The translations under genes were made by a program, and so were the position numbers. From Candidatus Dojkabacteria bacterium (GTDB lineage Bacteria; Patescibacteriota; Dojkabacteria; B142; WJKM01): a stretch of 61,972 nucleotides of DNA. Every line of letters begins with the position of its first letter. Within the stretch, counting starts at the first letter, position 1. Below the pieces are notes generated by a model. That model saw only the letters and a program-made list of their open reading frames with translations. It did no database searches and had not been told where the DNA came from. Shown here piece by piece: positions 1-61,972 of this stretch. The DNA is taken from contig WJKM01000009.1 of the NCBI GenBank assembly GCA_014729085.1, positions 1 to 61,972 on the forward strand, read 5' to 3'.

Positions 1-2
1 AA

Positions 3-590
3 TTTCCAACAGACAGAGATCTACACGAAGTAGAAGTAGGCGATAGTCTATGGGGAATTTATAATGAGCTTGGTGTTGAGAATCCAGACATGGAATTAGA
101 AGCTTATGAAGATTGGATGGCTTATGTTACAGAGATGGATGGTGATGAAGATACAAGTACATTTGATATAAGAGATGCAAATGGATATATCCACCCAAAT
201 GGTGACTATGTTCCAATGCCAACAATGGCTCCAAGACCTCCAGCTGACCCGGACGCACCAAGTGCTCCTGATGCCTCAGTAAGCTATGATGCTGATTCAC
301 TTTCAACTGATGACCAACTTGTAGGAGATAATTTTGAAACTCAAATTGCAACTGGTGAGGGATTCACATCTTGGGCTGCAAGAAACGGTTTAGAATGGAG
401 AGATCTTATTGATAAAGAAATTCAACTTTATGACCGAGAAGGAAATAACATCGGTTATCAAGTTATGGATAGTGGATTAAATGTCACTAGATACGACGTA
501 GATGGAGAAGTTATGGTTCGAGCAATGCAACCAGGTGAATACTATGGTGTTGAAAAAGATGATTATGATGCAGCACTAGCTACTGAGTAA
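3..590 (+). CDS. LysM-like domain protein, 5' partial
   Basis: The reading frame is open from the first complete codon at position 3 through the first ATG at 90, so the gene starts outside the window. The residues just before and after position 90 resemble a LysM module: a VGDSLWGIYNELG start and a DANGYIHPNGDYVPMP end, as in the usual GDTLW...NP...G..L.IP pattern. LysM modules bind peptidoglycan glycan chains. A Pro/Ala/Asp linker follows (about nt 220-290), then a second acidic segment of about 80 residues that I do not recognise. No Cys is visible. A strong terminator follows the stop. The LysM call is moderate; the function of the rest is unknown. Confidence 0.6.
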   Translation, partial: FPTDRDLHEVEVGDSLWGIYNELGVENPDMELEAYEDWMAYVTEMDGDEDTSTFDIRDANGYIHPNGDYVPMPTMAPRPPADPDAPSAPDASVSYDADSLSTDDQLVGDNFETQIATGEGFTSWAARNGLEWRDLIDKEIQLYDREGNNIGYQVMDSGLNVTRYDVDGEVMVRAMQPGEYYGVEKDDYDAALATE

Positions 591-613
591 TCCAAGATTA
601 AGTCTACGACCAT

Positions 614-645
614 AAAACCACGGACTCCAGTCCGTGGTTTTTTCA
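614..645 (+). terminator. Intrinsic terminator after the LysM-like gene
   Basis: A perfect stem CCACGGAC/GTCCGTGG with flanking A and T tracts (AAAA...TTTTTT) sits 25 nt after the stop codon. Its stem is nearly the same as the one at 2019-2049. Confidence 0.9.
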
Positions 646-672
646 TGTAATGAATTTATTAGAATAAAGCCG

Positions 673-702
673 TTGACTTTTTGTATTTTATCTTTATATA
701 AT
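673..702 (+). promoter_or_regulatory. Sigma-70-type promoter for the EF-hand-like gene
   Basis: TTGACT (673-678) and TATAAT (697-702) are separated by 18 bp. The expected start near 709 leaves a 5' UTR of about 55 nt with no obvious Shine-Dalgarno sequence before the ATG at 765. Confidence 0.75.
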
Positions 703-764
703 TTGAAATAACCTCTAATTTATTTTATTCTGCCCGATTTATTTAATATATTAATTGATTAATT

Positions 765-1997
765 ATGCCTTTTCCACCAGAAGAATTTAATCCTGAATAC
801 ATAGGAATGCAGGATTATCTAACTGATATGGCTGATGGGGATTTAGCTGTCGATCAAATCCCTGACCAGTATCAGCCAGACCATTCAGTATACGATGAAG
901 CTTGGGCTTATCAGGACATGAATGGTGATGGCCTAACACAATTTGAGTCAGATACCGTTTTGAACAATAGCTTAACAGCTGTTGCACAGCTAGGCGCATC
1001 TACAGGAGTTGACGTCCTAACTCCATATAAAGCAAAGCTTGAAGCTCTAGGTAATCCAGATGAAGCAGGATCCGGACTTGGAACTGATGCTCCAGATCTT
1101 GGGAATGCAGATGGGGATACTCTATTAAATGAATTTGATCCATACAATACCGCTTATGAAGATTTGACACCAGAGGATGAGGACTTATTAAGAGAAGCTA
1201 TGTTCACAGCCTATGGTATTACAGATACATTAGGTGGAGGTGATGACGGAACTGAACCAAATGGGATTCCTGATTATATCGATGCAATTGAAAGAGATGG
1301 TGTACGAGAAGCAAGGTTGGAAGAATTTAATGAAGTATACGATGCCTTTGCACCAACTTATTTTGAATTAGCATACAGCCATCAAATAGCTGCAGATGAT
1401 ATAAAAACAGCCATGAATCCATTTGCAGTAGTAGAGACTGGAACAAGTATTGACTATGATGGAGATGCAATTTCAGATGAAAGTATGACACAAGACTTTG
1501 ATGGTGATGGTCTTGTCGATGGACTTGATCTAGATGCTGATGGAGATGGAACTCTTGATGCTGATGAACCAGATACATATCTTCAAAATGATAATCCAGA
1601 TCAATATTATGTAGATGTTGCCAGTGCAACTATACCAGCCGCATCAGAACCAGATGCCGGAGGAGTTACTGAACCTGAACCAGTAGTTGAAACACCAAGT
1701 GTATCTAATGTCCCATTGATAACAAGAGATATGAGCCCCATCATTCGAGATGCATGGAACGCAAATGATTTGGATTATAATAATGAAGTATCAATTAGAC
1801 AATACCTTGACTGGGCTATTGAGCAAAATGGAGGTATTCAGGGATACAATCCAGTATACAGTGATCTAATGGGAAGATTAGAACCTTACTTCGAGCAAGA
1901 ACTAGGAAGAGAAATTGACTGGTCAAATGGAGATGATCAGCAATTCGCATTCCGAACCCTTGCAAGATGGATGACTGCAAACGGAGCGGGAAACTAA
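765..1997 (+). CDS. Asp-rich EF-hand/thrombospondin-type-3-like repeat protein
   Basis: A 410-residue, strongly acidic protein without cysteines and without a visible signal peptide or membrane segment. Several calcium-loop motifs of the DxDxDGxxD type are seen: DMNGDGLTQFE near residue 51, NADGDTLLNEFD near 115, and a dense cluster near residues 228-268 with DYDGDAISDE and DADGDGTLDADE. A Pro/Glu linker (about 285-315) precedes a C-terminal domain of about 95 residues rich in aromatic residues. Such loops usually bind Ca2+ in surface or secreted proteins, but export is not evident here. It is flanked by its own promoter and terminator, so it is probably monocistronic. I do not recognise the family. 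Confidence 0.7.
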   Translation: MPFPPEEFNPEYIGMQDYLTDMADGDLAVDQIPDQYQPDHSVYDEAWAYQDMNGDGLTQFESDTVLNNSLTAVAQLGASTGVDVLTPYKAKLEALGNPDEAGSGLGTDAPDLGNADGDTLLNEFDPYNTAYEDLTPEDEDLLREAMFTAYGITDTLGGGDDGTEPNGIPDYIDAIERDGVREARLEEFNEVYDAFAPTYFELAYSHQIAADDIKTAMNPFAVVETGTSIDYDGDAISDESMTQDFDGDGLVDGLDLDADGDGTLDADEPDTYLQNDNPDQYYVDVASATIPAASEPDAGGVTEPEPVVETPSVSNVPLITRDMSPIIRDAWNANDLDYNNEVSIRQYLDWAIEQNGGIQGYNPVYSDLMGRLEPYFEQELGREIDWSNGDDQQFAFRTLARWMTANGAGN

Positions 1998-2018
1998 ATC
2001 TAGATTGATAGGAGATTT

Positions 2019-2049
2019 AAACCACGGACGTTGGTCCGTGGTTTTTTTT
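2019..2049 (+). terminator. Intrinsic terminator after the EF-hand-like gene
   Basis: Stem AAACCACGGAC/GTCCGTGGTTT with a GTTG loop and a run of eight T. The stem matches that of the terminator at 614-645. Confidence 0.92.
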
Positions 2050-2100
2050 ATTAAAAAAAACTTCTACAAATTAACTTTCTATACTTAATTTTGAGAGTTG

Positions 2101-2137
2101 ATTCATTCTCTAATCCAAAAGGAATGAATATTTTTTT
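2101..2137 (+). terminator. Terminator-like hairpin upstream of the flavodoxin gene
   Basis: ATTCATTC pairs with GAATGAAT across a 13-nt loop and is followed by ATTTTTTTA. It lies between the strong terminator at 2019-2049 and the flavodoxin gene. No leader peptide or competing helix is evident, so it may be a second terminator or a leader structure. A TATAAT at 2189-2194 downstream of it could be the -10 box of the flavodoxin operon. Confidence 0.45.
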
Positions 2138-2281
2138 AGGAGTTTATGTTGAGCTGGCTTCTTAATACACAAATTTTAAAAGACCTCATATAATACAAAA
2201 TCTATGTATCATAAATTTCAAATTATTTTCAAAATAGTTTAAAATAAGAAAGAATTCAAATTATTTTTTTCTTAAATTTAG

Positions 2282-2728
2282 ATGGATACATTCCAGATCA
2301 TATATGCCACTGGTTCAGGAAATACTGAATTAGTATGCGAGGAGGTATCCAAGCTTTTCAAAATTAATAATATAGAAAATGTACTTCACAGAGCAGAAAT
2401 AACTTCTATAGATGTTATTAAAAATAACCAAATGTTTATATTTGGGACTTCAACATGGGAACATGGCGAAATCAACCCATATTTTAATCATCTGTTAAAG
2501 AAGATGAGGGATATAAAATTAAAAGGTAAGAAAGCAGGTTTTATAGGTTTGGGAGATAACAGGTATGAGAAATTTTTATTTTGTGAAGGTATAGAGATTC
2601 TGAGAAGAGCTTTCTTAGAAAATGGTGGTGAACAGATAGGAAATACACTTAAAATACAAGGAGAACCACATGATCAATTAGAAACAAGAGTAAAACAGTG
2701 GGTTAAAAGATTTATAGAAGAATTTTAG
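2282..2728 (+). CDS. Flavodoxin
   Basis: A 148-residue protein of typical short-chain flavodoxin length. The FMN phosphate-binding loop ATGSGNTE lies near residues 10-17, followed by the second and third FMN loops GTSTWEHGE (about 55-63) and GLGDNRYEKF (about 90-99). Flavodoxins carry low-potential electrons and can replace ferredoxin. The gene is just upstream of the 2-oxoacid:ferredoxin oxidoreductase genes and no ferredoxin gene is in the window, so it may be the electron partner of that enzyme; this partnership is inference from location. Confidence 0.9.
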   Translation: MDTFQIIYATGSGNTELVCEEVSKLFKINNIENVLHRAEITSIDVIKNNQMFIFGTSTWEHGEINPYFNHLLKKMRDIKLKGKKAGFIGLGDNRYEKFLFCEGIEILRRAFLENGGEQIGNTLKIQGEPHDQLETRVKQWVKRFIEEF

Positions 2729-2743
2729 TTATACTAATCATAA

Positions 2744-2893
2744 ATGAAAATGTCCAAAAATGAAAGATTGAAATTATGTATTAACTTAATGAAACCCTTG
2801 TGCTGGGACCAAATCAAAAGTTCGATTGGCCGACCAAAGGGAGAGACAATAGGACAATTTGATTTAAGAGCAGTATATTATCAAACAATATGA
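2744..2893 (+). CDS. Small ORF (49 aa) coupled to korA
   Basis: An ATG at 2744 opens a 49-codon frame whose TGA stop overlaps the korA start codon as ATGA at 2890-2893, the usual arrangement for translational coupling. It fills the whole gap between flavodoxin and korA. The peptide is basic, has two Cys and a Trp (KLCINLMKPLCWDQIK near residues 10-25) and ends in AVYYQTI. I do not recognise it. It could be a real accessory peptide or a coupling leader; homologues in related genomes would decide. Confidence 0.45.
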   Translation: MKMSKNERLKLCINLMKPLCWDQIKSSIGRPKGETIGQFDLRAVYYQTI

Positions 2894-4629
2894 AACATAA
2901 TCGTTTTGTAATAAAAATTGGAGGGGCGTCCGGGCAGGGCATAAACTCTGTCGGAGAGATTATGGCTAAAGGTTTGAAAAGAACAGGTTTTAATGTTTTT
3001 GCATATAGAGAATATCCTTCTTTAATTCAGGGAGGATTTGCTACTTACCAGTTGGATTTTTCAGATAGGGACATAAATGCCTCGTCAATGAATTGGGATT
3101 TGGCAATTTGTCTAAGTAGAGACGCAATACATAATCTAATTACAAATTTGAATAAGAATGGAATCTTGATTCATAGTATAGAAACAACAGTTTTATCACG
3201 CAAAGAGAAAGAATTAATAGAAGAAAAAGATTTGAAAATAATTAAAATAGAAGCTAAAGAAGTAATAAAAGAAATGGGCGGTATCAAAATTCTAGAAAAT
3301 ATATTTTTATTGAATATTGCTTGGAGACTTTTGGATCTAAACAATAAAGTAATCAAACAAATAATAAAAGAACGCTTTATAGACAAGAAGAAAGTTTTGC
3401 GTATGAACTTGAAGTGTATAGAAGAAGCGCAGAATTATAACTTGCCACAAGGTATTAATAAATTTAAGATAAATTTCAGCCAAGATGAGAGTAACAAATC
3501 AAATTTATTGATTACCGGTAATTATGCAATGGCATTGGGTGCTATTGCGGCTGGAGTAAGAGCTTATTATGCGTATCCAATGACTCCTTCCTCTTCTATA
3601 CTTACTTATTTGGCTAAAGTGGCAGAAAAAACTGGAATGCTTGTAAAGCAAGCGGAAGATGAAATTACTGCTGTACAGATGACTCTTGGAAGCATGCACA
3701 TGGGAACAAGGGCACTTGTTGCTACATCCGGAGGAGGCTTTGATTTGATGAGCGAAAGTTTCTCCATGGCTGGTATGGCAGAAATCCCTCTTGTTTGCAT
3801 TGTTGCTCAAAGACCAGGACCTGCTACTGGTTTACCAACATGGACCGCAGGTGGTGATTTGAATATGGCAGTATACGCAGGACACGGCGAATATCCAAGA
3901 TGTGTGTATGCAGCCAGTGATGCTGGAAGTGCTTATCTAGTTGTTCAGAAAGCTTTGAATACAGCTGAAAAATTTCAGATACCAGTTATAGTTTTAACAG
4001 AAAAGCAGATTGCTGAATCATTTTATTTACTTAACAACTTACCGGAATCGCTTGAAATAGAAAGAGGACTTGTTGTCGGAAAAGAAATAGAAAATATCGA
4101 ATCTAAAGATAGATACAAAATTACAGATACAGGTATATCCCCAAGGTGGCTCCCAGGGCAAACTCCGAATACTTTCTATGCTAACGCTGATGAGCATTTC
4201 GAGCAAGGGCGAATTACCGAAGATAAAGATGAATCAAAAAAGATTTATAAAAAAAGAATGAAAAAGCTTCAAACCTTAAAAAAAGAATTGCCTGAGCCAG
4301 AAGTATTTGGAAAGGAACAAGGAGATATTTTATTTGTGGGATGGGGTAGTGTAAAAGCTACAGTTCTTGATGTAATGAATTTACAGAATCAAAAAAATAT
4401 TTCATATCTTCATTATGAATGTTTATACCCAGTCAAAACTGAAAAGTTCCAAAATATTAAAGATAATTTTAATAAGATAGTATTAATAGAGAATAATTAT
4501 TCAGGCCAGTTAGGGGATTTAATTAAGTTGGGATGTGGCCATAACTTTGAAAATAAATTACTCAAATATGATGGAAGGCCTTTCTTTATAGAGGAAATTT
4601 TAGATTATATAGAATCAATAAATGACTAA
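2890..4629 (+). CDS. korA: 2-oxoacid:ferredoxin oxidoreductase, fused gamma-alpha subunit
   Basis: A 579-residue fusion. Residues 1 to about 190 are the gamma domain (GGASGQGINSVGEIMAKGL near the start, then EYPSLIQGGF), and about 200-579 the alpha (pyrimidine-binding) domain with GNYAMALGAIAAGVRAYYAYPMTPSS split across its start and the GxxH-like segment HMGTRALVATSGGGFDLM. Such fused chains pair with a TPP-binding beta chain to oxidise 2-oxoacids to acyl-CoA and reduce ferredoxin or flavodoxin, or to run in reverse. The substrate (2-oxoglutarate, pyruvate or other) cannot be read from the sequence. It starts within the stop of the small ORF and overlaps the beta gene by 8 nt, so the operon is tight. 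Confidence 0.88.
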   Translation: MKHNRFVIKIGGASGQGINSVGEIMAKGLKRTGFNVFAYREYPSLIQGGFATYQLDFSDRDINASSMNWDLAICLSRDAIHNLITNLNKNGILIHSIETTVLSRKEKELIEEKDLKIIKIEAKEVIKEMGGIKILENIFLLNIAWRLLDLNNKVIKQIIKERFIDKKKVLRMNLKCIEEAQNYNLPQGINKFKINFSQDESNKSNLLITGNYAMALGAIAAGVRAYYAYPMTPSSSILTYLAKVAEKTGMLVKQAEDEITAVQMTLGSMHMGTRALVATSGGGFDLMSESFSMAGMAEIPLVCIVAQRPGPATGLPTWTAGGDLNMAVYAGHGEYPRCVYAASDAGSAYLVVQKALNTAEKFQIPVIVLTEKQIAESFYLLNNLPESLEIERGLVVGKEIENIESKDRYKITDTGISPRWLPGQTPNTFYANADEHFEQGRITEDKDESKKIYKKRMKKLQTLKKELPEPEVFGKEQGDILFVGWGSVKATVLDVMNLQNQKNISYLHYECLYPVKTEKFQNIKDNFNKIVLIENNYSGQLGDLIKLGCGHNFENKLLKYDGRPFFIEEILDYIESIND

Positions 4630-5506
4630 TAATTCAAAATGTGTAAAATACAATGATTATTTTTCGGACCAACTTTATACTTGGTGTACAAATTGCGGAA
4701 ATTATGCATTACATTCTGCTTTGAAAAGAGCACTTGTTGCAGAAAAAATTGCTCCAAAAGACACATTGATGGTTTTTGATATAGGGTGTCATGGTAATGG
4801 TGCGGATAAAATTGATGCATATACTGTGCATGGAATTCATGGACGAGTTATTCCTTTTGCGGCAGGTGCACAGCTTGCAAATCGAAATATGAAAGTTTTC
4901 GCCTTTGGAGGAGACGGAGGAATTTTAAGCGAAGGAATCAATCACTTAGTGCATGCAATTAGGTGTGATTTCGACCTTGTTTTTGTACTTCATAATAATA
5001 GAAATTATGGACTTACAACTGGTCAAGCTTCAGCTACAACCCCTAAGGGATTTGAGATGAATTCAGCACCAAATGGAGTTACTGAAGAGCCAATAAATCC
5101 AACAGAATTTGTTTTATCTTTGGATCCGACTTTTGTTGCACGAGGTTTTTCTGGAAATATAAAGAAATTAACTCAAATTTTTAAGCAAGCAATTAATCAT
5201 CAAGGATTTAGCTTCGTCGAAGTTCTTCAGGATTGTCCTACATACAATAGCGCAACACCCCACAATTGGTATTTGGAACGTGTAATTGATGTAGATATAT
5301 TTGATAATTATGATCGATCAGATATTAAGCAGGCAAAAAAAATATGTAAAGATATGGCTGAAAAAATTGCTACAGGTGTGTTATATAAAAATGAAGATAG
5401 CGATGATTATTATACAAGACAACCTAGTCGAAAAGATATGAAGAGTGAATTGGTAGAGGAAGTCCAACAAGAACAAATAACGGAATTATTAGAAGAGTTC
5501 CGATAA
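4622..5506 (+). CDS. korB: 2-oxoacid:ferredoxin oxidoreductase, beta subunit
   Basis: A 294-residue TPP-binding chain. It begins with YTWCTNCGNYALHSAL, the usual WCxGCG/N start, and carries DIGCHGNGADKI and the TPP/Mg motif FGGDGGILSEGINH (about residues 97-110) with the closing HNN (about 127). The C-terminal DCPTYNSATPHNWY segment is typical of the family. Only the WC-xx-C cysteines and isolated others are present, so no bound 4Cys ferredoxin-type domain is seen; the family usually binds one [4Fe-4S] through conserved Cys of this chain. It is co-transcribed with korA (ATG inside the korA end). Confidence 0.88.
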   Translation: MTNNSKCVKYNDYFSDQLYTWCTNCGNYALHSALKRALVAEKIAPKDTLMVFDIGCHGNGADKIDAYTVHGIHGRVIPFAAGAQLANRNMKVFAFGGDGGILSEGINHLVHAIRCDFDLVFVLHNNRNYGLTTGQASATTPKGFEMNSAPNGVTEEPINPTEFVLSLDPTFVARGFSGNIKKLTQIFKQAINHQGFSFVEVLQDCPTYNSATPHNWYLERVIDVDIFDNYDRSDIKQAKKICKDMAEKIATGVLYKNEDSDDYYTRQPSRKDMKSELVEEVQQEQITELLEEFR

Positions 5507-5599
5507 AATTTAATTTAAATTTATTATTATTTTCTTGTTAAAAATTTTTATTTATACTAAATTTAAAGTATCCAAAATTTATATTAATATCTGCAGTTT

Positions 5600-6940
5600 A
5601 TGAAAGTACGCCAACTTACAAAATCTGCTCAAGGTAAGAAGGTAAATTATGTAGGCCTTTTTTCGATTATCGCAATTGTTGCTGTTTCTGCAACACTTTT
5701 AAGTTTGAGATTAGCAAGCCATCAAGATCAACAGGGAACAGAGAGTGAGGCATCTGCCACTCAAGAATCTTATCCATGGACAGATAATGGACCAAAGTCT
5801 GTGTGGGTCGGAAGTGTAGGAAATATAGCTACAATTATTAATGGAGATGCGGGATGGAAGTTTAAACAGAAAGAAAAATTATGGGAAAAGAATGGAGAGC
5901 CTTTTACTCTGAAGCAATCAGGATGGTGGAATAAAGAAATTAAAAAAGATGGTACTTCTGATCCTGGTAAAACTGAAGGTTTTGGAGCAGAACCATATGA
6001 AGGTACATATCCATGGACAAATGGTGGTCCTACGTGTGCATGGACAAGTCCAAAAAATAAAAAGATATCTGTTTGTAATGGAGAAATATGCTGGCAATGG
6101 GATGAGGCAAAAAGCAATTGGAGCAGGAATGGCTCAGCTGTGAAAATATCAGAATCAGGTACCTGGAATAGAAAAATTAAAAAGGATGGAACAGATGATC
6201 CTAATGAAACAGAAGGAATTGGAATAAGACCTTTTAATCATGGAAATTATATTGATTTTAAGCCCTGGTCGGATGGGGGACCAACTTCTGCTTGGACAAA
6301 TGATAAAGACAATTTAATTACTGTTTGTAATAAGGAAGTATGTTGGACATGGGATGAAGTGGCTAATGATTGGTATGATGATGGCAAAGCTTATCAAATA
6401 TCAAAATCTGGATATTGGAATAAGAAAATTAAGAAAAATGGAGAAGATGATCCCAATGAGAGTGAGGGTTTTGGTGTAAATCCTTTAGATGGTATTTATC
6501 CATGGAGTGATTCGGGTCCAACATCTGCATGGGAAAATTATGTAGATAAGTTAATAAGTATTTGTAATGGAAATGTATGTTGGCAATGGGATGTGGAAAA
6601 TGAAAAATGGAATAATGGAGGAACCCCGGTTAAATTATCAGACTCTGGGTGGTGGAATAAGGAGATTAAGAAGGATGGAACACCTGATCCCAACAAAACA
6701 GAAGGATTTGGTGTAGAACCATATACAGGCTCTTCAGGAGGTGGTTCAGGTGGTGCAAGTAATGCAGCAGATCTCACTGGTGATGGTAATGTGAATATTA
6801 GTGATTTTGGATACTTTGTAGATAAGTACAAAAGCGGAGATGATTCAAAAATCGATTTTGATGGTGATGGAGAATATAAAAAGGATTTAAATGATTTCAC
6901 TCAATTTGCTCCTTTGTATATAGAAGGGGTTGAAAATTAA
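5600..6940 (+). CDS. Membrane-anchored Trp/Cys-repeat protein with dockerin-like C-terminus
   Basis: 446 residues. An uncleaved-looking N-terminal membrane segment (about 16-37) is followed by four tandem repeats of about 78 residues (starts near 58, 137, 221 and 300). Each reads YPWxDxGPTxAW, then VCNxExCWxWDE, then SGxWNKxIKKDGxxDPN, then EGFGxxPY. The CN-xxx-CW cysteine pair is in repeats 2-4 and absent from repeat 1. A Gly/Ser linker (378-388) precedes a module with two Ca-loop halves, DLTGDGNVNISDF and DFDGDGEYKKDLNDF, that resembles a type I dockerin or EF-hand pair. The repeat family is unknown to me. The next gene has the same repeats. A surface role such as binding or attachment is inference. 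Confidence 0.75.
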   Translation: MKVRQLTKSAQGKKVNYVGLFSIIAIVAVSATLLSLRLASHQDQQGTESEASATQESYPWTDNGPKSVWVGSVGNIATIINGDAGWKFKQKEKLWEKNGEPFTLKQSGWWNKEIKKDGTSDPGKTEGFGAEPYEGTYPWTNGGPTCAWTSPKNKKISVCNGEICWQWDEAKSNWSRNGSAVKISESGTWNRKIKKDGTDDPNETEGIGIRPFNHGNYIDFKPWSDGGPTSAWTNDKDNLITVCNKEVCWTWDEVANDWYDDGKAYQISKSGYWNKKIKKNGEDDPNESEGFGVNPLDGIYPWSDSGPTSAWENYVDKLISICNGNVCWQWDVENEKWNNGGTPVKLSDSGWWNKEIKKDGTPDPNKTEGFGVEPYTGSSGGGSGGASNAADLTGDGNVNISDFGYFVDKYKSGDDSKIDFDGDGEYKKDLNDFTQFAPLYIEGVEN

Positions 6941-6962
6941 TTTTTATAAAATAAAGTAAATT

Positions 6963-9900
6963 ATGAAGGCTAGAAATGTTCTTTCTGTAAAAAATGAAGA
7001 AAAGAAAACTAATTATTTACCCTTTGTTATTTTGGTAGTGATAGTTATTATTGGAGCTACAATTGGTTTAATAATACAAAGTCGAGATGTTGGAGAAGAG
7101 AAAACAGAAGCTTCGACAGAGGCTATTTACCCATGGACAGATAATGGTCCTACAGCAGGATGGAATAATGAAAACTCAGGCGAGATACTTGTATGCAATA
7201 AAGGTTATTGTTGGATATGGAATGATGTAGGTACAGATGATCCAAATTACGGATGGGCAGAATATGGTAAGGTCTATAAAATCTCTGAATTGCCGGAGTG
7301 GAATAGAGAAATACCTCTACCTGATGGAACAACTGACTTTGGAGTATTTCCGTTTAGTGCAGACGAGCAATCTGGTACTATAACAAGTAGCCCTACTCCA
7401 ACAGGCTATTCAAGAACGGAATATCTAGCAGACTTGGATTACGATGGTATTGTAGGTATTAAAGATTTTAGTAAATTCATAATTTGTTATAAAAAAGGAG
7501 ATTGTCCAGAAATAGACTATAATGGTAATAGTTTATATTTAAAAGATATTGGAGATTTTGTCGCTTACGCTCCTTATTATATCCAAGAAAGTAAATTAGG
7601 TCCTATTAGCGGTACAATTGGGGGAAGTACTACACCAACTGCACCTGTTGAACCTGACTTTGATATTTATCCATGGAGTATTGATGGTTTAACGGCAGGA
7701 TGGAGTAGTACGCGTACTGTAACAGTATGTAATGGAGAAATTTGTTGGATATGGAATGATGTTGCAGCTAGTGACCCTAATTATGGATGGGCAGAAGATG
7801 GAGAACCAGTGATACTTTCAGAACATGAATTATGGGAAGATATTAAACCATATAATGGCAGTTCGTATAATAATTATTACCCATGGACAGATGGCGGTCC
7901 CACCGCTGCTTGGAGGTGGCAAAGAACGGAGGACTCTTATGAGGAAGTTTGGGTTTGTAATAAAGAAATCTGCTGGATTTGGAATAATGTGTCAACAAGT
8001 AATCCAGATTATGGATGGACTTCGATAACCGGTGATACAAAAGGCGAAGCTGTAAATATCAGTCAACTGGATTTTTTTACAAATAATCTTCAAGGAGTTG
8101 ATGGTATTTTCCTTTGGAATGGAGGCCCGACTGCTGCATGGCAGGGAAAAACGAATCATACTCTAAGTATATGTAATGGAGAGTATTGCTGGCAATGGGA
8201 TAATGATTGGGATGGGGGGACTGCAGGTTGGAATAGCAATGGTGATGGTCTAAAAATATCTACTTCCGGATGGTGGAATAAAGAAATTAGTAGAGGAGCA
8301 GAGTATCCGGTAGATGAAGAATTTGGAGTTGAAGCATATTGTCCTCCAAATACTTATCTAAGTGATGACAAAACTACTTGCCAAGAATTGTCAGGAGGAG
8401 GAACAATTACGCCTAGTGAGACTCCTACAGATACTTCATTAGCAATTCAAGGATTCTCAACAATTATAAATCATCCTTATGTTTCAGGAGTAGAATTAAG
8501 ACATTTGGCCGTAAAAGATGATGCAATGTATCTTCGAGACAAAAACTCTGGGACATGGGATGAATGGAATTTATCAAGCTCATCATGGTTTGATGGTGCG
8601 GGAACTGGAGATATCCAGGGTTTCAATGTGATTATTGATCATCCTTATGTAGATGGTGTAGAAATAAGACATCATGTCATAAAAGATAATCAGATTTACC
8701 ATAGGGATAGAAAGAATGCAACATGGGATGATGAGTGGACTCAAGGTTCATCAACTTGGTTTGACGGAGCGGGTTCTGGTGATATTCAGGGATTTGCAAT
8801 TATTATGGATCATCCCTATGATCCTGATGTTCAGACCAGACATTTAGTTATTCGGAATGGTACTCTTTATCGAAAGGATAAAGTATCTGACACATGGGGG
8901 AATTGGGAACAAGGAGCGGCTGATTGGTTTAATGGTACGGGTACAGGTGAAATACAAGGATTTAATGTAATGATTGATTTTCCTTCCGGAGTTGAAATAC
9001 GTCATCAACTTGTACGAAATGGAAAGTTGTATTACAAAGACAGGACCAGTGGAACATGGGGTGACTGGACAGAAGAAACAGGTTGGCTAGATGGAATTAA
9101 GGTTGCAATTCCTCCTCAGACTGAACCGTATTACGATGGTAGTATTTATGGATGGGTACTTGCAGATCCAGGAGAAAACTGTATACAGGCCTGTGGAAGA
9201 TTTGACTTAGACTGCAGTACGAACAATTGGAATGATGCAAACTGTTCAATTCTTGATCAACTTGTATCGTGCAAGACCCCAAATATGTGTACTAGTTTAG
9301 ATGATGATGGGGCTCCATTTATGAGTAATACAGATAGGACCTGTTATTCCAGATCTTCTAGTAAAACTCAAGATTGTCAAGAATCTGATTCAGGTGCTAG
9401 ACGTTTGTGCGGGTGTGTTGTAAATTCGGGTATAACAGCAACTACTACTACATCTCCGACGGTTACTGTTACATCTACAGCTACATCAACTCCTGTTACA
9501 ACTGATAATTTAGCTTTAAATAAACCAATTTCTGATATATCAGGAGATATTCATAATCTTTCGCCATCATATAGTAAACCAAACGATTGGCTGGAAATGA
9601 ATGATGGTGATATAGGGACTGCTTGGAGCGTAAATACTGATGGAACTACTTCTGCAAATAAGACTAGGGCTACAATTGATCTTGAAAACTATTATGATAT
9701 TGACAATATTAAATATAAAGTGAAATGGGATAACAGAGAAAATTTATATGGGACTGGTGCGAAAATAACTATTTATGGATCAACAGATAATAATAACTGG
9801 ATAGTGTTGGATGTAGAAGAAGTCGAAAGAAATCAATTAGTAGATCTTGATGTTTTTGCCAGTGCCATTAGATATATTAAATTTGAATGGACAGATAATA

Positions 9901-10463
9901 TTGGAGGAAGTGCGAATTGGAATGGATGGGGAGGTATTTATGAATTAGAGGCTTATGGCACTGAATCTCCAGGTCAAAAATTAACTGTGGATGAAGTTAC
10001 TGTGCATGAAGGAGATGTGCTGGAATTATATGGTAGTCATAGTAAACCAGAAGATTGGTTGGATATGATTGACGGAGTTTATAAAACAGGTTGGAAAACT
10101 TTTACCGATGGTCATCCTTCTGTGCAGAGGTGGAGCCAGAATGCAATTGGTGTAATTAAGTTAACAAGTAGTAGTACACTTAATGCAATTAGATATAAAG
10201 TAAGTTGGGATACTGATTCTGGATATGGTACCAAAGCACGAATAAGGATTTCAGTTTCAGAAGATCAATCAAGTTGGACAGAGATAGATACAAGCGTAGT
10301 TAATAGAAAAGCAATTCAAACAATACCTGTTTCTTCTTCCAATTCTTATAGTTATGTTAAGATAGAATGGTTAGATTGTTCAGATATTAGCGGAGGTAGC
10401 TGTCCATATGGATGGAATGGATGGGGAAACATTTATGAGCTGGAAGTCTTTGGAGAGGAATAG
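6963..10463 (+). CDS. Giant multi-domain surface protein: Trp/Cys repeats, dockerin-like, lectin-like repeats, two discoidin-like domains
   Basis: 1166 residues with an N-terminal membrane segment (about 18-41). Order seen: one YPW...CN..CW repeat (56-133), a dockerin-like module (about 155-207: DLDYDGIVGIKDF and DYNGNSLYLKDIGDF), three more repeats (from about 236, 306 and 383), a short Cys pair, four repeats of about 60 residues of the form IQGF..I.DHPY..GVE.RH...........W..W...WF.G (about 495-720), a Cys-rich domain (about 745-840), a Thr-rich linker, and two F5/8-type-C-like domains (about 873-1017 and 1018-1166) that each contain KP.DWL.M.DG and end in WNGWG.IYELE. Discoidin domains commonly bind glycans or lipids. 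An adhesin-like role is inference. It begins 22 nt after the previous gene. Confidence 0.75.
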   Translation: MKARNVLSVKNEEKKTNYLPFVILVVIVIIGATIGLIIQSRDVGEEKTEASTEAIYPWTDNGPTAGWNNENSGEILVCNKGYCWIWNDVGTDDPNYGWAEYGKVYKISELPEWNREIPLPDGTTDFGVFPFSADEQSGTITSSPTPTGYSRTEYLADLDYDGIVGIKDFSKFIICYKKGDCPEIDYNGNSLYLKDIGDFVAYAPYYIQESKLGPISGTIGGSTTPTAPVEPDFDIYPWSIDGLTAGWSSTRTVTVCNGEICWIWNDVAASDPNYGWAEDGEPVILSEHELWEDIKPYNGSSYNNYYPWTDGGPTAAWRWQRTEDSYEEVWVCNKEICWIWNNVSTSNPDYGWTSITGDTKGEAVNISQLDFFTNNLQGVDGIFLWNGGPTAAWQGKTNHTLSICNGEYCWQWDNDWDGGTAGWNSNGDGLKISTSGWWNKEISRGAEYPVDEEFGVEAYCPPNTYLSDDKTTCQELSGGGTITPSETPTDTSLAIQGFSTIINHPYVSGVELRHLAVKDDAMYLRDKNSGTWDEWNLSSSSWFDGAGTGDIQGFNVIIDHPYVDGVEIRHHVIKDNQIYHRDRKNATWDDEWTQGSSTWFDGAGSGDIQGFAIIMDHPYDPDVQTRHLVIRNGTLYRKDKVSDTWGNWEQGAADWFNGTGTGEIQGFNVMIDFPSGVEIRHQLVRNGKLYYKDRTSGTWGDWTEETGWLDGIKVAIPPQTEPYYDGSIYGWVLADPGENCIQACGRFDLDCSTNNWNDANCSILDQLVSCKTPNMCTSLDDDGAPFMSNTDRTCYSRSSSKTQDCQESDSGARRLCGCVVNSGITATTTTSPTVTVTSTATSTPVTTDNLALNKPISDISGDIHNLSPSYSKPNDWLEMNDGDIGTAWSVNTDGTTSANKTRATIDLENYYDIDNIKYKVKWDNRENLYGTGAKITIYGSTDNNNWIVLDVEEVERNQLVDLDVFASAIRYIKFEWTDNIGGSANWNGWGGIYELEAYGTESPGQKLTVDEVTVHEGDVLELYGSHSKPEDWLDMIDGVYKTGWKTFTDGHPSVQRWSQNAIGVIKLTSSSTLNAIRYKVSWDTDSGYGTKARIRISVSEDQSSWTEIDTSVVNRKAIQTIPVSSSNSYSYVKIEWLDCSDISGGSCPYGWNGWGNIYELEVFGEE

Positions 10464-10505
10464 ATTGATTGTTCAGTATGTCTACCACTACCATAGACTG
10501 TATGA

Positions 10506-10511
10506 TATAAT
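10506..10511 (+). promoter_or_regulatory. Extended -10 promoter candidate for the aspS T-box transcript
   Basis: TGATATAAT (TG at 10503-10504, TATAAT at 10506-10511) is an extended -10 box with no clear -35. Start would be near 10518. If the T-box stem I instead uses the TTCAGTAT/ATACTGAA pairing (10471-10478 with 10530-10537), transcription must start further upstream and this box would be spurious. Confidence 0.45.
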
Positions 10512-10517
10512 TTTTTT

Positions 10518-10690
10518 AAGCAAACAGGGATACTGAAAGCCTGACAAGATAGTGACATAAAATAGAAAAGTAATTAAAGAGCTATGAATTAATTATGACT
10601 TCATGGAAATAAGGTGGCACCACGGTTTAAATTTAATCGCCCTTTATCGTTTCAAGTTTTTGAGATGATAAAGGGCGAATTTATTTTATT
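10518..10690 (+). promoter_or_regulatory. T-box riboswitch (transcriptional) of aspS
   Basis: The conserved T-box AAGGTGGCACCACGG is at 10611-10625; its TGGCACC bulge would contact the uncharged tRNA 3' end. Just before it is a stem III (CTATGAA 10582-10588 with TTCATGG 10600-10606). The antiterminator can form with CGGTT/AATCG and AAGG/CCTT. It competes with a terminator of perfect 11-bp stem CGCCCTTTATC (10638-10648) / GATAAAGGGCG (10667-10677) followed by a T-rich tract. Two GAC (Asp) triplets, at 10543-10545 and 10554-10556, are specifier candidates. The gene downstream is Asp-tRNA synthetase, as expected. The 5' part is unusually short, so stem I is either minimal or begins upstream near 10471. 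Confidence 0.85.
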
Positions 10691-10705
10691 TGTTATTTAT
10701 TAGCT

Positions 10706-12511
10706 ATGAAAAGAATTATTTCCTCAAGATTGAATTCAAGAATTGGGGAGAAAGTAAGAGTAAAAGGATGGCTGAATACAGTTAGAAGTTTAGGAAAAAT
10801 AAATTTCTTAATAATAAGAGATAGGGGAGGATTTACACAGATAGTGATTGAGAATCCCAAGGAATTTAAAAAAATCGAAGATTTGCAACCCGGATCAGTT
10901 TTAAGTATAGAAGGTGAAGTTCAAAAAACCGACCAAACTGAAAGTGGTGTTGAGATTAGTAATCCCTCAATAACTGTAGAAATACCAATTCAGAATGTTC
11001 CTGCCGTTGAATATACAAAGTCGGAAATAAGAGCAGATTTAGATACTGTATTGGACAATAGGGCAATTACTTTGAGAAATCGTCGTCATGCTGCTATTTT
11101 CAAAATTCAAGCAGAGATTGTAGCAGCTTACCGTGAATTTTTGAGATCTGAAGGGTTTATTGAATTCTTTGGACCTACTATTATAGGTGCTTCATCTGAG
11201 GGAGGTGCAGAATTATTTACAGTCAATTATTTTGATCATGAAGCAAAGTTGTCACAAAGCGCACAACTTTATAAGCAAATAATGGTTGGGGTTCATGAAA
11301 GAGTATTTGCATTGATGAAGTGTTATCGAGCAGAAAAATCAAATACTAGAAGACATCTAACAGAAGCAACTCAATTTGAATTTGAAATGGGATTTATTGA
11401 AGATTTTACTGAAGTTATGGATATGCTTGAGAAGACTATTAAATATATTATTAATCATTTACAAAATACTTGTAAATCGGAATTAGAGCTAATTGGAGCT
11501 GAATTACCGAAAGCTCCAGAGGATGTTAAGTTTCCTCGAGTACCATTCAAAAAGGCTTTAGAAATAGTTTTTGAGAGAACTGGAATAGATGAAAGGGAAG
11601 AAGATGACTTATCTCCAATGGCCGAGAAAGAGTTATGTAAATATGCTCTAAGGGAATTCGGAACCGATTTTGTTTTTGTACCATATTTTCTTAGAAAAAA
11701 ATGTGCTTTCTATGCAAAGCCAAATGAAGAAAATCCAGAGGTATGCAATTATTTTGATCTGCTTTGCAGGGAAATTGAGATAGTAAGCGGAGGACAAAGG
11801 ATAAATGATCATGACGAATTAGTTGAGTCTCTGAAACTTAAGGGCTTAGATCCTGAGGATTTTCAGGACTATCTTTCAATATTCAAGAGAGGAATGCCTA
11901 AACACGGAGGCTTTGGTATGGGAATGGAACGTTTAACAATGATGCTTCTAGGGCTTGATAATATTCGTGAGGCTACATTATTTCCTTCAGATCCTAAAAG
12001 AATAGCTGGAAACAGAATCAAAGCAGAAATTTTTACTGGTGCAGAAAATGTACGCAATGAAATTATCCGCCAATTAAAAGAAAATGAGTTCGAATACGAA
12101 CATCAAGAACATGAACCGACACCAACGTCTGAAGATTCCTCTAAAGTTAGGGGGACAAAACCGGAGGAAGGAGTAAAGGCAATAATACTAAAAGGTAAGA
12201 CAACTGGAAAGAATTATCAATTTAATTTACCCTCTCAACTCAAAATGAATATGAAAAAAGTAGCCAAGATTGTTGGTGAAAGATGTGAATTCGAGGATCC
12301 TAAAGTGTTAGAGAAACGGTTTGGTATCGTAGTGGGAGGTGTTCCCCCGTTTGGAAATTTACTTGGCCTTAAAACATATTTTGATAAACGAATACTGGAT
12401 GAAGAAAGAGCAGCTTTTAACTGTGGAATGCAAACTGAGTCAATCATTATGAAAAGTAATGATTTAGTTGAATTAGTAGAGCCGGAAATGGCTGATTTTG
12501 CTAAAAGTTGA
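10706..12511 (+). CDS. aspS: Aspartyl-tRNA synthetase (archaeal type) fused to a YbaK/ProX-type domain
   Basis: 601 residues. Residues 1 to about 110 are an OB anticodon-binding domain; about 130-440 is a class II catalytic core with motif 2 RAEKSNTRRHLTEATQFEFE and motif 3 GFGMGMERL (about 403). The core lacks the GAD insertion of ordinary bacterial AspRS and resembles archaeal or AspRS2-type enzymes, which are often non-discriminating and charge tRNA-Asn too. From about residue 470 to the end there is a YbaK/aminoacyl-tRNA-deacylase-like domain (GVKAIILKGK, RFGIVVGGVPPFGNLLGLKTY, AAFNCGMQTESIIM). Such domains normally hydrolyse mischarged tRNA or bind tRNA. The fusion is unusual to me. A T-box controls the gene. 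Confidence 0.88.
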   Translation: MKRIISSRLNSRIGEKVRVKGWLNTVRSLGKINFLIIRDRGGFTQIVIENPKEFKKIEDLQPGSVLSIEGEVQKTDQTESGVEISNPSITVEIPIQNVPAVEYTKSEIRADLDTVLDNRAITLRNRRHAAIFKIQAEIVAAYREFLRSEGFIEFFGPTIIGASSEGGAELFTVNYFDHEAKLSQSAQLYKQIMVGVHERVFALMKCYRAEKSNTRRHLTEATQFEFEMGFIEDFTEVMDMLEKTIKYIINHLQNTCKSELELIGAELPKAPEDVKFPRVPFKKALEIVFERTGIDEREEDDLSPMAEKELCKYALREFGTDFVFVPYFLRKKCAFYAKPNEENPEVCNYFDLLCREIEIVSGGQRINDHDELVESLKLKGLDPEDFQDYLSIFKRGMPKHGGFGMGMERLTMMLLGLDNIREATLFPSDPKRIAGNRIKAEIFTGAENVRNEIIRQLKENEFEYEHQEHEPTPTSEDSSKVRGTKPEEGVKAIILKGKTTGKNYQFNLPSQLKMNMKKVAKIVGERCEFEDPKVLEKRFGIVVGGVPPFGNLLGLKTYFDKRILDEERAAFNCGMQTESIIMKSNDLVELVEPEMADFAKS

Positions 12512-12533
12512 TGTTTTACAACCTTGATTCAAT

Positions 12534-12566
12534 AACAACAAGGGGGTTATTAACCTCCTTGTTTTG
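12534..12566 (+). terminator. Intrinsic terminator after aspS
   Basis: ACAAGGGGGTT (12538-12548) pairs with AACCTCCTTGT (12552-12562) around an ATT loop, followed by TTTGTT. Confidence 0.85.
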
Positions 12567-12567
12567 T

Positions 12568-12573
12568 TATAAT
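12568..12573 (+). promoter_or_regulatory. -10 box candidate for miaB
   Basis: TATAAT immediately after the aspS terminator gives an expected start near 12580, 18 nt before the miaB ATG. No good -35 is visible. Confidence 0.5.
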
Positions 12574-12597
12574 AATCATCATTATTAAAATTTTTCT

Positions 12598-14076
12598 ATG
12601 AAGTATTACGTCAAGACTTATGGTTGTCAAATGAATTATGCAGATTCGGAACGAATCAGAACTGTTTTTAATAATTTTGGGGTTGAAGAAGTTAAAGACA
12701 TCAAGAAAGCTGATTACATTGTTCTTAATTCATGTGCTGTAAGACAAAAAGCAGAGGATAAACTCTTAGGACAAGGTAGACTGATTAAGAGATTAAAACA
12801 AAAGCATAAGTCTCAATTCGATTCGTCTGCAAAAGAAGGTATATATCCAATTGTCATTCTCACTGGGTGTATGGTTAAGACTGGTATTAAAGGTAGAGTG
12901 AAAAAGAAATCAGTAGAAAGAATAAGAAATGAGTTACTTCACAATATAGATTGGCTTGATTATGCTGTTTCTATTGAAAAAGTATTTTCGTTATTAGAGC
13001 AGATTCTCTATGAAAGAGGTAACGAAAAGAAAAATAATGAATTAAGGGATCAGAGTAAAACTTACTTGGATATTCCATCTACACCCTATTCATCATTTGA
13101 AGCTTCTTTACCCATATCATACGGTTGTAATCATCATTGTACTTTTTGCACTGTTCCTTTTTCTAGAGGAGAAGAAAATTTTCGGTCTTATAATGAAATT
13201 AAAAATGAATATTCGGATTATGTAAAGCAGGAATATAAAAAGATTACATTGCTTGGTCAGACTGTAAATAAGTGGTTGAATCCAAAATATGAATATCATC
13301 CGAAGGCATATTCTTGGTATAAATATGGAGAGATACTCCCAAATGCCTTAGATAGCGATGGTTCAGAGCCAGATAATTTTTTAAACCTATTATCTGATTT
13401 AGATTCAGTAGAAGGAAAGTATTGGCTGAATTTTATTTCTTCATATCCAAATTATTTTACAAAAGATTTAATCAAATATATTGTGGAGTCGATTAAATCA
13501 GAAGATGGACATCTTGTTCCAAATATCCATTTGGCGGTTCAATCGGGTAGTAATCGAGTGCTTGCAGATATGTACAGGCATTATTCCATAGAAGAGTTTA
13601 TTAGTATAGTCAGACAGTTTAGAGAAAAAATTCCGGATATATCTATTACAACAGATATAATAGTGGGATATACTACAGAAACAGAAGAAGATTTTCAAAA
13701 AAGTATTGAGTTAGTTAGAAATATGGATTTTGATATGATTTATATTTCTGAATATTCCGTGAGACCGGATACCCCGGCTTCAGAATTGGGAGATAAAGTA
13801 TCAAAAATAGAGAAGACAAAGAGGAAAAAAATACTCAACAGTATTTTTGAAAAGAATTTAATTAAAAGGAATAAACAATTTTTAAATTCAACGCAGGAAG
13901 TCTTGATACAAAAAAGACATAAAAATAAATTGATAGGTAGAAGCAGATATGGAAAAGATGTAATGATTCTAAATACTAAAGATATCAATGATTTTTCTAG
14001 ATGGTATGGAAAATTTATTGAAGTAAAAATTACAGATACAGGAGCCTGGGGTTTAAAAGGAAAAGTCAAAGGTTAA
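12598..14076 (+). CDS. miaB: tRNA-2-methylthio-N6-dimethylallyladenosine synthase
   Basis: A 492-residue methylthiotransferase. The N-terminal UPF0004 domain begins MKYYVKTYGCQMNYADSE and has three cluster cysteines (YGCQ, NSCAVRQ, LTGCMV). The radical SAM motif CNHHCTFC is near residue 178, with the usual PFSRG after it. A C-terminal TRAM domain (about 425-490) completes the enzyme. MiaB adds the methylthio group to A37 of tRNAs reading UNN codons. Two low-complexity inserts (about 75-90 and 225-250) lengthen it beyond the usual 440-450 residues. No miaA gene is in the window. It stands alone between a terminator and a convergent gene. Confidence 0.92.
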   Translation: MKYYVKTYGCQMNYADSERIRTVFNNFGVEEVKDIKKADYIVLNSCAVRQKAEDKLLGQGRLIKRLKQKHKSQFDSSAKEGIYPIVILTGCMVKTGIKGRVKKKSVERIRNELLHNIDWLDYAVSIEKVFSLLEQILYERGNEKKNNELRDQSKTYLDIPSTPYSSFEASLPISYGCNHHCTFCTVPFSRGEENFRSYNEIKNEYSDYVKQEYKKITLLGQTVNKWLNPKYEYHPKAYSWYKYGEILPNALDSDGSEPDNFLNLLSDLDSVEGKYWLNFISSYPNYFTKDLIKYIVESIKSEDGHLVPNIHLAVQSGSNRVLADMYRHYSIEEFISIVRQFREKIPDISITTDIIVGYTTETEEDFQKSIELVRNMDFDMIYISEYSVRPDTPASELGDKVSKIEKTKRKKILNSIFEKNLIKRNKQFLNSTQEVLIQKRHKNKLIGRSRYGKDVMILNTKDINDFSRWYGKFIEVKITDTGAWGLKGKVKG

Positions 14077-14085
14077 ATCATAGAC

Positions 14086-14577
14086 TTAAAGAAAATTCTT
14101 TATATCATTAATTAAATAATTCGGAATCTTATCCTTCCATTCTGGTTTTTTTTCATTAAATTCTTTTCTTATTAAAGTACCTTTAAATACGTTTCGTTTA
14201 TAAAAGGGAATTTTTAAAATATTAAATCCCGCATTACGAAAAATATTAATTACCCAATCATCATTTGAGACAATTACATCAAAATTATTGATTTTTCCTA
14301 GGCAATGTTCAAGCCATTTGTCATCATTGTTTGGGAAGTCATCCAGTAGAACAATAGATTGGATACTATCCTGCAGTGCTTCATTTTTTATAACTTTCTC
14401 AATAAGTTTTTGTCTGTTTTTAGCAGAAATTGGGTTTTTATCGTTTTGGATATTTGCACTACCAATAGCAATAATCAATTTATCCAATACTTTGAGGCTC
14501 TCTTTAAGAATAAAAAGATGACCTTTGTGAAAAGGCTGGTAACGACCGATTAACAAACCAGTTGTATTTTTCTCCAT
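14086..14577 (-). CDS. nadM: Nicotinamide-nucleotide adenylyltransferase, archaeal NadM type
   Basis: 163 residues, the usual NadM length. The nucleotidyltransferase start GLLIGRYQPFHKGHLFIL has the (H/T)xGH-type HKGH; NPISAKNRQKLIEKV and the late FKGTLIRKEFNE correspond to the ISTGR-like and C-terminal motifs of this family. It joins NMN and ATP to give NAD+. The archaeal NadM type instead of bacterial NadD is common in CPR bacteria. It converges on miaB. An ATTATA on the plus strand near 14604 gives a minus-strand TATAAT, a plausible -10. Confidence 0.85.
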   Translation of the reverse strand: MEKNTTGLLIGRYQPFHKGHLFILKESLKVLDKLIIAIGSANIQNDKNPISAKNRQKLIEKVIKNEALQDSIQSIVLLDDFPNNDDKWLEHCLGKINNFDVIVSNDDWVINIFRNAGFNILKIPFYKRNVFKGTLIRKEFNEKKPEWKDKIPNYLINDIKNFL

Positions 14578-14641
14578 TTGAAGCCGTTAAAAAACTCTGG
14601 TTTATTATAAAACAAATAGATTCAGATATATAGTTAGATCG

Positions 14642-15268
14642 TTAGAAATTTTCAACTGGCTCCCAGCTAAGCGGTATCCGCATATAAGCAGTATCAGGTT
14701 CAATTACTTCATATCCCTCTGGGTTGTAGTAATGTTCAGGTATAGTGTAGTTATATTCTTTAATAGTATACTCTGCGGGTAATCCTGGAGTTCTTGTAAG
14801 TAGTTTTGTGAAATTATAAGTATTTGCATATTCTAATCCTGTGATTTCCTCTATGCCAAGTTCTTCTTGCAAGCCTCTTATGGCAGATTCTTTAAAGGTT
14901 TCACCTTGTTTTTTGGTCTCTCCTATGGAAAGTGAGTATCCCTGAGTAGATTTTGTCTCTACAAGTTCATCTTTGACATTATACCTATCTCTTCTTTGCT
15001 CAAGTAAAATCGATTCATTTGTTGGAGAGAATACATTTATATTTACTCCTTCTTTTAATTGTAATAATTTATTTTTCCTACTTGCTAATCGTGTATCTCC
15101 AATTTGAATTAATTGAGCTAGTTCGAAAATTTGTCCGAACGTCCATTGTTCAATCGGAACACCGTATTCAGTTAATATCTGTATGAGATGTCTATAATCA
15201 GAAACTGGCACAATTTCTGTGTTATCAGTTTCAGATTCAAGATTGCAAGTAATTTCAGCTGTTTCCAT
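14642..15268 (-). CDS. Nudix-domain protein
   Basis: 208 residues. The Nudix box is seen near residues 113-136 as GETKKQGETFKESAIRGLQE plus ELGI: it aligns with GGxxExGES..EAAxRELxEExGI but the Glu of REL is Gly and the second Gly is Glu. The two metal-ligand glutamates (EE) are kept, so activity is possible but uncertain. The N-terminal half is an acidic leader plus a helical region of unknown role. Nudix enzymes hydrolyse nucleoside-diphosphate-linked compounds; the substrate is unknown. The small gap to the next gene holds a terminator. Confidence 0.7.
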   Translation of the reverse strand: METAEITCNLESETDNTEIVPVSDYRHLIQILTEYGVPIEQWTFGQIFELAQLIQIGDTRLASRKNKLLQLKEGVNINVFSPTNESILLEQRRDRYNVKDELVETKSTQGYSLSIGETKKQGETFKESAIRGLQEELGIEEITGLEYANTYNFTKLLTRTPGLPAEYTIKEYNYTIPEHYYNPEGYEVIEPDTAYMRIPLSWEPVENF

Positions 15269-15338
15269 ATAGAGTTTGTAAAAGCCCTAGAATTATATCG
15301 TATATTTCGAATTTGTAAATTTCTTACAAAAAATAAAT

Positions 15339-15372
15339 AAAAAAACATGGATAGTCCTACCCATGTTTTTTT
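15339..15372 (-). terminator. Bidirectional-looking terminator
   Basis: AAAAAAACATGG and CCATGTTTTTTT flank a 10-nt loop. It ends the minus-strand gene at 15388-15930 and separates it from the Nudix gene. Confidence 0.8.
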
Positions 15373-15387
15373 ATATTTGATTTATTA

Positions 15388-15930
15388 TTATCCCTGATAT
15401 AATTCAAAATCGCCTTCTAAGTCGTCAAATGGAGAGTATTCCCAATCATCATTAAGTGGAGGACTGCAATCTTCTGTTACGTCTGTTATTCCAGTTTGTT
15501 CTAATACTGAATCTAGATGATGCTCTTCTCCATGGTTAACTATTCCATAATAATATTCAGGATTCATCATATATGGGGTTCCATCCTCCGTAACTAGTGT
15601 TGGCTGTCCATCTTCAGCAAAATCTAGATATAGAGTATCAACTCCTTCTAGAGTTTCTGGATCATATACATACACTTCAATTTCATTCAATGCGTTATAT
15701 TGGTTAGGTCCTATTTCTATGTCAGTATCCCACCAGTCTTCTAATGAGGTTTCTAAAGATCCGAGAAAACTATTACCGGCGCTAACGGCTGGACTAAAAT
15801 AAAGTGCTTCTGTATTACTTTTAGAGATATATTGCCAGTCATCTCTATAAGGCATACATGGTTCGTGGGAATCAAGCTCACATATATATGTGGGAGTTTC
15901 TAGCATTGGAGGGATAAAAGATTCTTCCAT
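15388..15930 (-). CDS. Acidic protein of unknown function (180 aa)
   Basis: I do not recognise this protein. It is strongly acidic, rich in Tyr, Trp and Pro, with four Cys (CELDSHEPC near residues 18-26, others late) and no signal peptide or membrane segment. A histidine-rich stretch VNHGEEHHLD lies near residue 130. Composition resembles the other acidic proteins of the window (3-590, 765-1997). It has its own terminator at 15339-15372. Confidence 0.5.
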   Translation of the reverse strand: MEESFIPPMLETPTYICELDSHEPCMPYRDDWQYISKSNTEALYFSPAVSAGNSFLGSLETSLEDWWDTDIEIGPNQYNALNEIEVYVYDPETLEGVDTLYLDFAEDGQPTLVTEDGTPYMMNPEYYYGIVNHGEEHHLDSVLEQTGITDVTEDCSPPLNDDWEYSPFDDLEGDFELYQG

Positions 15931-16074
15931 TTAATTAATTTAATAGATAATATAACGTACAATTATATCAACTATAGGGTAGAATATGCAACAGGTAACT
16001 CCAACGGTTTTTAACAAAACTTATTTCAATAATTTAGACCAAGAGGAAAAAATTATTAGATTTCCAGGAAGCAT

Positions 16075-17568
16075 TTATTTTAATCTTTCTGCTACTTCAT
16101 CTTTACCAAGTACCTCCATACTTTCGAAAAGAGGAGGGGAAATAGGAGAGCCTAAAGTTAAAATTCTTAATGTCATAAAAGCTTGTCCTGCTTTAATATC
16201 TAACTTTTTCGCTATATCTCGTATACAGCTTTCCCAATTATCATGTCCCCAATTTTTAATACTGGTTTGTTCATTTAGTTCGACAGAAAATTCAGAAATT
16301 ATTTTTTGTATTTCTTTTTCTTTTAATTTTTTTGTATGCTTATGTTCTTTAAGTATTTTTTCAATCTCTTTTGTTTCAGGTTTGAAGTAAAAATTGTATA
16401 TCAAATCTGAAATTTCAGAAAGCAGTTCGACACGTTCATGTACAAGTTCAAGTATTGTTTCTAAATAGTCTGGTCCTTTCTCGATAATTTCATTTTTCAA
16501 GTTTTCATCTTCCGAATATTTGTTTAACCACTTTGTATATTCAATGACAAAATCATCTGGGGATAGATTGTTGATGTATTTGTGGTTGAACCAAATTAGT
16601 TTGTCCCTATTGAAAACCGGGCTTGCTTTATTTAATTCTTCTAAAGAGAATAATTCTACAAAATCTTCAAGTGAGAAAAACTCTCTTTCTTTTTCTCCAT
16701 ACTCTCTTTCGAGAGGTGCTGACCATCCAAGAAGCATGAGAAAATTTAGTAATGCTTCAGGTAAATAACCTTCTTTCAAAAATTCCTCTGTAGATACTGT
16801 TCCCTTACGTTTAGAAAGTTTCCCGCCATCAGGATCTAGGATTACTGGCATATGAGCCATAACGGGAGGTTCAATTCCGAATGCATCAAATAGAACTAAG
16901 TGTTTGGGAACACTTGCCAACCATTCAATACCTCTTGTAATATGGGTGACACCCATAAGTACATCGTCAACAACAACTCCAAGATGATAAGTCGGAAAAC
17001 CATCACTTTTTAGTAGAACCTGATCATCGACATCATTGCTGTTCCATTCGACATGTCCCATCACAGCATCGTCTATGCTTAAGGTCTTATTCTGGGGAAT
17101 TTTGAGTCTAATTACGTATTCTTCACCTTTTTCTATTCTTGTTCTAGCTTCCTCAGGATCCAAGTCTCTGCATTTCTTGTCATACATAGGTTGCTTTTTT
17201 TCCTTGATTTGTTTTTTCCTTAATTTCTCAAGCCTATCTTCACTGCAGAAACAATAATATGCTTTTCCATCTTCTACTAATTTCTCGGCTTTTTTTTGAT
17301 ATATTTTTAAACGTTTTGATTGAATATATGGCCCATTGGGACCCCCTACTATTGGACCTTCATCGTATTCAAGGCCTAGAATGTTCAGCATATCGATAAT
17401 GTTTTGTACTCCACCTTCTACCTCTCTTTTTTTATCTGTATCTTCGATTCTAAGTATAAATTTACCGTTATGCTTTCTAGCTAAAGCATAACTGTATAAA
17501 GCGGTTCTTACCCCTCCAATATGCAAAAATCCAGTTGGACTTGGAGCAAAACGTGTCTTAACTTTCAT
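16075..17568 (-). CDS. gltX: Glutamyl-tRNA synthetase
   Basis: 497 residues, full length. The class I HIGH motif appears as PSPTGFLHIGG (about 10-20) and the KMSKS motif as KLSKRKG (about 250). YCFCSEDRLEKL with a later Cys suggests the zinc-binding region. The C-terminal helical anticodon-binding domain is complete. It attaches Glu to tRNA-Glu and, in organisms using GatCAB, also to tRNA-Gln; which applies is not visible here. It has a clean promoter and, unlike the other synthetases of this window except perhaps metG itself, no attenuator or T-box upstream. Confidence 0.93.
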   Translation of the reverse strand: MKVKTRFAPSPTGFLHIGGVRTALYSYALARKHNGKFILRIEDTDKKREVEGGVQNIIDMLNILGLEYDEGPIVGGPNGPYIQSKRLKIYQKKAEKLVEDGKAYYCFCSEDRLEKLRKKQIKEKKQPMYDKKCRDLDPEEARTRIEKGEEYVIRLKIPQNKTLSIDDAVMGHVEWNSNDVDDQVLLKSDGFPTYHLGVVVDDVLMGVTHITRGIEWLASVPKHLVLFDAFGIEPPVMAHMPVILDPDGGKLSKRKGTVSTEEFLKEGYLPEALLNFLMLLGWSAPLEREYGEKEREFFSLEDFVELFSLEELNKASPVFNRDKLIWFNHKYINNLSPDDFVIEYTKWLNKYSEDENLKNEIIEKGPDYLETILELVHERVELLSEISDLIYNFYFKPETKEIEKILKEHKHTKKLKEKEIQKIISEFSVELNEQTSIKNWGHDNWESCIRDIAKKLDIKAGQAFMTLRILTLGSPISPPLFESMEVLGKDEVAERLK

Positions 17569-17602
17569 AGATATTTATTAAGATTTAAGTGTAATTAGTT
17601 AA

Positions 17603-17631
17603 ATTTTACAATGTTTTCATAATAGGTTCAA
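17603..17631 (-). promoter_or_regulatory. Promoter of gltX
   Basis: Read on the minus strand: TTGAAC (17631-17626), 17-bp spacer, TAAAAT (17608-17603). Start near 17596 leaves about 28 nt before the ATG. Confidence 0.65.
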
Positions 17632-17639
17632 TTTTTATA

Positions 17640-18140
17640 ATTTTCGTATAATATCAACCCTATAATTTATGTATACTGATTAAGTAATTAGTGAAATGAA
17701 TTTTTAGCACTGTAAGAAATAATGTGCTTTGATGTTAGAATTAAATTTGTCAAACAAAATATTGGTTGATAATTATTAAATAACAGATAAGGGTAGGCTA
17801 TGGATTAGCATAAGAATTTGCTAATACTATAGAGCCTTTAAATTGATTTTGTTTTTTGTTTCGTTTTCCTACCTGACTGCAAAATGAAATACTACGGACT
17901 AAAATCCATGTTTTCAAAACGGAATTCTTTGAAGCAGAAAATTTGTATTCATCCCCTGTTTGAAAATAGAGGTTTACAGCGAAGAGGTATATAAATATAC
18001 TATTAATGCGAAATCCGGCAGGCACGGTGCATCAAGGCAAAAATGAATTAACAAACTGGATAACATAAAGTGTTAAACTGATACTATTTTCGAAAACTAC
18101 ACAGTTTCAAATTTTTCTAAATTTGCGCTTGTAGATTTAT
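17640..18140. other. Intergenic region of about 500 nt with strong hairpins, no recognised gene
   Basis: No convincing protein gene is seen. A long hairpin is at 17797-17837 (GGCT...AGCC closing ATTAGCA/TGCTAAT), and GGTAGG (17792-17797 region) can pair with CCTACC (17868-17874 region) to enclose it. A more GC-rich patch lies at 18005-18040. TATAAT-like boxes at about 17649 and 17660 could start a transcript on the plus strand. I checked for RNase P, tmRNA, SRP and 6S signatures and found none. It may hold an unrecognised non-coding RNA. Confidence 0.3.
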
Positions 18141-18163
18141 TCTATAATAATTAAAATAACACT

Positions 18164-19639
18164 ATGAAGTTACAAGATTTTATTATTCCTACAAAAAGAA
18201 ATAAATTCAGGGCTTATCTACTTAAAGCTGAAACCATTGGATTAATTACCTTATTGGTTTTTGTTTTTAATATATTCATATCAAGCCTGCCAATTAGTGA
18301 AACTCAGGCTCAAATAGATATGACTTCAGTTGTATATTTACATAATCGGGAGAGAGCAAAGCAGGATCTATCTCAGTTAACTGTTAATTCGAAGCTTGTT
18401 GCATCGGCAAATAAAAAGGCACAGTTAATGCTTGAACATGATTGCTGGGATCATTATTGTCCACCGGGAATGTCTCCATGGGATTTATTTAACGAATCGC
18501 ATTACGAATATCTGTATGCAGGAGAAAATTTAGCAGAAGGTTTTGTTGATAATTCAGTAATGATGAAAGCTTGGATGAATAGTCCAACTCATAAAGAAAA
18601 TGTATTAAAAAAAGAGTTTAGCGAGATAGGTATAGGATATATAAGAGGTGATTTTCAGGGTAAAAAAGATAATATTGTTGTTGCTGTGCATTTTGGTCAT
18701 CCTTTTGAAGAGTTACTCATTCCAGTAAAAGAAGATACAAAAAACCAGACTAATATTGAACTTATTAAGCATATTAAGATTATTAAACCAAAATATGACG
18801 AATTCATTTCTAACCCTTTTGTAACTATACAAGGAGAAGTAGATCCAGCTATTGAGAAAGTTCAATTTAGGTATAAGGATAACAGCATAGGAATTGTAGA
18901 TACAATCAAGGATAAATTCATTTTTAACAACTTTCATACTATTAAATTTCCTGATGGAATACACACAGTGTATGTTTTAGGGTTGGATAGCGAACAGAAC
19001 TTAATTGATGAATCAAACAAGATAAGATTTACAGTAGACACATTGGCACCAAGATTGCAAGAAGAAGATATACAAGTCATTGAAATAGAGAAAGGTGACA
19101 GGTCAACAATAAATATTGAAGTAAAAACTGATTTAGATGTTATTAAAACTGAATTAAGAATTGGGGATCAAGTATTTCCGGGACATAGGCTAGAAGGTGG
19201 TAGATCTAGATTTAATGTTGTTTTTGACGAACTACAAGACAATACCGATCTTGTATTTGTATTAGAAGACAGAGCAGGAAATTTGACTAAAAAGCAAATT
19301 TCTACTGAACAAATTCTAGGCCAAGCAAGTAAAATTTTAGAAGAGGTTGAAAATCAGGAAGTATCATCGTCTATCTCTTTAATTGATCGATTAAGGGTAA
19401 TTCCATCGGAGGTGAAGTTTGATGTCAAAATTTTTAATACAAAGAATATTTTTAACTTAATAGTAATAATTGTTTTTATTGCTTTATTATTGATAGATTA
19501 TTTGGTTATAAAGCGTTTAGATATATACACTTATAGACATGGACATCATCATATAAAAATAGCGTTGTTAATAGCTATTGGTGTAATTTCTTTATTATCT
19601 GGAGGTATTGGACACATTTTGACAGGTATAAATGTCTAA
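18164..19639 (+). CDS. CAP/SCP-domain membrane protein (YkwD-like)
   Basis: 491 residues. A membrane segment lies at about 24-42, then a CAP domain (about 55-180) with HNRERA, LEHDCWDHY, AGENLAEG and NSPTHKENVL, which supply the usual His and Glu residues of the CAP cavity. The middle (about 195-410) has two Ig-like or bacterial-Ig-like stretches (FVTIQGEVDPAIEKVQFRY; DTLAPRLQEEDIQVIEIE). Two further membrane segments are near the C-terminus (about 427-447 and 461-480). CAP proteins act outside the membrane in diverse roles; the function here is unknown. TATAAT at 18143-18148 is a likely -10 box. The 5' neighbour gap is long (596 nt). Confidence 0.8.
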   Translation: MKLQDFIIPTKRNKFRAYLLKAETIGLITLLVFVFNIFISSLPISETQAQIDMTSVVYLHNRERAKQDLSQLTVNSKLVASANKKAQLMLEHDCWDHYCPPGMSPWDLFNESHYEYLYAGENLAEGFVDNSVMMKAWMNSPTHKENVLKKEFSEIGIGYIRGDFQGKKDNIVVAVHFGHPFEELLIPVKEDTKNQTNIELIKHIKIIKPKYDEFISNPFVTIQGEVDPAIEKVQFRYKDNSIGIVDTIKDKFIFNNFHTIKFPDGIHTVYVLGLDSEQNLIDESNKIRFTVDTLAPRLQEEDIQVIEIEKGDRSTINIEVKTDLDVIKTELRIGDQVFPGHRLEGGRSRFNVVFDELQDNTDLVFVLEDRAGNLTKKQISTEQILGQASKILEEVENQEVSSSISLIDRLRVIPSEVKFDVKIFNTKNIFNLIVIIVFIALLLIDYLVIKRLDIYTYRHGHHHIKIALLIAIGVISLLSGGIGHILTGINV

Positions 19640-19678
19640 ACATACTATATGGATAAAATTTAATTTAGCTGTAGTTGA

Positions 19679-20503
19679 ATGAAGCTGCTCAAATTTGTTG
19701 CTAAAAATGTTCGTTCTCTGATTTATTCTTTAGTTTTAGTATTTGGGTTGTGGTTGTTGATTCATATTGTAACGTATAATCCTACAAAATATTTTATTTG
19801 GGCCTGCTTTATCTTATATCTTTTGTTAGTTCTCGAAATCTTTACAACTTGGTTTTGGGCAAAAAAGAAATTAATTCAACTGAATATACCTATTGTAGAT
19901 AGATACGATAGACTGACGCAAATTATTCTACATGCGACACTTCCTTCATTAACTTATTGGTCAATTTGTGCTTTTATTTATTCAAATATTAACTCTAATT
20001 TTTGGTTTTTCCTACTTGGTATTGCATTTATCTTGTTTTTAATGCTTTTTGTTAATATTCGTGCATATTATGAGGATAAGTTTAAACTGGAAAAAAGAAC
20101 TCATGTTGTATATGATTTCATAAAATTGATAGTCTATTTATTTATTGCATATAGTGTTTTTAATTTAAGATTTGAATACAATATTTCAAAAATATTAGTT
20201 TCCTTTTTACTGTCTATATTAAGTTTAATGATCTTTACTTTCAATTTACTTAGATATAAGCATCTAGTTTTTTCAAATATTGCGTATGTATTCATGAACT
20301 CAATTTTAATAGGACTATTTGTTTTTATTATTATGGGTTTCAAATCCGCAAGTATCTATAAATTGACAAGCCTAACAATGATAATCTTTTATGTTTTTAC
20401 AGGAATATTGCATCATAAGATTCAAAGGGACTTAAATAAACAAATTGTAGTTAATTACTTATTGATTGCAATGCTTGCTTTTGCAATGTCAATAGGAATT
20501 TAG
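19679..20503 (+). CDS. Polytopic membrane protein of unknown function
   Basis: 274 residues, nearly all hydrophobic, with about eight predicted transmembrane helices (first near 14-31, next near 37-56). Charged loops are short (WFWAKKKL, DKFKLEKRTH, HHKIQRDLNKQ). I see no transporter signature and do not recognise the family. It starts 40 nt after the CAP gene and runs the same way, so the two may be one transcript. Confidence 0.6.
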   Translation: MKLLKFVAKNVRSLIYSLVLVFGLWLLIHIVTYNPTKYFIWACFILYLLLVLEIFTTWFWAKKKLIQLNIPIVDRYDRLTQIILHATLPSLTYWSICAFIYSNINSNFWFFLLGIAFILFLMLFVNIRAYYEDKFKLEKRTHVVYDFIKLIVYLFIAYSVFNLRFEYNISKILVSFLLSILSLMIFTFNLLRYKHLVFSNIAYVFMNSILIGLFVFIIMGFKSASIYKLTSLTMIIFYVFTGILHHKIQRDLNKQIVVNYLLIAMLAFAMSIGI

Positions 20504-20529
20504 ATTAGGTTATTTTTTACGTCATAAAT

Positions 20530-21114
20530 ATGAGACTGTTTGTAGGAATTTTTCCTGATTCGGATTTAAGAGCATACTTTAGAGATGTAAGACAAAAATT
20601 ATCAAAATTTAAGAGGAATTTCAAGTTTGTCAGAATAGATCAAATTCATTTAACCATAAAGTTTTTAGGTAGTAATATTGATCCATCAATTTATAAAATG
20701 TATAAAGATAGACTAGCTGAATTAGCATCAAATCAAAAAGTATTTTCATATAAAGTATTAGGAGTAAGGTTTGGTTTTAAAGCCAAGGTAAGACCGAGAG
20801 TCTTATTTGGCCATATTAGTGAGAATAAAGATTTGAATGAATTAACTAAGATAGCTACATTAGCTTCTAAAGGACTTGGGTCTCGGAATATAGTTTCAAG
20901 AAAAGATAGAAAAAAGTTAATACATCATTTCACTTTAGCAAGAACAAAATCACATACAAGTAGATCATTTGCGAGAGACGTAAGAGAGTATACAAAAAAA
21001 ATTGCTACTCCAGAAAGTGATGGTATGGCCGAAAATATTGTAATTGTACAAAGTAAGCTGACTCCTAAGGGTCCAATTTACAAGTTGTTAGATAAGATTC
21101 CACTTCAGAAATAA
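20530..21114 (+). CDS. thpR: RNA 2',3'-cyclic phosphodiesterase
   Basis: 194 residues of the 2H phosphoesterase (LigT) family. Both HxTx motifs are present: HLTI in IDQIHLTIKFLG (about 39) and HFTL in KKLIHHFTLART (about 137). The start MRLFVGIFP is typical. The enzyme opens 2',3'-cyclic phosphates on RNA ends. It follows the membrane protein by 26 nt. Confidence 0.87.
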   Translation: MRLFVGIFPDSDLRAYFRDVRQKLSKFKRNFKFVRIDQIHLTIKFLGSNIDPSIYKMYKDRLAELASNQKVFSYKVLGVRFGFKAKVRPRVLFGHISENKDLNELTKIATLASKGLGSRNIVSRKDRKKLIHHFTLARTKSHTSRSFARDVREYTKKIATPESDGMAENIVIVQSKLTPKGPIYKLLDKIPLQK

Positions 21115-21161
21115 GCATATTTTTTATTCGTAACAAATTATGTTATGAATAGTATATTAGG

Positions 21162-21191
21162 TTGCAAAATTAGACTATAGGATGCTACAAT
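21162..21191 (+). promoter_or_regulatory. Promoter of the sortase-like gene
   Basis: TTGCAA (21162-21167) and TACAAT (21186-21191) with an 18-bp spacer; ATG follows at 21247. Confidence 0.6.
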
Positions 21192-21246
21192 ATATTAGTA
21201 TGATTATTAATATTTTTACAAAAATTATATATAAGGACTTATTAAA

Positions 21247-21960
21247 ATGGGAGATAAATTTGCAGGACTTTCAATAATATTAATGTTTATAATTTTTCTG
21301 ATGTTTGCATTCGGATTTTTCTATCTGTATGTAGGACTTGAAGGAGATGTTGCTTCATTGGAAATTCCTGTTGAATCAAAAGTATTAGGGATAAATACAG
21401 GTCCCAGGATAAATAGTAATTTTAAAGAACCAGAAGATGTGACATATAGAACCGATAGTATTGGTTATGATGAATTATATGATGATATACAAGATTCTAA
21501 AAATCCTAAGGCATATTATTTAGTTTCAATTCCAAAGATTGATTTGGTTTCTGAAGTTGAACATACTAATAGTACTGAGATTTTTGAGTCCGATGGGTGG
21601 ATTTTACTTCCATGGAGTTATCAATATCAAGATTCTTGGTTTAGACTCCCACCATGGAAAGAGAGAAAACCAAAAACCGAAGCAATAATATTGTGCTATA
21701 GAAGATTTTATGGCCCTAGACATGAGCGAAGCTGTTACAATCTTCACTTATTAACAAAGGGTGATGAGATAATCTTTAATGAATATGTATATTCCATTAA
21801 AAATATCATTGTAACAGAGAAAGATCAAAATACAATATTTGATACAAGTAATGAGAATGAATTTTTAAAGATCATTACAAATTCAGGTCCTGAAAAAGAA
21901 CCAGATCAAAATACCAATCATTTGGTAATTATTGCAGAAAAAGTTAAGAGTATAGAATAA
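21247..21960 (+). CDS. Sortase-fold protein without catalytic residues
   Basis: 237 residues with one N-terminal membrane segment (about 8-30). The rest follows the class E/D sortase layout: VSIPKIDL, then a segment like IIxGHR, then LHLLTKGDEIIF, YVYSIKNIIVTEKD, FLKIITNSGP and NHLVIIAEK. The catalytic His of the GH motif is Tyr151 (ILCYRR), the Cys of the LxTC motif is Asn212 (IITNSG), and the Arg of the final strand is His225 (NHLVII). All three catalytic positions are thus changed, so transpeptidase activity is unlikely. It may be a structural or binding derivative. No active sortase is in the window. Confidence 0.6.
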   Translation: MGDKFAGLSIILMFIIFLMFAFGFFYLYVGLEGDVASLEIPVESKVLGINTGPRINSNFKEPEDVTYRTDSIGYDELYDDIQDSKNPKAYYLVSIPKIDLVSEVEHTNSTEIFESDGWILLPWSYQYQDSWFRLPPWKERKPKTEAIILCYRRFYGPRHERSCYNLHLLTKGDEIIFNEYVYSIKNIIVTEKDQNTIFDTSNENEFLKIITNSGPEKEPDQNTNHLVIIAEKVKSIE

Positions 21961-21989
21961 ATTAAAATAGAGCAGATGGGAATTATATT

Positions 21990-22020
21990 GGCGGCATTTC
22001 GTAATGCCGCCTTGTTGTGT
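21990..22020 (+). terminator. Intrinsic terminator after the sortase-like gene
   Basis: GGCGGCATT pairs with AATGCCGCC around a short TCGT loop; the following tract is TTGTTGTGTT, so the T-run is weak. Confidence 0.7.
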
Positions 22021-22205
22021 TATTATGTAATGTTTCTTTTAACTCCAATATATTTATCTGATGGGATGATGCAATTGTCAAGTAGAGAAGGGAAATATTA
22101 TTCTCAATTCAATTTAAAATCTTTTTTAAGTTCACCCTACCATCGTGCTATATGAGTTATAATTGATACTAAATAATTTTCATTTTTCAATTTATTTTTA
22201 TTAAA

Positions 22206-25175
22206 ATGTTTAAATTTCTTAAAAAATTCTTTGACCAATCTACAAAAGCAATAAAAAAGGTACACCCAATAGTTGATGAAATTAATGCACTAGAATCCGA
22301 GTTTGAAAAAAAATCCAAAGAGGAATTAACACAAATGATAGATAAATTCCGAGCTGAGCTTAAACCCTTAAATGAAGCGATACCCAATAAATATAAGTCT
22401 TCACTTAAGGTTCCGGATAAAGATGAGGAGTATGTTGCTAAAGAAGAAAAGTTAAAAGCAAAATTACTGTCATTTATGCCCCAGGTCTATGCTGCTATAC
22501 GAGAAATTGTGAAAAGGCAAACAGGTAAAAGACATTATGACGTTCAGTTAATAGCTTCAATCATTCTTGCACAGGGATATCATCTTACCGAATTAAAAAC
22601 TGGAGAAGGAAAAACCCTTGTTTTTCAAATGACAGCAGCATTATATGGGCTTACAGGCCGTGGTTCTCATGTAGTCACAGTTAATGATTATCTTGCAAGA
22701 ATCCATGGTGAATATGCTGGGCATTTATTGCATCAGTTAGGGATTACAGTTGGTGTAATTACACCTCAACAATCATATAGATTTATTCCTAATGAAGAGG
22801 TTGGTAATTATAAAGGAGAGGAAGCAGGACAAAAGGCAATTAAGCAAAATATTTCTAATCCGGGAGATGGTGAAGGATTGAATTTACTTGAATGCACAAA
22901 GAAGGAAGCATATGCATGTGACATTGTTTACGGCACTAATAACGAGTTTGGATTTGACTACTTGAGAGATAATATGACGACTTCATTAGATGATATAGTT
23001 CAACGTGAATTGTATTTTTGTATTGTCGACGAAGCTGACTCGATTCTTATAGATGAAGCTCGAACTCCATTAATTATTTCTGCACCAGCTGAGAAATCAA
23101 ATGAACTTTACATAAGGTTTGCCCAGCTTGTTCCAAAGTTGAAAGAAGACAAGGATTATACCGTAGATGAAAAGGCTCATTCGGTTACTCTTACTGACGA
23201 AGGTGCTGAAAAGATGGAAAAAATGCTTGGGGTTCAAAATATTTGGCAAGATTATAAACTAGCTCATCATTTGGAAAACGCACTTAAAGCTATGAAATTG
23301 TATGTCAAGGACAATCATTACATTGTGAAAGAAGGGCAGGTTTATATAGTTGATGATTTTACAGGCAGGGTACTTAAAGGAAGGAGATACTCAGAGGGCT
23401 TGCATCAGGCAATTGAAGCAAAAGAGGGGGTTGAAATAAAACGTGAATCTAAAACTTTAGGGACTATTACTTTCCAGAATTTTTTTAGACTATACAAAAT
23501 ATTAAGTGGGGGATCAGGTACGATTATGACTGAGGCTGAGGAATTTTATAAAATATATAACTTAACTAGTGTTGAAGTTCCAACTCATAGACCAGTTATT
23601 CGAATTGATCATACCGATAGGGTGTATAAGCATAGACAAGCTAAATTTAATGCTGTGGTTGAGGAGGTAATTGAACTTCATAAAAAGGGTCAACCTATTT
23701 TAATTGGAACAACTTCAATAGAAGATTCCGAATACGTATCCAAATTACTCGAGAATAGAGGAATTGATCATCAGGTTTTAAATGCAAAGTATCATGAAAG
23801 GGAATCTAAGATTGTTGCTAATGCAGGAAAAAAGGGTGCAGTAACGGTAGCTACAAATATGGCCGGACGTGGTACGGATATTAAATTAGGTGGAAAGAAA
23901 GCGGATAAAGAGGATTTTGAAGAAGTTGTTGAATTGGGTGGTCTAGCCGTCATTGGAACTCAAAGGCATGATGCAAGAAGGATAGACAATCAGTTACGTG
24001 GTCGATCTGGGAGACAAGGCGAACCGGGTATGAGCAGATTTTATGTTGCATTAGATGATCAAATTATGAGAATTCAGGGAGGTGAAATGGTTCAAAGAAT
24101 AATGGAGATGACCAATATTCCCGATGATATGCCTATAGAAGCTAAGTTAATTGGAAGGTCAATTGAGGGTGCTCAGAAAAGAATGGAGGGCATGCATTTT
24201 GATTCAAGAAAAACTGTAGTTGAATATGATGATGTAGTCAATCAGCAAAGAGAAATATATTATGCAAGACGTAGAAGACTTCTTGAAGAAATAGAAGATT
24301 CAATTAAAGAACAGAAGAAGTCAAATAAGAAAGATGAGTCCGGCAATCCTTTAAAAATAACTTTATGGAATAAACTTGAGAAAGAAATTACTCAACTGGT
24401 TCAAAAACATTTCTTGGAATCTAGGGAGGATGAGTTAGATAGGGAGAAGGTAGTTGATGATTATCTTGACCTTGGCCCTGATGGTTTGTTAGCAGAGGGG
24501 ATGAAACAAGAAGGTATTAAAGCTACTGTATCTAATATTAAAAAGAAACTCATTAATCAAATCGAAGAAAAGGAAGAATCACAAATAATTCAAACATTAA
24601 TTAGTTATGCTAAAGGAGCATTTGAGATTAAAATCAAGGAATTTGGGGATGATTTACCTAATGTCTCGAAATTTCTAATCCTTCGAACAATGGATGAGTT
24701 ATGGACTGAGCATCTAGATGCTATGAGGGATCTTCGTGATGGCATTGGATTGAGGGGAATGGCACAAAAAGATCCATTAGTTGAATACAAAAATGAAGGA
24801 TTTGAAATATTTCAACAATTTATTGATAAAATTGATAGTCAAGTTGCAAGACGCGTATTAAAAATTCAAAAGATTGTTACTCCTGCTCAAATTCAAAGAG
24901 ATGAACCACAAGAGACAAACGTTGATGAGTTAAAAGATGTATCAACAGGAACAAGGGAGGTTGTCGATGCAGTTAATGCAACCATGAATGAAAATCAGCA
25001 AGCCAAATCTTTAAAAACACAACCTCAGCAGACTGTTGTAAAATCAATAGATATTGGTAGAAATGATCGTATAACAGTTAGATATAAAGATGGAAATGTA
25101 AAAGAAGATATTAAGTATAAAAAAGTTCAAGATGATATTAAGGCAGGATTGTGTGAAATCATTGGCAGAGAATAA
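22206..25175 (+). CDS. secA: Preprotein translocase ATPase SecA
   Basis: 989 residues. Walker A is ELKTGEGKT, Walker B/DEAD-like box VDEADSILIDEARTPLIIS, and the second RecA domain carries NMAGRGTDIKLGG and QLRGRSGRQGEPG. The Q-motif and preprotein cross-linking domain follow the normal order. It is about 100 residues longer than E. coli SecA through a spaced insert in the wing/scaffold region. The C-terminal zinc finger (CxCxSGKKYKKC) is absent; it ends in CEIIGRE. SecA drives Sec export of the many signal-peptide proteins here. Initiation near AAATG with no clear Shine-Dalgarno. Confidence 0.96.
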   Translation: MFKFLKKFFDQSTKAIKKVHPIVDEINALESEFEKKSKEELTQMIDKFRAELKPLNEAIPNKYKSSLKVPDKDEEYVAKEEKLKAKLLSFMPQVYAAIREIVKRQTGKRHYDVQLIASIILAQGYHLTELKTGEGKTLVFQMTAALYGLTGRGSHVVTVNDYLARIHGEYAGHLLHQLGITVGVITPQQSYRFIPNEEVGNYKGEEAGQKAIKQNISNPGDGEGLNLLECTKKEAYACDIVYGTNNEFGFDYLRDNMTTSLDDIVQRELYFCIVDEADSILIDEARTPLIISAPAEKSNELYIRFAQLVPKLKEDKDYTVDEKAHSVTLTDEGAEKMEKMLGVQNIWQDYKLAHHLENALKAMKLYVKDNHYIVKEGQVYIVDDFTGRVLKGRRYSEGLHQAIEAKEGVEIKRESKTLGTITFQNFFRLYKILSGGSGTIMTEAEEFYKIYNLTSVEVPTHRPVIRIDHTDRVYKHRQAKFNAVVEEVIELHKKGQPILIGTTSIEDSEYVSKLLENRGIDHQVLNAKYHERESKIVANAGKKGAVTVATNMAGRGTDIKLGGKKADKEDFEEVVELGGLAVIGTQRHDARRIDNQLRGRSGRQGEPGMSRFYVALDDQIMRIQGGEMVQRIMEMTNIPDDMPIEAKLIGRSIEGAQKRMEGMHFDSRKTVVEYDDVVNQQREIYYARRRRLLEEIEDSIKEQKKSNKKDESGNPLKITLWNKLEKEITQLVQKHFLESREDELDREKVVDDYLDLGPDGLLAEGMKQEGIKATVSNIKKKLINQIEEKEESQIIQTLISYAKGAFEIKIKEFGDDLPNVSKFLILRTMDELWTEHLDAMRDLRDGIGLRGMAQKDPLVEYKNEGFEIFQQFIDKIDSQVARRVLKIQKIVTPAQIQRDEPQETNVDELKDVSTGTREVVDAVNATMNENQQAKSLKTQPQQTVVKSIDIGRNDRITVRYKDGNVKEDIKYKKVQDDIKAGLCEIIGRE

Positions 25176-25242
25176 AGTTTGAATAATCTTAAAAGTTTCA
25201 GTAATATAAAAGAGTAAGCACTTTACTATTTGACCTTACATT

Positions 25243-26796
25243 ATGCGAAAAAAGTTGCCTTCTATCATAATAATCTTTCTTGTAATTATTAACCTCTACT
25301 CAGTCTTTATTATTTTCTCGAAATCTGTATTATCCAATACTTCACAAATGAACTTAAATTCAGTTCATGATGTTTTAGGTTTGTCATCTTCACAAGATGA
25401 AATACATTTAAAACAGATTCCAGAAGAGATCCAAATTCCTGTTGATAATGTTACAATCAGCATCAATACACAAGATATTTTTTTCGAGAATGGTTTGCTA
25501 AAGGAAGAGTATATATACAAGACAATCAAAGATAAATTAGAAAAAGAAATTTTAAGTAACGAAACGATTTCATATATTGATTATGACGCAAGCACCAAGG
25601 AGATTTTTATTTGTAAGATTGGTATTTCTGAAGTTGAATTTCCAATCGAGCCAATAATAAGGTTTTTAAGAAATTATGAGTCAGGAGATTCAATACCAGA
25701 TTTTTCAATTCAATATAAATCCTTATCAAAAAAAGGGCAGTTTAATAACCATATTTGTTCAAGTATTAATAAATTTGAAGCACAATTCAAACATTTAGAA
25801 GGTAATGATTTTCTTTCAGAAGAAGATATTGATCAAACTTTTAATTATTATTTGGAAAAAAATAATGATGTCAAGGTAGTTCTGAATAATGAGAATGTAA
25901 TTCAATATCGTTTGGAACAGATGAAGAAGGATTTGGATCAAGAGGAGCAGATTCCTGAATATAAAGCATACGGACAATATTTATATTTTTTAAATGAATA
26001 TATTCCACAGAGCAGAATCAATGTGGGGGAGACACTTGCAGCTTTCAGAATAGCTCTGGATTTGGGAGGTACCTCAGCAAAATTTACTATTTCAAAAGAT
26101 CAATCTGAAATACCTTTGCATTATAGGGGGTATGCAGTTAAGTATTTTCCAGTTGAAGTTGGTTCTGGTATCGCTAGATTTCCTATTAATGAAAACCGTG
26201 GATGGATTAGTAGACGTGTTGTAAGAGAATCGATTGTAAAAGGCTTGGATCAATTGAATGGATATATTATACAACCACATTCACAATTTTCTTTGATTCA
26301 AGCATTAAATGCTCAAGTTTATCATTGGGATAGAGACGCAAATGTGTTACTGGGAACAAAAAGAGGAGCTAGCGATTATTCAATCGGAATCTGCGGAGTG
26401 TCTACCATTACTTTTAGGGCTGCCCTAACTTCAGGTTTCCCAATTGTTGAAAGACATGGCCATCAGCAGGCTCTAGAAAATTATCAGTATCCTTATGGAG
26501 GACTTGTAGATGCTGCTTTGTTTTTTTGGGATGAAAAGAAAGAGGATCTGCAGTTTGTTAACAATTCAAATTATCCAGTGCTTATTGTTACCAATCATTA
26601 TGTTGATGAGGATGAAATTTTTTATTATGAAATCAATTTTTATTCAACTGAAAAGTTTAAGAAAAAACAGGTATTGCTTGCTGATTTTAAAAGGGAAGAA
26701 CACGAAAAGGGTAAGGGGTTTGTAGAAGAGTTTACGAGGTATATAGATGGTCAGCCAGAGATGTTTAGAACTCAATATTATTCTAGTGATTTCTGA
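25243..26796 (+). CDS. VanW-family membrane-anchored protein
   Basis: 517 residues with an N-terminal membrane segment (about 7-28). The C-terminal half (about 320-480) is a VanW domain: GICGVSTITFRAALTSGFP, IVERHGHQ, PYGGLVDAALFFWD and NNSNYPVLIVTNHY match the family pattern GGGxCQVST...VERHPHS...D...NNT..PI.I. The middle region may be the putative peptidoglycan-binding part found with VanW. The family is named after vancomycin-resistance clusters but its activity is unknown; a cell-wall role is likely. It is 67 nt after secA. Confidence 0.8.
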   Translation: MRKKLPSIIIIFLVIINLYSVFIIFSKSVLSNTSQMNLNSVHDVLGLSSSQDEIHLKQIPEEIQIPVDNVTISINTQDIFFENGLLKEEYIYKTIKDKLEKEILSNETISYIDYDASTKEIFICKIGISEVEFPIEPIIRFLRNYESGDSIPDFSIQYKSLSKKGQFNNHICSSINKFEAQFKHLEGNDFLSEEDIDQTFNYYLEKNNDVKVVLNNENVIQYRLEQMKKDLDQEEQIPEYKAYGQYLYFLNEYIPQSRINVGETLAAFRIALDLGGTSAKFTISKDQSEIPLHYRGYAVKYFPVEVGSGIARFPINENRGWISRRVVRESIVKGLDQLNGYIIQPHSQFSLIQALNAQVYHWDRDANVLLGTKRGASDYSIGICGVSTITFRAALTSGFPIVERHGHQQALENYQYPYGGLVDAALFFWDEKKEDLQFVNNSNYPVLIVTNHYVDEDEIFYYEINFYSTEKFKKKQVLLADFKREEHEKGKGFVEEFTRYIDGQPEMFRTQYYSSDF

Positions 26797-26932
26797 ATTT
26801 ATTTTTAATTGATTTTGACTAGATTATATGTTACATTTTTATTATTAGATATATATGTATATTTAATAAATTTTAACTATTTATTTTAACAATGCCTTTG
26901 AATACCTCTCTACATTATTTTTTTATTCTTCC

Positions 26933-27372
26933 ATGTCAAAAAGAATACTTAGTGTGTTCTTAATAACTTTGGTTTACTTTGGATTCCTATCTTATCCCTA
27001 TGTTGAGGTATTAGATTTTGAGATGGATACCAGTTTATCAAATTCTGATGCAAGTTATATAGATGAGTCGACTTCTGATAATTCCGGATGGAGCTTGTCG
27101 ACAGCGGATGATATAAATGGTAATCGGTAGAATGATTTTATCATTGGAGCGCCGTAGAGTAACGATGGGGGGCAAGCCTATTTAATATTTGGAAAATCAA
27201 CAGATTGGGCAATGGATACAGATTTGTCAGCGGTAAATGCTAACTTTTTAGCTGAGGCTTCAGGAGATGGCGTCGGATATAGTGTAGCAGAAGATGTGAA
27301 TAATGATGGTTATGACGATTAATAGGTGCTTATGATCAAATTGTTACCTATACAGTAACTGCTACGTTTTAA
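26933..27372 (+). pseudogene. Decayed FG-GAP (integrin-alpha-like) surface protein
   Basis: A signal peptide (MSKRILSVFLITLVYFGFLS) and about 65 residues lead to TAG at 27128. The same frame then continues with recognisable FG-GAP repeat sequence (NDFIIGAP, SNDGGQAYLIFGKSTDW, SGDGVGYSVAEDVNNDGYDD) broken by another TAG (about 27167) and by TAA-TAG at about 27319. After that a one-base shift restores LIGAYDQ up to TAA at 27370. In both early cases TAT (Tyr) to TAG explains the stop. Intact FG-GAP proteins form seven-bladed propellers, far longer than this remnant, so most of the gene has been lost. Confidence 0.75.
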
Positions 27373-27491
27373 CATATCAACCTTTTTTAACTAAAACAAA
27401 GCTTTTTTAATAAAAAAATTTCAAATAACTTGAATCAAATAATTTAATGTTGTAAATTTATATTACACCATTAAATTTTTTTTGTATTTTT

Positions 27492-27935
27492 ATGGCAGTT
27501 TTTGGAGATATTAATGAGGCTAAAGTACTTGGTAATATTACTCAAGATATTGAGTTAAGACATACACCGAGCGGTACACCTGTTACAAATTTTTCTGTTG
27601 CAACAAATAGAAGTTATAAAGTTGATGATGAATGGAAGGAAGAGGCTACTTTTCATAATATTGTTGTATGGGGTAATGATGCAGAATATTTAGCTCAAAG
27701 AGCTAGAAAAGGTACAAGAATTTATATCGGAGGTAGATTACAAACAAGGAGTTGGGAAGATCAGGATGGAAAAAAGAATTATAAAACAGAGATTGTATCA
27801 AATAAAATAATTTTACTTGACCGTTATGAAAAAGGAGAAAAAGAATCGATAGGAGACATAAAAAAGGAAAATGCTGAAAAAAAGAAGCAAACTAATAAAG
27901 AGGAAACAATCGATCCAGATGATTTGCCTTTTTAA
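27492..27935 (+). CDS. ssb: Single-stranded DNA-binding protein
   Basis: 147 residues. The OB fold (about 1-110) has the usual GNITQDIELRHTPSGTPVTNFSVATNR and TFHNIVVWG segments and WEDQDGKKNYKTEIV. A short charged linker ends in the acidic tip DPDDLPF, which binds partner proteins such as RecG, RecO or PriA. It lies between a pseudogene and the cohesin-like gene, with no replication or ribosomal neighbours (rpsF/rpsR are absent here). Confidence 0.94.
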   Translation: MAVFGDINEAKVLGNITQDIELRHTPSGTPVTNFSVATNRSYKVDDEWKEEATFHNIVVWGNDAEYLAQRARKGTRIYIGGRLQTRSWEDQDGKKNYKTEIVSNKIILLDRYEKGEKESIGDIKKENAEKKKQTNKEETIDPDDLPF

Positions 27936-27961
27936 ATATATTAATTTTTATGTGTAAATAA

Positions 27962-28618
27962 ATGAAAAGTTTGGACATTTTAATTGTCATATTAGTTATA
28001 TTGGTCTTAGCTTCAGGAGGGTTCCTGGGTTATTTGGTATATACAAATTATTTTCAAGAGAATGCTACAAATGGAAACAATGGGACAGGTCCCACCGAAG
28101 TAGTAAAACCCCTTTGTATTGATGCAGATGATGATGGTTATGGAGAGAATTGTGCACTTGGGCCTGACTGTGATGATACCGAATACGAAAGAAATCTTGA
28201 ATGCAAGATACTTGAAGGAAATATTAATTTGGTTGGGGAGAGTGTTAATTATAGTGTAGGCGATGAAGTACAACTTGATGTTGTAATAGAAGACTTAGTT
28301 GAACCAGAAGAAAAATTAGATGATCTAAAATTAAGAGTTGATTATGATACAAATTTACTTGAATTTAAGAAATTTGAACCTAATGATTCCGTGATTGAAC
28401 CTTTGGTGATGGATCTCGATTTACCTGATAAGATAGGTTATGATTTAATTGCATTAACTGAAGGAGACGGCTTAAAAGATGGAGATAAGATAGGAACTTT
28501 AATATTTGAAACAAAAGAGACAGGACTTGCTAACGTAAAGGTTTCCGAGGATACAAGAATTGCTCGTTTATTTGAACTCGAGGGTGGTGGAGGTACTGTA
28601 GATATACCAATACAATAG
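27962..28618 (+). CDS. Membrane-anchored protein with MopE-like and cohesin-like domains
   Basis: 218 residues. A membrane segment (about 5-27) and linker precede a Cys/Asp motif CIDADDDGYGENCALGPDCDD (one residue more than a 20-residue quote, shown at about 53-73; key Cys at 53, 65 and 71) that resembles MopE-type metal-binding repeats. Residues about 82-218 fit a cohesin-like beta sandwich: VGDEVQLDVVIEDL, LDDLKLRVDYDTNLLEFKKF, DGDKIGTLIFETKETGLANV. Cohesins bind dockerins, and dockerin-like modules are present in the two surface proteins at 5600-10463. A direct pairing is inference only. Confidence 0.6.
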   Translation: MKSLDILIVILVILVLASGGFLGYLVYTNYFQENATNGNNGTGPTEVVKPLCIDADDDGYGENCALGPDCDDTEYERNLECKILEGNINLVGESVNYSVGDEVQLDVVIEDLVEPEEKLDDLKLRVDYDTNLLEFKKFEPNDSVIEPLVMDLDLPDKIGYDLIALTEGDGLKDGDKIGTLIFETKETGLANVKVSEDTRIARLFELEGGGGTVDIPIQ

Positions 28619-28645
28619 TTAAGACAATTGCTTGTATGATTTTTC

Positions 28646-28679
28646 AACTCAGCTAGTCCGTTAACTAGCTGAGTTTTTG
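28646..28679 (+). terminator. Intrinsic terminator after the cohesin-like gene
   Basis: AACTCAGCTAGT (28646-28657) pairs perfectly with ACTAGCTGAGTT (28664-28675), with a CCGTTA loop and TTTTT after it. Confidence 0.92.
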
Positions 28680-28740
28680 TTACATTTTTCTTTAAATTTG
28701 CTAATATAAAGATAATAAATTATGTTTAAGGGGCAAGAAA

Positions 28741-29811
28741 ATGTCTAGATCAACAAAGACAAACATGATTAATCACAAATATTTTTTCTATATATTATTA
28801 GTAGTTATCCTTTTTTTAACTTATTTACTGATATCTTCTTATATTCCTTTAGTTATCTTTTCATTTTTGACTGCAGTTCTGGTTAGTCCCCTATATGATT
28901 ATATTTATAAAATCACAAAACAAAAGAAATTATTATCTACCTCAATCTCAATTTTCATTGTTTTTTTGTGTTTTTTTGTACCATTACTATTTGTAGGCAA
29001 TATGATTATTAATCAAGCAAATGATTTTCAAGAGGATCTACAGACCTATATTTATAATAATCAAAATGGTTTAGACGATAGTCTAAACTTAATAAATGAA
29101 AGGATTCAAAAATTACCAGGAGTAAATATAGAATTAACTGAAGAAGGTATTGCAACTTTTATACAAGATAGTGTTGATTCAATAATAAATTTGTTTATAT
29201 CGAATTTTACAAACATTACATTTTCTTCCATAAATTTTGTTGGTAATTTAATAATTTATATATTACTATTTGCTCATTTTCTTCCCAATAAAGAAAAGAT
29301 AATTAATTACATTAAACTTTTAAGTCCATTGGATGATGAGATTGATGACATGTATATAAAAAGAGTGTTTGCTATGGCAAATTCCATGCTAAAAGGAACT
29401 TTGTTGATTGCTTTTGTTCAGGCATCTGTATCAGGAATTGTCTTATGGCTGTTCGGAGTGGATTATGTAATCTTTTGGACTATTCTCATGATTATTCTTG
29501 GAATAATTCCTATGATTGGTACAAGTTTTATTTCGGTTCCAATTGGTATCGCATTAATACTTGCAGGGCACGTTTTTGAGGGGATATTCATTGCATTATT
29601 TTCTTTAGTAGTAGTCTCACAGATTGATAACTTAATGAGAGCAACCTTAATTCCAAAAGATGCAAAAATTCATCCTATGCTTCTACTTTTAAGTTTAGTA
29701 GGAGGTATTAAGTTATTTGCTGGATTTGGTTTCCTTTATGGCCCTTTAATTATGATTCTTTTAGTTACAACCATAGAAGTTTATCTAAAATATTACAAAA
29801 AGAAAGATTAA
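28741..29811 (+). CDS. AI-2E family (PerM/YdiK-type) permease
   Basis: 356 residues with the eight-helix layout of the family: paired helices at the start, a soluble stretch (about 90-145, NQANDFQEDLQTYIYNN onwards), then membrane segments with WTILMIILGIIPMIGT, the conserved proline-rich GLP/IPMIG region, and a final LLLLSLVGGIKLFAGFGFLYGPL. Family members are reported as exporters of AI-2, sodium/proton exchangers or of unknown cargo, so the substrate is open. A GGGG near 28731 may act as a weak ribosome-binding site. It converges on the cupin gene, overlapping by 4 nt. Confidence 0.85.
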   Translation: MSRSTKTNMINHKYFFYILLVVILFLTYLLISSYIPLVIFSFLTAVLVSPLYDYIYKITKQKKLLSTSISIFIVFLCFFVPLLFVGNMIINQANDFQEDLQTYIYNNQNGLDDSLNLINERIQKLPGVNIELTEEGIATFIQDSVDSIINLFISNFTNITFSSINFVGNLIIYILLFAHFLPNKEKIINYIKLLSPLDDEIDDMYIKRVFAMANSMLKGTLLIAFVQASVSGIVLWLFGVDYVIFWTILMIILGIIPMIGTSFISVPIGIALILAGHVFEGIFIALFSLVVVSQIDNLMRATLIPKDAKIHPMLLLLSLVGGIKLFAGFGFLYGPLIMILLVTTIEVYLKYYKKKD

Positions 29812-30155
29812 ACCTTCTTTATAGTTTCCTCTTGTTGTTCATTCCATGGAGGAGTTGAGTTTAATAACATCTTGAGTTTCCCTTTATAATAAAATTTATT
29901 CCCTGCTGGAATTACTATCAAATCTCCCTTTTTACACTTTTCTTTATGTCCTTCTATCTGAAAATATCCATGACCTTCTAAGATATAGTAAATAAAATCG
30001 CTTTCTTTCTGTTTGATTTCTGTTTCGTGTCCAGAATCTGTTTCTATGATTAAGAATTTTGTCTTGTCTGTTAATGAATTCATTGGATAAATTTTACCTT
30101 TGATACCTACTTTATTAAAAGTATATTTTGTAGGTTCACTAAGTACATACATCAT
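29808..30155 (-). CDS. Cupin-domain protein
   Basis: 115 residues, a single small cupin. The two cupin motifs are recognisable as DFIYYILEGHGYFQIEGHKE and KKGDLIVIPAGNKFYYKG, though the metal-binding histidines are largely lost in the first (only a Gly-His-Gly and later His remain). It may be a sugar-isomerase-like or binding protein; no substrate is evident. It lies 14 nt downstream of the MFS gene on the same strand, so they probably form an operon. Confidence 0.7.
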   Translation of the reverse strand: MMYVLSEPTKYTFNKVGIKGKIYPMNSLTDKTKFLIIETDSGHETEIKQKESDFIYYILEGHGYFQIEGHKEKCKKGDLIVIPAGNKFYYKGKLKMLLNSTPPWNEQQEETIKKV

Positions 30156-30169
30156 GTTAAATTAATAAA

Positions 30170-31357
30170 TTATTGAGTTTTATTATGTAGAGATAATCCT
30201 ATTGGTAGGATTATTAGTAAGCTTAATATTCCAAGTATTGTATATAAACTCCCAGTTCCTAGATTATCAATAATAGTTCCTGATAGAGAAACTATTAGAA
30301 TATAAACTAAACTAACATATAGATTTAAAGTCGAGACAGCTGTTGCCCTGTACTTTGACCTGAATTCTTTATTGGTTACCTTATCGAGTATTATGAATCT
30401 TAATGTAGAAGAGATAGTCATTGTGAAAAGAAGTATTGTTCCCATGGTTTTATCGGATATGATTGCGGGAAGAGTTGAGATTATTATTATTAAAGGAAAA
30501 AATAAAAAAGCACCGAATTTATCAATAAATTTATCTATTCTTAATAGTTTAATAATAATAAATGAGTTGATAAATCTAATTATGGCAAATAACCAACTTT
30601 TTCCAAGCTCTGTATAACCGATACTTGAAGCATAAATTTGATTTAAAAATATTTGAGTACTCCAAGTTAATCCACCGACTAGAGAATAAAATAATGTTAA
30701 TTTTTTTACATAGCTATTAGCTAAGGTTTCTCTGATTCCAATCTTTGTTTGTTCGATGTAATTTTTTAATGTAAATTTTTCTGTATCAATTTTTGGTTCC
30801 TGCATTATTAAAGTAATTATTGCAGCTAGGATTAAACATATTGAGTAAACTAAATAGGGAAGGGGCTTATATAAGTCAAAGAGATATCCTGCTAAAATTG
30901 AAGAGACTATCAATCCTGCCTGTGTAAATAAATTATTGGTTGACATTATTTTGGAAAAGTCTTTTTCGTTATTTCTTTCAAGAAGAGAATCATATATTAA
31001 AGCAGTGTCTGCACCTGACCTTAAGGCATCACCAACTCCCCGAAAAATAGCAGCAATTATTATATAGTTTGCATTAAGAGCTTGAGCAATAATTATTAAT
31101 CCAAAAGCTTCAACAAGAAAACCGAGCATTACACTATATTTTCTTCCAATTAGATCGGCTAAAGCACCTGTGGGAAGTTCCAAGAACGCTGTAAGGGCAA
31201 ATCTAGATGCTGAAATTAATGACATTTGAGTAAATGTTATAAATTGTCTTTCATATGCAACCCAAATAGGTACGAAAAAAATTAAAAAACTTAGAAAGTT
31301 CACTGCATAAAACAAGGGAATATTTTTTTTTAATCTAATTTTATAGTTATTCATCAA
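30170..31357 (-). CDS. MFS transporter
   Basis: 395 residues with about twelve membrane segments. After helix 2 the MFS signature appears as GALADLIGRKYSVMLGF, matching G-x-x-x-D-x-x-G-R-x. The helix 4-5 region FRGVGDALRSGADTALIYD is typical of drug/sugar efflux-type members (DHA-like). Substrate unknown. Divergent from the MGMT-like gene, with a shared 130-nt promoter region containing TATAAT-like boxes. Confidence 0.85.
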   Translation of the reverse strand: MMNNYKIRLKKNIPLFYAVNFLSFLIFFVPIWVAYERQFITFTQMSLISASRFALTAFLELPTGALADLIGRKYSVMLGFLVEAFGLIIIAQALNANYIIIAAIFRGVGDALRSGADTALIYDSLLERNNEKDFSKIMSTNNLFTQAGLIVSSILAGYLFDLYKPLPYLVYSICLILAAIITLIMQEPKIDTEKFTLKNYIEQTKIGIRETLANSYVKKLTLFYSLVGGLTWSTQIFLNQIYASSIGYTELGKSWLFAIIRFINSFIIIKLLRIDKFIDKFGAFLFFPLIIIISTLPAIISDKTMGTILLFTMTISSTLRFIILDKVTNKEFRSKYRATAVSTLNLYVSLVYILIVSLSGTIIDNLGTGSLYTILGILSLLIILPIGLSLHNKTQ

Positions 31358-31488
31358 CGAGATACTAAAACCAACATAATGAAGAAAAGCAGTATTCTTA
31401 TAATTATACTGAATTTTTGATGTATAATGTAGTATTGAGTTTGATCTAATATTAAAGAAATATTTAAAAATATAAATTTATTTAACAA

Positions 31489-31809
31489 ATGCAAAAAGAT
31501 AAAAAAAAGGCTGTTTTAGAATTATTAAGTAAAATTCCAAAAGGGAAGGTAGTAACTTATAAACAAATATCTGATTTTTTAGATATAAACTCTCCCCAAT
31601 TTGTTGGAAAAATCTTAGGAAATAACCCTGATCCTTCGAAATATCCATGCCACAGGGTAGTTTACAGAGATGGGAAACTTAGTCCAAAATATAGTTTTGG
31701 AGGAGAGAAAGCCCAAAAAAAGAAGTTGGAAGAGGAAGGTGTAAGATTTTCCGGAGATCGTGTTGATTTAAAAAGGAGCCTGTATCTCTTTGTTGGGACT
31801 CCTAGATAA
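31489..31809 (+). CDS. MGMT-like DNA-binding domain protein with PCHRVV motif
   Basis: 106 residues, corresponding to only the C-terminal domain of O6-alkylguanine-DNA alkyltransferase. The helix-turn-helix GKVVTYKQISDFL and the active-site PCHRVV (about 54-59) with the acceptor Cys are present, so it is a Cys-containing short MGMT and not an alkyltransferase-like protein, which has Trp at that place. It could repair alkylated guanine in DNA. The following 320 nt hold the Cys attenuators. Confidence 0.82.
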   Translation: MQKDKKKAVLELLSKIPKGKVVTYKQISDFLDINSPQFVGKILGNNPDPSKYPCHRVVYRDGKLSPKYSFGGEKAQKKKLEEEGVRFSGDRVDLKRSLYLFVGTPR

Positions 31810-31818
31810 AATTTTGAA

Positions 31819-31847
31819 TTGACTATAGCGTTTTGTACTGATAAAAT
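31819..31847 (+). promoter_or_regulatory. Promoter of the Cys-attenuator/cysteine synthase transcript
   Basis: TTGACT (31819-31824) and TAAAAT (31842-31847) with an exact 17-bp spacer. Transcription should start near 31854, only one or two bases before the leader-A ATG at 31856, so the mRNA is probably leaderless or almost so. Confidence 0.8.
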
Positions 31848-31855
31848 TAAACACA

Positions 31856-31909
31856 ATGAATAAATATTTAAATTTAAAACAAAATTGTTGCTGTACTAAC
31901 TCTTTATAA
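31856..31909 (+). CDS. Cys leader peptide A (attenuator)
   Basis: A 17-residue ORF, MNKYLNLKQNCCCTNSL, with three consecutive Cys codons (TGT TGC TGT at 31886-31894) directly before hairpin segment 1. Its last codons encode segment 1 (CTAACTCTT, 31896-31904). This is the arrangement of amino-acid-specific leader peptides such as TrpL. It is too short for ordinary gene calling. Confidence 0.85.
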   Translation: MNKYLNLKQNCCCTNSL

Positions 31910-31978
31910 GGGTTAGATACTCTATTTTTTGAATTTAAATAAAGTAACAATAACTAACCCTTCGAGGTTAGTTTTTTT
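31896..31978 (+). promoter_or_regulatory. Attenuator A of the Cys unit (antiterminator and terminator)
   Basis: Four segments: 1 CTAACTCTT (31896-31904), 2 AAGGGTTAG (31908-31916), 3 CTAACCCTT (31954-31962), 4 GGTTAGT (31966-31972) with a T-run to 31978. 1:2 pairs over 9 bp (one G-U), 2:3 over 9 perfect bp (antiterminator), 3:4 as ACTAACC/GGTTAGT with CTTCGA loop (terminator). A ribosome paused at the Cys codons would cover segment 1 and favour 2:3, so read-through rises when Cys-tRNA is short. Confidence 0.88.
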
Positions 31979-31986
31979 ATACATTT

Positions 31987-32055
31987 ATGAAATATATTTT
32001 AAAAAATTTAAAAATTCAATTCTGTTGCTGTAAAGATCCGCCTTGTTGTAGCTGA
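31987..32055 (+). CDS. Cys leader peptide B (attenuator)
   Basis: A 22-residue ORF starting 9 nt after the first T-run. It contains three consecutive Cys codons (TGT TGC TGT, 32023-32031) and two more near the end (TGT TGT, 32044-32049) before AGC TGA. The TGTTGCTGT block is the same as in leader A, which suggests tandem duplication. Confidence 0.85.
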   Translation: MKYILKNLKIQFCCCKDPPCCS

Positions 32056-32112
32056 TTTGTTGAATATGCAAATATTACTACTAAACTAGTCAGCTTAAGG
32101 ACTAGTTTTTTT
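32014..32112 (+). promoter_or_regulatory. Attenuator B of the Cys unit
   Basis: Terminator: AAACTAGTC (32083-32091) with GACTAGTTT (32100-32108), loop of 8, T-run to 32112. Antiterminator candidate: AGCTGA (32050-32055, overlapping the leader stop) with TCAGCT (32090-32095), which would break the terminator base. ATTCAA (32014-32019) can pair with TTGAAT (32060-32065). The antiterminator is weaker than in A. Confidence 0.75.
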
Positions 32113-32130
32113 ATTTTTTAAATAATTATT

Positions 32131-33027
32131 ATGAAAATTCCAAGTTTAATAGAGTCGATTGGTAATACACCGCTTATTAATATACAGAATCTCAAATTAG
32201 ACAATAAAGTTAACATTTATGGCAAGTTCGAGGGAGCAAATCCTGGAGGCTCAATAAAGGATAGACCTTCCCTTTATATGATTGAAAAGGCCGAGCAGTC
32301 AGGTGAGTTAACTAAGGATAAAATTATTTTAGAAGCAACCTCAGGAAATACTGGAATAGGACTTGCTATGATTGCAGCCTACAAAGGTTATAGATCTACA
32401 TTTGTTCTATCGGAAAATGCAAGTAAAGAAAGAATTCAGATAATGAAGGCTTTTGGTTCCAAATTAATACTTACACCAAGTTCAGCAGGAACTAATGGCC
32501 CTACATATAAAGTAAGGGAGATGCTTGCTGACAATCCTGAGAAATACTTTTTCCCGAATCAATATGATAATGAAAATAATTCACTAGCACATTACGAAAC
32601 CACAGGTCCGGAAATATGGGAACAAACGGAAGGGAAAATTGATATCTTCATTGCGGGTATAGGCACTTCAGGAACTTTGATGGGAATAGGGCGATATCTT
32701 AAGGAGAAGAATAATAAGATAAAGATTGTAGGTATTGAACCACCTAAAGGACATAAAATTCAAGGATTGAAGAACATGATAGAAGCGATTACTCCAAAGA
32801 TATTCTATCCTGAGGATTTCGTTGATGATTTTGTTGAGATAAACGATGATGAGGCATTTCAGATGACAAAAAAAATCGCAAAGCGTGAGGGGTTATTTGT
32901 GGGAATGTCCTCAGGAGCTGCTGTAGCAGGAGCCTTGAAGATTGCTAAACAAATGGATTCGGGTAACATAGTAACAATTTTACCGGATAGAGGAGATAGA
33001 TATTTAAGTACAAATTTGTTTGATTGA
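32131..33027 (+). CDS. cysK: Cysteine synthase (PLP-dependent, CysK/CysM family)
   Basis: 298 residues of the fold-type II PLP family. The PLP-Lys lies in GGSIKDRPS (about residue 42), the substrate loop is ATSGNTGIGL, the phosphate loop GIGTSGTLMGIGR, and the C-terminal Ser-bearing GMSSGAA. It makes Cys from an activated serine and sulfide (or a related replacement); CysK versus CysM or phosphoserine-type specificity is not resolved. Two Cys-codon attenuators precede it and cysS follows, so it belongs to a Cys-responsive unit. A weak hairpin with T-run after the stop (33024-33053, TTGAC/GTCAA) may end part of the transcripts. Confidence 0.9.
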   Translation: MKIPSLIESIGNTPLINIQNLKLDNKVNIYGKFEGANPGGSIKDRPSLYMIEKAEQSGELTKDKIILEATSGNTGIGLAMIAAYKGYRSTFVLSENASKERIQIMKAFGSKLILTPSSAGTNGPTYKVREMLADNPEKYFFPNQYDNENNSLAHYETTGPEIWEQTEGKIDIFIAGIGTSGTLMGIGRYLKEKNNKIKIVGIEPPKGHKIQGLKNMIEAITPKIFYPEDFVDDFVEINDDEAFQMTKKIAKREGLFVGMSSGAAVAGALKIAKQMDSGNIVTILPDRGDRYLSTNLFD

Positions 33028-33187
33028 CTTAATTTATAAACTGTCAAGTTTTTATTCTATTTATTTCAATTCCATGACATATGATATTTTAAGATTCTTT
33101 GCTTCAAAATTATTTAGTTCTATATATTTCTTATTTTATTTATAATAGAAATATAATCCATAAATCTTTATTTTTTATTATCTAAAA

Positions 33188-34606
33188 ATGTTAAAAGTAT
33201 ACAATACTCTTTCACGAAAACTTGATGAATTTAAACCTATTGATAAAGGGAAAATTCGTTTCTATCATTGCGGCCCTACAGTGTACTGGACACAGCATAT
33301 CGGGAATTTGCGAGGTATGGCTATGGGAGATTTAATCAGACGGAGCTTGATATATTTAGGATATGAGGTGAAGTATGTAAGGAATTATACGGATTTCGGG
33401 CATTTGACATCGGATGCGGATGTTGGTGAGGATAAGATGGAAAAAGGAGCTAAAAGAGAAGGCTTAACACCTGAGGAAGTAGCTGATAAGTATATTGCTC
33501 AATTTGAAAGGGACACCGAAGCGCTTAATCTTCTCGAGCCTACTATTAAAGCACGGGCGACGGACTATATTGATGATATGATCAAAATGATTGAAGTTCT
33601 TGTTGAAAAAGGATATGCATATGTCACCCCTAAAGCTATATATTTTGAAGTTGCAAAATTTCCGAATTATACTGAATTATCTAGGCGCAACCTTGAAAAG
33701 GATAAAGCAGGTGCAGGATTTGGATCAGTTCAAGATTCGGATAAAAAAGATCCTGCTGATTTTGCTTTATGGTTTTTTAAAACTGGTGCACACGAGAATG
33801 CATTGCAGTATTGGCCTTCTCCTTTTGAATCTCCTGAAGTTGAGAATGGGGAAGGAATTCCTGGATGGCACCTGGAGTGTTCTACTATGGCCAATGTAAA
33901 TTTAGGAGCAACCCTTGATATCCATATGGGGGGAGTCGAGCATATTTCTATTCATCATCCTAATGAAATTGCTCAAAGTGAAAGTGCTAACGGTGTAAAA
34001 TATGTAAACTATTGGATTCATAATGAACATCTAATGGTAGATGGAGAGAAGATGTCGAAATCTCTTGGTAATGTTTATAATCTTGCAAGCATTGTTGAAA
34101 AAGCTTTCACCCCGATGGATTTAAGATACTTTTATCTTCAGGCTCAATATAGATCTAAGCAGAATTTTACAACTGAAGCTTTGGAGGGAGCGAAGAATGC
34201 ATATAAAAAGATGGTTGATAGAGTAAGAGTCTTAAATCAGAACATCGAAGAGAAGGGGAGTATAGATAAAAGTTTCAAGAATGAATTTGTTAAGACACTT
34301 GAAGATGATTTTAATATTCCAGAAGCTCTTGCAGTAAGCTGGGAGCTTTTAAAGGCAGATATTAATGATAATGATAAATTAGCAACTATACTAGATTTTG
34401 ATAGAGTTCTAGGCCTAAATCTCCTCGATAAAGCCGAGAAAGAAATTGAAATTCCTGAAGAAGTAGAAAAATTACTTAAACGAAGGAAGGAAGCTAGAGA
34501 AAATAAAGAATGGGAAAAATCTGATGAGTTCCGCGATAAATTAGAAAATGACTTTAATATAAAAGTAAAGGATACAGAAGAGGGGCAAATAATCGATACA
34601 ATTTAA
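33188..34606 (+). CDS. cysS: Cysteinyl-tRNA synthetase
   Basis: 472 residues, complete. Class I motifs are seen as HIGN in CGPTVYWTQHIGNLRG (about 27-43) and KMSKSLGN (about 276). The zinc ligands include the Cys of YHCGPT and the C/H of GWHLECSTM. It charges tRNA-Cys. It lies 160 nt after cysteine synthase, with TATAAT-like sequences at about 33140-33155, so it may have its own promoter besides read-through from the Cys attenuators. A HAD gene follows 20 nt later. Confidence 0.95.
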   Translation: MLKVYNTLSRKLDEFKPIDKGKIRFYHCGPTVYWTQHIGNLRGMAMGDLIRRSLIYLGYEVKYVRNYTDFGHLTSDADVGEDKMEKGAKREGLTPEEVADKYIAQFERDTEALNLLEPTIKARATDYIDDMIKMIEVLVEKGYAYVTPKAIYFEVAKFPNYTELSRRNLEKDKAGAGFGSVQDSDKKDPADFALWFFKTGAHENALQYWPSPFESPEVENGEGIPGWHLECSTMANVNLGATLDIHMGGVEHISIHHPNEIAQSESANGVKYVNYWIHNEHLMVDGEKMSKSLGNVYNLASIVEKAFTPMDLRYFYLQAQYRSKQNFTTEALEGAKNAYKKMVDRVRVLNQNIEEKGSIDKSFKNEFVKTLEDDFNIPEALAVSWELLKADINDNDKLATILDFDRVLGLNLLDKAEKEIEIPEEVEKLLKRRKEARENKEWEKSDEFRDKLENDFNIKVKDTEEGQIIDTI

Positions 34607-34625
34607 TTTTAATTAAAAACAATAT

Positions 34626-35231
34626 ATGATAAAAGCAATCGTTTACGACTTGGACGGAATGGTCCTTACAGCTCCCAGATACTATACAGAAGAGTTAGAA
34701 AATAAATACAATATTCCACTAAGGGTTTCTCTTTTTTCTGGTGATGATTCCTTTAATCAATGTAAAAAAGGCGAAATTAGCTTTAATGAGTTTTTCAAAC
34801 CATATTATGAAAAATGGATAGAGTATCCCAAATATAATCTGACTTATGAGGAAGCAAAACAAGACTGGTTTAAATTTTCTAAATTGAATAAAGAAATATA
34901 TAAAATTGCTGCTAGTCTTGGAACAAAAGGCATTAAAAATTTAATACTTACTAATAATCTAAAGGCTAGAATTGAATATATAGATGAATTATATAAGTTA
35001 TCAGATATTTTTCAAATAATAGGAAGCTATGATTTAGGCTTATTAAAACCAGATCCAAAGATCTATGACAAGTTACTTGAAAAAGTAGATATAAAATCAT
35101 CAGAAGTATTAATATTTGATGATAAGTTAGAAAGTATAAGTAAATTAAAACAATTTGGTTTTAAGGCAGAGATTTATGAAAATAATACTCAGTTTATTGA
35201 TTTACTTGCAAAGTATAAAATATCCTTTTGA
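34626..35231 (+). CDS. HAD-superfamily hydrolase
   Basis: 201 residues. Motif I is YDLDGMVL (the second Asp present, Mg ligand), motif II LTNN, motif III Lys in GLLKPDPKIY and motif IV IFDDK. The cap is of the small helical C1 type (about 20-90). It is likely a phosphatase or phosphonatase-type enzyme of unknown substrate. It is 20 nt downstream of cysS and in the same direction. Confidence 0.82.
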   Translation: MIKAIVYDLDGMVLTAPRYYTEELENKYNIPLRVSLFSGDDSFNQCKKGEISFNEFFKPYYEKWIEYPKYNLTYEEAKQDWFKFSKLNKEIYKIAASLGTKGIKNLILTNNLKARIEYIDELYKLSDIFQIIGSYDLGLLKPDPKIYDKLLEKVDIKSSEVLIFDDKLESISKLKQFGFKAEIYENNTQFIDLLAKYKISF

Positions 35232-35255
35232 TAATTTATATCACAAGAAAATAAT

Positions 35256-35684
35256 TTATTGGCCATTGGTTTTACAGGCTTTTAGCCCATGAACTTCTAA
35301 GGCTTCAAGCATAGCAGGTGTTATATCTGAATTTACATGGGTAGGCCAAGTGAGAGAAGCCTGCATTATACCTTGTGTATCTCTCAAACCTGAACAAATT
35401 CCAAACATGGGATCAGCGCATGGACAGTCGTGGCAAACAACCGCCGAAGTACCATCGCATGTCCATAAGACTGAAGCAGCAGTATCATATCTGGTATGAA
35501 GCGTTGGGGATTCTTGTAAACCTAGTACAAGCATTGAGAAAGTTATTGGGTATAATTCGTCTCCTGGATTTAGATTGAATAGTTGTTTTGTTGTCTGTTG
35601 AGCTTCTAGCGGAGAAAGAGGGCCTTTACTAGTTATATTTCTGAGCATTCTCGATGGACGTAAATCACCATATAATTCATTCAT
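35256..35684 (-). CDS. Protein of unknown function with CHDCPC motif
   Basis: 142 residues, not recognised. It has a Cys cluster CHDCPCADPMFGIC (about 83-96) with further Cys at 75 and 136, which could bind a metal or form disulfides. There is no signal peptide. Codon use is less AT-rich than the neighbours, with many CCx, GCx and CTx codons, so recent acquisition is possible. It lies convergent to the HAD gene. Confidence 0.45.
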   Translation of the reverse strand: MNELYGDLRPSRMLRNITSKGPLSPLEAQQTTKQLFNLNPGDELYPITFSMLVLGLQESPTLHTRYDTAASVLWTCDGTSAVVCHDCPCADPMFGICSGLRDTQGIMQASLTWPTHVNSDITPAMLEALEVHGLKACKTNGQ

Positions 35685-35795
35685 CTATATTCATTAAGTT
35701 TTAAGCACAATAATTATTTCATATCTGTGTACTATAAACAATGAATTTGTAATATAGACAATATATTAGGCTTACGAAAAATTACCTAATTTACC

Positions 35796-37019
35796 TTAGA
35801 AGTATTTCTCTTGTGCTTCAATATATTTTTGATTTTCTTTCTTTAAGTCTGCGAGTTGTACAATAAATTTTTCTTTCTCTTCTTCTGAAATCCCCTCAAC
35901 TTTATAGCAATTGATATTATACATATTTTCTTCATTTTTAAAGTCGCAAGGGTTTGATTCTTTTTGTTCTAATAATGTAAATTTTTCATAGGTATAATAA
36001 TCTAATTGTTTAAGTAGTCCAGTAGAAAAATTATATTGATATACATTAAACCAGAAAACATTTTCTCCGGTACTTGACTCTATGATGTATTGCTTATCTT
36101 TTTCTTCCTTCCCAAACTTTACAGAAGACTCAGAACATAAAATATCATATTCTTTACAAGTCCTTATTGTACCGAGAGATTCTCCAGAAGATAAATCAAC
36201 TAATTTACAGTGAGTTTGTTGGTCCTGTATGCTGTTTTCGATTCCGCATCCATCCCCTTCAAGCTTTAATCTTGAGGTTACAATTTTTCTGTTTTCTGAA
36301 TCTGCAATTTCAATACTTAAATTTCTAATCACGTCGTCAAATAGAGCAAGTATTGATATTTGTTCTTCCCTAGTTTTGTTTTTGGACATGACTGCATTAA
36401 TGGAGAATTCAAGATCTCTAATTTTGATCCTATCATGACCACAATAAAAATTTATATTATTTTCTGTTTGCTCTTCCTTAATACACTCTTCTGGTTCTAG
36501 GAGAAAATAGTAGGGAACTATCAGTAGATTCCCAGTAACTATAGAGTTTGAATCTTCCTTAGCATCTATTCCATTCTGAAGATTATCAAAATTTGGTCTA
36601 ACAATATTTAATTTTTCTGATATAAAAATGAAATTTTCCCTTAAGTATTCTTTTTGTCCTACTGAATCATCATAAGAAATTTTTAAATATGAATCATTAA
36701 TATTAAATTTATAACTACATTCAATTTTGGTATCTTCTATTAGTTCCAAATCAGAAAGATATTTGAAATTTAACGATATTATTATTGGATTTTCAACCTT
36801 TGAGTTATTAATACATTCCACCTTTTTTTCTATAATTGTTTCTTGCTGTTTTTTAGGATCTTGGATTTCTGGGTATACTTCATTTTGCTCTAAAAGTTGG
36901 GAAGGCCTGTTTAATTTTGAATTAATTAAAGATCCTACTGTAATAAAAATTATGAGAAATATAAAAATCAAAATAAAAATTAGAATAAATTTTACGGGTT
37001 GAGATATTTTATTTTTCAT
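35796..37019 (-). CDS. Membrane-anchored protein of unknown function
   Basis: 407 residues with an N-terminal membrane segment (about 10-33) and a long exported part with scattered cysteine pairs (IEC, PEECIKEE, CGH, GDGCGIE, THCKL, IRTCKEYDILC, NPCDF, INCYKV). No domain is recognised. A coiled-coil-like charged tail (EEEKEKFIVQLADLKKE) ends it. Its start codon overlaps the prs stop (ATGA at 37016-37019), so it is translated with prs. Confidence 0.6.
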   Translation of the reverse strand: MKNKISQPVKFILIFILIFIFLIIFITVGSLINSKLNRPSQLLEQNEVYPEIQDPKKQQETIIEKKVECINNSKVENPIIISLNFKYLSDLELIEDTKIECSYKFNINDSYLKISYDDSVGQKEYLRENFIFISEKLNIVRPNFDNLQNGIDAKEDSNSIVTGNLLIVPYYFLLEPEECIKEEQTENNINFYCGHDRIKIRDLEFSINAVMSKNKTREEQISILALFDDVIRNLSIEIADSENRKIVTSRLKLEGDGCGIENSIQDQQTHCKLVDLSSGESLGTIRTCKEYDILCSESSVKFGKEEKDKQYIIESSTGENVFWFNVYQYNFSTGLLKQLDYYTYEKFTLLEQKESNPCDFKNEENMYNINCYKVEGISEEEKEKFIVQLADLKKENQKYIEAQEKYF

Positions 37020-37927
37020 TTAAAAATTTTTTTGCTGATGTAATCTGAGATATTAAGAACTGTGGTTTTCTGGTATTTTTGTTTATTATTAAAATCGATT
37101 GAATTAGTAGTTAAAAATTTGTCAATTTTCGAATTCTCAAGCTTTTTTAGTGTCTTTTCAACTATAACATGAGTTACACAGCACCAATATTTTTTAGCAC
37201 CTGTTCTCTTTAAATATTCGGCAGACTTTACTAGCGTTCCTCCTGTACTTACATAATCATCAAATATTACAACATTTTTATCTTTAACCTCACCTTCTAG
37301 TTTATGGAAAGTAACTTTACCTGTCTCTTTATTTCTGGATTTATCAAAACCAACAAGATTTAATTTTAAAGCCTGGGCAAATTTAATTGCTGCGGATGTT
37401 CCACCTTTATCTAGAGAAGCTACAATCCAATTTTCATCATCATCATAGACCTGTTCTTTGATATAGTCAACAAACACCTCCATTGCCGATAAATTAACAA
37501 CATTTTTTGTAAATTTTTCCAGAACAAGTTTTGAATGAATATCTACAACAATAAAGCGGTCTATTCCGCAGTTTTCTAAAAATTCTACAGCAACTTGTGA
37601 AGACAAGGGTTCGCCTTTTCTAAAAATTTTATCCTGCGGAGAATATGCAAACCAAGGTACAACTGCTGTTATCCTATGAGGCCTCATTCTTTTTGCTGCA
37701 TCTGCTATTAAGGCTAGCTCCATCAGGTGGTCGTTGGTAGGGTCGGAGATCGATTGTAAAATGTAAACATCATTTTTATGCAGATCTTCCCGTATGTGAA
37801 TTCTTGTTTCTGAACATGGAAATTTTGAAATAGTAATGTCGGCAAGTTTAACTCCCGATGATTTTGAGATTTTTTTTGCAAGAGAGATATTTGAATTTCC
37901 AGTAAGTATAATTTGATTATCTGACAT
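37016..37927 (-). CDS. prs: Ribose-phosphate pyrophosphokinase
   Basis: 303 residues, the normal length. Recognised segments include the N-terminal FPCSETRIHI, the regulatory-flexible loop near ADAAKRMRPHRITAVVPWFAYSPQDK, the ribose-5-P loop DKGGTSAA and the PRPP motif VVIFDDYVSTGGTL. It makes PRPP from ribose-5-phosphate and ATP for nucleotide, His, Trp and NAD synthesis. The GTG/ATG start is clear; the minus-strand promoter region contains TATATTATAAT. It is followed by the overlapping membrane protein. Confidence 0.93.
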   Translation of the reverse strand: MSDNQIILTGNSNISLAKKISKSSGVKLADITISKFPCSETRIHIREDLHKNDVYILQSISDPTNDHLMELALIADAAKRMRPHRITAVVPWFAYSPQDKIFRKGEPLSSQVAVEFLENCGIDRFIVVDIHSKLVLEKFTKNVVNLSAMEVFVDYIKEQVYDDDENWIVASLDKGGTSAAIKFAQALKLNLVGFDKSRNKETGKVTFHKLEGEVKDKNVVIFDDYVSTGGTLVKSAEYLKRTGAKKYWCCVTHVIVEKTLKKLENSKIDKFLTTNSIDFNNKQKYQKTTVLNISDYISKKIFK

Positions 37928-38046
37928 TTAATTTATAAATCTAAAATATTAACTTAATTATAATATAAATTAAATTCTATTTATTAAGTACAAATTAATA
38001 TATATAGGTAGCATTTATTCGTAAAATACTGGAATTCTTCTGACTT

Positions 38047-38079
38047 GACAAACTCCCCCTGCTACAAGGCAAGGGGAGT
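38047..38079 (-). terminator. Terminator candidate after the 392-aa gene
   Basis: On the minus strand ACTCCCC (38079-38073) pairs with GGGGAGT (38058-38052) around a 14-nt loop, followed by TTTGTC. The T-run is poor. Confidence 0.55.
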
Positions 38080-38089
38080 ATACTAAATT

Positions 38090-39268
38090 TTATATATTGT
38101 CTCTGATTTTTGTAATCAAGTCATACAAAACATCAATGACTTGTTCCTTTGTATATCCTTCTTTAACTTTTCCAATCCTATCTAAGTTTTCGAAAATAAA
38201 ATTAAAGATTTTATTATTTTGATCTTCTTCTATTACTCTTAGCAAGTCATTTTTGGAACAATCAAAATATATTTTTGGTAGATTTGATGGTCTTGTATAC
38301 CAAGCGATTGGAGTTGGATCAATTTCAAGCTTTCTATTTAGTTTTAAGACATCAAGATTTAAAGGAAGATCTTCCCTGAGGGGGCCTACGCAAATATCAG
38401 CATTGACTTCTTCTCTTAAAAAGAGCTCTTCTGCAAAAACAAATGGTGTAAAATCTCTTGCATTTGTATAACCTTCAAATGAGAATAATTTATCGAACTT
38501 CATCTTGTCTAACACTTTGTTTAGATATTTTTGATATACTTCAGTTTGAATTTTATTCTCCATTCGAATAACATCGTTTAGGCCTAAAGTTTCTGCTATT
38601 GCTTGCAAATATTTCCCTCGTATTTCTTTATTTTTAATGACATATTGGTATTTAGGTTCATTTATTGTATTCATGAATCTTTCCACCAATACTTCTGCTT
38701 TCTTACTTTTCGGTAAATCAGAGAATATTTTCTCAATTTCATTGTCTGAAAATTGATTCCATCCTTCATAAATTGTAGTATCAACTACATAGAAGTATCT
38801 TTTAGATTTAAATGAGCTTGTATATCTATAGCCAATAGCAAACAAATCAATTAGCCAAAAATTGTCTGTTTTGATTATCTTCTTAGTCTTCTGTTTTTGA
38901 AGTGAAGAGGGGTAGCTTACTCCTTTTGTGATGATTGGAGGTGATTGATAATTTCGTGCTTTCCATTTTTTTAATACTGAAAGTAAAGAGTTAGGGAAAG
39001 AAATTATATCTATAGCCTTTTTGACATCAGGTTGAAATAGTGCATTGTAAAAATCAAGGATTTTTTTTGATGTTATATTTGCATCTAAACAAATCTGAGG
39101 TGTGGAATAGATTTTTGACTTATCTTGTCTTATTTGGATAAAATCTTCTGTTAATGCAATATATTTGGAGTAATCTTCCCAATTTGAAGACTTGAGGCCA
39201 AGCGAGGTCGCAAAATCCGTTAGTTTTTTGTTATAGTCTTTAAGCTGACGTAGGGTACTTCTAGCCAT
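38090..39268 (-). CDS. Protein of unknown function (392 aa), downstream of the odd tRNA
   Basis: I do not recognise this protein. It is soluble-looking, with no signal peptide or membrane segment, Lys-rich and with only two Cys. The middle has FWLIDLFAIGYRYTSSF and YFYVVDTTIYEGWN, and the last third has DICVGPLREDLPLN and IAWYTRPSNLPKIYFDCSKND. I considered a cyclodipeptide synthase because of its position, but no conserved CDPS motif is convincing. It is the last gene of a probable unit with the attenuator at 41522-41669, the unknown enzyme and the tRNA. Confidence 0.5.
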   Translation of the reverse strand: MARSTLRQLKDYNKKLTDFATSLGLKSSNWEDYSKYIALTEDFIQIRQDKSKIYSTPQICLDANITSKKILDFYNALFQPDVKKAIDIISFPNSLLSVLKKWKARNYQSPPIITKGVSYPSSLQKQKTKKIIKTDNFWLIDLFAIGYRYTSSFKSKRYFYVVDTTIYEGWNQFSDNEIEKIFSDLPKSKKAEVLVERFMNTINEPKYQYVIKNKEIRGKYLQAIAETLGLNDVIRMENKIQTEVYQKYLNKVLDKMKFDKLFSFEGYTNARDFTPFVFAEELFLREEVNADICVGPLREDLPLNLDVLKLNRKLEIDPTPIAWYTRPSNLPKIYFDCSKNDLLRVIEEDQNNKIFNFIFENLDRIGKVKEGYTKEQVIDVLYDLITKIRDNI

Positions 39269-39296
39269 GATAAATAAAATAATAATTAAAATATTG

Positions 39297-39367
39297 GGTG
39301 GCCTGCGGGTTTCGAACCTGCAACGACCTTCACTAAAGGTTGCTTTACCACTTAAGCTAAGTCCACC
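39297..39367 (-). tRNA. Atypical tRNA (His-like G-1/C73 signature; anticodon region ambiguous)
   Basis: Reading the minus strand from 39367: acceptor GTGGACT after a G at -1, TA, D-arm GCTT-AAGTGGTA-AAGC, anticodon region ACCTTTAGTGAAGGT, T-arm GCAGG-TTCGAAA-CCCGC, acceptor AGGCCAC and C73. G-1:C73 is the tRNA-His signature and a GTG occurs in the loop, but with 5-bp stem ACCTT/AAGGT the loop is only TAGTG. With a 7-nt loop TTAGTGA the anticodon would be AGT (Thr). The gene is 71 nt, three shorter than expected, with A-C in the T-stem and A-G in the acceptor. It may be degenerate, or specialised. Confidence 0.65.
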
Positions 39368-39372
39368 ATGAT

Positions 39373-41466
39373 TTAACCTTGAATTAGACCTTGTTTTACC
39401 AATTCTTGTTCAATAAACTCCATCATCTCATAAGTAACTGAAGTTGGGTTTTTGCATGACAATGAAATCATCGACCAGCCAGGAGTTATTGTGACTATGT
39501 CAGAAAAAGCATAATCAGAATATTGGTAATTAATATCATCTAAAAACTCTCTTATATTTTCATAATTCCCTTTTTCAGTAATATCAATAACTCGTGTAAC
39601 GGTTGATATATTTTGAGAATTCAGTTGTTTCTTCGCTAATTCGTAAGATGCGTGTGCAAGGTTTGCTCCAGTAAATCGCCAATTATTGTCTTGGATAGTT
39701 ACAAATGTATCGTCAAAAAAGATTCCTCCAGCTTCATAGATCCCAAAATCATTTCCTGCTAAGGCAATACCATCTTCCCTGAGAGCATCTGCGAGTGCTC
39801 TTTGGGTGGATAATATTGTTTCAAAATAATTTTCGAATTTATTTCGTTTTGTTTGATCCTGTCCGGCTAGTTTGATGAAATCAGCTTTAGTCATGGTGGA
39901 ATTACCAACCCATCGTTGATCTCTGACTGTCTGACTTGTAATGATATCTTCTAAAGCATATCCTCCCAAAATATGGGCAGAAGGTGTTAGATCAGATTGA
40001 TATTGATCTTGGCTTTTTTCGTAGAATGAGTTTGTCGCAATGACTGAGGATTGTCCTGCGTCCCAAGCTTTTTCGGCTAATTCTGCGATAATTTTTTCTC
40101 CTTCAGAAGTATTTGGAATTCTAGGAAAAGTATTTTTTCCATCACTTGCTGTTGACCATTTAAAGCAACACATTGGCAATCCATACATATCTTTAAGCCT
40201 TCTTTGAGCTTTTAAGACCTTATTTATGTAGCTTGTTTTAGATTCTTGTGAATTATCCTCCTCATTAAAAATTATTGAATAACCTGGAGCATAAATTGGA
40301 ACATCAAGCCCAAATGAATTGTTTTGGGATTTAATTTCTTCATAAACACCTTTTTGTCCTAATACTGAATAGTAGGACTCTATTTGTAATAGTTCATATC
40401 TTTCTTGTCTAATTTGATTTAATTGATATGGAGTTAATCTCGAAAAATTTTCAATTGTCGGACTTTCTTTTAATTGATTTAGTGTGATTTCTTGTGTTTG
40501 GTTTTCTTTTATAGTAAGAAATAGATTCTGCAATTCAAATTGAGATAAATCTGCAAGCACGTTTAAATTAATATCGAGAGTTTTGTATATTGACTCTGGA
40601 ATTTGGTTTAGTCTACCTAACTCAGGATACATTGCATCTTTTCGATTTAAAGAAGAAACTTCAGGACTATTTGCTTCCACTCTTATTTTGTTTATTTCCG
40701 GGTTCGATTTTTGTACTTCCTGCAACAAGTATAAGAGCAGGATTTGTGTAGGTATATCAGAAGCATATACTCTTATAAGTGCATTTGGATTTTGTGACAA
40801 GAAATCACATAAGAGATCAAGACTAGATTCTTCTCCATTTTCTTTTTTTAAAGCTTCAAGTAGCAGGGCATCTGAAGTGTGATAGTATTCTAGGTTTCCT
40901 GCGTCAATTATCTTTACCTGTTCATTATTCATATTTTGCTCTGAAAGATACACTCCTTTGTTTTCTTTCAATTGTCTTTCCAACAGCAAACCTCGTCTAA
41001 TTATTAAATCTCCGGGACGTTCTGAGTTGCCTTTCTGGGTTAAGGTAACAGCTCTATCTCCAATATCTATATCATAACCACCGGGACGACGACCTGTTTT
41101 CAATGCTTGGATATCTGTTTCATAAAAAGCCGAAGCCCTATTTGCAAAGTGCATAACAATTGAGGGGTTGTCAGAAAAAATTTCTCCTTTTCCTGACTGA
41201 TTAACATAAGGTTGTAATAACTCTCCGGCGGTTTTTTGAAGAATTGAGAGATTCTCCTTAGTATTATCTCTCATTTGTTCTTTTAAGATACCATTACCAA
41301 GTAAGACAGTGGCAATGTATGAATATTCCTGTGAATTAAATATATCCAATCCTCTATCCATCTCACCAGAATCCCAAACATATTCTTTCCCATTAATATC
41401 AAAAGAGAATAGGTTTTTTTCTGGTGTTTGAGTCAATTGTGTTTTTGTTTCAAGATTTAATTGCAT
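39373..41466 (-). CDS. Unknown enzyme, possible ATP-grasp-like; paralogue of 48581-50443
   Basis: 697 residues with no signal peptide. It is a diverged paralogue of the gene at 48581-50443: shared segments include NPNALIRVYASDI / DPNLVLQVYATDE, IRVEANSPEV / LKVDANSDEV, YAPGYSIIFNEE / RMPGYHIEWNED, LTPSAHILGGYA / LAPSIHVRGGKA and ITPGWSMIS / IPPGWGLFG. The late part (GIYEAGGIFFDDTFVTIQDN) might be a degraded ATP-grasp metal site. It sits between a leader-peptide attenuator and an odd tRNA gene. No function can be assigned; aminoacyl or carboxylate ligation is a guess from position and fold hint. Confidence 0.5.
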   Translation of the reverse strand: MQLNLETKTQLTQTPEKNLFSFDINGKEYVWDSGEMDRGLDIFNSQEYSYIATVLLGNGILKEQMRDNTKENLSILQKTAGELLQPYVNQSGKGEIFSDNPSIVMHFANRASAFYETDIQALKTGRRPGGYDIDIGDRAVTLTQKGNSERPGDLIIRRGLLLERQLKENKGVYLSEQNMNNEQVKIIDAGNLEYYHTSDALLLEALKKENGEESSLDLLCDFLSQNPNALIRVYASDIPTQILLLYLLQEVQKSNPEINKIRVEANSPEVSSLNRKDAMYPELGRLNQIPESIYKTLDINLNVLADLSQFELQNLFLTIKENQTQEITLNQLKESPTIENFSRLTPYQLNQIRQERYELLQIESYYSVLGQKGVYEEIKSQNNSFGLDVPIYAPGYSIIFNEEDNSQESKTSYINKVLKAQRRLKDMYGLPMCCFKWSTASDGKNTFPRIPNTSEGEKIIAELAEKAWDAGQSSVIATNSFYEKSQDQYQSDLTPSAHILGGYALEDIITSQTVRDQRWVGNSTMTKADFIKLAGQDQTKRNKFENYFETILSTQRALADALREDGIALAGNDFGIYEAGGIFFDDTFVTIQDNNWRFTGANLAHASYELAKKQLNSQNISTVTRVIDITEKGNYENIREFLDDINYQYSDYAFSDIVTITPGWSMISLSCKNPTSVTYEMMEFIEQELVKQGLIQG

Positions 41467-41521
41467 TTGTTTATTAATTAATAGTTATCTTCTACTTAGT
41501 TAATATATTTTTTATAAATAG

Positions 41522-41545
41522 AAAAAACTCCCAAGTTAGGGAGTT
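41522..41545 (-). terminator. Second terminator of the minus-strand attenuator
   Basis: On the minus strand AACTCCC (41545-41539) pairs with GGGAGTT (41532-41526) around TAACTT, followed by TTTTC. It lies 12 nt after the first terminator, giving a doubled stop before the 697-aa gene. Confidence 0.75.
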
Positions 41546-41553
41546 GACTAAAT

Positions 41554-41628
41554 AAAAACTCCCAGCATCAAAACTGGGAGATCAGGAAATTATAGATAAT
41601 AATGGATCACCCAGCCTTTATCTGGTGA
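41554..41628 (-). promoter_or_regulatory. Attenuator of the 697-aa gene (four-segment)
   Basis: Minus-strand segments: 1 TCACCAG (41628-41622, inside the leader), 2 CTGGGTGATC (41614-41605), 3 GATCTCCCAG (41583-41574), 4 CTGGGAG (41565-41559) with T-run 41558-41554. 1:2 pairs with one bulged G; 2:3 pairs over 10 positions with one mismatch; 3:4 is the terminator (7 bp, loop TTTTGATG). The layout is the same as in attenuators A, C and D. A TATACT on the minus strand at 41693-41688 is a likely -10. Confidence 0.75.
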
Positions 41629-41669
41629 GGATGTCCTAAGTTATTTGTTATTAGAATTGTAATATTCAT
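41607..41669 (-). CDS. Leader peptide E (two His codons)
   Basis: A 20-residue ORF, MNITILITNNLGHPHQIKAG, stop TGA. The codons next to segment 1 are CAT CCT CAC CAG, so His is the best candidate signal, with the G-1/C73 tRNA downstream as weak support. There is no run of one codon, so the sensed amino acid is uncertain (Pro, Gly, Leu or others are possible). Confidence 0.55.
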   Translation of the reverse strand: MNITILITNNLGHPHQIKAG

Positions 41670-41788
41670 ATTACTTTATTAAATTAAAGTATATCCCCAT
41701 AATAACACTTTATCTCAATGAAGTCAAGTATAAAAATTTGATATCAATTAGAAATGCAAAATAAGTTATAAATACTAGGGGAACGAAT

Positions 41789-42181
41789 TTAAATTTCTGT
41801 TTCTTCTTGTCTTCTAAAGTAATAACCTACTACAAACCCAAGAGGACCAGATAATATTCCAGAAATTGCAAGGAATACATCTTGAAGATTTTTTACTTTA
41901 TTGTCCAGTTGATCCTCGGCTAATGCCACCATTAAACCTCCTAGTATCAATGTGATAAAAAAGCCTAGAATAAAAACCATAGCTAAGGTACCTCGTGTCT
42001 CTTCTCTTTTTTGTTTTATTTGGGTAGGAACCAAATATTGAGGGGAATCAGAGGTAGGAGGTAAAGGCTCTTTATTCAATTCAGATAATGTACCAGAGTA
42101 GAGAGGGGGAACAATAGGTTTATCATCTTCAAAAATTGCTGGGTCTATAACATCTTTAGAGGTTTTCTTTTTTCTTGGCAT
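41789..42181 (-). CDS. Small protein with two membrane segments
   Basis: 130 residues. A Pro-rich cytoplasmic-looking N-terminal half (about 1-65, starting MPRKKKTSKDVIDPAIFEDD) is followed by hydrophobic segments at about 66-86 and 104-122, ending in YYFRRQEETEI. I do not recognise it. It follows a possible ribbon-helix-helix gene by 28 nt on the same strand. Whether the two work together is unknown. Confidence 0.5.
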   Translation of the reverse strand: MPRKKKTSKDVIDPAIFEDDKPIVPPLYSGTLSELNKEPLPPTSDSPQYLVPTQIKQKREETRGTLAMVFILGFFITLILGGLMVALAEDQLDNKVKNLQDVFLAISGILSGPLGFVVGYYFRRQEETEI

Positions 42182-42209
42182 TTGTAAACTCTAAAAAGTG
42201 AAATAAAAA

Positions 42210-42431
42210 TTAAAAAGGATCCTTGTCTTTAAATTGTTCAAATATTAAAGTTTGATTTGATTTTTTTCTCTCAATTTTTAATTCACTACCCATCGCATAG
42301 TAAAGCAAAGAAAGGCCTTGGCGAACAACATCCATTTCGGACTCAACTCCTAACTTTTCTTTCATTTCTTTAATTTGTTTGGCAAAGTCTCCTTTTATTT
42401 TTAATATTAATGCGTCATCATCTTTACTCAT
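42210..42431 (-). CDS. Small protein, ribbon-helix-helix-like
   Basis: 73 residues. The pattern ALILKIKGDFAKQIKEMKEK followed by LGVESEMDVVRQGLSLLYYA resembles the strand-helix-helix of RHH (CopG/MetJ-type) proteins, which bind DNA as dimers, though the strand is not clearly conserved. A toxin partner is not recognised; the neighbour at 41789-42181 is a membrane protein. The call is tentative. Confidence 0.45.
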   Translation of the reverse strand: MSKDDDALILKIKGDFAKQIKEMKEKLGVESEMDVVRQGLSLLYYAMGSELKIERKKSNQTLIFEQFKDKDPF

Positions 42432-42463
42432 GGAGAATACTTAATAAATAAGTTTATATAAAA

Positions 42464-43216
42464 TTATAGCATGCTTTTATAATCCTCTATTTGTACTATT
42501 GTGTCACCACAATATTGTGTAGGAATATTATTTTTTTGAAATTTATAATTTCCAAGTACTTCTACATATTCAGACATGATGCAATCTTCTCTTTCAATAT
42601 GTTCGACTCCGAGTAAATGTCCAAATTCATGTTTAATGGTGGATTCTTCTATCCGTTTAATAAGTTCTGGTCTTTCAGTTAATTCATTAATAGTTTCTTT
42701 AAAAATAATTAAATCATTAGAACCTAGAACCAAACCTGTATTATCTGGTTGTTCAGCTGATTTTGAAAGATATAATAAATGAAGATAACTTTGTTCTGAA
42801 TTTTCTGTATAATTTTGAGTTTCTTGCAGGATTTGTATAATATGTTTATCTTCAAATTCTCGTAAATCGGGTAGCTCTTTATCCTGAGTAATTTTAACTT
42901 CGACTTGTTTGTCAAGTAATTGTGTCATTATATCAGTCAATACTGTTTCTAAATCAATTTCCGGTGCATATCCAAGCTGATAGTCTACTTCAACGAACAC
43001 TTTGCTTTTATCGGGAGATAAATAATCAAATCTTGCATCTCCATATTCGTTTAGTATAAGTAATCTTCTAAATATTCGAGATTTGAGAAAAAAGAGCCTT
43101 GTATTTTTATTAATAAAATTGTTTCTAGAAAGAAAATGAAAGGCAGAAAAAAATATGAGGTAAGTTATGATTACCAATAATATTAGAATTAGAAATATAT
43201 TTTTTAATATTTTCAA
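42464..43216 (-). CDS. Membrane-anchored zincin-type metalloprotease
   Basis: 250 residues with an N-terminal membrane segment (about 5-27). The extended zinc motif HEFGHLLGVEH (about 195-205) gives three His ligands and the catalytic Glu, followed by ECIMSEYV-like DCIMSEYVEV, a Met-turn. This matches metzincin or archaemetzincin-like peptidases. The active site is predicted outside the membrane. Substrate unknown; it may process surface proteins. Confidence 0.75.
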   Translation of the reverse strand: MKILKNIFLILILLVIITYLIFFSAFHFLSRNNFINKNTRLFFLKSRIFRRLLILNEYGDARFDYLSPDKSKVFVEVDYQLGYAPEIDLETVLTDIMTQLLDKQVEVKITQDKELPDLREFEDKHIIQILQETQNYTENSEQSYLHLLYLSKSAEQPDNTGLVLGSNDLIIFKETINELTERPELIKRIEESTIKHEFGHLLGVEHIEREDCIMSEYVEVLGNYKFQKNNIPTQYCGDTIVQIEDYKSML

Positions 43217-43265
43217 GATAGAAATTTAGATATTTTATTTTTTATATATTACCATTTGGAAATTG

Positions 43266-44435
43266 TTATGCCAATTGTTCATAAAGCTTGATAATTCTTT
43301 GAATGATTTTTTCCCATCTATATTTCTCTACATCCTTTTGACCTAATTTTATATATTTTGTTCTAAGATCATTATTAGTAAGTAGTTTTTTGATATTTTT
43401 GTGCCATAATTCTTGGTTATTAGGATTTAAAAATATGGCATAATCTTCAGATAGAACATGTTTTGGACCTCCAACATTGGTTGCAATGACAGGGGTACCT
43501 GAAGCCACAGATTCTACAGGAGTTAGGCCGAATGGTTCGTGTAAACTTGGTAATACAAAAACATCGGCAATTTGATACGCTTTTCTAATTTCCGTTCGGA
43601 GTATATATGAGCCGGTTATAGCTACATTACTATTATTTCGATATATAGACATTAATTGTTTCTTGTATCCATCATCACCTCCAATAAATAAAAATAAACA
43701 ATTTTTAAGTTTATCTGACGCTAATTTAAGATTTTGTAGTCCTTTTACTTCATTTAGTCTGCAGGTTGCTAAAATTACATGATCCCAATTATTTTTATCT
43801 GGTTTTTTATCGGATTTTTCAAGAATTTTATTTAAAAATTTCTGTTTATTAAACTCTATTTTTTCCCAGAAATGATTTTTGATACCATTGGGAATTACCT
43901 GAATTTTATCTTCGGGCACATTAAACTTGTCATGTAGGATAGGTATTTCAGTTGGCAGAAGTGCAATAATTTTATCCAGATACTTTGAAAATATTTTCCC
44001 AAGTGTCAGGTCATGAAATTTTACCAAATACTCAAGATTCTGTGATCTAATATTGGTTGTGAAGGGGTTGTGTGTTGTAACAACGACTTTTTTTCCTTTA
44101 AGTTTAGCTGCTAATAGTGCAGTATATACTTCAAATTTCCTAAAGCCATGCACATGTAGAATATCAAAGTCTTCGTTTAAAAGGCCAAGTAACATTGAAG
44201 GGGCAATTTTATGGAATTTGCTTACAGAAAACAATGTACGATATCTTTTTACTGGAATATTTTTTATCTCAGAATTAATTTGAGCAATTTTCCCATGACC
44301 CTGTCTGGAAGAATTGGTTGTAAAAACTTTTACATTATGACCCTTTTCTGTTAATAATTGCGCAATTTCTTCTACTTGCGATTCCACTCCCCCTGTAACT
44401 GGATGGTAGAAGGTTGTGATTTGTATTATTTTCAT
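43266..44435 (-). CDS. Family 4 glycosyltransferase
   Basis: 389 residues with a GT-B fold. The N-terminal donor-side start TTFYHPVTGGVESQVEEIAQ is typical, and the C-terminal nucleotide-sugar site is LPSLHEPFGLTPVESVASG with the EX7E pair, followed by TPVIATNVGG. It transfers a sugar from a nucleotide donor to a glycolipid or protein glycan. It is 10 nt downstream of clpC and may be co-transcribed; substrate unknown. Confidence 0.88.
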   Translation of the reverse strand: MKIIQITTFYHPVTGGVESQVEEIAQLLTEKGHNVKVFTTNSSRQGHGKIAQINSEIKNIPVKRYRTLFSVSKFHKIAPSMLLGLLNEDFDILHVHGFRKFEVYTALLAAKLKGKKVVVTTHNPFTTNIRSQNLEYLVKFHDLTLGKIFSKYLDKIIALLPTEIPILHDKFNVPEDKIQVIPNGIKNHFWEKIEFNKQKFLNKILEKSDKKPDKNNWDHVILATCRLNEVKGLQNLKLASDKLKNCLFLFIGGDDGYKKQLMSIYRNNSNVAITGSYILRTEIRKAYQIADVFVLPSLHEPFGLTPVESVASGTPVIATNVGGPKHVLSEDYAIFLNPNNQELWHKNIKKLLTNNDLRTKYIKLGQKDVEKYRWEKIIQRIIKLYEQLA

Positions 44436-44444
44436 TTAAGGATA

Positions 44445-47036
44445 TTAATCCTTTGTAAAAGTAAATTCGTCTTTACTATATCCGACTTTGATTGTGTCAC
44501 CTTCCTCAAAATCGCCAGCCAATATTTTCGTTGATATTGGATTTTCTATTTCTCTTCTGATTGTTCGCCTTAGTGGGCGCGCACCAAAAGCTGGTTCGTT
44601 ACCAATTTCTAATATCTTTTTCTTTGCAGGCGTTGTAATTTTTAATTTCATTTTTTCTGCCTTTAGGAGTTCCTTAACTCTTTCAAGCATTAAATCAATT
44701 ATATCCAAAAGATCTTCTTCCTCAAGCTTATTAAAGACAACTATTTCATCAATTCTATTTAGAAATTCCGGTTTAAATATTTTCTTTAAATTCTGCATGA
44801 GTGCATTTTTAAGTTCTTCCCAGTTAACCTTTGGGATTTCAGGTATTTTTTCTTCAACATCGTCTTTTAGTTTAATTAAGCCAGTATCAGGTTTCTTTTG
44901 TTTTACTTTATCAACAATCTTTTCACGTTTTTCAGCCATTTCGTTTTGGCTTATAGTTCCTAGAATGATTTCTGCACCTACATTGCTTGTTGCAATTATA
45001 ATTGTATTCTTGAAATCGACGGTTCGTCCCTTTCCGTCGGTCATTCTTCCATCTTCTAGGACTTGAAGTAAAATATTAAAAACGTCATTATGGGCTTTTT
45101 CAATCTCATCAAGTAAAATAACAGAATAAGGTTGTCTTCTGATTTTTTCAGTAAGTTGACCTCCCTCCTCATGACCAATATATCCTGGTGGGGAGCCGAT
45201 TAATCTTGCAACTGCATGAGATTCCATATATTCGCTCATATCTATTCGAATCATGGCATCTTCATTCCCAAATACTGCCTCAGCTAGAGCTTTTGCTAAC
45301 TCTGTTTTGCCGACTCCAGTTGGGCCAAGGAAAATAAATGAAGCAATTGGCCTATTTGGGTCTTTTAGTCCAACCCGAGCTCTTCGCACAGCTTCTGAAA
45401 CAAGCTTGACAGCCTCATCTTGTCCTACTACCCTTTCTTTGAGACGTTTTTCTAAATCAAGAAGTTTTTTCTTTTCCTCTTTTTTAAGTTGTTTAACAGG
45501 TATCCCGGTCATGTTAGAAATTACCTCAGCTACGTGTTCCGTTTCTACAACTGGTGTACCAGTTCCCGTTTTTCTTTTCCACTCTTGTTCCAGAGGCTTT
45601 AAATTTTCTTTAAGTTGTTCTATTTTAACCTTTAACTCTGCTGCATCTTTCAATTGATTTGCTCTAGTTAAAGATTCTCTTTCTGTCTCGAGTTTTTCAA
45701 TCTCTTGTCTTTTTTGTTTTAGTTCTTCAGGTTCTGATGTACTGGCAAGTCTAAGTTTACTAGCTGCTTCATCTATTGCATCAATTGCCTTGTCAGGCAA
45801 AAATCTATCTTTAATATATCTATCAGAAAGTTCTGCTGCACTCACAAGGGCTTCTTCGGAGATTTTTAATCTATGATGTGCTTCATACCGATCTCTAATT
45901 CCTTCTAATATTTGTATTGTTTGCTCAACTGTAGGTTCCTTTACTAAAATTGGTTGAAATCTTCTTTCAAGGGCTGCGTCCTTCTCTATGTATTTTTTAT
46001 ATTCATTTAATGTAGTTGCGCCTATAACTTGCAAGTCTCCCCGTGCTAATGCTGGTTTAATCATATTGGAAAAATCCATCTGTCCCTCTTGTGCCCCCGA
46101 ACCTACAATTGTATGTAATTCATCTATAAATAAAATTATATCTCTACCTGCTTTTTCGAGTTCATCAATAATTTTTTTTGCTCTATCTTCAAATTCTCCT
46201 CTGAACTTGGAACCAGCGACTAAAAGGCCTAAATCTAAAGCTTTGATCTTTTTGTCTCTGAGTACTTCCGGTACATTACCCGTAGTAATTCGCTGTGCTA
46301 AACCTTCAGCAATTGCAGTTTTACCAACTCCAGGTTCACCAATTAATACCGGGTTATTCTTTTTTCTTCTTGAGAGTATTTCGATTACTCGAGTTATTTC
46401 ATGTGATCGGCCAATTACTGGATCTACCTTATTCTGTGCAGCTAAGTCAGTAAGATCTTTTGTAAATTTATCTAAATTAGGTGTATCTGACTTTGTTTTA
46501 ATTTGCTTACCTTCTTTGTCGCCTTTTCCAACGACCTTAACAACAGCTTGTCGGGCTTTTGTATGTGTAATGGCGTATTTAGAAAGTATTTGAGAAGCTA
46601 GGCCTTCGCCTTCTCTTATTAGTGCAAGAAAAATATGTTCAGTACCAATATATTTATGGCCAAGTTCAAGTGCTTCTTGAAATGCTAGCTGTATTACTAG
46701 TTTGGCACGTGGGGTAAGACTAACAGCATCACCCTGGTAAGATCCTTCATATATTTGTCCGTCTAGATAATTTTCCAGTTCTTTAGAGTCTATACCAAGT
46801 GCTTTAAATATTTTGGAAATAACCTCTTCACCTTCAGTAAGGGCATATAAAAGATGTTCAGTATCAATGGCACGTTTTTTCTTTTCTAAGGCGATTTTTG
46901 CAGCTGATTGAATAAGTTCTTTTGTTCTTTCGGCAAATAATTGACTTAGATCCTTTTGTTCACGACCTCCTTGAGGATTTCTTTTATAACGCTTGAAAGG
47001 ATCATCTTCAAAATTATCTGAAAATAGTGAATTCAT
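44445..47036 (-). CDS. clpC: ATP-dependent Clp protease ATP-binding subunit ClpC
   Basis: 863 residues. The N-terminal Clp-N repeats (about 30-170) include [15 protein letters not shown] and [18 protein letters not shown] domain 1 has Walker [10 protein letters not shown] and the sensor/linker coiled coil; AAA domain 2 has [16 protein letters not shown] and ends in [10 protein letters not shown] UvrB/C-type middle domain is placed as in ClpC, and the acidic insert between D2 motifs (about 700-740) is unusual in length. ClpC unfolds proteins for ClpP. A CIRCE operator lies upstream. Confidence 0.92.
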
Positions 47037-47112
47037 AATAGATTTTTTAAGATTGATAATAAATAAATTGTCTAAATATATTTTTTCATATTGAGGAAAT
47101 TACAACAATAAT

Positions 47113-47149
47113 TGTATCAAAATTAGCACTTAAGTGCAAAGACTGCTAA
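47113..47149 (-). promoter_or_regulatory. Promoter with CIRCE operator (HrcA) of clpC
   Basis: TTAGCACTT at 47123-47131 and GACTGCTAA at 47141-47149 are separated by nine bases. The CIRCE consensus is TTAGCACTC-N9-GAGTGCTAA, so 16 of 18 bases match. Minus-strand TTTGCA (within the element) and TACAAT (47118-47113 region) with an 18-bp spacer form the promoter, so HrcA would block it. This predicts heat-shock regulation of clpC. The hrcA gene is not in the window. Confidence 0.85.
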
Positions 47150-47251
47150 ATCTTATAAGTTTTAATAATTTCAATTAAATTTTCTGGGGAGGGTGTAGTA
47201 TTAAAAAATATATTAGTGCATGTTATAATATTATAGGTCATTATTATCGCT

Positions 47252-48279
47252 ATGCAAGAAGTACAACCAATAAAAAACGAAAATGTCTTTAACTGGCAAG
47301 AATGGGAGGATAGTGCCTTGCTTTGGCATGTGGAAACAGGTGCTGCGTCATTACTAGAAGCAGACTATGATAAAAAAATAGATAAGTATTTAAAAATATG
47401 GACGAGAAGAGCTTATGGACTAGAAGAGGATGAGTTTGAAAGTACAATTGTTTTTCATCCTACGTTTAAAGAATACAAAGAAGCAACTAGAAGTTACAGA
47501 GATAGCTTCACAAAATTTATTAAAAGATTTGTACCAAGTTACGATGATCCTTACACCGATGTTGACCCAAGTGGATCTATGTTTTCTGATTGGTTTGAAA
47601 ATAAGATACATGTAAATATGGAGGCTGAGAGTTATAAAGAAACAACAAAGGTTAAACAGGCACAGGCAAAAGGGTTCTATGGTCCTGATTATAGGGCAAT
47701 ATTGCTCAGAAACGGGATATGTCATGAATTAGAACATCTCAAACCAAATTTTCTTCTACGAGATTTTATGGAGAGTTTAAAGATTTTAAACCTGTTACCT
47801 ATAATGATTTTGAAGTAAATTATATTAATGGTTTTCGTATTTATTATTCTGGATTAAGAGAGACCGATACATCAGAGCCGATAAGAGCTGTTTATAGTGG
47901 TTTGGAAGAAGCTACTATTGATTTATTAAGTAAGGAGAGATTAAATGATCTTAATGCTCATCAAGCTTTTACAGGAGGATATCATGAACTAGTAAATTTT
48001 TTAAGAGATGTTTTAGATTTAACTGATATTTCAATTGATGAATTACAGTATATAGAAGAGAATGAAGGAGCCGAGGGGATTCTCAATAGATGGAAAGATT
48101 TCTTTTACGGTAATTCACAGCTTGCATTTAATTTATATACTCTTTTCGATATGATAGCGCAAAATCCTGAAAGTATTGATGAGGCAAGAGAGTATCTCTC
48201 AAATAATATTGAGTTGAGTAGAGCTTCAAATAAACCGCTAAAGAAAATCCTTGCAAGAATAGCTGGCTTCTTTATGTAA
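47252..48279 (+). CDS. HExxH-containing protein, split by a -1 frameshift
   Basis: The first frame (47252-47818) contains NGICHELEHLKPNF (HExxH at about residue 158) and stops at 47818. The second frame, one base back, is open from before 47750 to 48279 and continues with FYGEFKDFKPVTYNDFEVNY and a C-terminal region of about 170 residues. The shift lies at the heptamer A-AAT-TTT (47746-47752), a canonical slippery sequence in the right phase. GTTTAAAGATTTTAAAC, a perfect hairpin, follows about 18 nt later. The joined product has about 343 residues. Either programmed frameshifting or a simple mutation or sequencing error explains it; no family recognised besides a possible zinc site. Confidence 0.55.
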
Positions 48280-48288
48280 ACTTTGTGT

Positions 48289-48294
48289 TATAAT
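48289..48294 (+). promoter_or_regulatory. Extended -10 promoter of the Met-attenuator transcript
   Basis: TGTTATAAT (TG at 48286-48287, TATAAT at 48289-48294) is an extended -10. The start near 48301 is about three bases before the leader-C ATG at 48304. A clear -35 is not visible. Confidence 0.7.
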
Positions 48295-48303
48295 TGAATC
48301 AGC

Positions 48304-48357
48304 ATGAAAACAAGAATTTTAAACAATCAAAATATGTATATGATGAAAACTTCTTAA
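48304..48357 (+). CDS. Met leader peptide C (attenuator)
   Basis: A 17-residue ORF, MKTRILNNQNMYMMKTS, with internal Met codons at 48334, 48340 and 48343, followed directly by AAA ACT TCT TAA. The ACT TCT codons form segment 1 of the attenuator. Confidence 0.83.
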   Translation: MKTRILNNQNMYMMKTS

Positions 48358-48419
48358 TGGAGGTTATTCATTTGTTGTTTAAGATATTAGTTAATAGCCT
48401 CCAAATAGGAGGTTTTTTT
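48348..48419 (+). promoter_or_regulatory. Attenuator C of the Met unit
   Basis: Segments: 1 AACTTCT (48348-48354), 2 GGAGGTT within TGGAGGTTATT (48358-48368), 3 AATAGCCTCCA (48393-48403), 4 GGAGG (48408-48412) with T-run 48413-48419. 1:2 gives 7 bp with two G-U; 2:3 gives 11 bp (TGGAGGTTATT/AATAGCCTCCA, one G-U), stronger than 3:4 (CCTCC/GGAGG, loop of 5). Ribosome pausing at the Met codons would free 2 to pair with 3 and allow read-through. Confidence 0.85.
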
Positions 48420-48435
48420 ATTTTATAAAGTGATT

Positions 48436-48516
48436 ATGGTTTATTTCGCAAAATCAACATTTCAAATAATGATAATGGCAATGATGCAAAGCTTCTTATG
48501 GGAGGTTGATTTTTAA
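48436..48516 (+). CDS. Met leader peptide D (attenuator)
   Basis: A 26-residue ORF starting MVYFAKSTFQ and then IMIMAMMQ: four Met codons in six positions (48469, 48475, 48481, 48484). The end FLWEVDF runs through segment 2, so a ribosome that reaches the stop also covers segment 2. Its ATGATG.AAA.CTTCTTA...GGAGGTT core is clearly related to leader C, indicating tandem duplication. Confidence 0.83.
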   Translation: MVYFAKSTFQIMIMAMMQSFLWEVDF

Positions 48517-48559
48517 TTTAATATCTTCATTTAAAACCTCCCAAAAGGGAGGTTTTTTT
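48489..48559 (+). promoter_or_regulatory. Attenuator D of the Met unit
   Basis: Segments: 1 AGCTTCT (48490-48496), 2 TGGGAGGTT (48499-48507), 3 AACCTCCCA (48535-48543), 4 GGGAGGTT (48547-48554) with T-run to 48559. 2:3 is 9 perfect bp; 3:4 is 8 bp with AAAA loop and is the terminator. 1:2 pairs with three G-U. Confidence 0.85.
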
Positions 48560-48580
48560 ATTTATTAAACAGAACAAGCT

Positions 48581-50443
48581 ATGGAGCAAAATATAAACAC
48601 AATTAAACCAGCAGATAATTATGGATATACCTGGCCTTTGAATATGGAAAGAAGACAAATAGAGATAAATTCAAATTTCAAAACCGAAGAGAGTACAAAG
48701 CTTGAATGGGTTTGCCAAGATGGTCCGTTTCTCTTAGAAGATCTACCAGATGTAGGAAGTTTAGAAAAAGTTGCTGATGCAATATGGCAAGAGGATCTTG
48801 AAGCTGCGCTTTTAGAAGCAAAGTCTTCATGGGAACCTTATATAGCAGAGAATGGAGAGGATAACGCAAGGAGAGTTATTATAACGGGGGCTACTAATAG
48901 GATAAATGCTCGAGATGGTGTTGATATAGATTACTTAAAGAATCATGGAGCAGTATTGGGTGCAAATTCAATTCTGGAAACTAGAGAAATAGCTTTGGCA
49001 AAGCCTGGAGATGTAGTTTTTGGAAATTGTAAGGCCTGGCGTGAGATAGCAAATAGACGTAATGATATTGAAGCTTATCCCATAGGAAAGGGTTTTTTAA
49101 ACTATAATTCACATAGATGGCTTTATAAAATACTTGAAAGTATAGGCGAAGAGGAACCTTCAGATCCTGAATTACAGGCAATAATCAATCATCTTGCCAT
49201 AGACCCGAATTTAGTCCTCCAAGTCTATGCAACTGACGAAGAGACAGATTTATTTTTTCTATATTTACGCGATAAGGTCAATGAATATCGAAATAAAATT
49301 GATCCAAATCTACCTTTGATTGATAAACTCAAGGTTGATGCAAATAGTGATGAAGTAACTAGGAGGCTCTCAAGTAAAGGTTATTTGTATCCTAGTCCTG
49401 AGTCTGTATATGATCTAGAAGTAAAAGAAGATACGTATGAGAGTTGGATTGAAGCAGAAGGGGAATTGTCACCAATACAAAAAGACTTAGGATACCTGAC
49501 TCCTAGAATGCCCGGATATCATATTGAGTGGAATGAAGATTATAAAAAATTTGCTAAAAATGTAGCTTTAGCTATAGATTTGATGAAGAATAGATGGGGA
49601 AGTACTAATAATTATTTTAAGCATATTGCAGGTGCTGACGGAGGAAGCGCTTTTCCAAGTAACTTCGAAAGTGAAGATTTTGATATAGGGAAATTAATTG
49701 ATAAGTTATATAGTGGAAAGCATTCCTGGGTTGTAGAACCATTTGTAAATTATAGAAGATTTGAAGTTGAGATAAACGGGAATACTCAAGTACGATCGTT
49801 GGCCCCCTCAATACATGTTAGAGGAGGTAAGGCTTATGATACTAAACTGGTTCAACTTTTAGTTGCAAAAAAGTGCGAGGATGGTTCTATTGAAGAAACA
49901 GGAGAGTGGGGAGGGCATGTATATTCACCACGTAGCGAAGTTGAAAGAGTTTTTAATTCAGGAGAAAAATATTTTGGAATGAATGAGGATGAATATAATC
50001 AGTGTTTCCAAGCATTAGAAGACCTTGTAGAAAGATATAAGGAAAATGGATTTTCTAGAGGAGGTATTGATACAGCCATAGGTACAATAGATACCAGATG
50101 GGGGAAGATTGAGATTAATGCCTTACAGGATATGAACATTAGGACCACTGCCGGAGATACAACCAGGGCTTTTGGAAAGTTAATTGAGCAGGAATTTGGA
50201 CGTGAATTTCCTTTTACTACTTTAGTTATAAAACCAGAAATGGGGATTGAGTTTGAAGATGTTGAAAATGCCTTAGATGAAATAGCAATAGAAAATAATT
50301 TGGATAGAGATTTGATTAGATTAGTATGTACAATTCCCCCTGGTTGGGGATTGTTTGGTACAATATCTAAGGAAGCAAAAACATCCTTGTCTAATGCATT
50401 TACTGTAGAGAAAGGACTTCGTAAAAGAGGTTTGATAGTCTAA
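48581..50443 (+). CDS. Unknown enzyme, possible ATP-grasp-like; Met-attenuated paralogue of 39373-41466
   Basis: 620 residues, soluble, only three Cys. Residues about 205-260 (DPNLVLQVYATDEETDLFFL) and about 300-340 (RMPGYHIEWNED) match the paralogue on the minus strand. HSWVVEPFVNYRRFEVEI (about 386-403) followed by RGGIDTAIGTIDTRWGKIEIN (key Glu-x-Asn near residue 507-509) resembles the ATP-grasp core, where Glu and Asn bind Mg-ATP. IRTTAGDTTRAF follows. The family is unknown to me. The 14-nt gap to metG (gap to the chosen start is 64 nt) and the tandem Met attenuators upstream suggest a methionine-linked role; this is inference. Confidence 0.55.
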   Translation: MEQNINTIKPADNYGYTWPLNMERRQIEINSNFKTEESTKLEWVCQDGPFLLEDLPDVGSLEKVADAIWQEDLEAALLEAKSSWEPYIAENGEDNARRVIITGATNRINARDGVDIDYLKNHGAVLGANSILETREIALAKPGDVVFGNCKAWREIANRRNDIEAYPIGKGFLNYNSHRWLYKILESIGEEEPSDPELQAIINHLAIDPNLVLQVYATDEETDLFFLYLRDKVNEYRNKIDPNLPLIDKLKVDANSDEVTRRLSSKGYLYPSPESVYDLEVKEDTYESWIEAEGELSPIQKDLGYLTPRMPGYHIEWNEDYKKFAKNVALAIDLMKNRWGSTNNYFKHIAGADGGSAFPSNFESEDFDIGKLIDKLYSGKHSWVVEPFVNYRRFEVEINGNTQVRSLAPSIHVRGGKAYDTKLVQLLVAKKCEDGSIEETGEWGGHVYSPRSEVERVFNSGEKYFGMNEDEYNQCFQALEDLVERYKENGFSRGGIDTAIGTIDTRWGKIEINALQDMNIRTTAGDTTRAFGKLIEQEFGREFPFTTLVIKPEMGIEFEDVENALDEIAIENNLDRDLIRLVCTIPPGWGLFGTISKEAKTSLSNAFTVEKGLRKRGLIV

Positions 50444-50507
50444 AAACTGTTTAGATTTGTTTCGTATCTTTGAGTATAATACTAGTAATTTACTTATGAT
50501 TAATATT

Positions 50508-51956
50508 ATGAAAATGTCTCAAAAATTTTATTTGACAACCACACTTCCCTACGTTAATGCAATACCACATGTAGGGCACACATTAGAGTTTGTCCAGGCA
50601 GATGTAATAGCTCGATATATGAGACAGAAATTAGGTAACGATAATGTCTATTTTAATGTAGGGACAGATGAACATGGGTTGAAAATATTTAGAAAAGCAA
50701 AAAAAGAGGGCTTAGAAATACAGGATTACGTCGATAAATATGCAGAAAAGTGGAAAGAATTTTGCGAATTATTGCAAATTTCCTATGATAGGTTTATTAG
50801 AACAACAGATACAGACCATATAAAGTCAGCAACTGAATTTTGGGAAACATGTGATGAAGCAGGTGATATTTATAAGAAAAAATATGAGGGCTTATATTGT
50901 GTTGGATGTGAAGAGTTCAAGACAGAGAAAGACCTAGTTGATGGAAAGTGTCCAGCCCATCAGAAGGAACCAGAGAAATATTCAGAAGAAAATTATTTTT
51001 TTAAATTTTCGAAATACCAGAATAAACTTCTTGAACTTTATAAGAAGAATGCTAACTTTGTTAAGCCTAAATCAAAATTAAAAGAAATGACAAGTTTTGT
51101 TAGTAGTGGACTTGAGGATTTCAGTATTTCCAGAAGAAAAGAAAACTTACCTTGGGGAGTGCCAGTACCTGGAGATGATGAGCAGGTGATGTATGTTTGG
51201 TTCGATGCTTTAGTTAATTATATAACAACAATAGGTTATGGCAGTAACGAGGAGAAGTTTGAGAAATGGTGGCCTTGTGTCCAATTGTGCGGTCCAGACA
51301 ATACCCGTTTTCAATCTGCTATGTGGCAGGCAATGCTAATGTCTGCAGGAATCGAGCCTTCCGATCAGATTTTAGTTCATGGAATGATACTTGCTGAAGA
51401 TGGAACTAAAATGAGTAAAACGATAGGAAACGTTGTTTCTCCATTTGATTTGATTGAGAGATATGGGGTTGATGCTGTACGGTACTATTTGGTTGCAGGT
51501 ATCCCTACATTTTCTGATGTTGCATTTAGCTATAAGCAGTTAGAATCAGAATATAGGGGTGATTTACAAAATAATTTTGGTAATTTATTAAATAGAATAA
51601 TAACCTTAATTAAGAAACGAGAGGTAGAAATAGACGAAAGTAGAGTCGATTCTAACTTTAAGAAAAAAGTTGATGAATATGTTGAAAACTATACAGAATT
51701 TATGGACCAATTTGTTTTATATGATGCAATGAAGAAAGTGGAAGAACTTGGGACTTATGGGAATCGCTATATTGCTGAGGAAGAGCCATGGGCTAAAAAT
51801 ATAAGACATGAAGAAGCTGAAGAGGTGCTAAACAATCTTCATTACTTGGTTAGAAGGATGATTGTTTGTTATTCACCAGTTTTGCCTGAAAAATGCAAGA
51901 AAGCAGAGCAAGCATTGAAAAATCTTGAAAACGTTATTCTTTTTGAGAAGATATAA
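50508..51956 (+). CDS. metG: Methionyl-tRNA synthetase
   Basis: 482 residues from the chosen start. Signatures are PYVNAIPHVGHT (HIGH), KMSKTIGN (KMSKS) and the zinc knuckle CVGCEEFKTEKDLVDGKCPAH, which is of the CxxC...CxxH type. There is no C-terminal EMAP/tRNA-binding extension. Homologues start near MSQKFYLTT, so I use the ATG at 50508; a longer frame opens at 50457 and an ATG at 50496 is possible. TATAAT at 50475-50480 could give metG its own promoter, in addition to read-through from the Met-attenuated transcript. Confidence 0.93.
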   Translation: MKMSQKFYLTTTLPYVNAIPHVGHTLEFVQADVIARYMRQKLGNDNVYFNVGTDEHGLKIFRKAKKEGLEIQDYVDKYAEKWKEFCELLQISYDRFIRTTDTDHIKSATEFWETCDEAGDIYKKKYEGLYCVGCEEFKTEKDLVDGKCPAHQKEPEKYSEENYFFKFSKYQNKLLELYKKNANFVKPKSKLKEMTSFVSSGLEDFSISRRKENLPWGVPVPGDDEQVMYVWFDALVNYITTIGYGSNEEKFEKWWPCVQLCGPDNTRFQSAMWQAMLMSAGIEPSDQILVHGMILAEDGTKMSKTIGNVVSPFDLIERYGVDAVRYYLVAGIPTFSDVAFSYKQLESEYRGDLQNNFGNLLNRIITLIKKREVEIDESRVDSNFKKKVDEYVENYTEFMDQFVLYDAMKKVEELGTYGNRYIAEEEPWAKNIRHEEAEEVLNNLHYLVRRMIVCYSPVLPEKCKKAEQALKNLENVILFEKI

Positions 51957-51960
51957 AAAA

Positions 51961-51995
51961 TAAACCTATACTTTTTGTTTTAGTATAGGTTTATT
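51961..51995. terminator. Bidirectional terminator between metG and the SLH gene
   Basis: AAACCTATACT (51962-51972) pairs with AGTATAGGTTT (51982-51992) with flanking A and T tracts on both strands, serving both convergent genes. Confidence 0.88.
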
Positions 51996-52013
51996 TATTA
52001 TCTTTGGGTCTAA

Positions 52014-53359
52014 TTAGATACAATCAGCTTCACAATTACATATATTTTCCCATGATTCACAGGTTCCATTTCCACAGTCCGAGCAATAATATGAGCCATC
52101 TGTTGGATATGCACATTGATCACCAATGAGTACCCCATTGATAATTTCAACTAGTCCAGTACAGCAGGTTTTGATCTCATCCCATAAAGTAACCAGTTCA
52201 CCTTCTCCTACACATTGTGCCTGGGAATCATCTATTGTAATTTCCTTGGTTGTAGATATTACATCACCTGTATAGTCATCACGGCAAGACACAAAAAATT
52301 CTATGACATCTCCACTTTCAACTTCAGAGCTTAAGACGAAAGTTTCGTAGTAATTTGCTCCTAATGTAATCCCACTGTAAGTAAGGGGATCTCCTGTATT
52401 ATCGCTAATAATTTCAATCAATTCTGCTGTAGTACCAACAGGTCTTATTTCATTGTCAGCTCTAGTTCCTTCGAAAGTGAGCGGATCCTGGCCTCCGGTC
52501 ATTGGGATTTCCAATAAAACTTCCTGTCCTTCAAAAGCAGGTTTGGTTTGGGAAGATGAATTTTTGATTTTTGACCATGATGTACATGAAGTAATTAAGC
52601 TCTCATCATCTTCATAGTGCCATACTATTTCAAATTCGGATCCTAATAAAGCCGTTGACGGAATTGTAGTGAATTCTATACTAAGATTAGGATTTGTTGT
52701 AGGATCTAATACGGGATCAGAAGGACCTATGGGTTCTTCTCCCACAATATTTCTAGAGAGGTCTATTATTTTTGCCATGGGTCCTCTTTTTAGAACAATA
52801 TCAGGCCTATATGTACCATCAGAAAAACCTTTAATAACTGTTTCGTTATTGTATTCAACAGTTGCAAGATATGAGATGTATTTGTAAAAGGTGTGATTTT
52901 TAGGTACATCAGGAAAGTCGTTTGAGAGGTGGAAATCAACATCTACTTCGTTGAATTCTAGAGCATTGGAAACATATTTGGTTACAGCACCTCGAGTAAC
53001 TCCGTTTGCAGGTTTGTAAGTTCCATCCGTATAGCTATCTATAATACCGTTACATTTTAAACTTGTTATATCTTCATAGAATGTATGACTTTGAGGTACA
53101 TCAGGGAAGTCCCCACAATTCGTTTGTTAAAGCCTCTTCTTACAAATTTTGCCATCGCCCCTCTTGTTACCTCTTTTTCTGGGTGGTAAAGCCCGTCGGA
53201 ATAACCGCTTATAATTTCATCATTGTATAAATTGGTAATATATTCCTTAAACATATTGTCTTCAATATCTGGAAAAACTGAAGCAGCATTAGCAGTAAAC
53301 ATTATTGTGATTATCAGTAAACTGAAAAATACATAGAAAACATTTTTCCTTGTTTTCAT
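52014..53359 (-). pseudogene. SLH-domain surface protein, frameshifted
   Basis: The start at 53359 gives a signal peptide (MKTRKNVFYVFFSLLIITIM...) and the first SLH domain (VFPDIEDNMFKEYITNLYND, GYSDGLYHPEKEVTRGAMAKFV), then stops early at 53066. In the frame one base back, from about 53130, the protein continues with two more SLH domains (DFPDVPQSHTFYEDI, SYTDGTYKPANGVTRGAV; DFPDVPKNHTFYKYI, GFSDGTYRPDIVLKRGPMAKII) and a long C-terminal part ending in a Cys-rich CGNGTCESWENICNCEADC module (18 residues). SLH domains anchor proteins to cell-wall polymers. The single-base shift lies near 53110-53130; a real mutation or a sequencing error are both possible. No good slippery site. Confidence 0.8.
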
Positions 53360-53494
53360 AGTTGGGAGATTAATATCTTAGATATGCTGTAATTATATAA
53401 CAAAACTATATATTAATCTATAATTAATTACAAAGATAGGAAGTATAATGCAAAAAAATTTAGATAGGGCTATCCTTTAACTTTTTGCAAGAAA

Positions 53495-53525
53495 TTGAGA
53501 TTGACCGAAACATTTTCAATCTCAA
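53495..53525. other. Perfect 10-bp inverted repeat between the SLH gene and mraZ
   Basis: TTGAGATTGA (53495-53504) and TCAATCTCAA (53516-53525) flank an 11-nt spacer; TGAAATTTTTG follows on the plus strand. It could be a terminator or an operator. Confidence 0.5.
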
Positions 53526-53625
53526 TGAAATTTTTGTTAACTATATAGATATAATTTTGGATTGACTGATATAGACTAGTTGTTTTTTGACTTTATATTT
53601 TCGGTTTTGTTTCTACACTTTTTAC

Positions 53626-53654
53626 TTGCTATGTATTCTAATAAATTTTATACT
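53626..53654 (+). promoter_or_regulatory. Promoter of the dcw cluster
   Basis: TTGCTA (53626-53631), 17-bp spacer, TATACT (53649-53654). The start near 53661 lies inside the MraZ boxes. Confidence 0.7.
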
Positions 53655-53679
53655 GGTGACAGGTGGTGAAAAGTGGTGA
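53655..53679 (+). promoter_or_regulatory. MraZ boxes (three GGTGA direct repeats, 10-bp period)
   Basis: GGTGA at 53655-53659, 53665-53669 and 53675-53679, spaced exactly one helical turn apart, just downstream of and touching the -10 box. Direct repeats of a GTGG/GGTG core upstream of mraZ are the known MraZ operator. It predicts autorepression of the cluster. The 3' UTR-side loop TCACCACC at 53800-53807 is the inverse of GGTGGTGA (53662-53669). Confidence 0.8.
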
Positions 53680-53760
53680 AGATTTGTACTATTAACTAAA
53701 GTTTACTGCTTCAAGATAGGTTAATTTATTTTGAAGTAATAAATAATATGATTCTTACCA

Positions 53761-53829
53761 CACTACTTAAATCCTCAATGTTCCTCATTCGCTGCTCTTT
53801 CACCACCGAAAGAGGGTAAAAAAGTAGTG
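53761..53829 (+). other. Structured 5' UTR hairpin of mraZ
   Basis: CACTACTT (53761-53768) pairs with AAGTAGTG (53822-53829), enclosing CTCTTTC/GAAAGAG (53795-53801 with 53808-53814) whose loop ACCACC is part of TCACCACC. It can also pair with the GGTGGTGA of the transcript's 5' end. There is no T-run, so it is not a standard terminator. Confidence 0.5.
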
Positions 53830-53860
53830 AGCTGCCTAGATAACATTAGTAAATCACAAA

Positions 53861-54289
53861 ATGTTGATAGGCGAGTATAAAGGAAAACTAACTGAAAAAA
53901 ATAGAATAGCAATACCAAAGAAGTTTAGAGTTAAGTTAGAAGATAAGATATATATAACAAGAGGATATGAAAGATGTTTAATCGTACTAGATGAAAATCG
54001 ATGGAATAATCTAATTAAAAATATAGAAATAAAACCTTTTTTAAATAGATCAGTCAGAGATACGAAGCGATTTATTTTGGGAGGAGCTGAGGAAATTAAT
54101 TGGGACTCGCAAGGAAGGTTTGTAATACCAGAAAGTTTGACGACTTATGCTGAAATAGAAAAAGAAGTCATTTTTGTTGGAATTTCAGATTGGTTGGAAG
54201 TATGGGACAATCAAAAATGGGAAACTAAACTTGCAGACTTAACAGAATCCGCAGGAGAAATAGCAGAAAGGTTAGCAGATAATAATTGA
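53861..54289 (+). CDS. mraZ: Transcriptional regulator and cell-division protein MraZ
   Basis: 142 residues with two SpoVT/AbrB-like halves: GEYKGKLTEKNRIAIPKKFR (about 3-22) and WDSQGRFVIPESLTTYAEI (about 76-94). The conserved DxKGR/AIP-type DNA-binding loops are present. MraZ binds its own promoter in ring-shaped multimers, and the phased boxes upstream fit. It is the first gene of the cluster and is followed by rsmH after 12 nt. Confidence 0.92.
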   Translation: MLIGEYKGKLTEKNRIAIPKKFRVKLEDKIYITRGYERCLIVLDENRWNNLIKNIEIKPFLNRSVRDTKRFILGGAEEINWDSQGRFVIPESLTTYAEIEKEVIFVGISDWLEVWDNQKWETKLADLTESAGEIAERLADNN

Positions 54290-54301
54290 TTTTGAATAGA
54301 T

Positions 54302-55234
54302 ATGAATAAACATATACCAGTTTTATTAGATGAATTAATTAACAAACTAAGCATTAAACCAGGTGATAATATAATTGATGCAACCCTAGGAGGAGGAGGG
54401 CACGCATTAGAAGCGATAGAGCATTTAGATAGGAAAGGGAATTTTGTTGGGATTGATGTAGATAAAAAAGCTATAAATGATTTTGGGGATTTGTTAAAAA
54501 GGAAAGAATATGAATTAGTTCAAGAGAAAATATATTTTAAGGACAAATTGAAAATATATTTAGTAAAAGATAATTTTAGGAATATTAATAATATTATTGA
54601 AAGGATAGGGATTGATGAAGTGAGTGTAATATATGCAGATCTTGGTTTTTCAACAAATCAACTTGAAGAGAATCTGAGTTTTAAGGGTAAAGGAAAACTT
54701 GATTTAAGAATGGACGAAAGTTTACAAGTAACTGCAAGAGATCTGGTGAATGGAATGTATCAAAAAGAACTTGAAGATATCTTTAGGCAATATGCTGATG
54801 AAAAATTAAGTCAGGACATAGCAAAACAGATAATACAAGAACGACAAAATTCAAAAATTACAACAAAGGAGAAACTTAGAGAAATTATTCAAGATGTTGT
54901 ACAAAAGAAACGAAAAGATACCAAACGATTAAATAAAACTGAGCAGAGAATATTTCAGGCATTAAGAATATCAGTAAACGATGAGCTGAATGCATTAAGG
55001 GAATTGTGTGACAAGTCTTTTGATTTATTAAGTGCTGGAGGAAAATTAGGTATCATTTCATTTCATTCGGGTGAAGATAGAATTGTTAAGCATAAAATGA
55101 AGGATTGGGTAAAAAGTGGAAAATGTAAATGGGTTAATGAGCTTATCCGTCCAACGAATCAAGAAATTAAAAAGAATCCAAAATCTCGAAGCGCAAAATT
55201 GAGGATAGTAAGAAAGTCGGGAGACAATAATTAA
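54302..55234 (+). CDS. rsmH: 16S rRNA (cytosine1402-N4)-methyltransferase
   Basis: 310 residues. It begins HIPVLLDELI and has the AdoMet loop DATLGGGGHALEAIEHL (about 24-40), DLGFSTNQLEE (about 118) and LDLRMDES; the helical insert and ending SFHSGEDRIVKHKMKDW, then NPKSRSAKLRI, are typical. It methylates C1402 of 16S rRNA. It is the second gene in the dcw order. Confidence 0.95.
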   Translation: MNKHIPVLLDELINKLSIKPGDNIIDATLGGGGHALEAIEHLDRKGNFVGIDVDKKAINDFGDLLKRKEYELVQEKIYFKDKLKIYLVKDNFRNINNIIERIGIDEVSVIYADLGFSTNQLEENLSFKGKGKLDLRMDESLQVTARDLVNGMYQKELEDIFRQYADEKLSQDIAKQIIQERQNSKITTKEKLREIIQDVVQKKRKDTKRLNKTEQRIFQALRISVNDELNALRELCDKSFDLLSAGGKLGIISFHSGEDRIVKHKMKDWVKSGKCKWVNELIRPTNQEIKKNPKSRSAKLRIVRKSGDNN

Positions 55235-55330
55235 AAGGCAATCATCAAGATCGTATATTATGAAGTAAAAATTGCACAAATAATATAATACTTTGTAAAC
55301 TATTTAATGCACTTTTAACTGTTTTACATT

Positions 55331-55678
55331 GTGAAAAGAAATCTCAGATATTCAAGAGAAAATACAAAGCTGGAATTTAAAGGGCTACCTAAGAAGCTGC
55401 TTTTAATGATCCTGTGGCTTTCTGTAATTTTTATTATTATTCAATTTGCCAAACTGGCAACAGTTGGAAGACTTGGTGTCCAGATATCTGAGATCAAGAA
55501 TGAACAAGAAGAATATGAGCTGAAAAACGAATTGTTAAGGTCTGAGATTAGTGAACTACTTGCAAATTCAAATATGGAAGCTGAGCTTGAAACCGATGGT
55601 AATCTGGAAATTAAGGATATAAGAGTCATTTCAGTTTTGGAAGAAGATACAGATGAAGAATTACTTGCCCAAAGATAA
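55331..55678 (+). CDS. ftsL: FtsL-like septum protein
   Basis: 115 residues from a GTG start. Basic N-terminus, one membrane segment (about 23-43) and a coiled coil (about 50-78, ISEIKNEQEEYELKNELLRS). The layout fits FtsL, which bridges FtsB and the FtsW/FtsI pair, though sequence conservation is low in this family. It lies between rsmH and ftsI, the expected slot, and overlaps the ftsI start by 26 nt. Confidence 0.65.
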   Translation: MKRNLRYSRENTKLEFKGLPKKLLLMILWLSVIFIIIQFAKLATVGRLGVQISEIKNEQEEYELKNELLRSEISELLANSNMEAELETDGNLEIKDIRVISVLEEDTDEELLAQR

Positions 55679-57782
55679 TTTCACTATACTTCGAAAACTT
55701 ATAATTTTTGCCTATTCATTGATTTTCTTTCTGATAGTATTCTTCCTAATACGCTGGCAATTTATTGAGGTAGAGAGTTTTCAGGGTTTAGCGCAAAGTC
55801 GTTACCAAGAACGATCTATTTCCTCAATACGTGGTGATATCATTGGGAGGAATGGAGAAACTCTAGCTTACAGTGCACCTAGATGGAATGTTTTCGCTTA
55901 CATTGGAGATATGCGTGAAGCAGAAGCGAAAACTGCTACTCGAGATCCATTGCAAAGCAGAGAAGAGTTTATTCGGAAAGTTAGTTCTGTCTTGGGAATT
56001 TCGGAAAAAGAACTACGCTTTAGATTAGAATTGTTGTCTTGTACCTTATGGAGCGAGATTGCAGAACAAACTGATAAGGAAAAAAGAAAGGAAATAAAAG
56101 ATATGTATTTGAATTCAAAAAGTGATTTCTATAATGAAGCTACCTCGATCCTTGGAATATCAAGGACAGAATTAGAAAGTAGATTAAGTTATTGTCCGCA
56201 CTGGATAAAAATAGCTTCGAAGGTGGATATTGAAACTAAGCAGAATCTAGAAACCATTCCTAGGGAAGGATTTATTGAAAAAATTCCTTTTGTAGAAAAT
56301 GGGTATAAGGGATATGCTATGTGTTTACTGCAAAGAGAAGATACAAAAGCCTGTGATGAATTAAAAGAAAATAGTTATGAGAAAGATGAGGTCAGAGCTT
56401 ACATTGAAGATAATAAACAGCATGCATATCTAACAGGCTTGAACTATGAGTTTACATCCGAACGTATTTATCCAGAAAAGGAATTAGCATCACATGTTAT
56501 AGGCTTTTTAGGAAAGGATCTAAATGCAAATGATATCGGAAGAGGAGGAGTGGAACAGAAATACAATGGAATATTAGAACCTCAAGAGGGTTTTATTGCT
56601 GGAGAGACAGATGGTTATGGAAATTTAATTGCTATTTCAGATAGTATTTCTATTGATGCAAAACGAGGTAGTAGTATTAAACTTACTATTGATAAAAATA
56701 TTCAAAAAATAATTGAGAAAAAGATAGAGGAAGGGGTTAATAAGTATGAGGCGATCTCAGGATCAATAATTGTTTTGGATCCTAAAACTGGTGAGATACT
56801 GGGTCTTGCAAATTACCCAACTTATAACCCGGAAAAATATTTTGAGGTGGAAGATTCCTCAGTATTTACAAATAGGACAATCAGTATTCCTTATGAAGTA
56901 GGTTCAGTTGCAAAAGTATTTACTTTGTCTGCTGCAATTGAGGAAATGGATATTAAGGGAGATGAAATTGTTATTGATGGTCATGAAGGCTGTACAATAA
57001 TACATGCTTCTGAGGATGAATATGACTTTAGAGAGATCTGTACTTTCGATAAGAAACCTCAAGGCCCTTTGACTCTTACTGAAGCATTAATTAAATCAGA
57101 TAATCTTGCATTTGTAGAACTGGGTACAAGACTTGGTAAAAAAAGACTTCATAAATATCTATCTCAATTTGGTGTGGGCAAGATGACCTCTGTTGATTTG
57201 AGTGGCGAATCAATTGGTTACCTTCCCAAACTTGACAACGATTATGCATGGCATCCTGTAGATGTAGCTGTTTTTTCCTATGGACATGGATATCAACTTA
57301 ACATGCTTCAGATAACTCGGGGAATTGCTACTATTCCAAATAAAGGATGGTTAATGCAACCATACATAGTTTCGGAAATTATTAATGAATATGAACAAAC
57401 AAAGAAATTTGAGCCGATTCCAATTAGAAAAATTGTATCTGATGAAACAACCCGTAAGGTAAAAATCATAATGGAAGAATTGTTTATTAGGCATACGGAA
57501 AGAGATTATAAATATTTACAGAAATATCAGATAGCATCCAAGTCTGGAACTGCATTAATTCCATATAAAGATAAGCCCGGCTATTCTTCTGATGTAAACG
57601 TTACATATATTGGTTTTGATTCAAGTGAAGAGGCAAAATTTATTATGGCTGTAAAGTTAGAGGCACCACAAGCGGTAGAGAAACTTTCCTTCTATTCTGC
57701 AAGACCCCTATGGCTCGAAACATTTGATGAATTAAAGGGTTCTTTGAGAATTGAACCAAAAAATGATGAAGATACACAATAG
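55653..57782 (+). CDS. ftsI: Penicillin-binding protein (FtsI/PBP2-type transpeptidase)
   Basis: 709 residues. A membrane segment (about 15-33) is followed by the dimerisation domain with RSISSIRGDIIGRNGETLA and then the transpeptidase with SxxK Ser418-Val-Ala-Lys421, SxN Ser482-Asp-Asn484 and the KSG variant of KTG at 630-632. The N-terminal domain holds two related repeats (VLGISEKELRFRL and ILGISRTELESRL). It cross-links peptidoglycan at the septum. Start overlaps ftsL. Confidence 0.9.
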   Translation: MKNYLPKDNFTILRKLIIFAYSLIFFLIVFFLIRWQFIEVESFQGLAQSRYQERSISSIRGDIIGRNGETLAYSAPRWNVFAYIGDMREAEAKTATRDPLQSREEFIRKVSSVLGISEKELRFRLELLSCTLWSEIAEQTDKEKRKEIKDMYLNSKSDFYNEATSILGISRTELESRLSYCPHWIKIASKVDIETKQNLETIPREGFIEKIPFVENGYKGYAMCLLQREDTKACDELKENSYEKDEVRAYIEDNKQHAYLTGLNYEFTSERIYPEKELASHVIGFLGKDLNANDIGRGGVEQKYNGILEPQEGFIAGETDGYGNLIAISDSISIDAKRGSSIKLTIDKNIQKIIEKKIEEGVNKYEAISGSIIVLDPKTGEILGLANYPTYNPEKYFEVEDSSVFTNRTISIPYEVGSVAKVFTLSAAIEEMDIKGDEIVIDGHEGCTIIHASEDEYDFREICTFDKKPQGPLTLTEALIKSDNLAFVELGTRLGKKRLHKYLSQFGVGKMTSVDLSGESIGYLPKLDNDYAWHPVDVAVFSYGHGYQLNMLQITRGIATIPNKGWLMQPYIVSEIINEYEQTKKFEPIPIRKIVSDETTRKVKIIMEELFIRHTERDYKYLQKYQIASKSGTALIPYKDKPGYSSDVNVTYIGFDSSEEAKFIMAVKLEAPQAVEKLSFYSARPLWLETFDELKGSLRIEPKNDEDTQ

Positions 57783-57900
57783 TTTTAATTCAGTTATATG
57801 ATATTGCTTAAGTAAAATTTATAAGATTCTTTGTGATCTTGATTCTTTTAATCGTTATACCTACTGTATATTAATTTATATCAATTTAATTAATCTAATT

Positions 57901-59184
57901 ATGTCAAAATTTACTATAAACGGTGGAAATCCATTAGAGGGGGAGATAAAAGCTGCAGGTAATAAAAATGCTGTACTAAAAATGATTCCAGCAACATTGT
58001 TGACCAGTGAGCCAGTTACATTGACTAATGTTCCCGCGATAACTGATGTTAGGGTGATGCTTAGAATAATGGAAAAATTGGGAACAAAAATCACTTATAA
58101 AAATAAAGGAAGAACAATTATATTAGAGACTCCTAAAATAAAAACGACTAAAATCGATAAAACTGAAGCTAAAAAAATTCGAGCTTCAAACATGCTTCTT
58201 GGCCCAATGCTGGCAAGGGAAGGAAAAGTAACAAATGTTTTTCCGGGAGGAGACAAGATTGGTCCCAGAGAAATGACAGCTCATTTTGATGTATTAATAA
58301 AATTAGGAGCACAATTTTCAAATAAAAACGGAACTTATACTTTAAAAGGTAAATTAAAAGGTACTAAAATTCATCTATATGAACCGAGTGTTACTGCAAC
58401 CGAGAATGCAATATTGGCTTCTGTTATTGTTGAAGGTGAGACTTATATTTACAATGCTGCTTGTGAACCTCATGTGCAAGAACTTTGCAGAATGTTAAAC
58501 CAAATGGGAGCAAATATTTCTGGTATTGGTACAAATAGATTAAAAATAAAGGGTGTGAAAAAGTTACATGGAACAAGATTCAAAGTTCCCCCAGATTTTA
58601 TTTATGTTGCAACTTTTATTATTCTGGCTGTAATAACTAATGGGGAGATATTAATTAAAGATGTAGCTCATGAAGATTTAAAAACTATTCTATATTTTCT
58701 AAGCAAATTAGGAGTAAAAACTCAGAAAAAAGGGAATGATATTCTGGTACCAAAAAATCAAGAATTAATATTACAAGATCCAATTTGGGGTAGGACTAAA
58801 GGATTTTATTCTCAGCCATGGCCATGTTTTCCTACTGATTTAATGAGTATGTCAATTATTTTGGCCACACAGTCAGAAGGCTCTCTATTGTTTTTTGAGA
58901 AAATGTATCCAGGGCGAATGTTTTTTGCAAATTATCTTAATGGTATGGGTGCGAATATTATACTTGCAGATCCGCATCGAATTGTTGTTAATGGAAAAAC
59001 CGAACTTAAAGGTCTTAAAGGTTTGCAAGCTCCAGATTTACGGGCTGGTATGGCATATGTTGCTGCAGCTTTATGTGCAAAAGGAAAAACCATAATTCAT
59101 GGTGTTGAGCATATTTATAGGGGGTATCCTAAAATAGACAGGGTGCTTAGAAAATTAGGGGCAGATATTCATAGAGAAGGTTAA
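57901..59184 (+). CDS. murA: UDP-N-acetylglucosamine 1-carboxyvinyltransferase
   Basis: 427 residues with the duplicated EPT-transferase fold. N-terminal AGNKNAVLKMIPATLLT (Lys22-Asn23 pair), the loop PGGDKIGPREMTAHFD with Asp118 at the usual catalytic Cys position, ATENAILASV and the C-terminal AGMAYVAAALCAKGKT are all as expected. It makes UDP-GlcNAc-enolpyruvate, the first step to muramic acid. Asp in place of Cys is known to give fosfomycin-insensitive MurA. Confidence 0.94.
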   Translation: MSKFTINGGNPLEGEIKAAGNKNAVLKMIPATLLTSEPVTLTNVPAITDVRVMLRIMEKLGTKITYKNKGRTIILETPKIKTTKIDKTEAKKIRASNMLLGPMLAREGKVTNVFPGGDKIGPREMTAHFDVLIKLGAQFSNKNGTYTLKGKLKGTKIHLYEPSVTATENAILASVIVEGETYIYNAACEPHVQELCRMLNQMGANISGIGTNRLKIKGVKKLHGTRFKVPPDFIYVATFIILAVITNGEILIKDVAHEDLKTILYFLSKLGVKTQKKGNDILVPKNQELILQDPIWGRTKGFYSQPWPCFPTDLMSMSIILATQSEGSLLFFEKMYPGRMFFANYLNGMGANIILADPHRIVVNGKTELKGLKGLQAPDLRAGMAYVAAALCAKGKTIIHGVEHIYRGYPKIDRVLRKLGADIHREG

Positions 59185-59234
59185 ATTATCTTGGTGTATA
59201 ATCAACTAGAGTAATCACTTGTAAAGATAGAAAT

Positions 59235-59990
59235 ATGAACTTTTTTCGTTCTCTTTTAAAACGCATACTCCTAACCCTTGCAAAATCAGCTATAAAAAAA
59301 CATTCGATTGAATTTGTTGTTGTAGTTGGGTGGTATGGTACCAACTTGGTTAGAGAGGGCATATATGAGCTTTTATCCGACAAATTTACTGTCAGGAGAA
59401 ATACGGATAATATTTGGTGGGATCTTTCTATCCCCTTAGTAATATTGGGATATGAAGATAAAAGATATAATCCACTGCAGTGGTTTCTCATGATTGTTCG
59501 CTCCTGCTCAGCGTTATTAATCAATAGTCCAAATCCTCATAAGATCGTATTAAACATTAACTTAGCGGATGAAGATACTTCTGAATATTGGAGTAAAATT
59601 GTGGTCCCTGAAATTGTTGTGGTTACTAGCTATAAAAAGAAACGTAGTTTCCTGATTCACAAGTTGATCCGGAAATCTAAAGCATATGAGGGAAAAATAG
59701 TTATCTCAGATAAAATATCCTCTAAAGAGTTATCAAAATATCCTAAGTTTGGTTATAGATATAAAAAGAGAAAGGAGATAAAAACACCTAAGAAAACATA
59801 TAAAATAAAAAGTAAGATTCAACCAATATATCTGGAAATCTTTGCTCCAATTATTGCCGTTGCAGAATATTATCAAGTAAAAGAAGAAGAGATAGTTGAT
59901 TCATTGATTAAATTGAATATTGTAGACAAGATAACGCAAAAAATGAAGCATGCGATTGGTATACAGTATAAATCCCAAGATAATTTATAA
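59235..59990 (+). CDS. MurF-like Mur-ligase remnant without P-loop
   Basis: 251 residues. The segment VVVVGWYGTNLVREGIYELL (about 28-47) sits where Mur ligases have GITGSxGKTSTKE; the Lys is Thr36 and the following Thr Asn37, so ATP cannot bind in the usual way. NTDNIWWDLSIPLVILG then follows like the MurF NxNNxxGLPLxLL region, and PEIVVVTS resembles P-x-I-x-V-I-T-N. It is much shorter than MurF (about 450) and lacks the N- and C-terminal domains. Encoded between murA and murE. Confidence 0.5.
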   Translation: MNFFRSLLKRILLTLAKSAIKKHSIEFVVVVGWYGTNLVREGIYELLSDKFTVRRNTDNIWWDLSIPLVILGYEDKRYNPLQWFLMIVRSCSALLINSPNPHKIVLNINLADEDTSEYWSKIVVPEIVVVTSYKKKRSFLIHKLIRKSKAYEGKIVISDKISSKELSKYPKFGYRYKKRKEIKTPKKTYKIKSKIQPIYLEIFAPIIAVAEYYQVKEEEIVDSLIKLNIVDKITQKMKHAIGIQYKSQDNL

Positions 59991-60000
59991 GAATTTTTTT

Positions 60001-60576
60001 ATGTCCCTTTCGAGGAAAGAACAAGAAAAAATTGCAAAAAAAGAGAAATTGACCAAAAAAGACTATGAAACCATATATATTTCTTATCATAATAGAATTT
60101 TTAATTTCATTAATTCACGTGTTACTAATAAGGAAGATGCTGAAGATTTAACATCTCTTGTTTTTGAAAGAGTTATGGGAAATCTCCAGGATTTTCAGTG
60201 GCAGGGAGTTTCCATCACATCTTGGGTTTATAGAATAGCTAGGAATGCTATTATTGACTATTATCGTCAAAATAGTGATCGTAAAAAAGATTCCTCTATA
60301 GAACAAATTGGTGATTTCTTAGAAAGTAAAGAAGAAAAGATTGATAAAGTATTAATTGATGGGGAAATGGAAAAGGCTTTGTACAATTCAATGAGAGAAT
60401 TTAAGGATGAAGACCAGTATTTACTATACTATAAATTTTTTGAAGAATTATCGAATAAAGAGATTTCCGAAATAACCGGGTTAACAGAAACTAATGTAGG
60501 GACTAGACTTCATAGATTAAGAAAAAAAATAAAAAAAACCCTGAGAAAAAGTTCAAAAAACAAAATTTCAAAATAG
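60001..60576 (+). CDS. ECF-type RNA polymerase sigma factor
   Basis: About 191 residues from the ATG at 60001 (an ATG at 59950 overlaps the previous gene). Region 2 appears as YISYHNRIFNFINSRVTNKE, AEDLTSLVFERVM and WVYRIARNAIIDYYR; region 4 as LYYKFFEELSNKEISEITG, then TETNVGTRLHRLRKKIKK. There is no visible anti-sigma partner next to it; the murF-like and mur genes flank it. Its regulon is unknown. Confidence 0.85.
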   Translation: MSLSRKEQEKIAKKEKLTKKDYETIYISYHNRIFNFINSRVTNKEDAEDLTSLVFERVMGNLQDFQWQGVSITSWVYRIARNAIIDYYRQNSDRKKDSSIEQIGDFLESKEEKIDKVLIDGEMEKALYNSMREFKDEDQYLLYYKFFEELSNKEISEITGLTETNVGTRLHRLRKKIKKTLRKSSKNKISK

Positions 60577-60585
60577 CAATTAACC

Positions 60586-61932
60586 ATGTTCCAAAAAATA
60601 AAAAATTTTTATCATCTTATACAATCTTTGTTAGTAAATCTTTACTATGGCTTTCCTGCACGAAAAATGACTATTATTGGAGTAACTGGCACGGATGGGA
60701 AAACTACCACTACAAGTATGATTTACCAAATACTCTCTCAGAATGGTTTTAATAGTGCAATGATTTCGACAATTCTTGCAAAGACGAAAAAGGAGGTTTT
60801 TGATACCGGTCTTCATATTACTACTCCCGAACCTTGGGATTTACCAAGGATTTTATCTAAATTTGAGAAATCAGGAGTCACCCATGTAGTTATTGAATCA
60901 ACTTCTTCTGGACTTGATCAAAACAGATTATTTGGAATTAGCTATGATTCTGTAATTATTACTAATATTGGATCTGACCATTTGGATTACCATAAAACTT
61001 GGAAAAATTATGCAAAAGCTAAATTTAAAATTGTAAAAAAAACACAGACTGAAGGTTTAGTTGTATTGAACAAAGATCATAAAAGCAAACGCTGGCTGAA
61101 TAACCAAATTAGTAAAATAAAGCAAAATATAAAAATTAAATGGTTTTCAATTAATGAGCTTGAAGATATTACCCACTCTATTGAGGGTATTAAGTTTAGA
61201 TACCAAGCTACTGATTTTAAAATCCCAATAATTGGAGAATATAATTTTAGTAATGCTTTAGGAGTAATAAAATTGGCTGAACGGTATCTCGAGTTAGATC
61301 AAATTGCAAACTCATTGCAGAAATTCAAAACTCCTTTAGGTAGAATGCAGATTATGCAGAAAGAACCGGTTCGCGTAATTATTGATTTTGCACATACTCC
61401 TTCTAGCTTGGAGGAAGCGCTGAGTTCAGTACAAGATATAAAAACATCAAAGGATACCAGAATTATCTGTGTTTTTGGATGCGCAGGTGAAAGAGATCCT
61501 GAAAGAAGAAAAATGGGTGCGGTTTCTACTAGGATGGCAGATATAACAGTAGTAACACTTGAAGATCCTAGAACTGAGGTATTACGAGATATTAATAATG
61601 AAATTATCGAACATGGGAAAAAGGAAGGCGGAAAGCTTAGAAAACGATTTTCATCCCATCAGCAATTCAGTCATTATATAAATAATAAAATGCATGTAAG
61701 AAAAGGTGATATTTTTTCTTTCGATTATGAAAATATTCAAAATAGAAAGGATGCAATTGATTTCGCTCTTAAAATAGCACTAAAAAATGATATTGTTTTT
61801 ATTACAGGAAAAGGTCATGAACAAAGTTTGGCAATAGGATCACCTATTATTGAGTATGAATACAACGATCAAGATACTGTAAAAGAATTATTAAAGAAAA
61901 AAACTAGCTCTGTAATAGTAATACAGAGCTAG
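60586..61932 (+). CDS. murE: Mur ligase (MurE-like), short N-terminus
   Basis: 448 residues. The ATP loop GVTGTDGKTTTTSM (about 33-46) and the middle-domain motif NIGSDHLDYHKTW are followed by the C-terminal DFAHTPSSLEEAL, CVFGCAGERDPERR, EDPRTE and ITGKGHEQS segments, characteristic of MurE. The usual N-terminal UDP-binding domain of about 90 residues is reduced to about 30. EDPRTE keeps the Arg of the meso-diaminopimelate-type DNPR motif, but substrate choice is not certain. Stop overlaps a hairpin. Confidence 0.85.
   Translation: MFQKIKNFYHLIQSLLVNLYYGFPARKMTIIGVTGTDGKTTTTSMIYQILSQNGFNSAMISTILAKTKKEVFDTGLHITTPEPWDLPRILSKFEKSGVTHVVIESTSSGLDQNRLFGISYDSVIITNIGSDHLDYHKTWKNYAKAKFKIVKKTQTEGLVVLNKDHKSKRWLNNQISKIKQNIKIKWFSINELEDITHSIEGIKFRYQATDFKIPIIGEYNFSNALGVIKLAERYLELDQIANSLQKFKTPLGRMQIMQKEPVRVIIDFAHTPSSLEEALSSVQDIKTSKDTRIICVFGCAGERDPERRKMGAVSTRMADITVVTLEDPRTEVLRDINNEIIEHGKKEGGKLRKRFSSHQQFSHYINNKMHVRKGDIFSFDYENIQNRKDAIDFALKIALKNDIVFITGKGHEQSLAIGSPIIEYEYNDQDTVKELLKKKTSSVIVIQS
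61896..61932 (-). terminator. Minus-strand terminator overlapping the murE end
   Basis: CTAGCTCTGTA (61904-61914) and TACAGAGCTAG (61922-61932) form a perfect 11-bp stem. On the minus strand it is followed by TTTTTTTCTTT; on the plus strand only A-tracts follow. It likely ends a minus-strand gene beyond the right edge. Confidence 0.75.
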
Positions 61933-61972
61933 TAAAAAATTTATGTTAGTTAGTGATTATTCTTTCTTTTTT

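Follow-up and report, generated by a model that had tools for sequence, protein, structure and literature searches.

Leader-peptide attenuation of synthetase genes is known from E. coli pheST and from Streptomyces trpS and leuS, and no conserved RNA element was found for the Met operons of Actinobacteria (PMC1262725). In the uORFC-8-2 motif, which lies before cysS, tandem Cys codons in a short ORF are followed by a terminator (PMC8632094). Tandem attenuators in one leader are known from Salmonella mgtCBR, where the signals are ATP and proline (PMC3641672). In a literature search, which was weak on subscription journals, we found no Met-codon attenuator and no leader-peptide attenuation in CPR bacteria. 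In Firmicutes, the same physiological signal class is served by T-box leaders of Met-related genes and by S-box/SAM riboswitches; no such element was detected at the locus described here.

The locus lies in a 61,972-nt stretch of DNA (the window) from a genome placed near Ca. Dojkabacteria (CPR), whose MetG is 67% identical to that of its nearest named relative, a Ca. Dojkabacteria MAG. Positions 48289–48581 hold two complete transcription attenuators in tandem, C and D, each combining a short ORF, the leader, in which Met codons cluster, with an antiterminator and an intrinsic terminator that exclude each other. The arrangement resembles pheST, trpS and leuS in having a cognate-codon leader, a 2:3 antiterminator, a 3:4 terminator and a synthetase gene, here one that may have its own promoter, in the unit (PMC1262725), and departs from them in that Met would be the amino acid sensed, the attenuator is present as two copies in series, the first gene is of unknown function, and the host is a CPR bacterium with genes almost devoid of Shine-Dalgarno motifs. 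As in mgtCBR, a single leader region carries two attenuators; in mgtCBR, one of them is a codon-rich short ORF. The mgtCBR attenuators respond to different signals, whereas C and D both read Met and are duplicates, and the pair is therefore not of the mgtCBR type, with its two different signals. The elements of the locus are as follows.

48286–48294, + strand: extended −10 element TGTTATAAT, 9 nt 5′ of the leader C ATG
48304–48357, + strand: leader peptide C including its stop codon, MKTRILNNQNMYMMKTS, with Met codons at 48334, 48340 and 48343
48316–48326, + strand: segment 1 of attenuator C, pairing with 48375–48385 as an 11-bp helix in the MFE fold
48358–48368, + strand: segment 2 of attenuator C, abutting the leader C stop codon
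48393–48403, + strand: segment 3 of attenuator C, forming the 11-bp 2:3 antiterminator with 48358–48368
48396–48421, + strand: terminator C, a 3:4 hairpin (48396–48414) followed by a T run
48424–48429, + strand: possible −10 element TATAAA, 6 nt before leader D, possibly a promoter of its own for D
48436–48516, + strand: leader peptide D including its stop codon, MVYFAKSTFQIMIMAMMQSFLWEVDF, with internal Met codons at 48469, 48475, 48481 and 48484
48450–48458, + strand: segment 1 of attenuator D (AAAATCAAC), pairing in the MFE fold with 48505–48513, which overlaps segment 2
48499–48507, + strand: segment 2 of attenuator D, inside the 3′ end of leader D
48535–48543, + strand: segment 3 of attenuator D, forming the 9-bp 2:3 antiterminator with 48499–48507
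48533–48563, + strand: terminator D, a 10-bp 3:4 hairpin (48533–48556) followed by a T run

Every part that the sequence-only reading had proposed for the two Met-codon leaders, each with an antiterminator and a terminator, can thus be located, and the 2:3 helix lengths that it gave, 11 and 9 bp, are correct. The control-codon clusters comprise three Met codons in C and four internal Met codons in D, and the distance from the last Met codon to segment 2 is exactly 12 nt in both. Segment 1 of C consists of the codons immediately 5′ of the control codons. The stop codon directly abuts segment 2 in C and lies past segment 2 in D. This observed geometry fits a stalled ribosome that frees segment 2 and a terminating ribosome that covers it.

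We consider it very likely that C and D are ribosome-mediated attenuators that act in series and sense charged elongator Met-tRNA. Transcription would start at or next to the leader C ATG, with a ribosome trailing the polymerase. With ample Met-tRNA, the ribosome would pass the Met codons, reach the stop codon and cover segment 2, leaving segments 3 and 4 to form the terminator, and transcription would halt. With charged elongator Met-tRNA scarce, the ribosome would pause on the Met codons, which end 12 nt short of segment 2, and would mask segment 1; segment 2 could then pair with segment 3, and the polymerase would continue. Coupling, leader translation, stalling and read-through are all inferred here without expression data. 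The duplicated leader D would repeat the test, and we infer that such serial action would make the off state tighter and the response steeper. Complete read-through would lead to transcription of a 620-aa gene and probably of metG behind it. The twin switches thus probably turn on the 620-aa gene, and perhaps also metG, when methionine is short.

Folding calculations support this arrangement in part. The whole-leader folding z-scores are −4.0 for C and −2.4 for D, and the antiterminator is the structure of lower energy when C is folded from segment 2 onward (−15.4 kcal/mol). The 11-bp 1:2 helix of C is accompanied by a z-score of −3.0 for the 5′ part. By contrast, the 9-bp 1:2 helix of D does not differ significantly from shuffled sequences, and D folded freely from segment 2 onward prefers the terminator (−18.6 kcal/mol, versus −13.1 kcal/mol for the 2:3 helix). 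Read-through at D would therefore need the 2:3 helix to form first and to be kinetically trapped, as in known attenuators.

Chance does not readily produce these parts. At least three Met in six residues occur in 0.7%, and at least four in 0.11%, of background short ORFs (n = 3,536). The combination of a terminator, an antiterminator and an ATG leader was found at 10 loci in 638 kb of the same genome, whereas ten dinucleotide-shuffled copies averaged 0.8; with 638 kb of 1.6 Mb sampled, the count is a lower bound. A run of three identical residues is uninformative alone, because in this AT-rich DNA it is present in more than half of the background ORFs, and the telling signals are rare residues, here Met and Cys, and stretches of four or five identical residues. 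Furthermore, C and D align end to end with a score of 67, versus 18.3 ± 2.5 for shuffles. One of the two is therefore a duplicate of the other, which bears out the origin by duplication inferred by the sequence-only reading.

Two genes follow the attenuators.

48581–50443, + strand: 620-aa gene, function not known, the first gene behind the attenuators
50499–51956, + strand: metG (methionyl-tRNA synthetase), Pfam tRNA-synt_1g, E = 1e-97

The 620-aa protein has no Pfam or NCBIfam match. Among 86 genomes of the class, its family occurs in two, and among 380 genomes sampled from the phylum likewise in two, the genome under study being counted each time; the family is lineage-restricted. A structure prediction from an alignment of two proteins of the window gave a mean pLDDT of only 33, and PDB profile searches with this family, as well as with a second family described below, returned chance matches only. 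Motifs read by eye give the impression of an ATP-grasp-like protein, which is not established. As to metG, it had been claimed to belong to the unit, and it is indeed the second gene, 55 nt behind the 620-aa gene with no terminator in the gap, and is likely also transcribed from the attenuated unit; this cotranscription is inferred. Its dependence on the attenuators is less certain, since the gap contains a TATAAT of its own (50475–50480), and metG may be independent of them or made independently as well.

Leaders and hairpins in the DNA indicate that switches of this type exist for eight or more amino acids in the genome of this uncultured bacterium. In the 638 kb sampled, the leaders besides those for Met comprise two for Cys, two for Tyr, two for Trp, and one each for Phe, Leu, Ile and Val, and all of these stand before synthetase or amino-acid-enzyme genes. 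Two further loci of the window belong in this comparison.

31856–32108, + strand: tandem Cys attenuators with leaders CCC and CCC..CC, before a cysK-like gene (32131) and cysS (33188)
41526–41669, − strand: possible His leader MNITILITNNLGHPHQIKAG (HPH) with tandem terminators, before a 697-aa paralogue (39373–41466, − strand)

The Cys leaders are MNKYLNLKQNCCCTNSL and MKYILKNLKIQFCCCKDPPCCS; the gene behind them is read as a cysteine synthase, with a CysS homologue after it, and CysS homologues are present in 77 of 86 genomes. The parallel Cys unit placed 16 kb away by the sequence-only reading is thus real. It resembles uORFC-8-2, as do the Cys leaders of relatives, uORFC-8-2 being confined to Cys (PMC8632094). 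The Phe leader MNIYQENNKFFFFFEIHH precedes a paralogue that shares 52% identity with the 620-aa gene. The gene of a GCS2-family enzyme is preceded by two Tyr leaders, one containing NKNYYYSKLTLG and the other reading MVFKFITQNYYYYYSELSFR; an amino-acid racemase and a chorismate mutase are encoded further downstream. Trp leader MKNKIFLLKNMWWQKRI lies before trpS, as read from the sequence, and Trp leader MYNKFFKQINNKWWKTRLC before an Asp/Glu-type racemase. Racemases of this type occur in both the Tyr- and the Trp-attenuated units (L129 2203–5382 and 15633–16490; L181) and may serve to convert D- to L-amino acids.

The leaders for Leu (MNKKLMQQNLLNLLLVLTGFSG), Ile (MRKNFLLDSVIIIP) and Val (MNQIFLNNNVVVVVEPRLSGG) each precede a different member of a tandem set of three paralogues, about 600 aa in size; that for Ile was read from the sequence, the scanner having missed its terminator. 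These paralogues (L143, G000:C2:60001–80000, 11700–17911) have no fitting Pfam family. Profile comparison gave no link between them and either the GCS2-type Tyr enzyme or the 620-aa family; they are GCS2-like by eye only, and the GCS2 Pfam match is confined to the Tyr-regulated enzyme. A further locus, L130 (3018–2893, − strand), carries a strong 12-bp antiterminator and a terminator with the leader ORF VNTNQFTNTIKFLPYYPNWVRQVTEV, to which no signal could be assigned.

Paralogues of the 620-aa gene in the same genome thus stand behind the Phe leader, behind the possible His leader and behind a T-box-like element. The MNITILITNNLGHPHQIKAG leader is perhaps a His signal; directly behind its 697-aa paralogue lies a tRNA gene (39296–39366) that ARAGORN assigns to Thr(AGT), an unusual anticodon. 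The T-box-like element (L133 8225–8379) precedes a fourth paralogue of the family on another contig and matches RF00230 with 39 bits (E = 2.8e-7), below the gathering score of 93. Amino-acid control of the 620-aa family therefore seems to rely on two different mechanisms.

Comparable leaders occur in relatives, in a recurrent but sporadic manner between genomes. In a genome from another family of the class (G053), Met leader MNNTVFNMMMTPNIS lies directly before metG with its own antiterminator and terminator, and a sister genome of the same genus is without a Met leader before metG. In other Dojkabacteria families, Cys leaders precede cysS units in G034, G038, G030 and G044, and Trp leaders precede trpS units in G003, G060 and G044, with a racemase between leader and trpS in G003. 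Large ligase-like genes of G007 and G044 are preceded by Ile leaders. An unbiased scan of the trpS and cysS loci of relatives gave five hits, every one of which carries at least two cognate residues; the Cys and Trp leaders of G044 were found by a targeted search. In G001, the closest relative, metG is without a leader, and the 620-aa gene is absent from the corresponding spot. The support from relatives therefore consists of analogous cognate leaders (cysS, trpS, metG), because orthologous Met leaders are absent from the closest relative.

Outside Dojkabacteria, metG of a Moraniibacteriota MAG has, about 330 nt upstream, a candidate Met leader, MRENNYKIKIMMLMSQFF, together with a terminator (L073 3674–3785). 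In L078, a Met-rich ORF that lies downstream of metG is attributed to chance. ORFs that look by eye like M20 peptidases adjoin ligase-like genes in the closest relative (L137 5028–7389) and in G044 (a 366-aa ORF, L178).

The hairpins might instead be ordinary intrinsic terminators of the upstream gene, with the Met-rich ORFs arising by chance, since they lie 117 and 254 nt 3′ of its stop codon and gene ends can have tandem terminators; it had been stated in advance that such terminators would refute the attenuator reading. We regard this as very unlikely. The upstream stop codon is at 48279, and the extended −10 element separates it from leader C. No −35 consensus was seen before leader C. An exact TATAAT lies 6–10 nt before the ATG in 5 of the 15 leaders of this type, versus 1.1% of background ORFs, and leader transcripts probably start at or near the start codon. 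Moreover, a competing 2:3 helix at both terminators, the rarity of the Met clusters, the shared 12-nt spacing and the equivalent cognate-codon leaders at other loci and in other genomes all speak against simple gene-end terminators. The upstream gene itself (47252–48279) is apparently frameshifted, consisting of two ORFs in different frames, the first with a HELEH motif, and has no similarity to the gene beside the Phe-regulated paralogue. Control of the terminators by a peptide-independent element, such as a riboswitch, a T-box or a protein-binding attenuator, seems to us scarcely tenable. It could draw on the T-box-like element before a paralogue and on the weak scores of some Rfam leader models at this locus. 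Yet no Rfam covariance model reaches its gathering score anywhere in the window, the matches within 48200–48700 all being sub-threshold, the T-box motif UGGNACC was not seen in the region, and the clusters of Met codons and their fixed spacing would be left unexplained. The absence of S-box, SAM or T-box control asserted from the sequence alone is upheld by the lack of an Rfam match at threshold.

More weight attaches to an arrangement in which the attenuators are real and D has its own leaderless promoter, so that C and D work side by side, little depends on C, and metG is mainly transcribed from its own promoter; we hold this to be possible, though not the likelier course. The TATAAA before the D start and the TATAAT before metG are compatible with it, and Shine-Dalgarno-like motifs, present in only 1.8% of 274 long ORFs (638 kb sampled of this genome), are so scarce that internal starts give no clear signal. 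For the same reason, the missing Shine-Dalgarno motif before leader D is normal, and initiation in this genome seems largely independent of such motifs. Against the parallel arrangement, TATAAA is one mismatch from TATAAT, and 16% of background ORFs have as much by chance; furthermore, tandem leaders for the same signal recur for Cys and Tyr, suggesting that a serial layout is kept. We retain the reading of C and D as serial attenuators responding to charged elongator Met-tRNA.

We tentatively suggest, as one possibility that remains some way from established, that these loci belong to an amino-acid-wide attenuation regulon of Dojkabacteria, which would combine synthetases with lineage-restricted families of large ligase-like enzymes, each devoted to a single amino acid (Met, Phe, Leu, Ile, Val, Tyr, possibly His), and with partner racemases and peptidases, and which could be an unknown route for a host-dependent cell to gain, trap or free specific amino acids. 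If so, each leader would reveal the substrate of its enzyme. The control codons point directly to the amino acid served by an unknown enzyme, which makes the function of unannotated families testable, and natural tandem attenuators with the same signal offer material for work on the way in which switches in series sharpen a response. If confirmed, the finding would mean that small host-dependent genomes without most known regulators sense many amino acids by codon-specific stalling.
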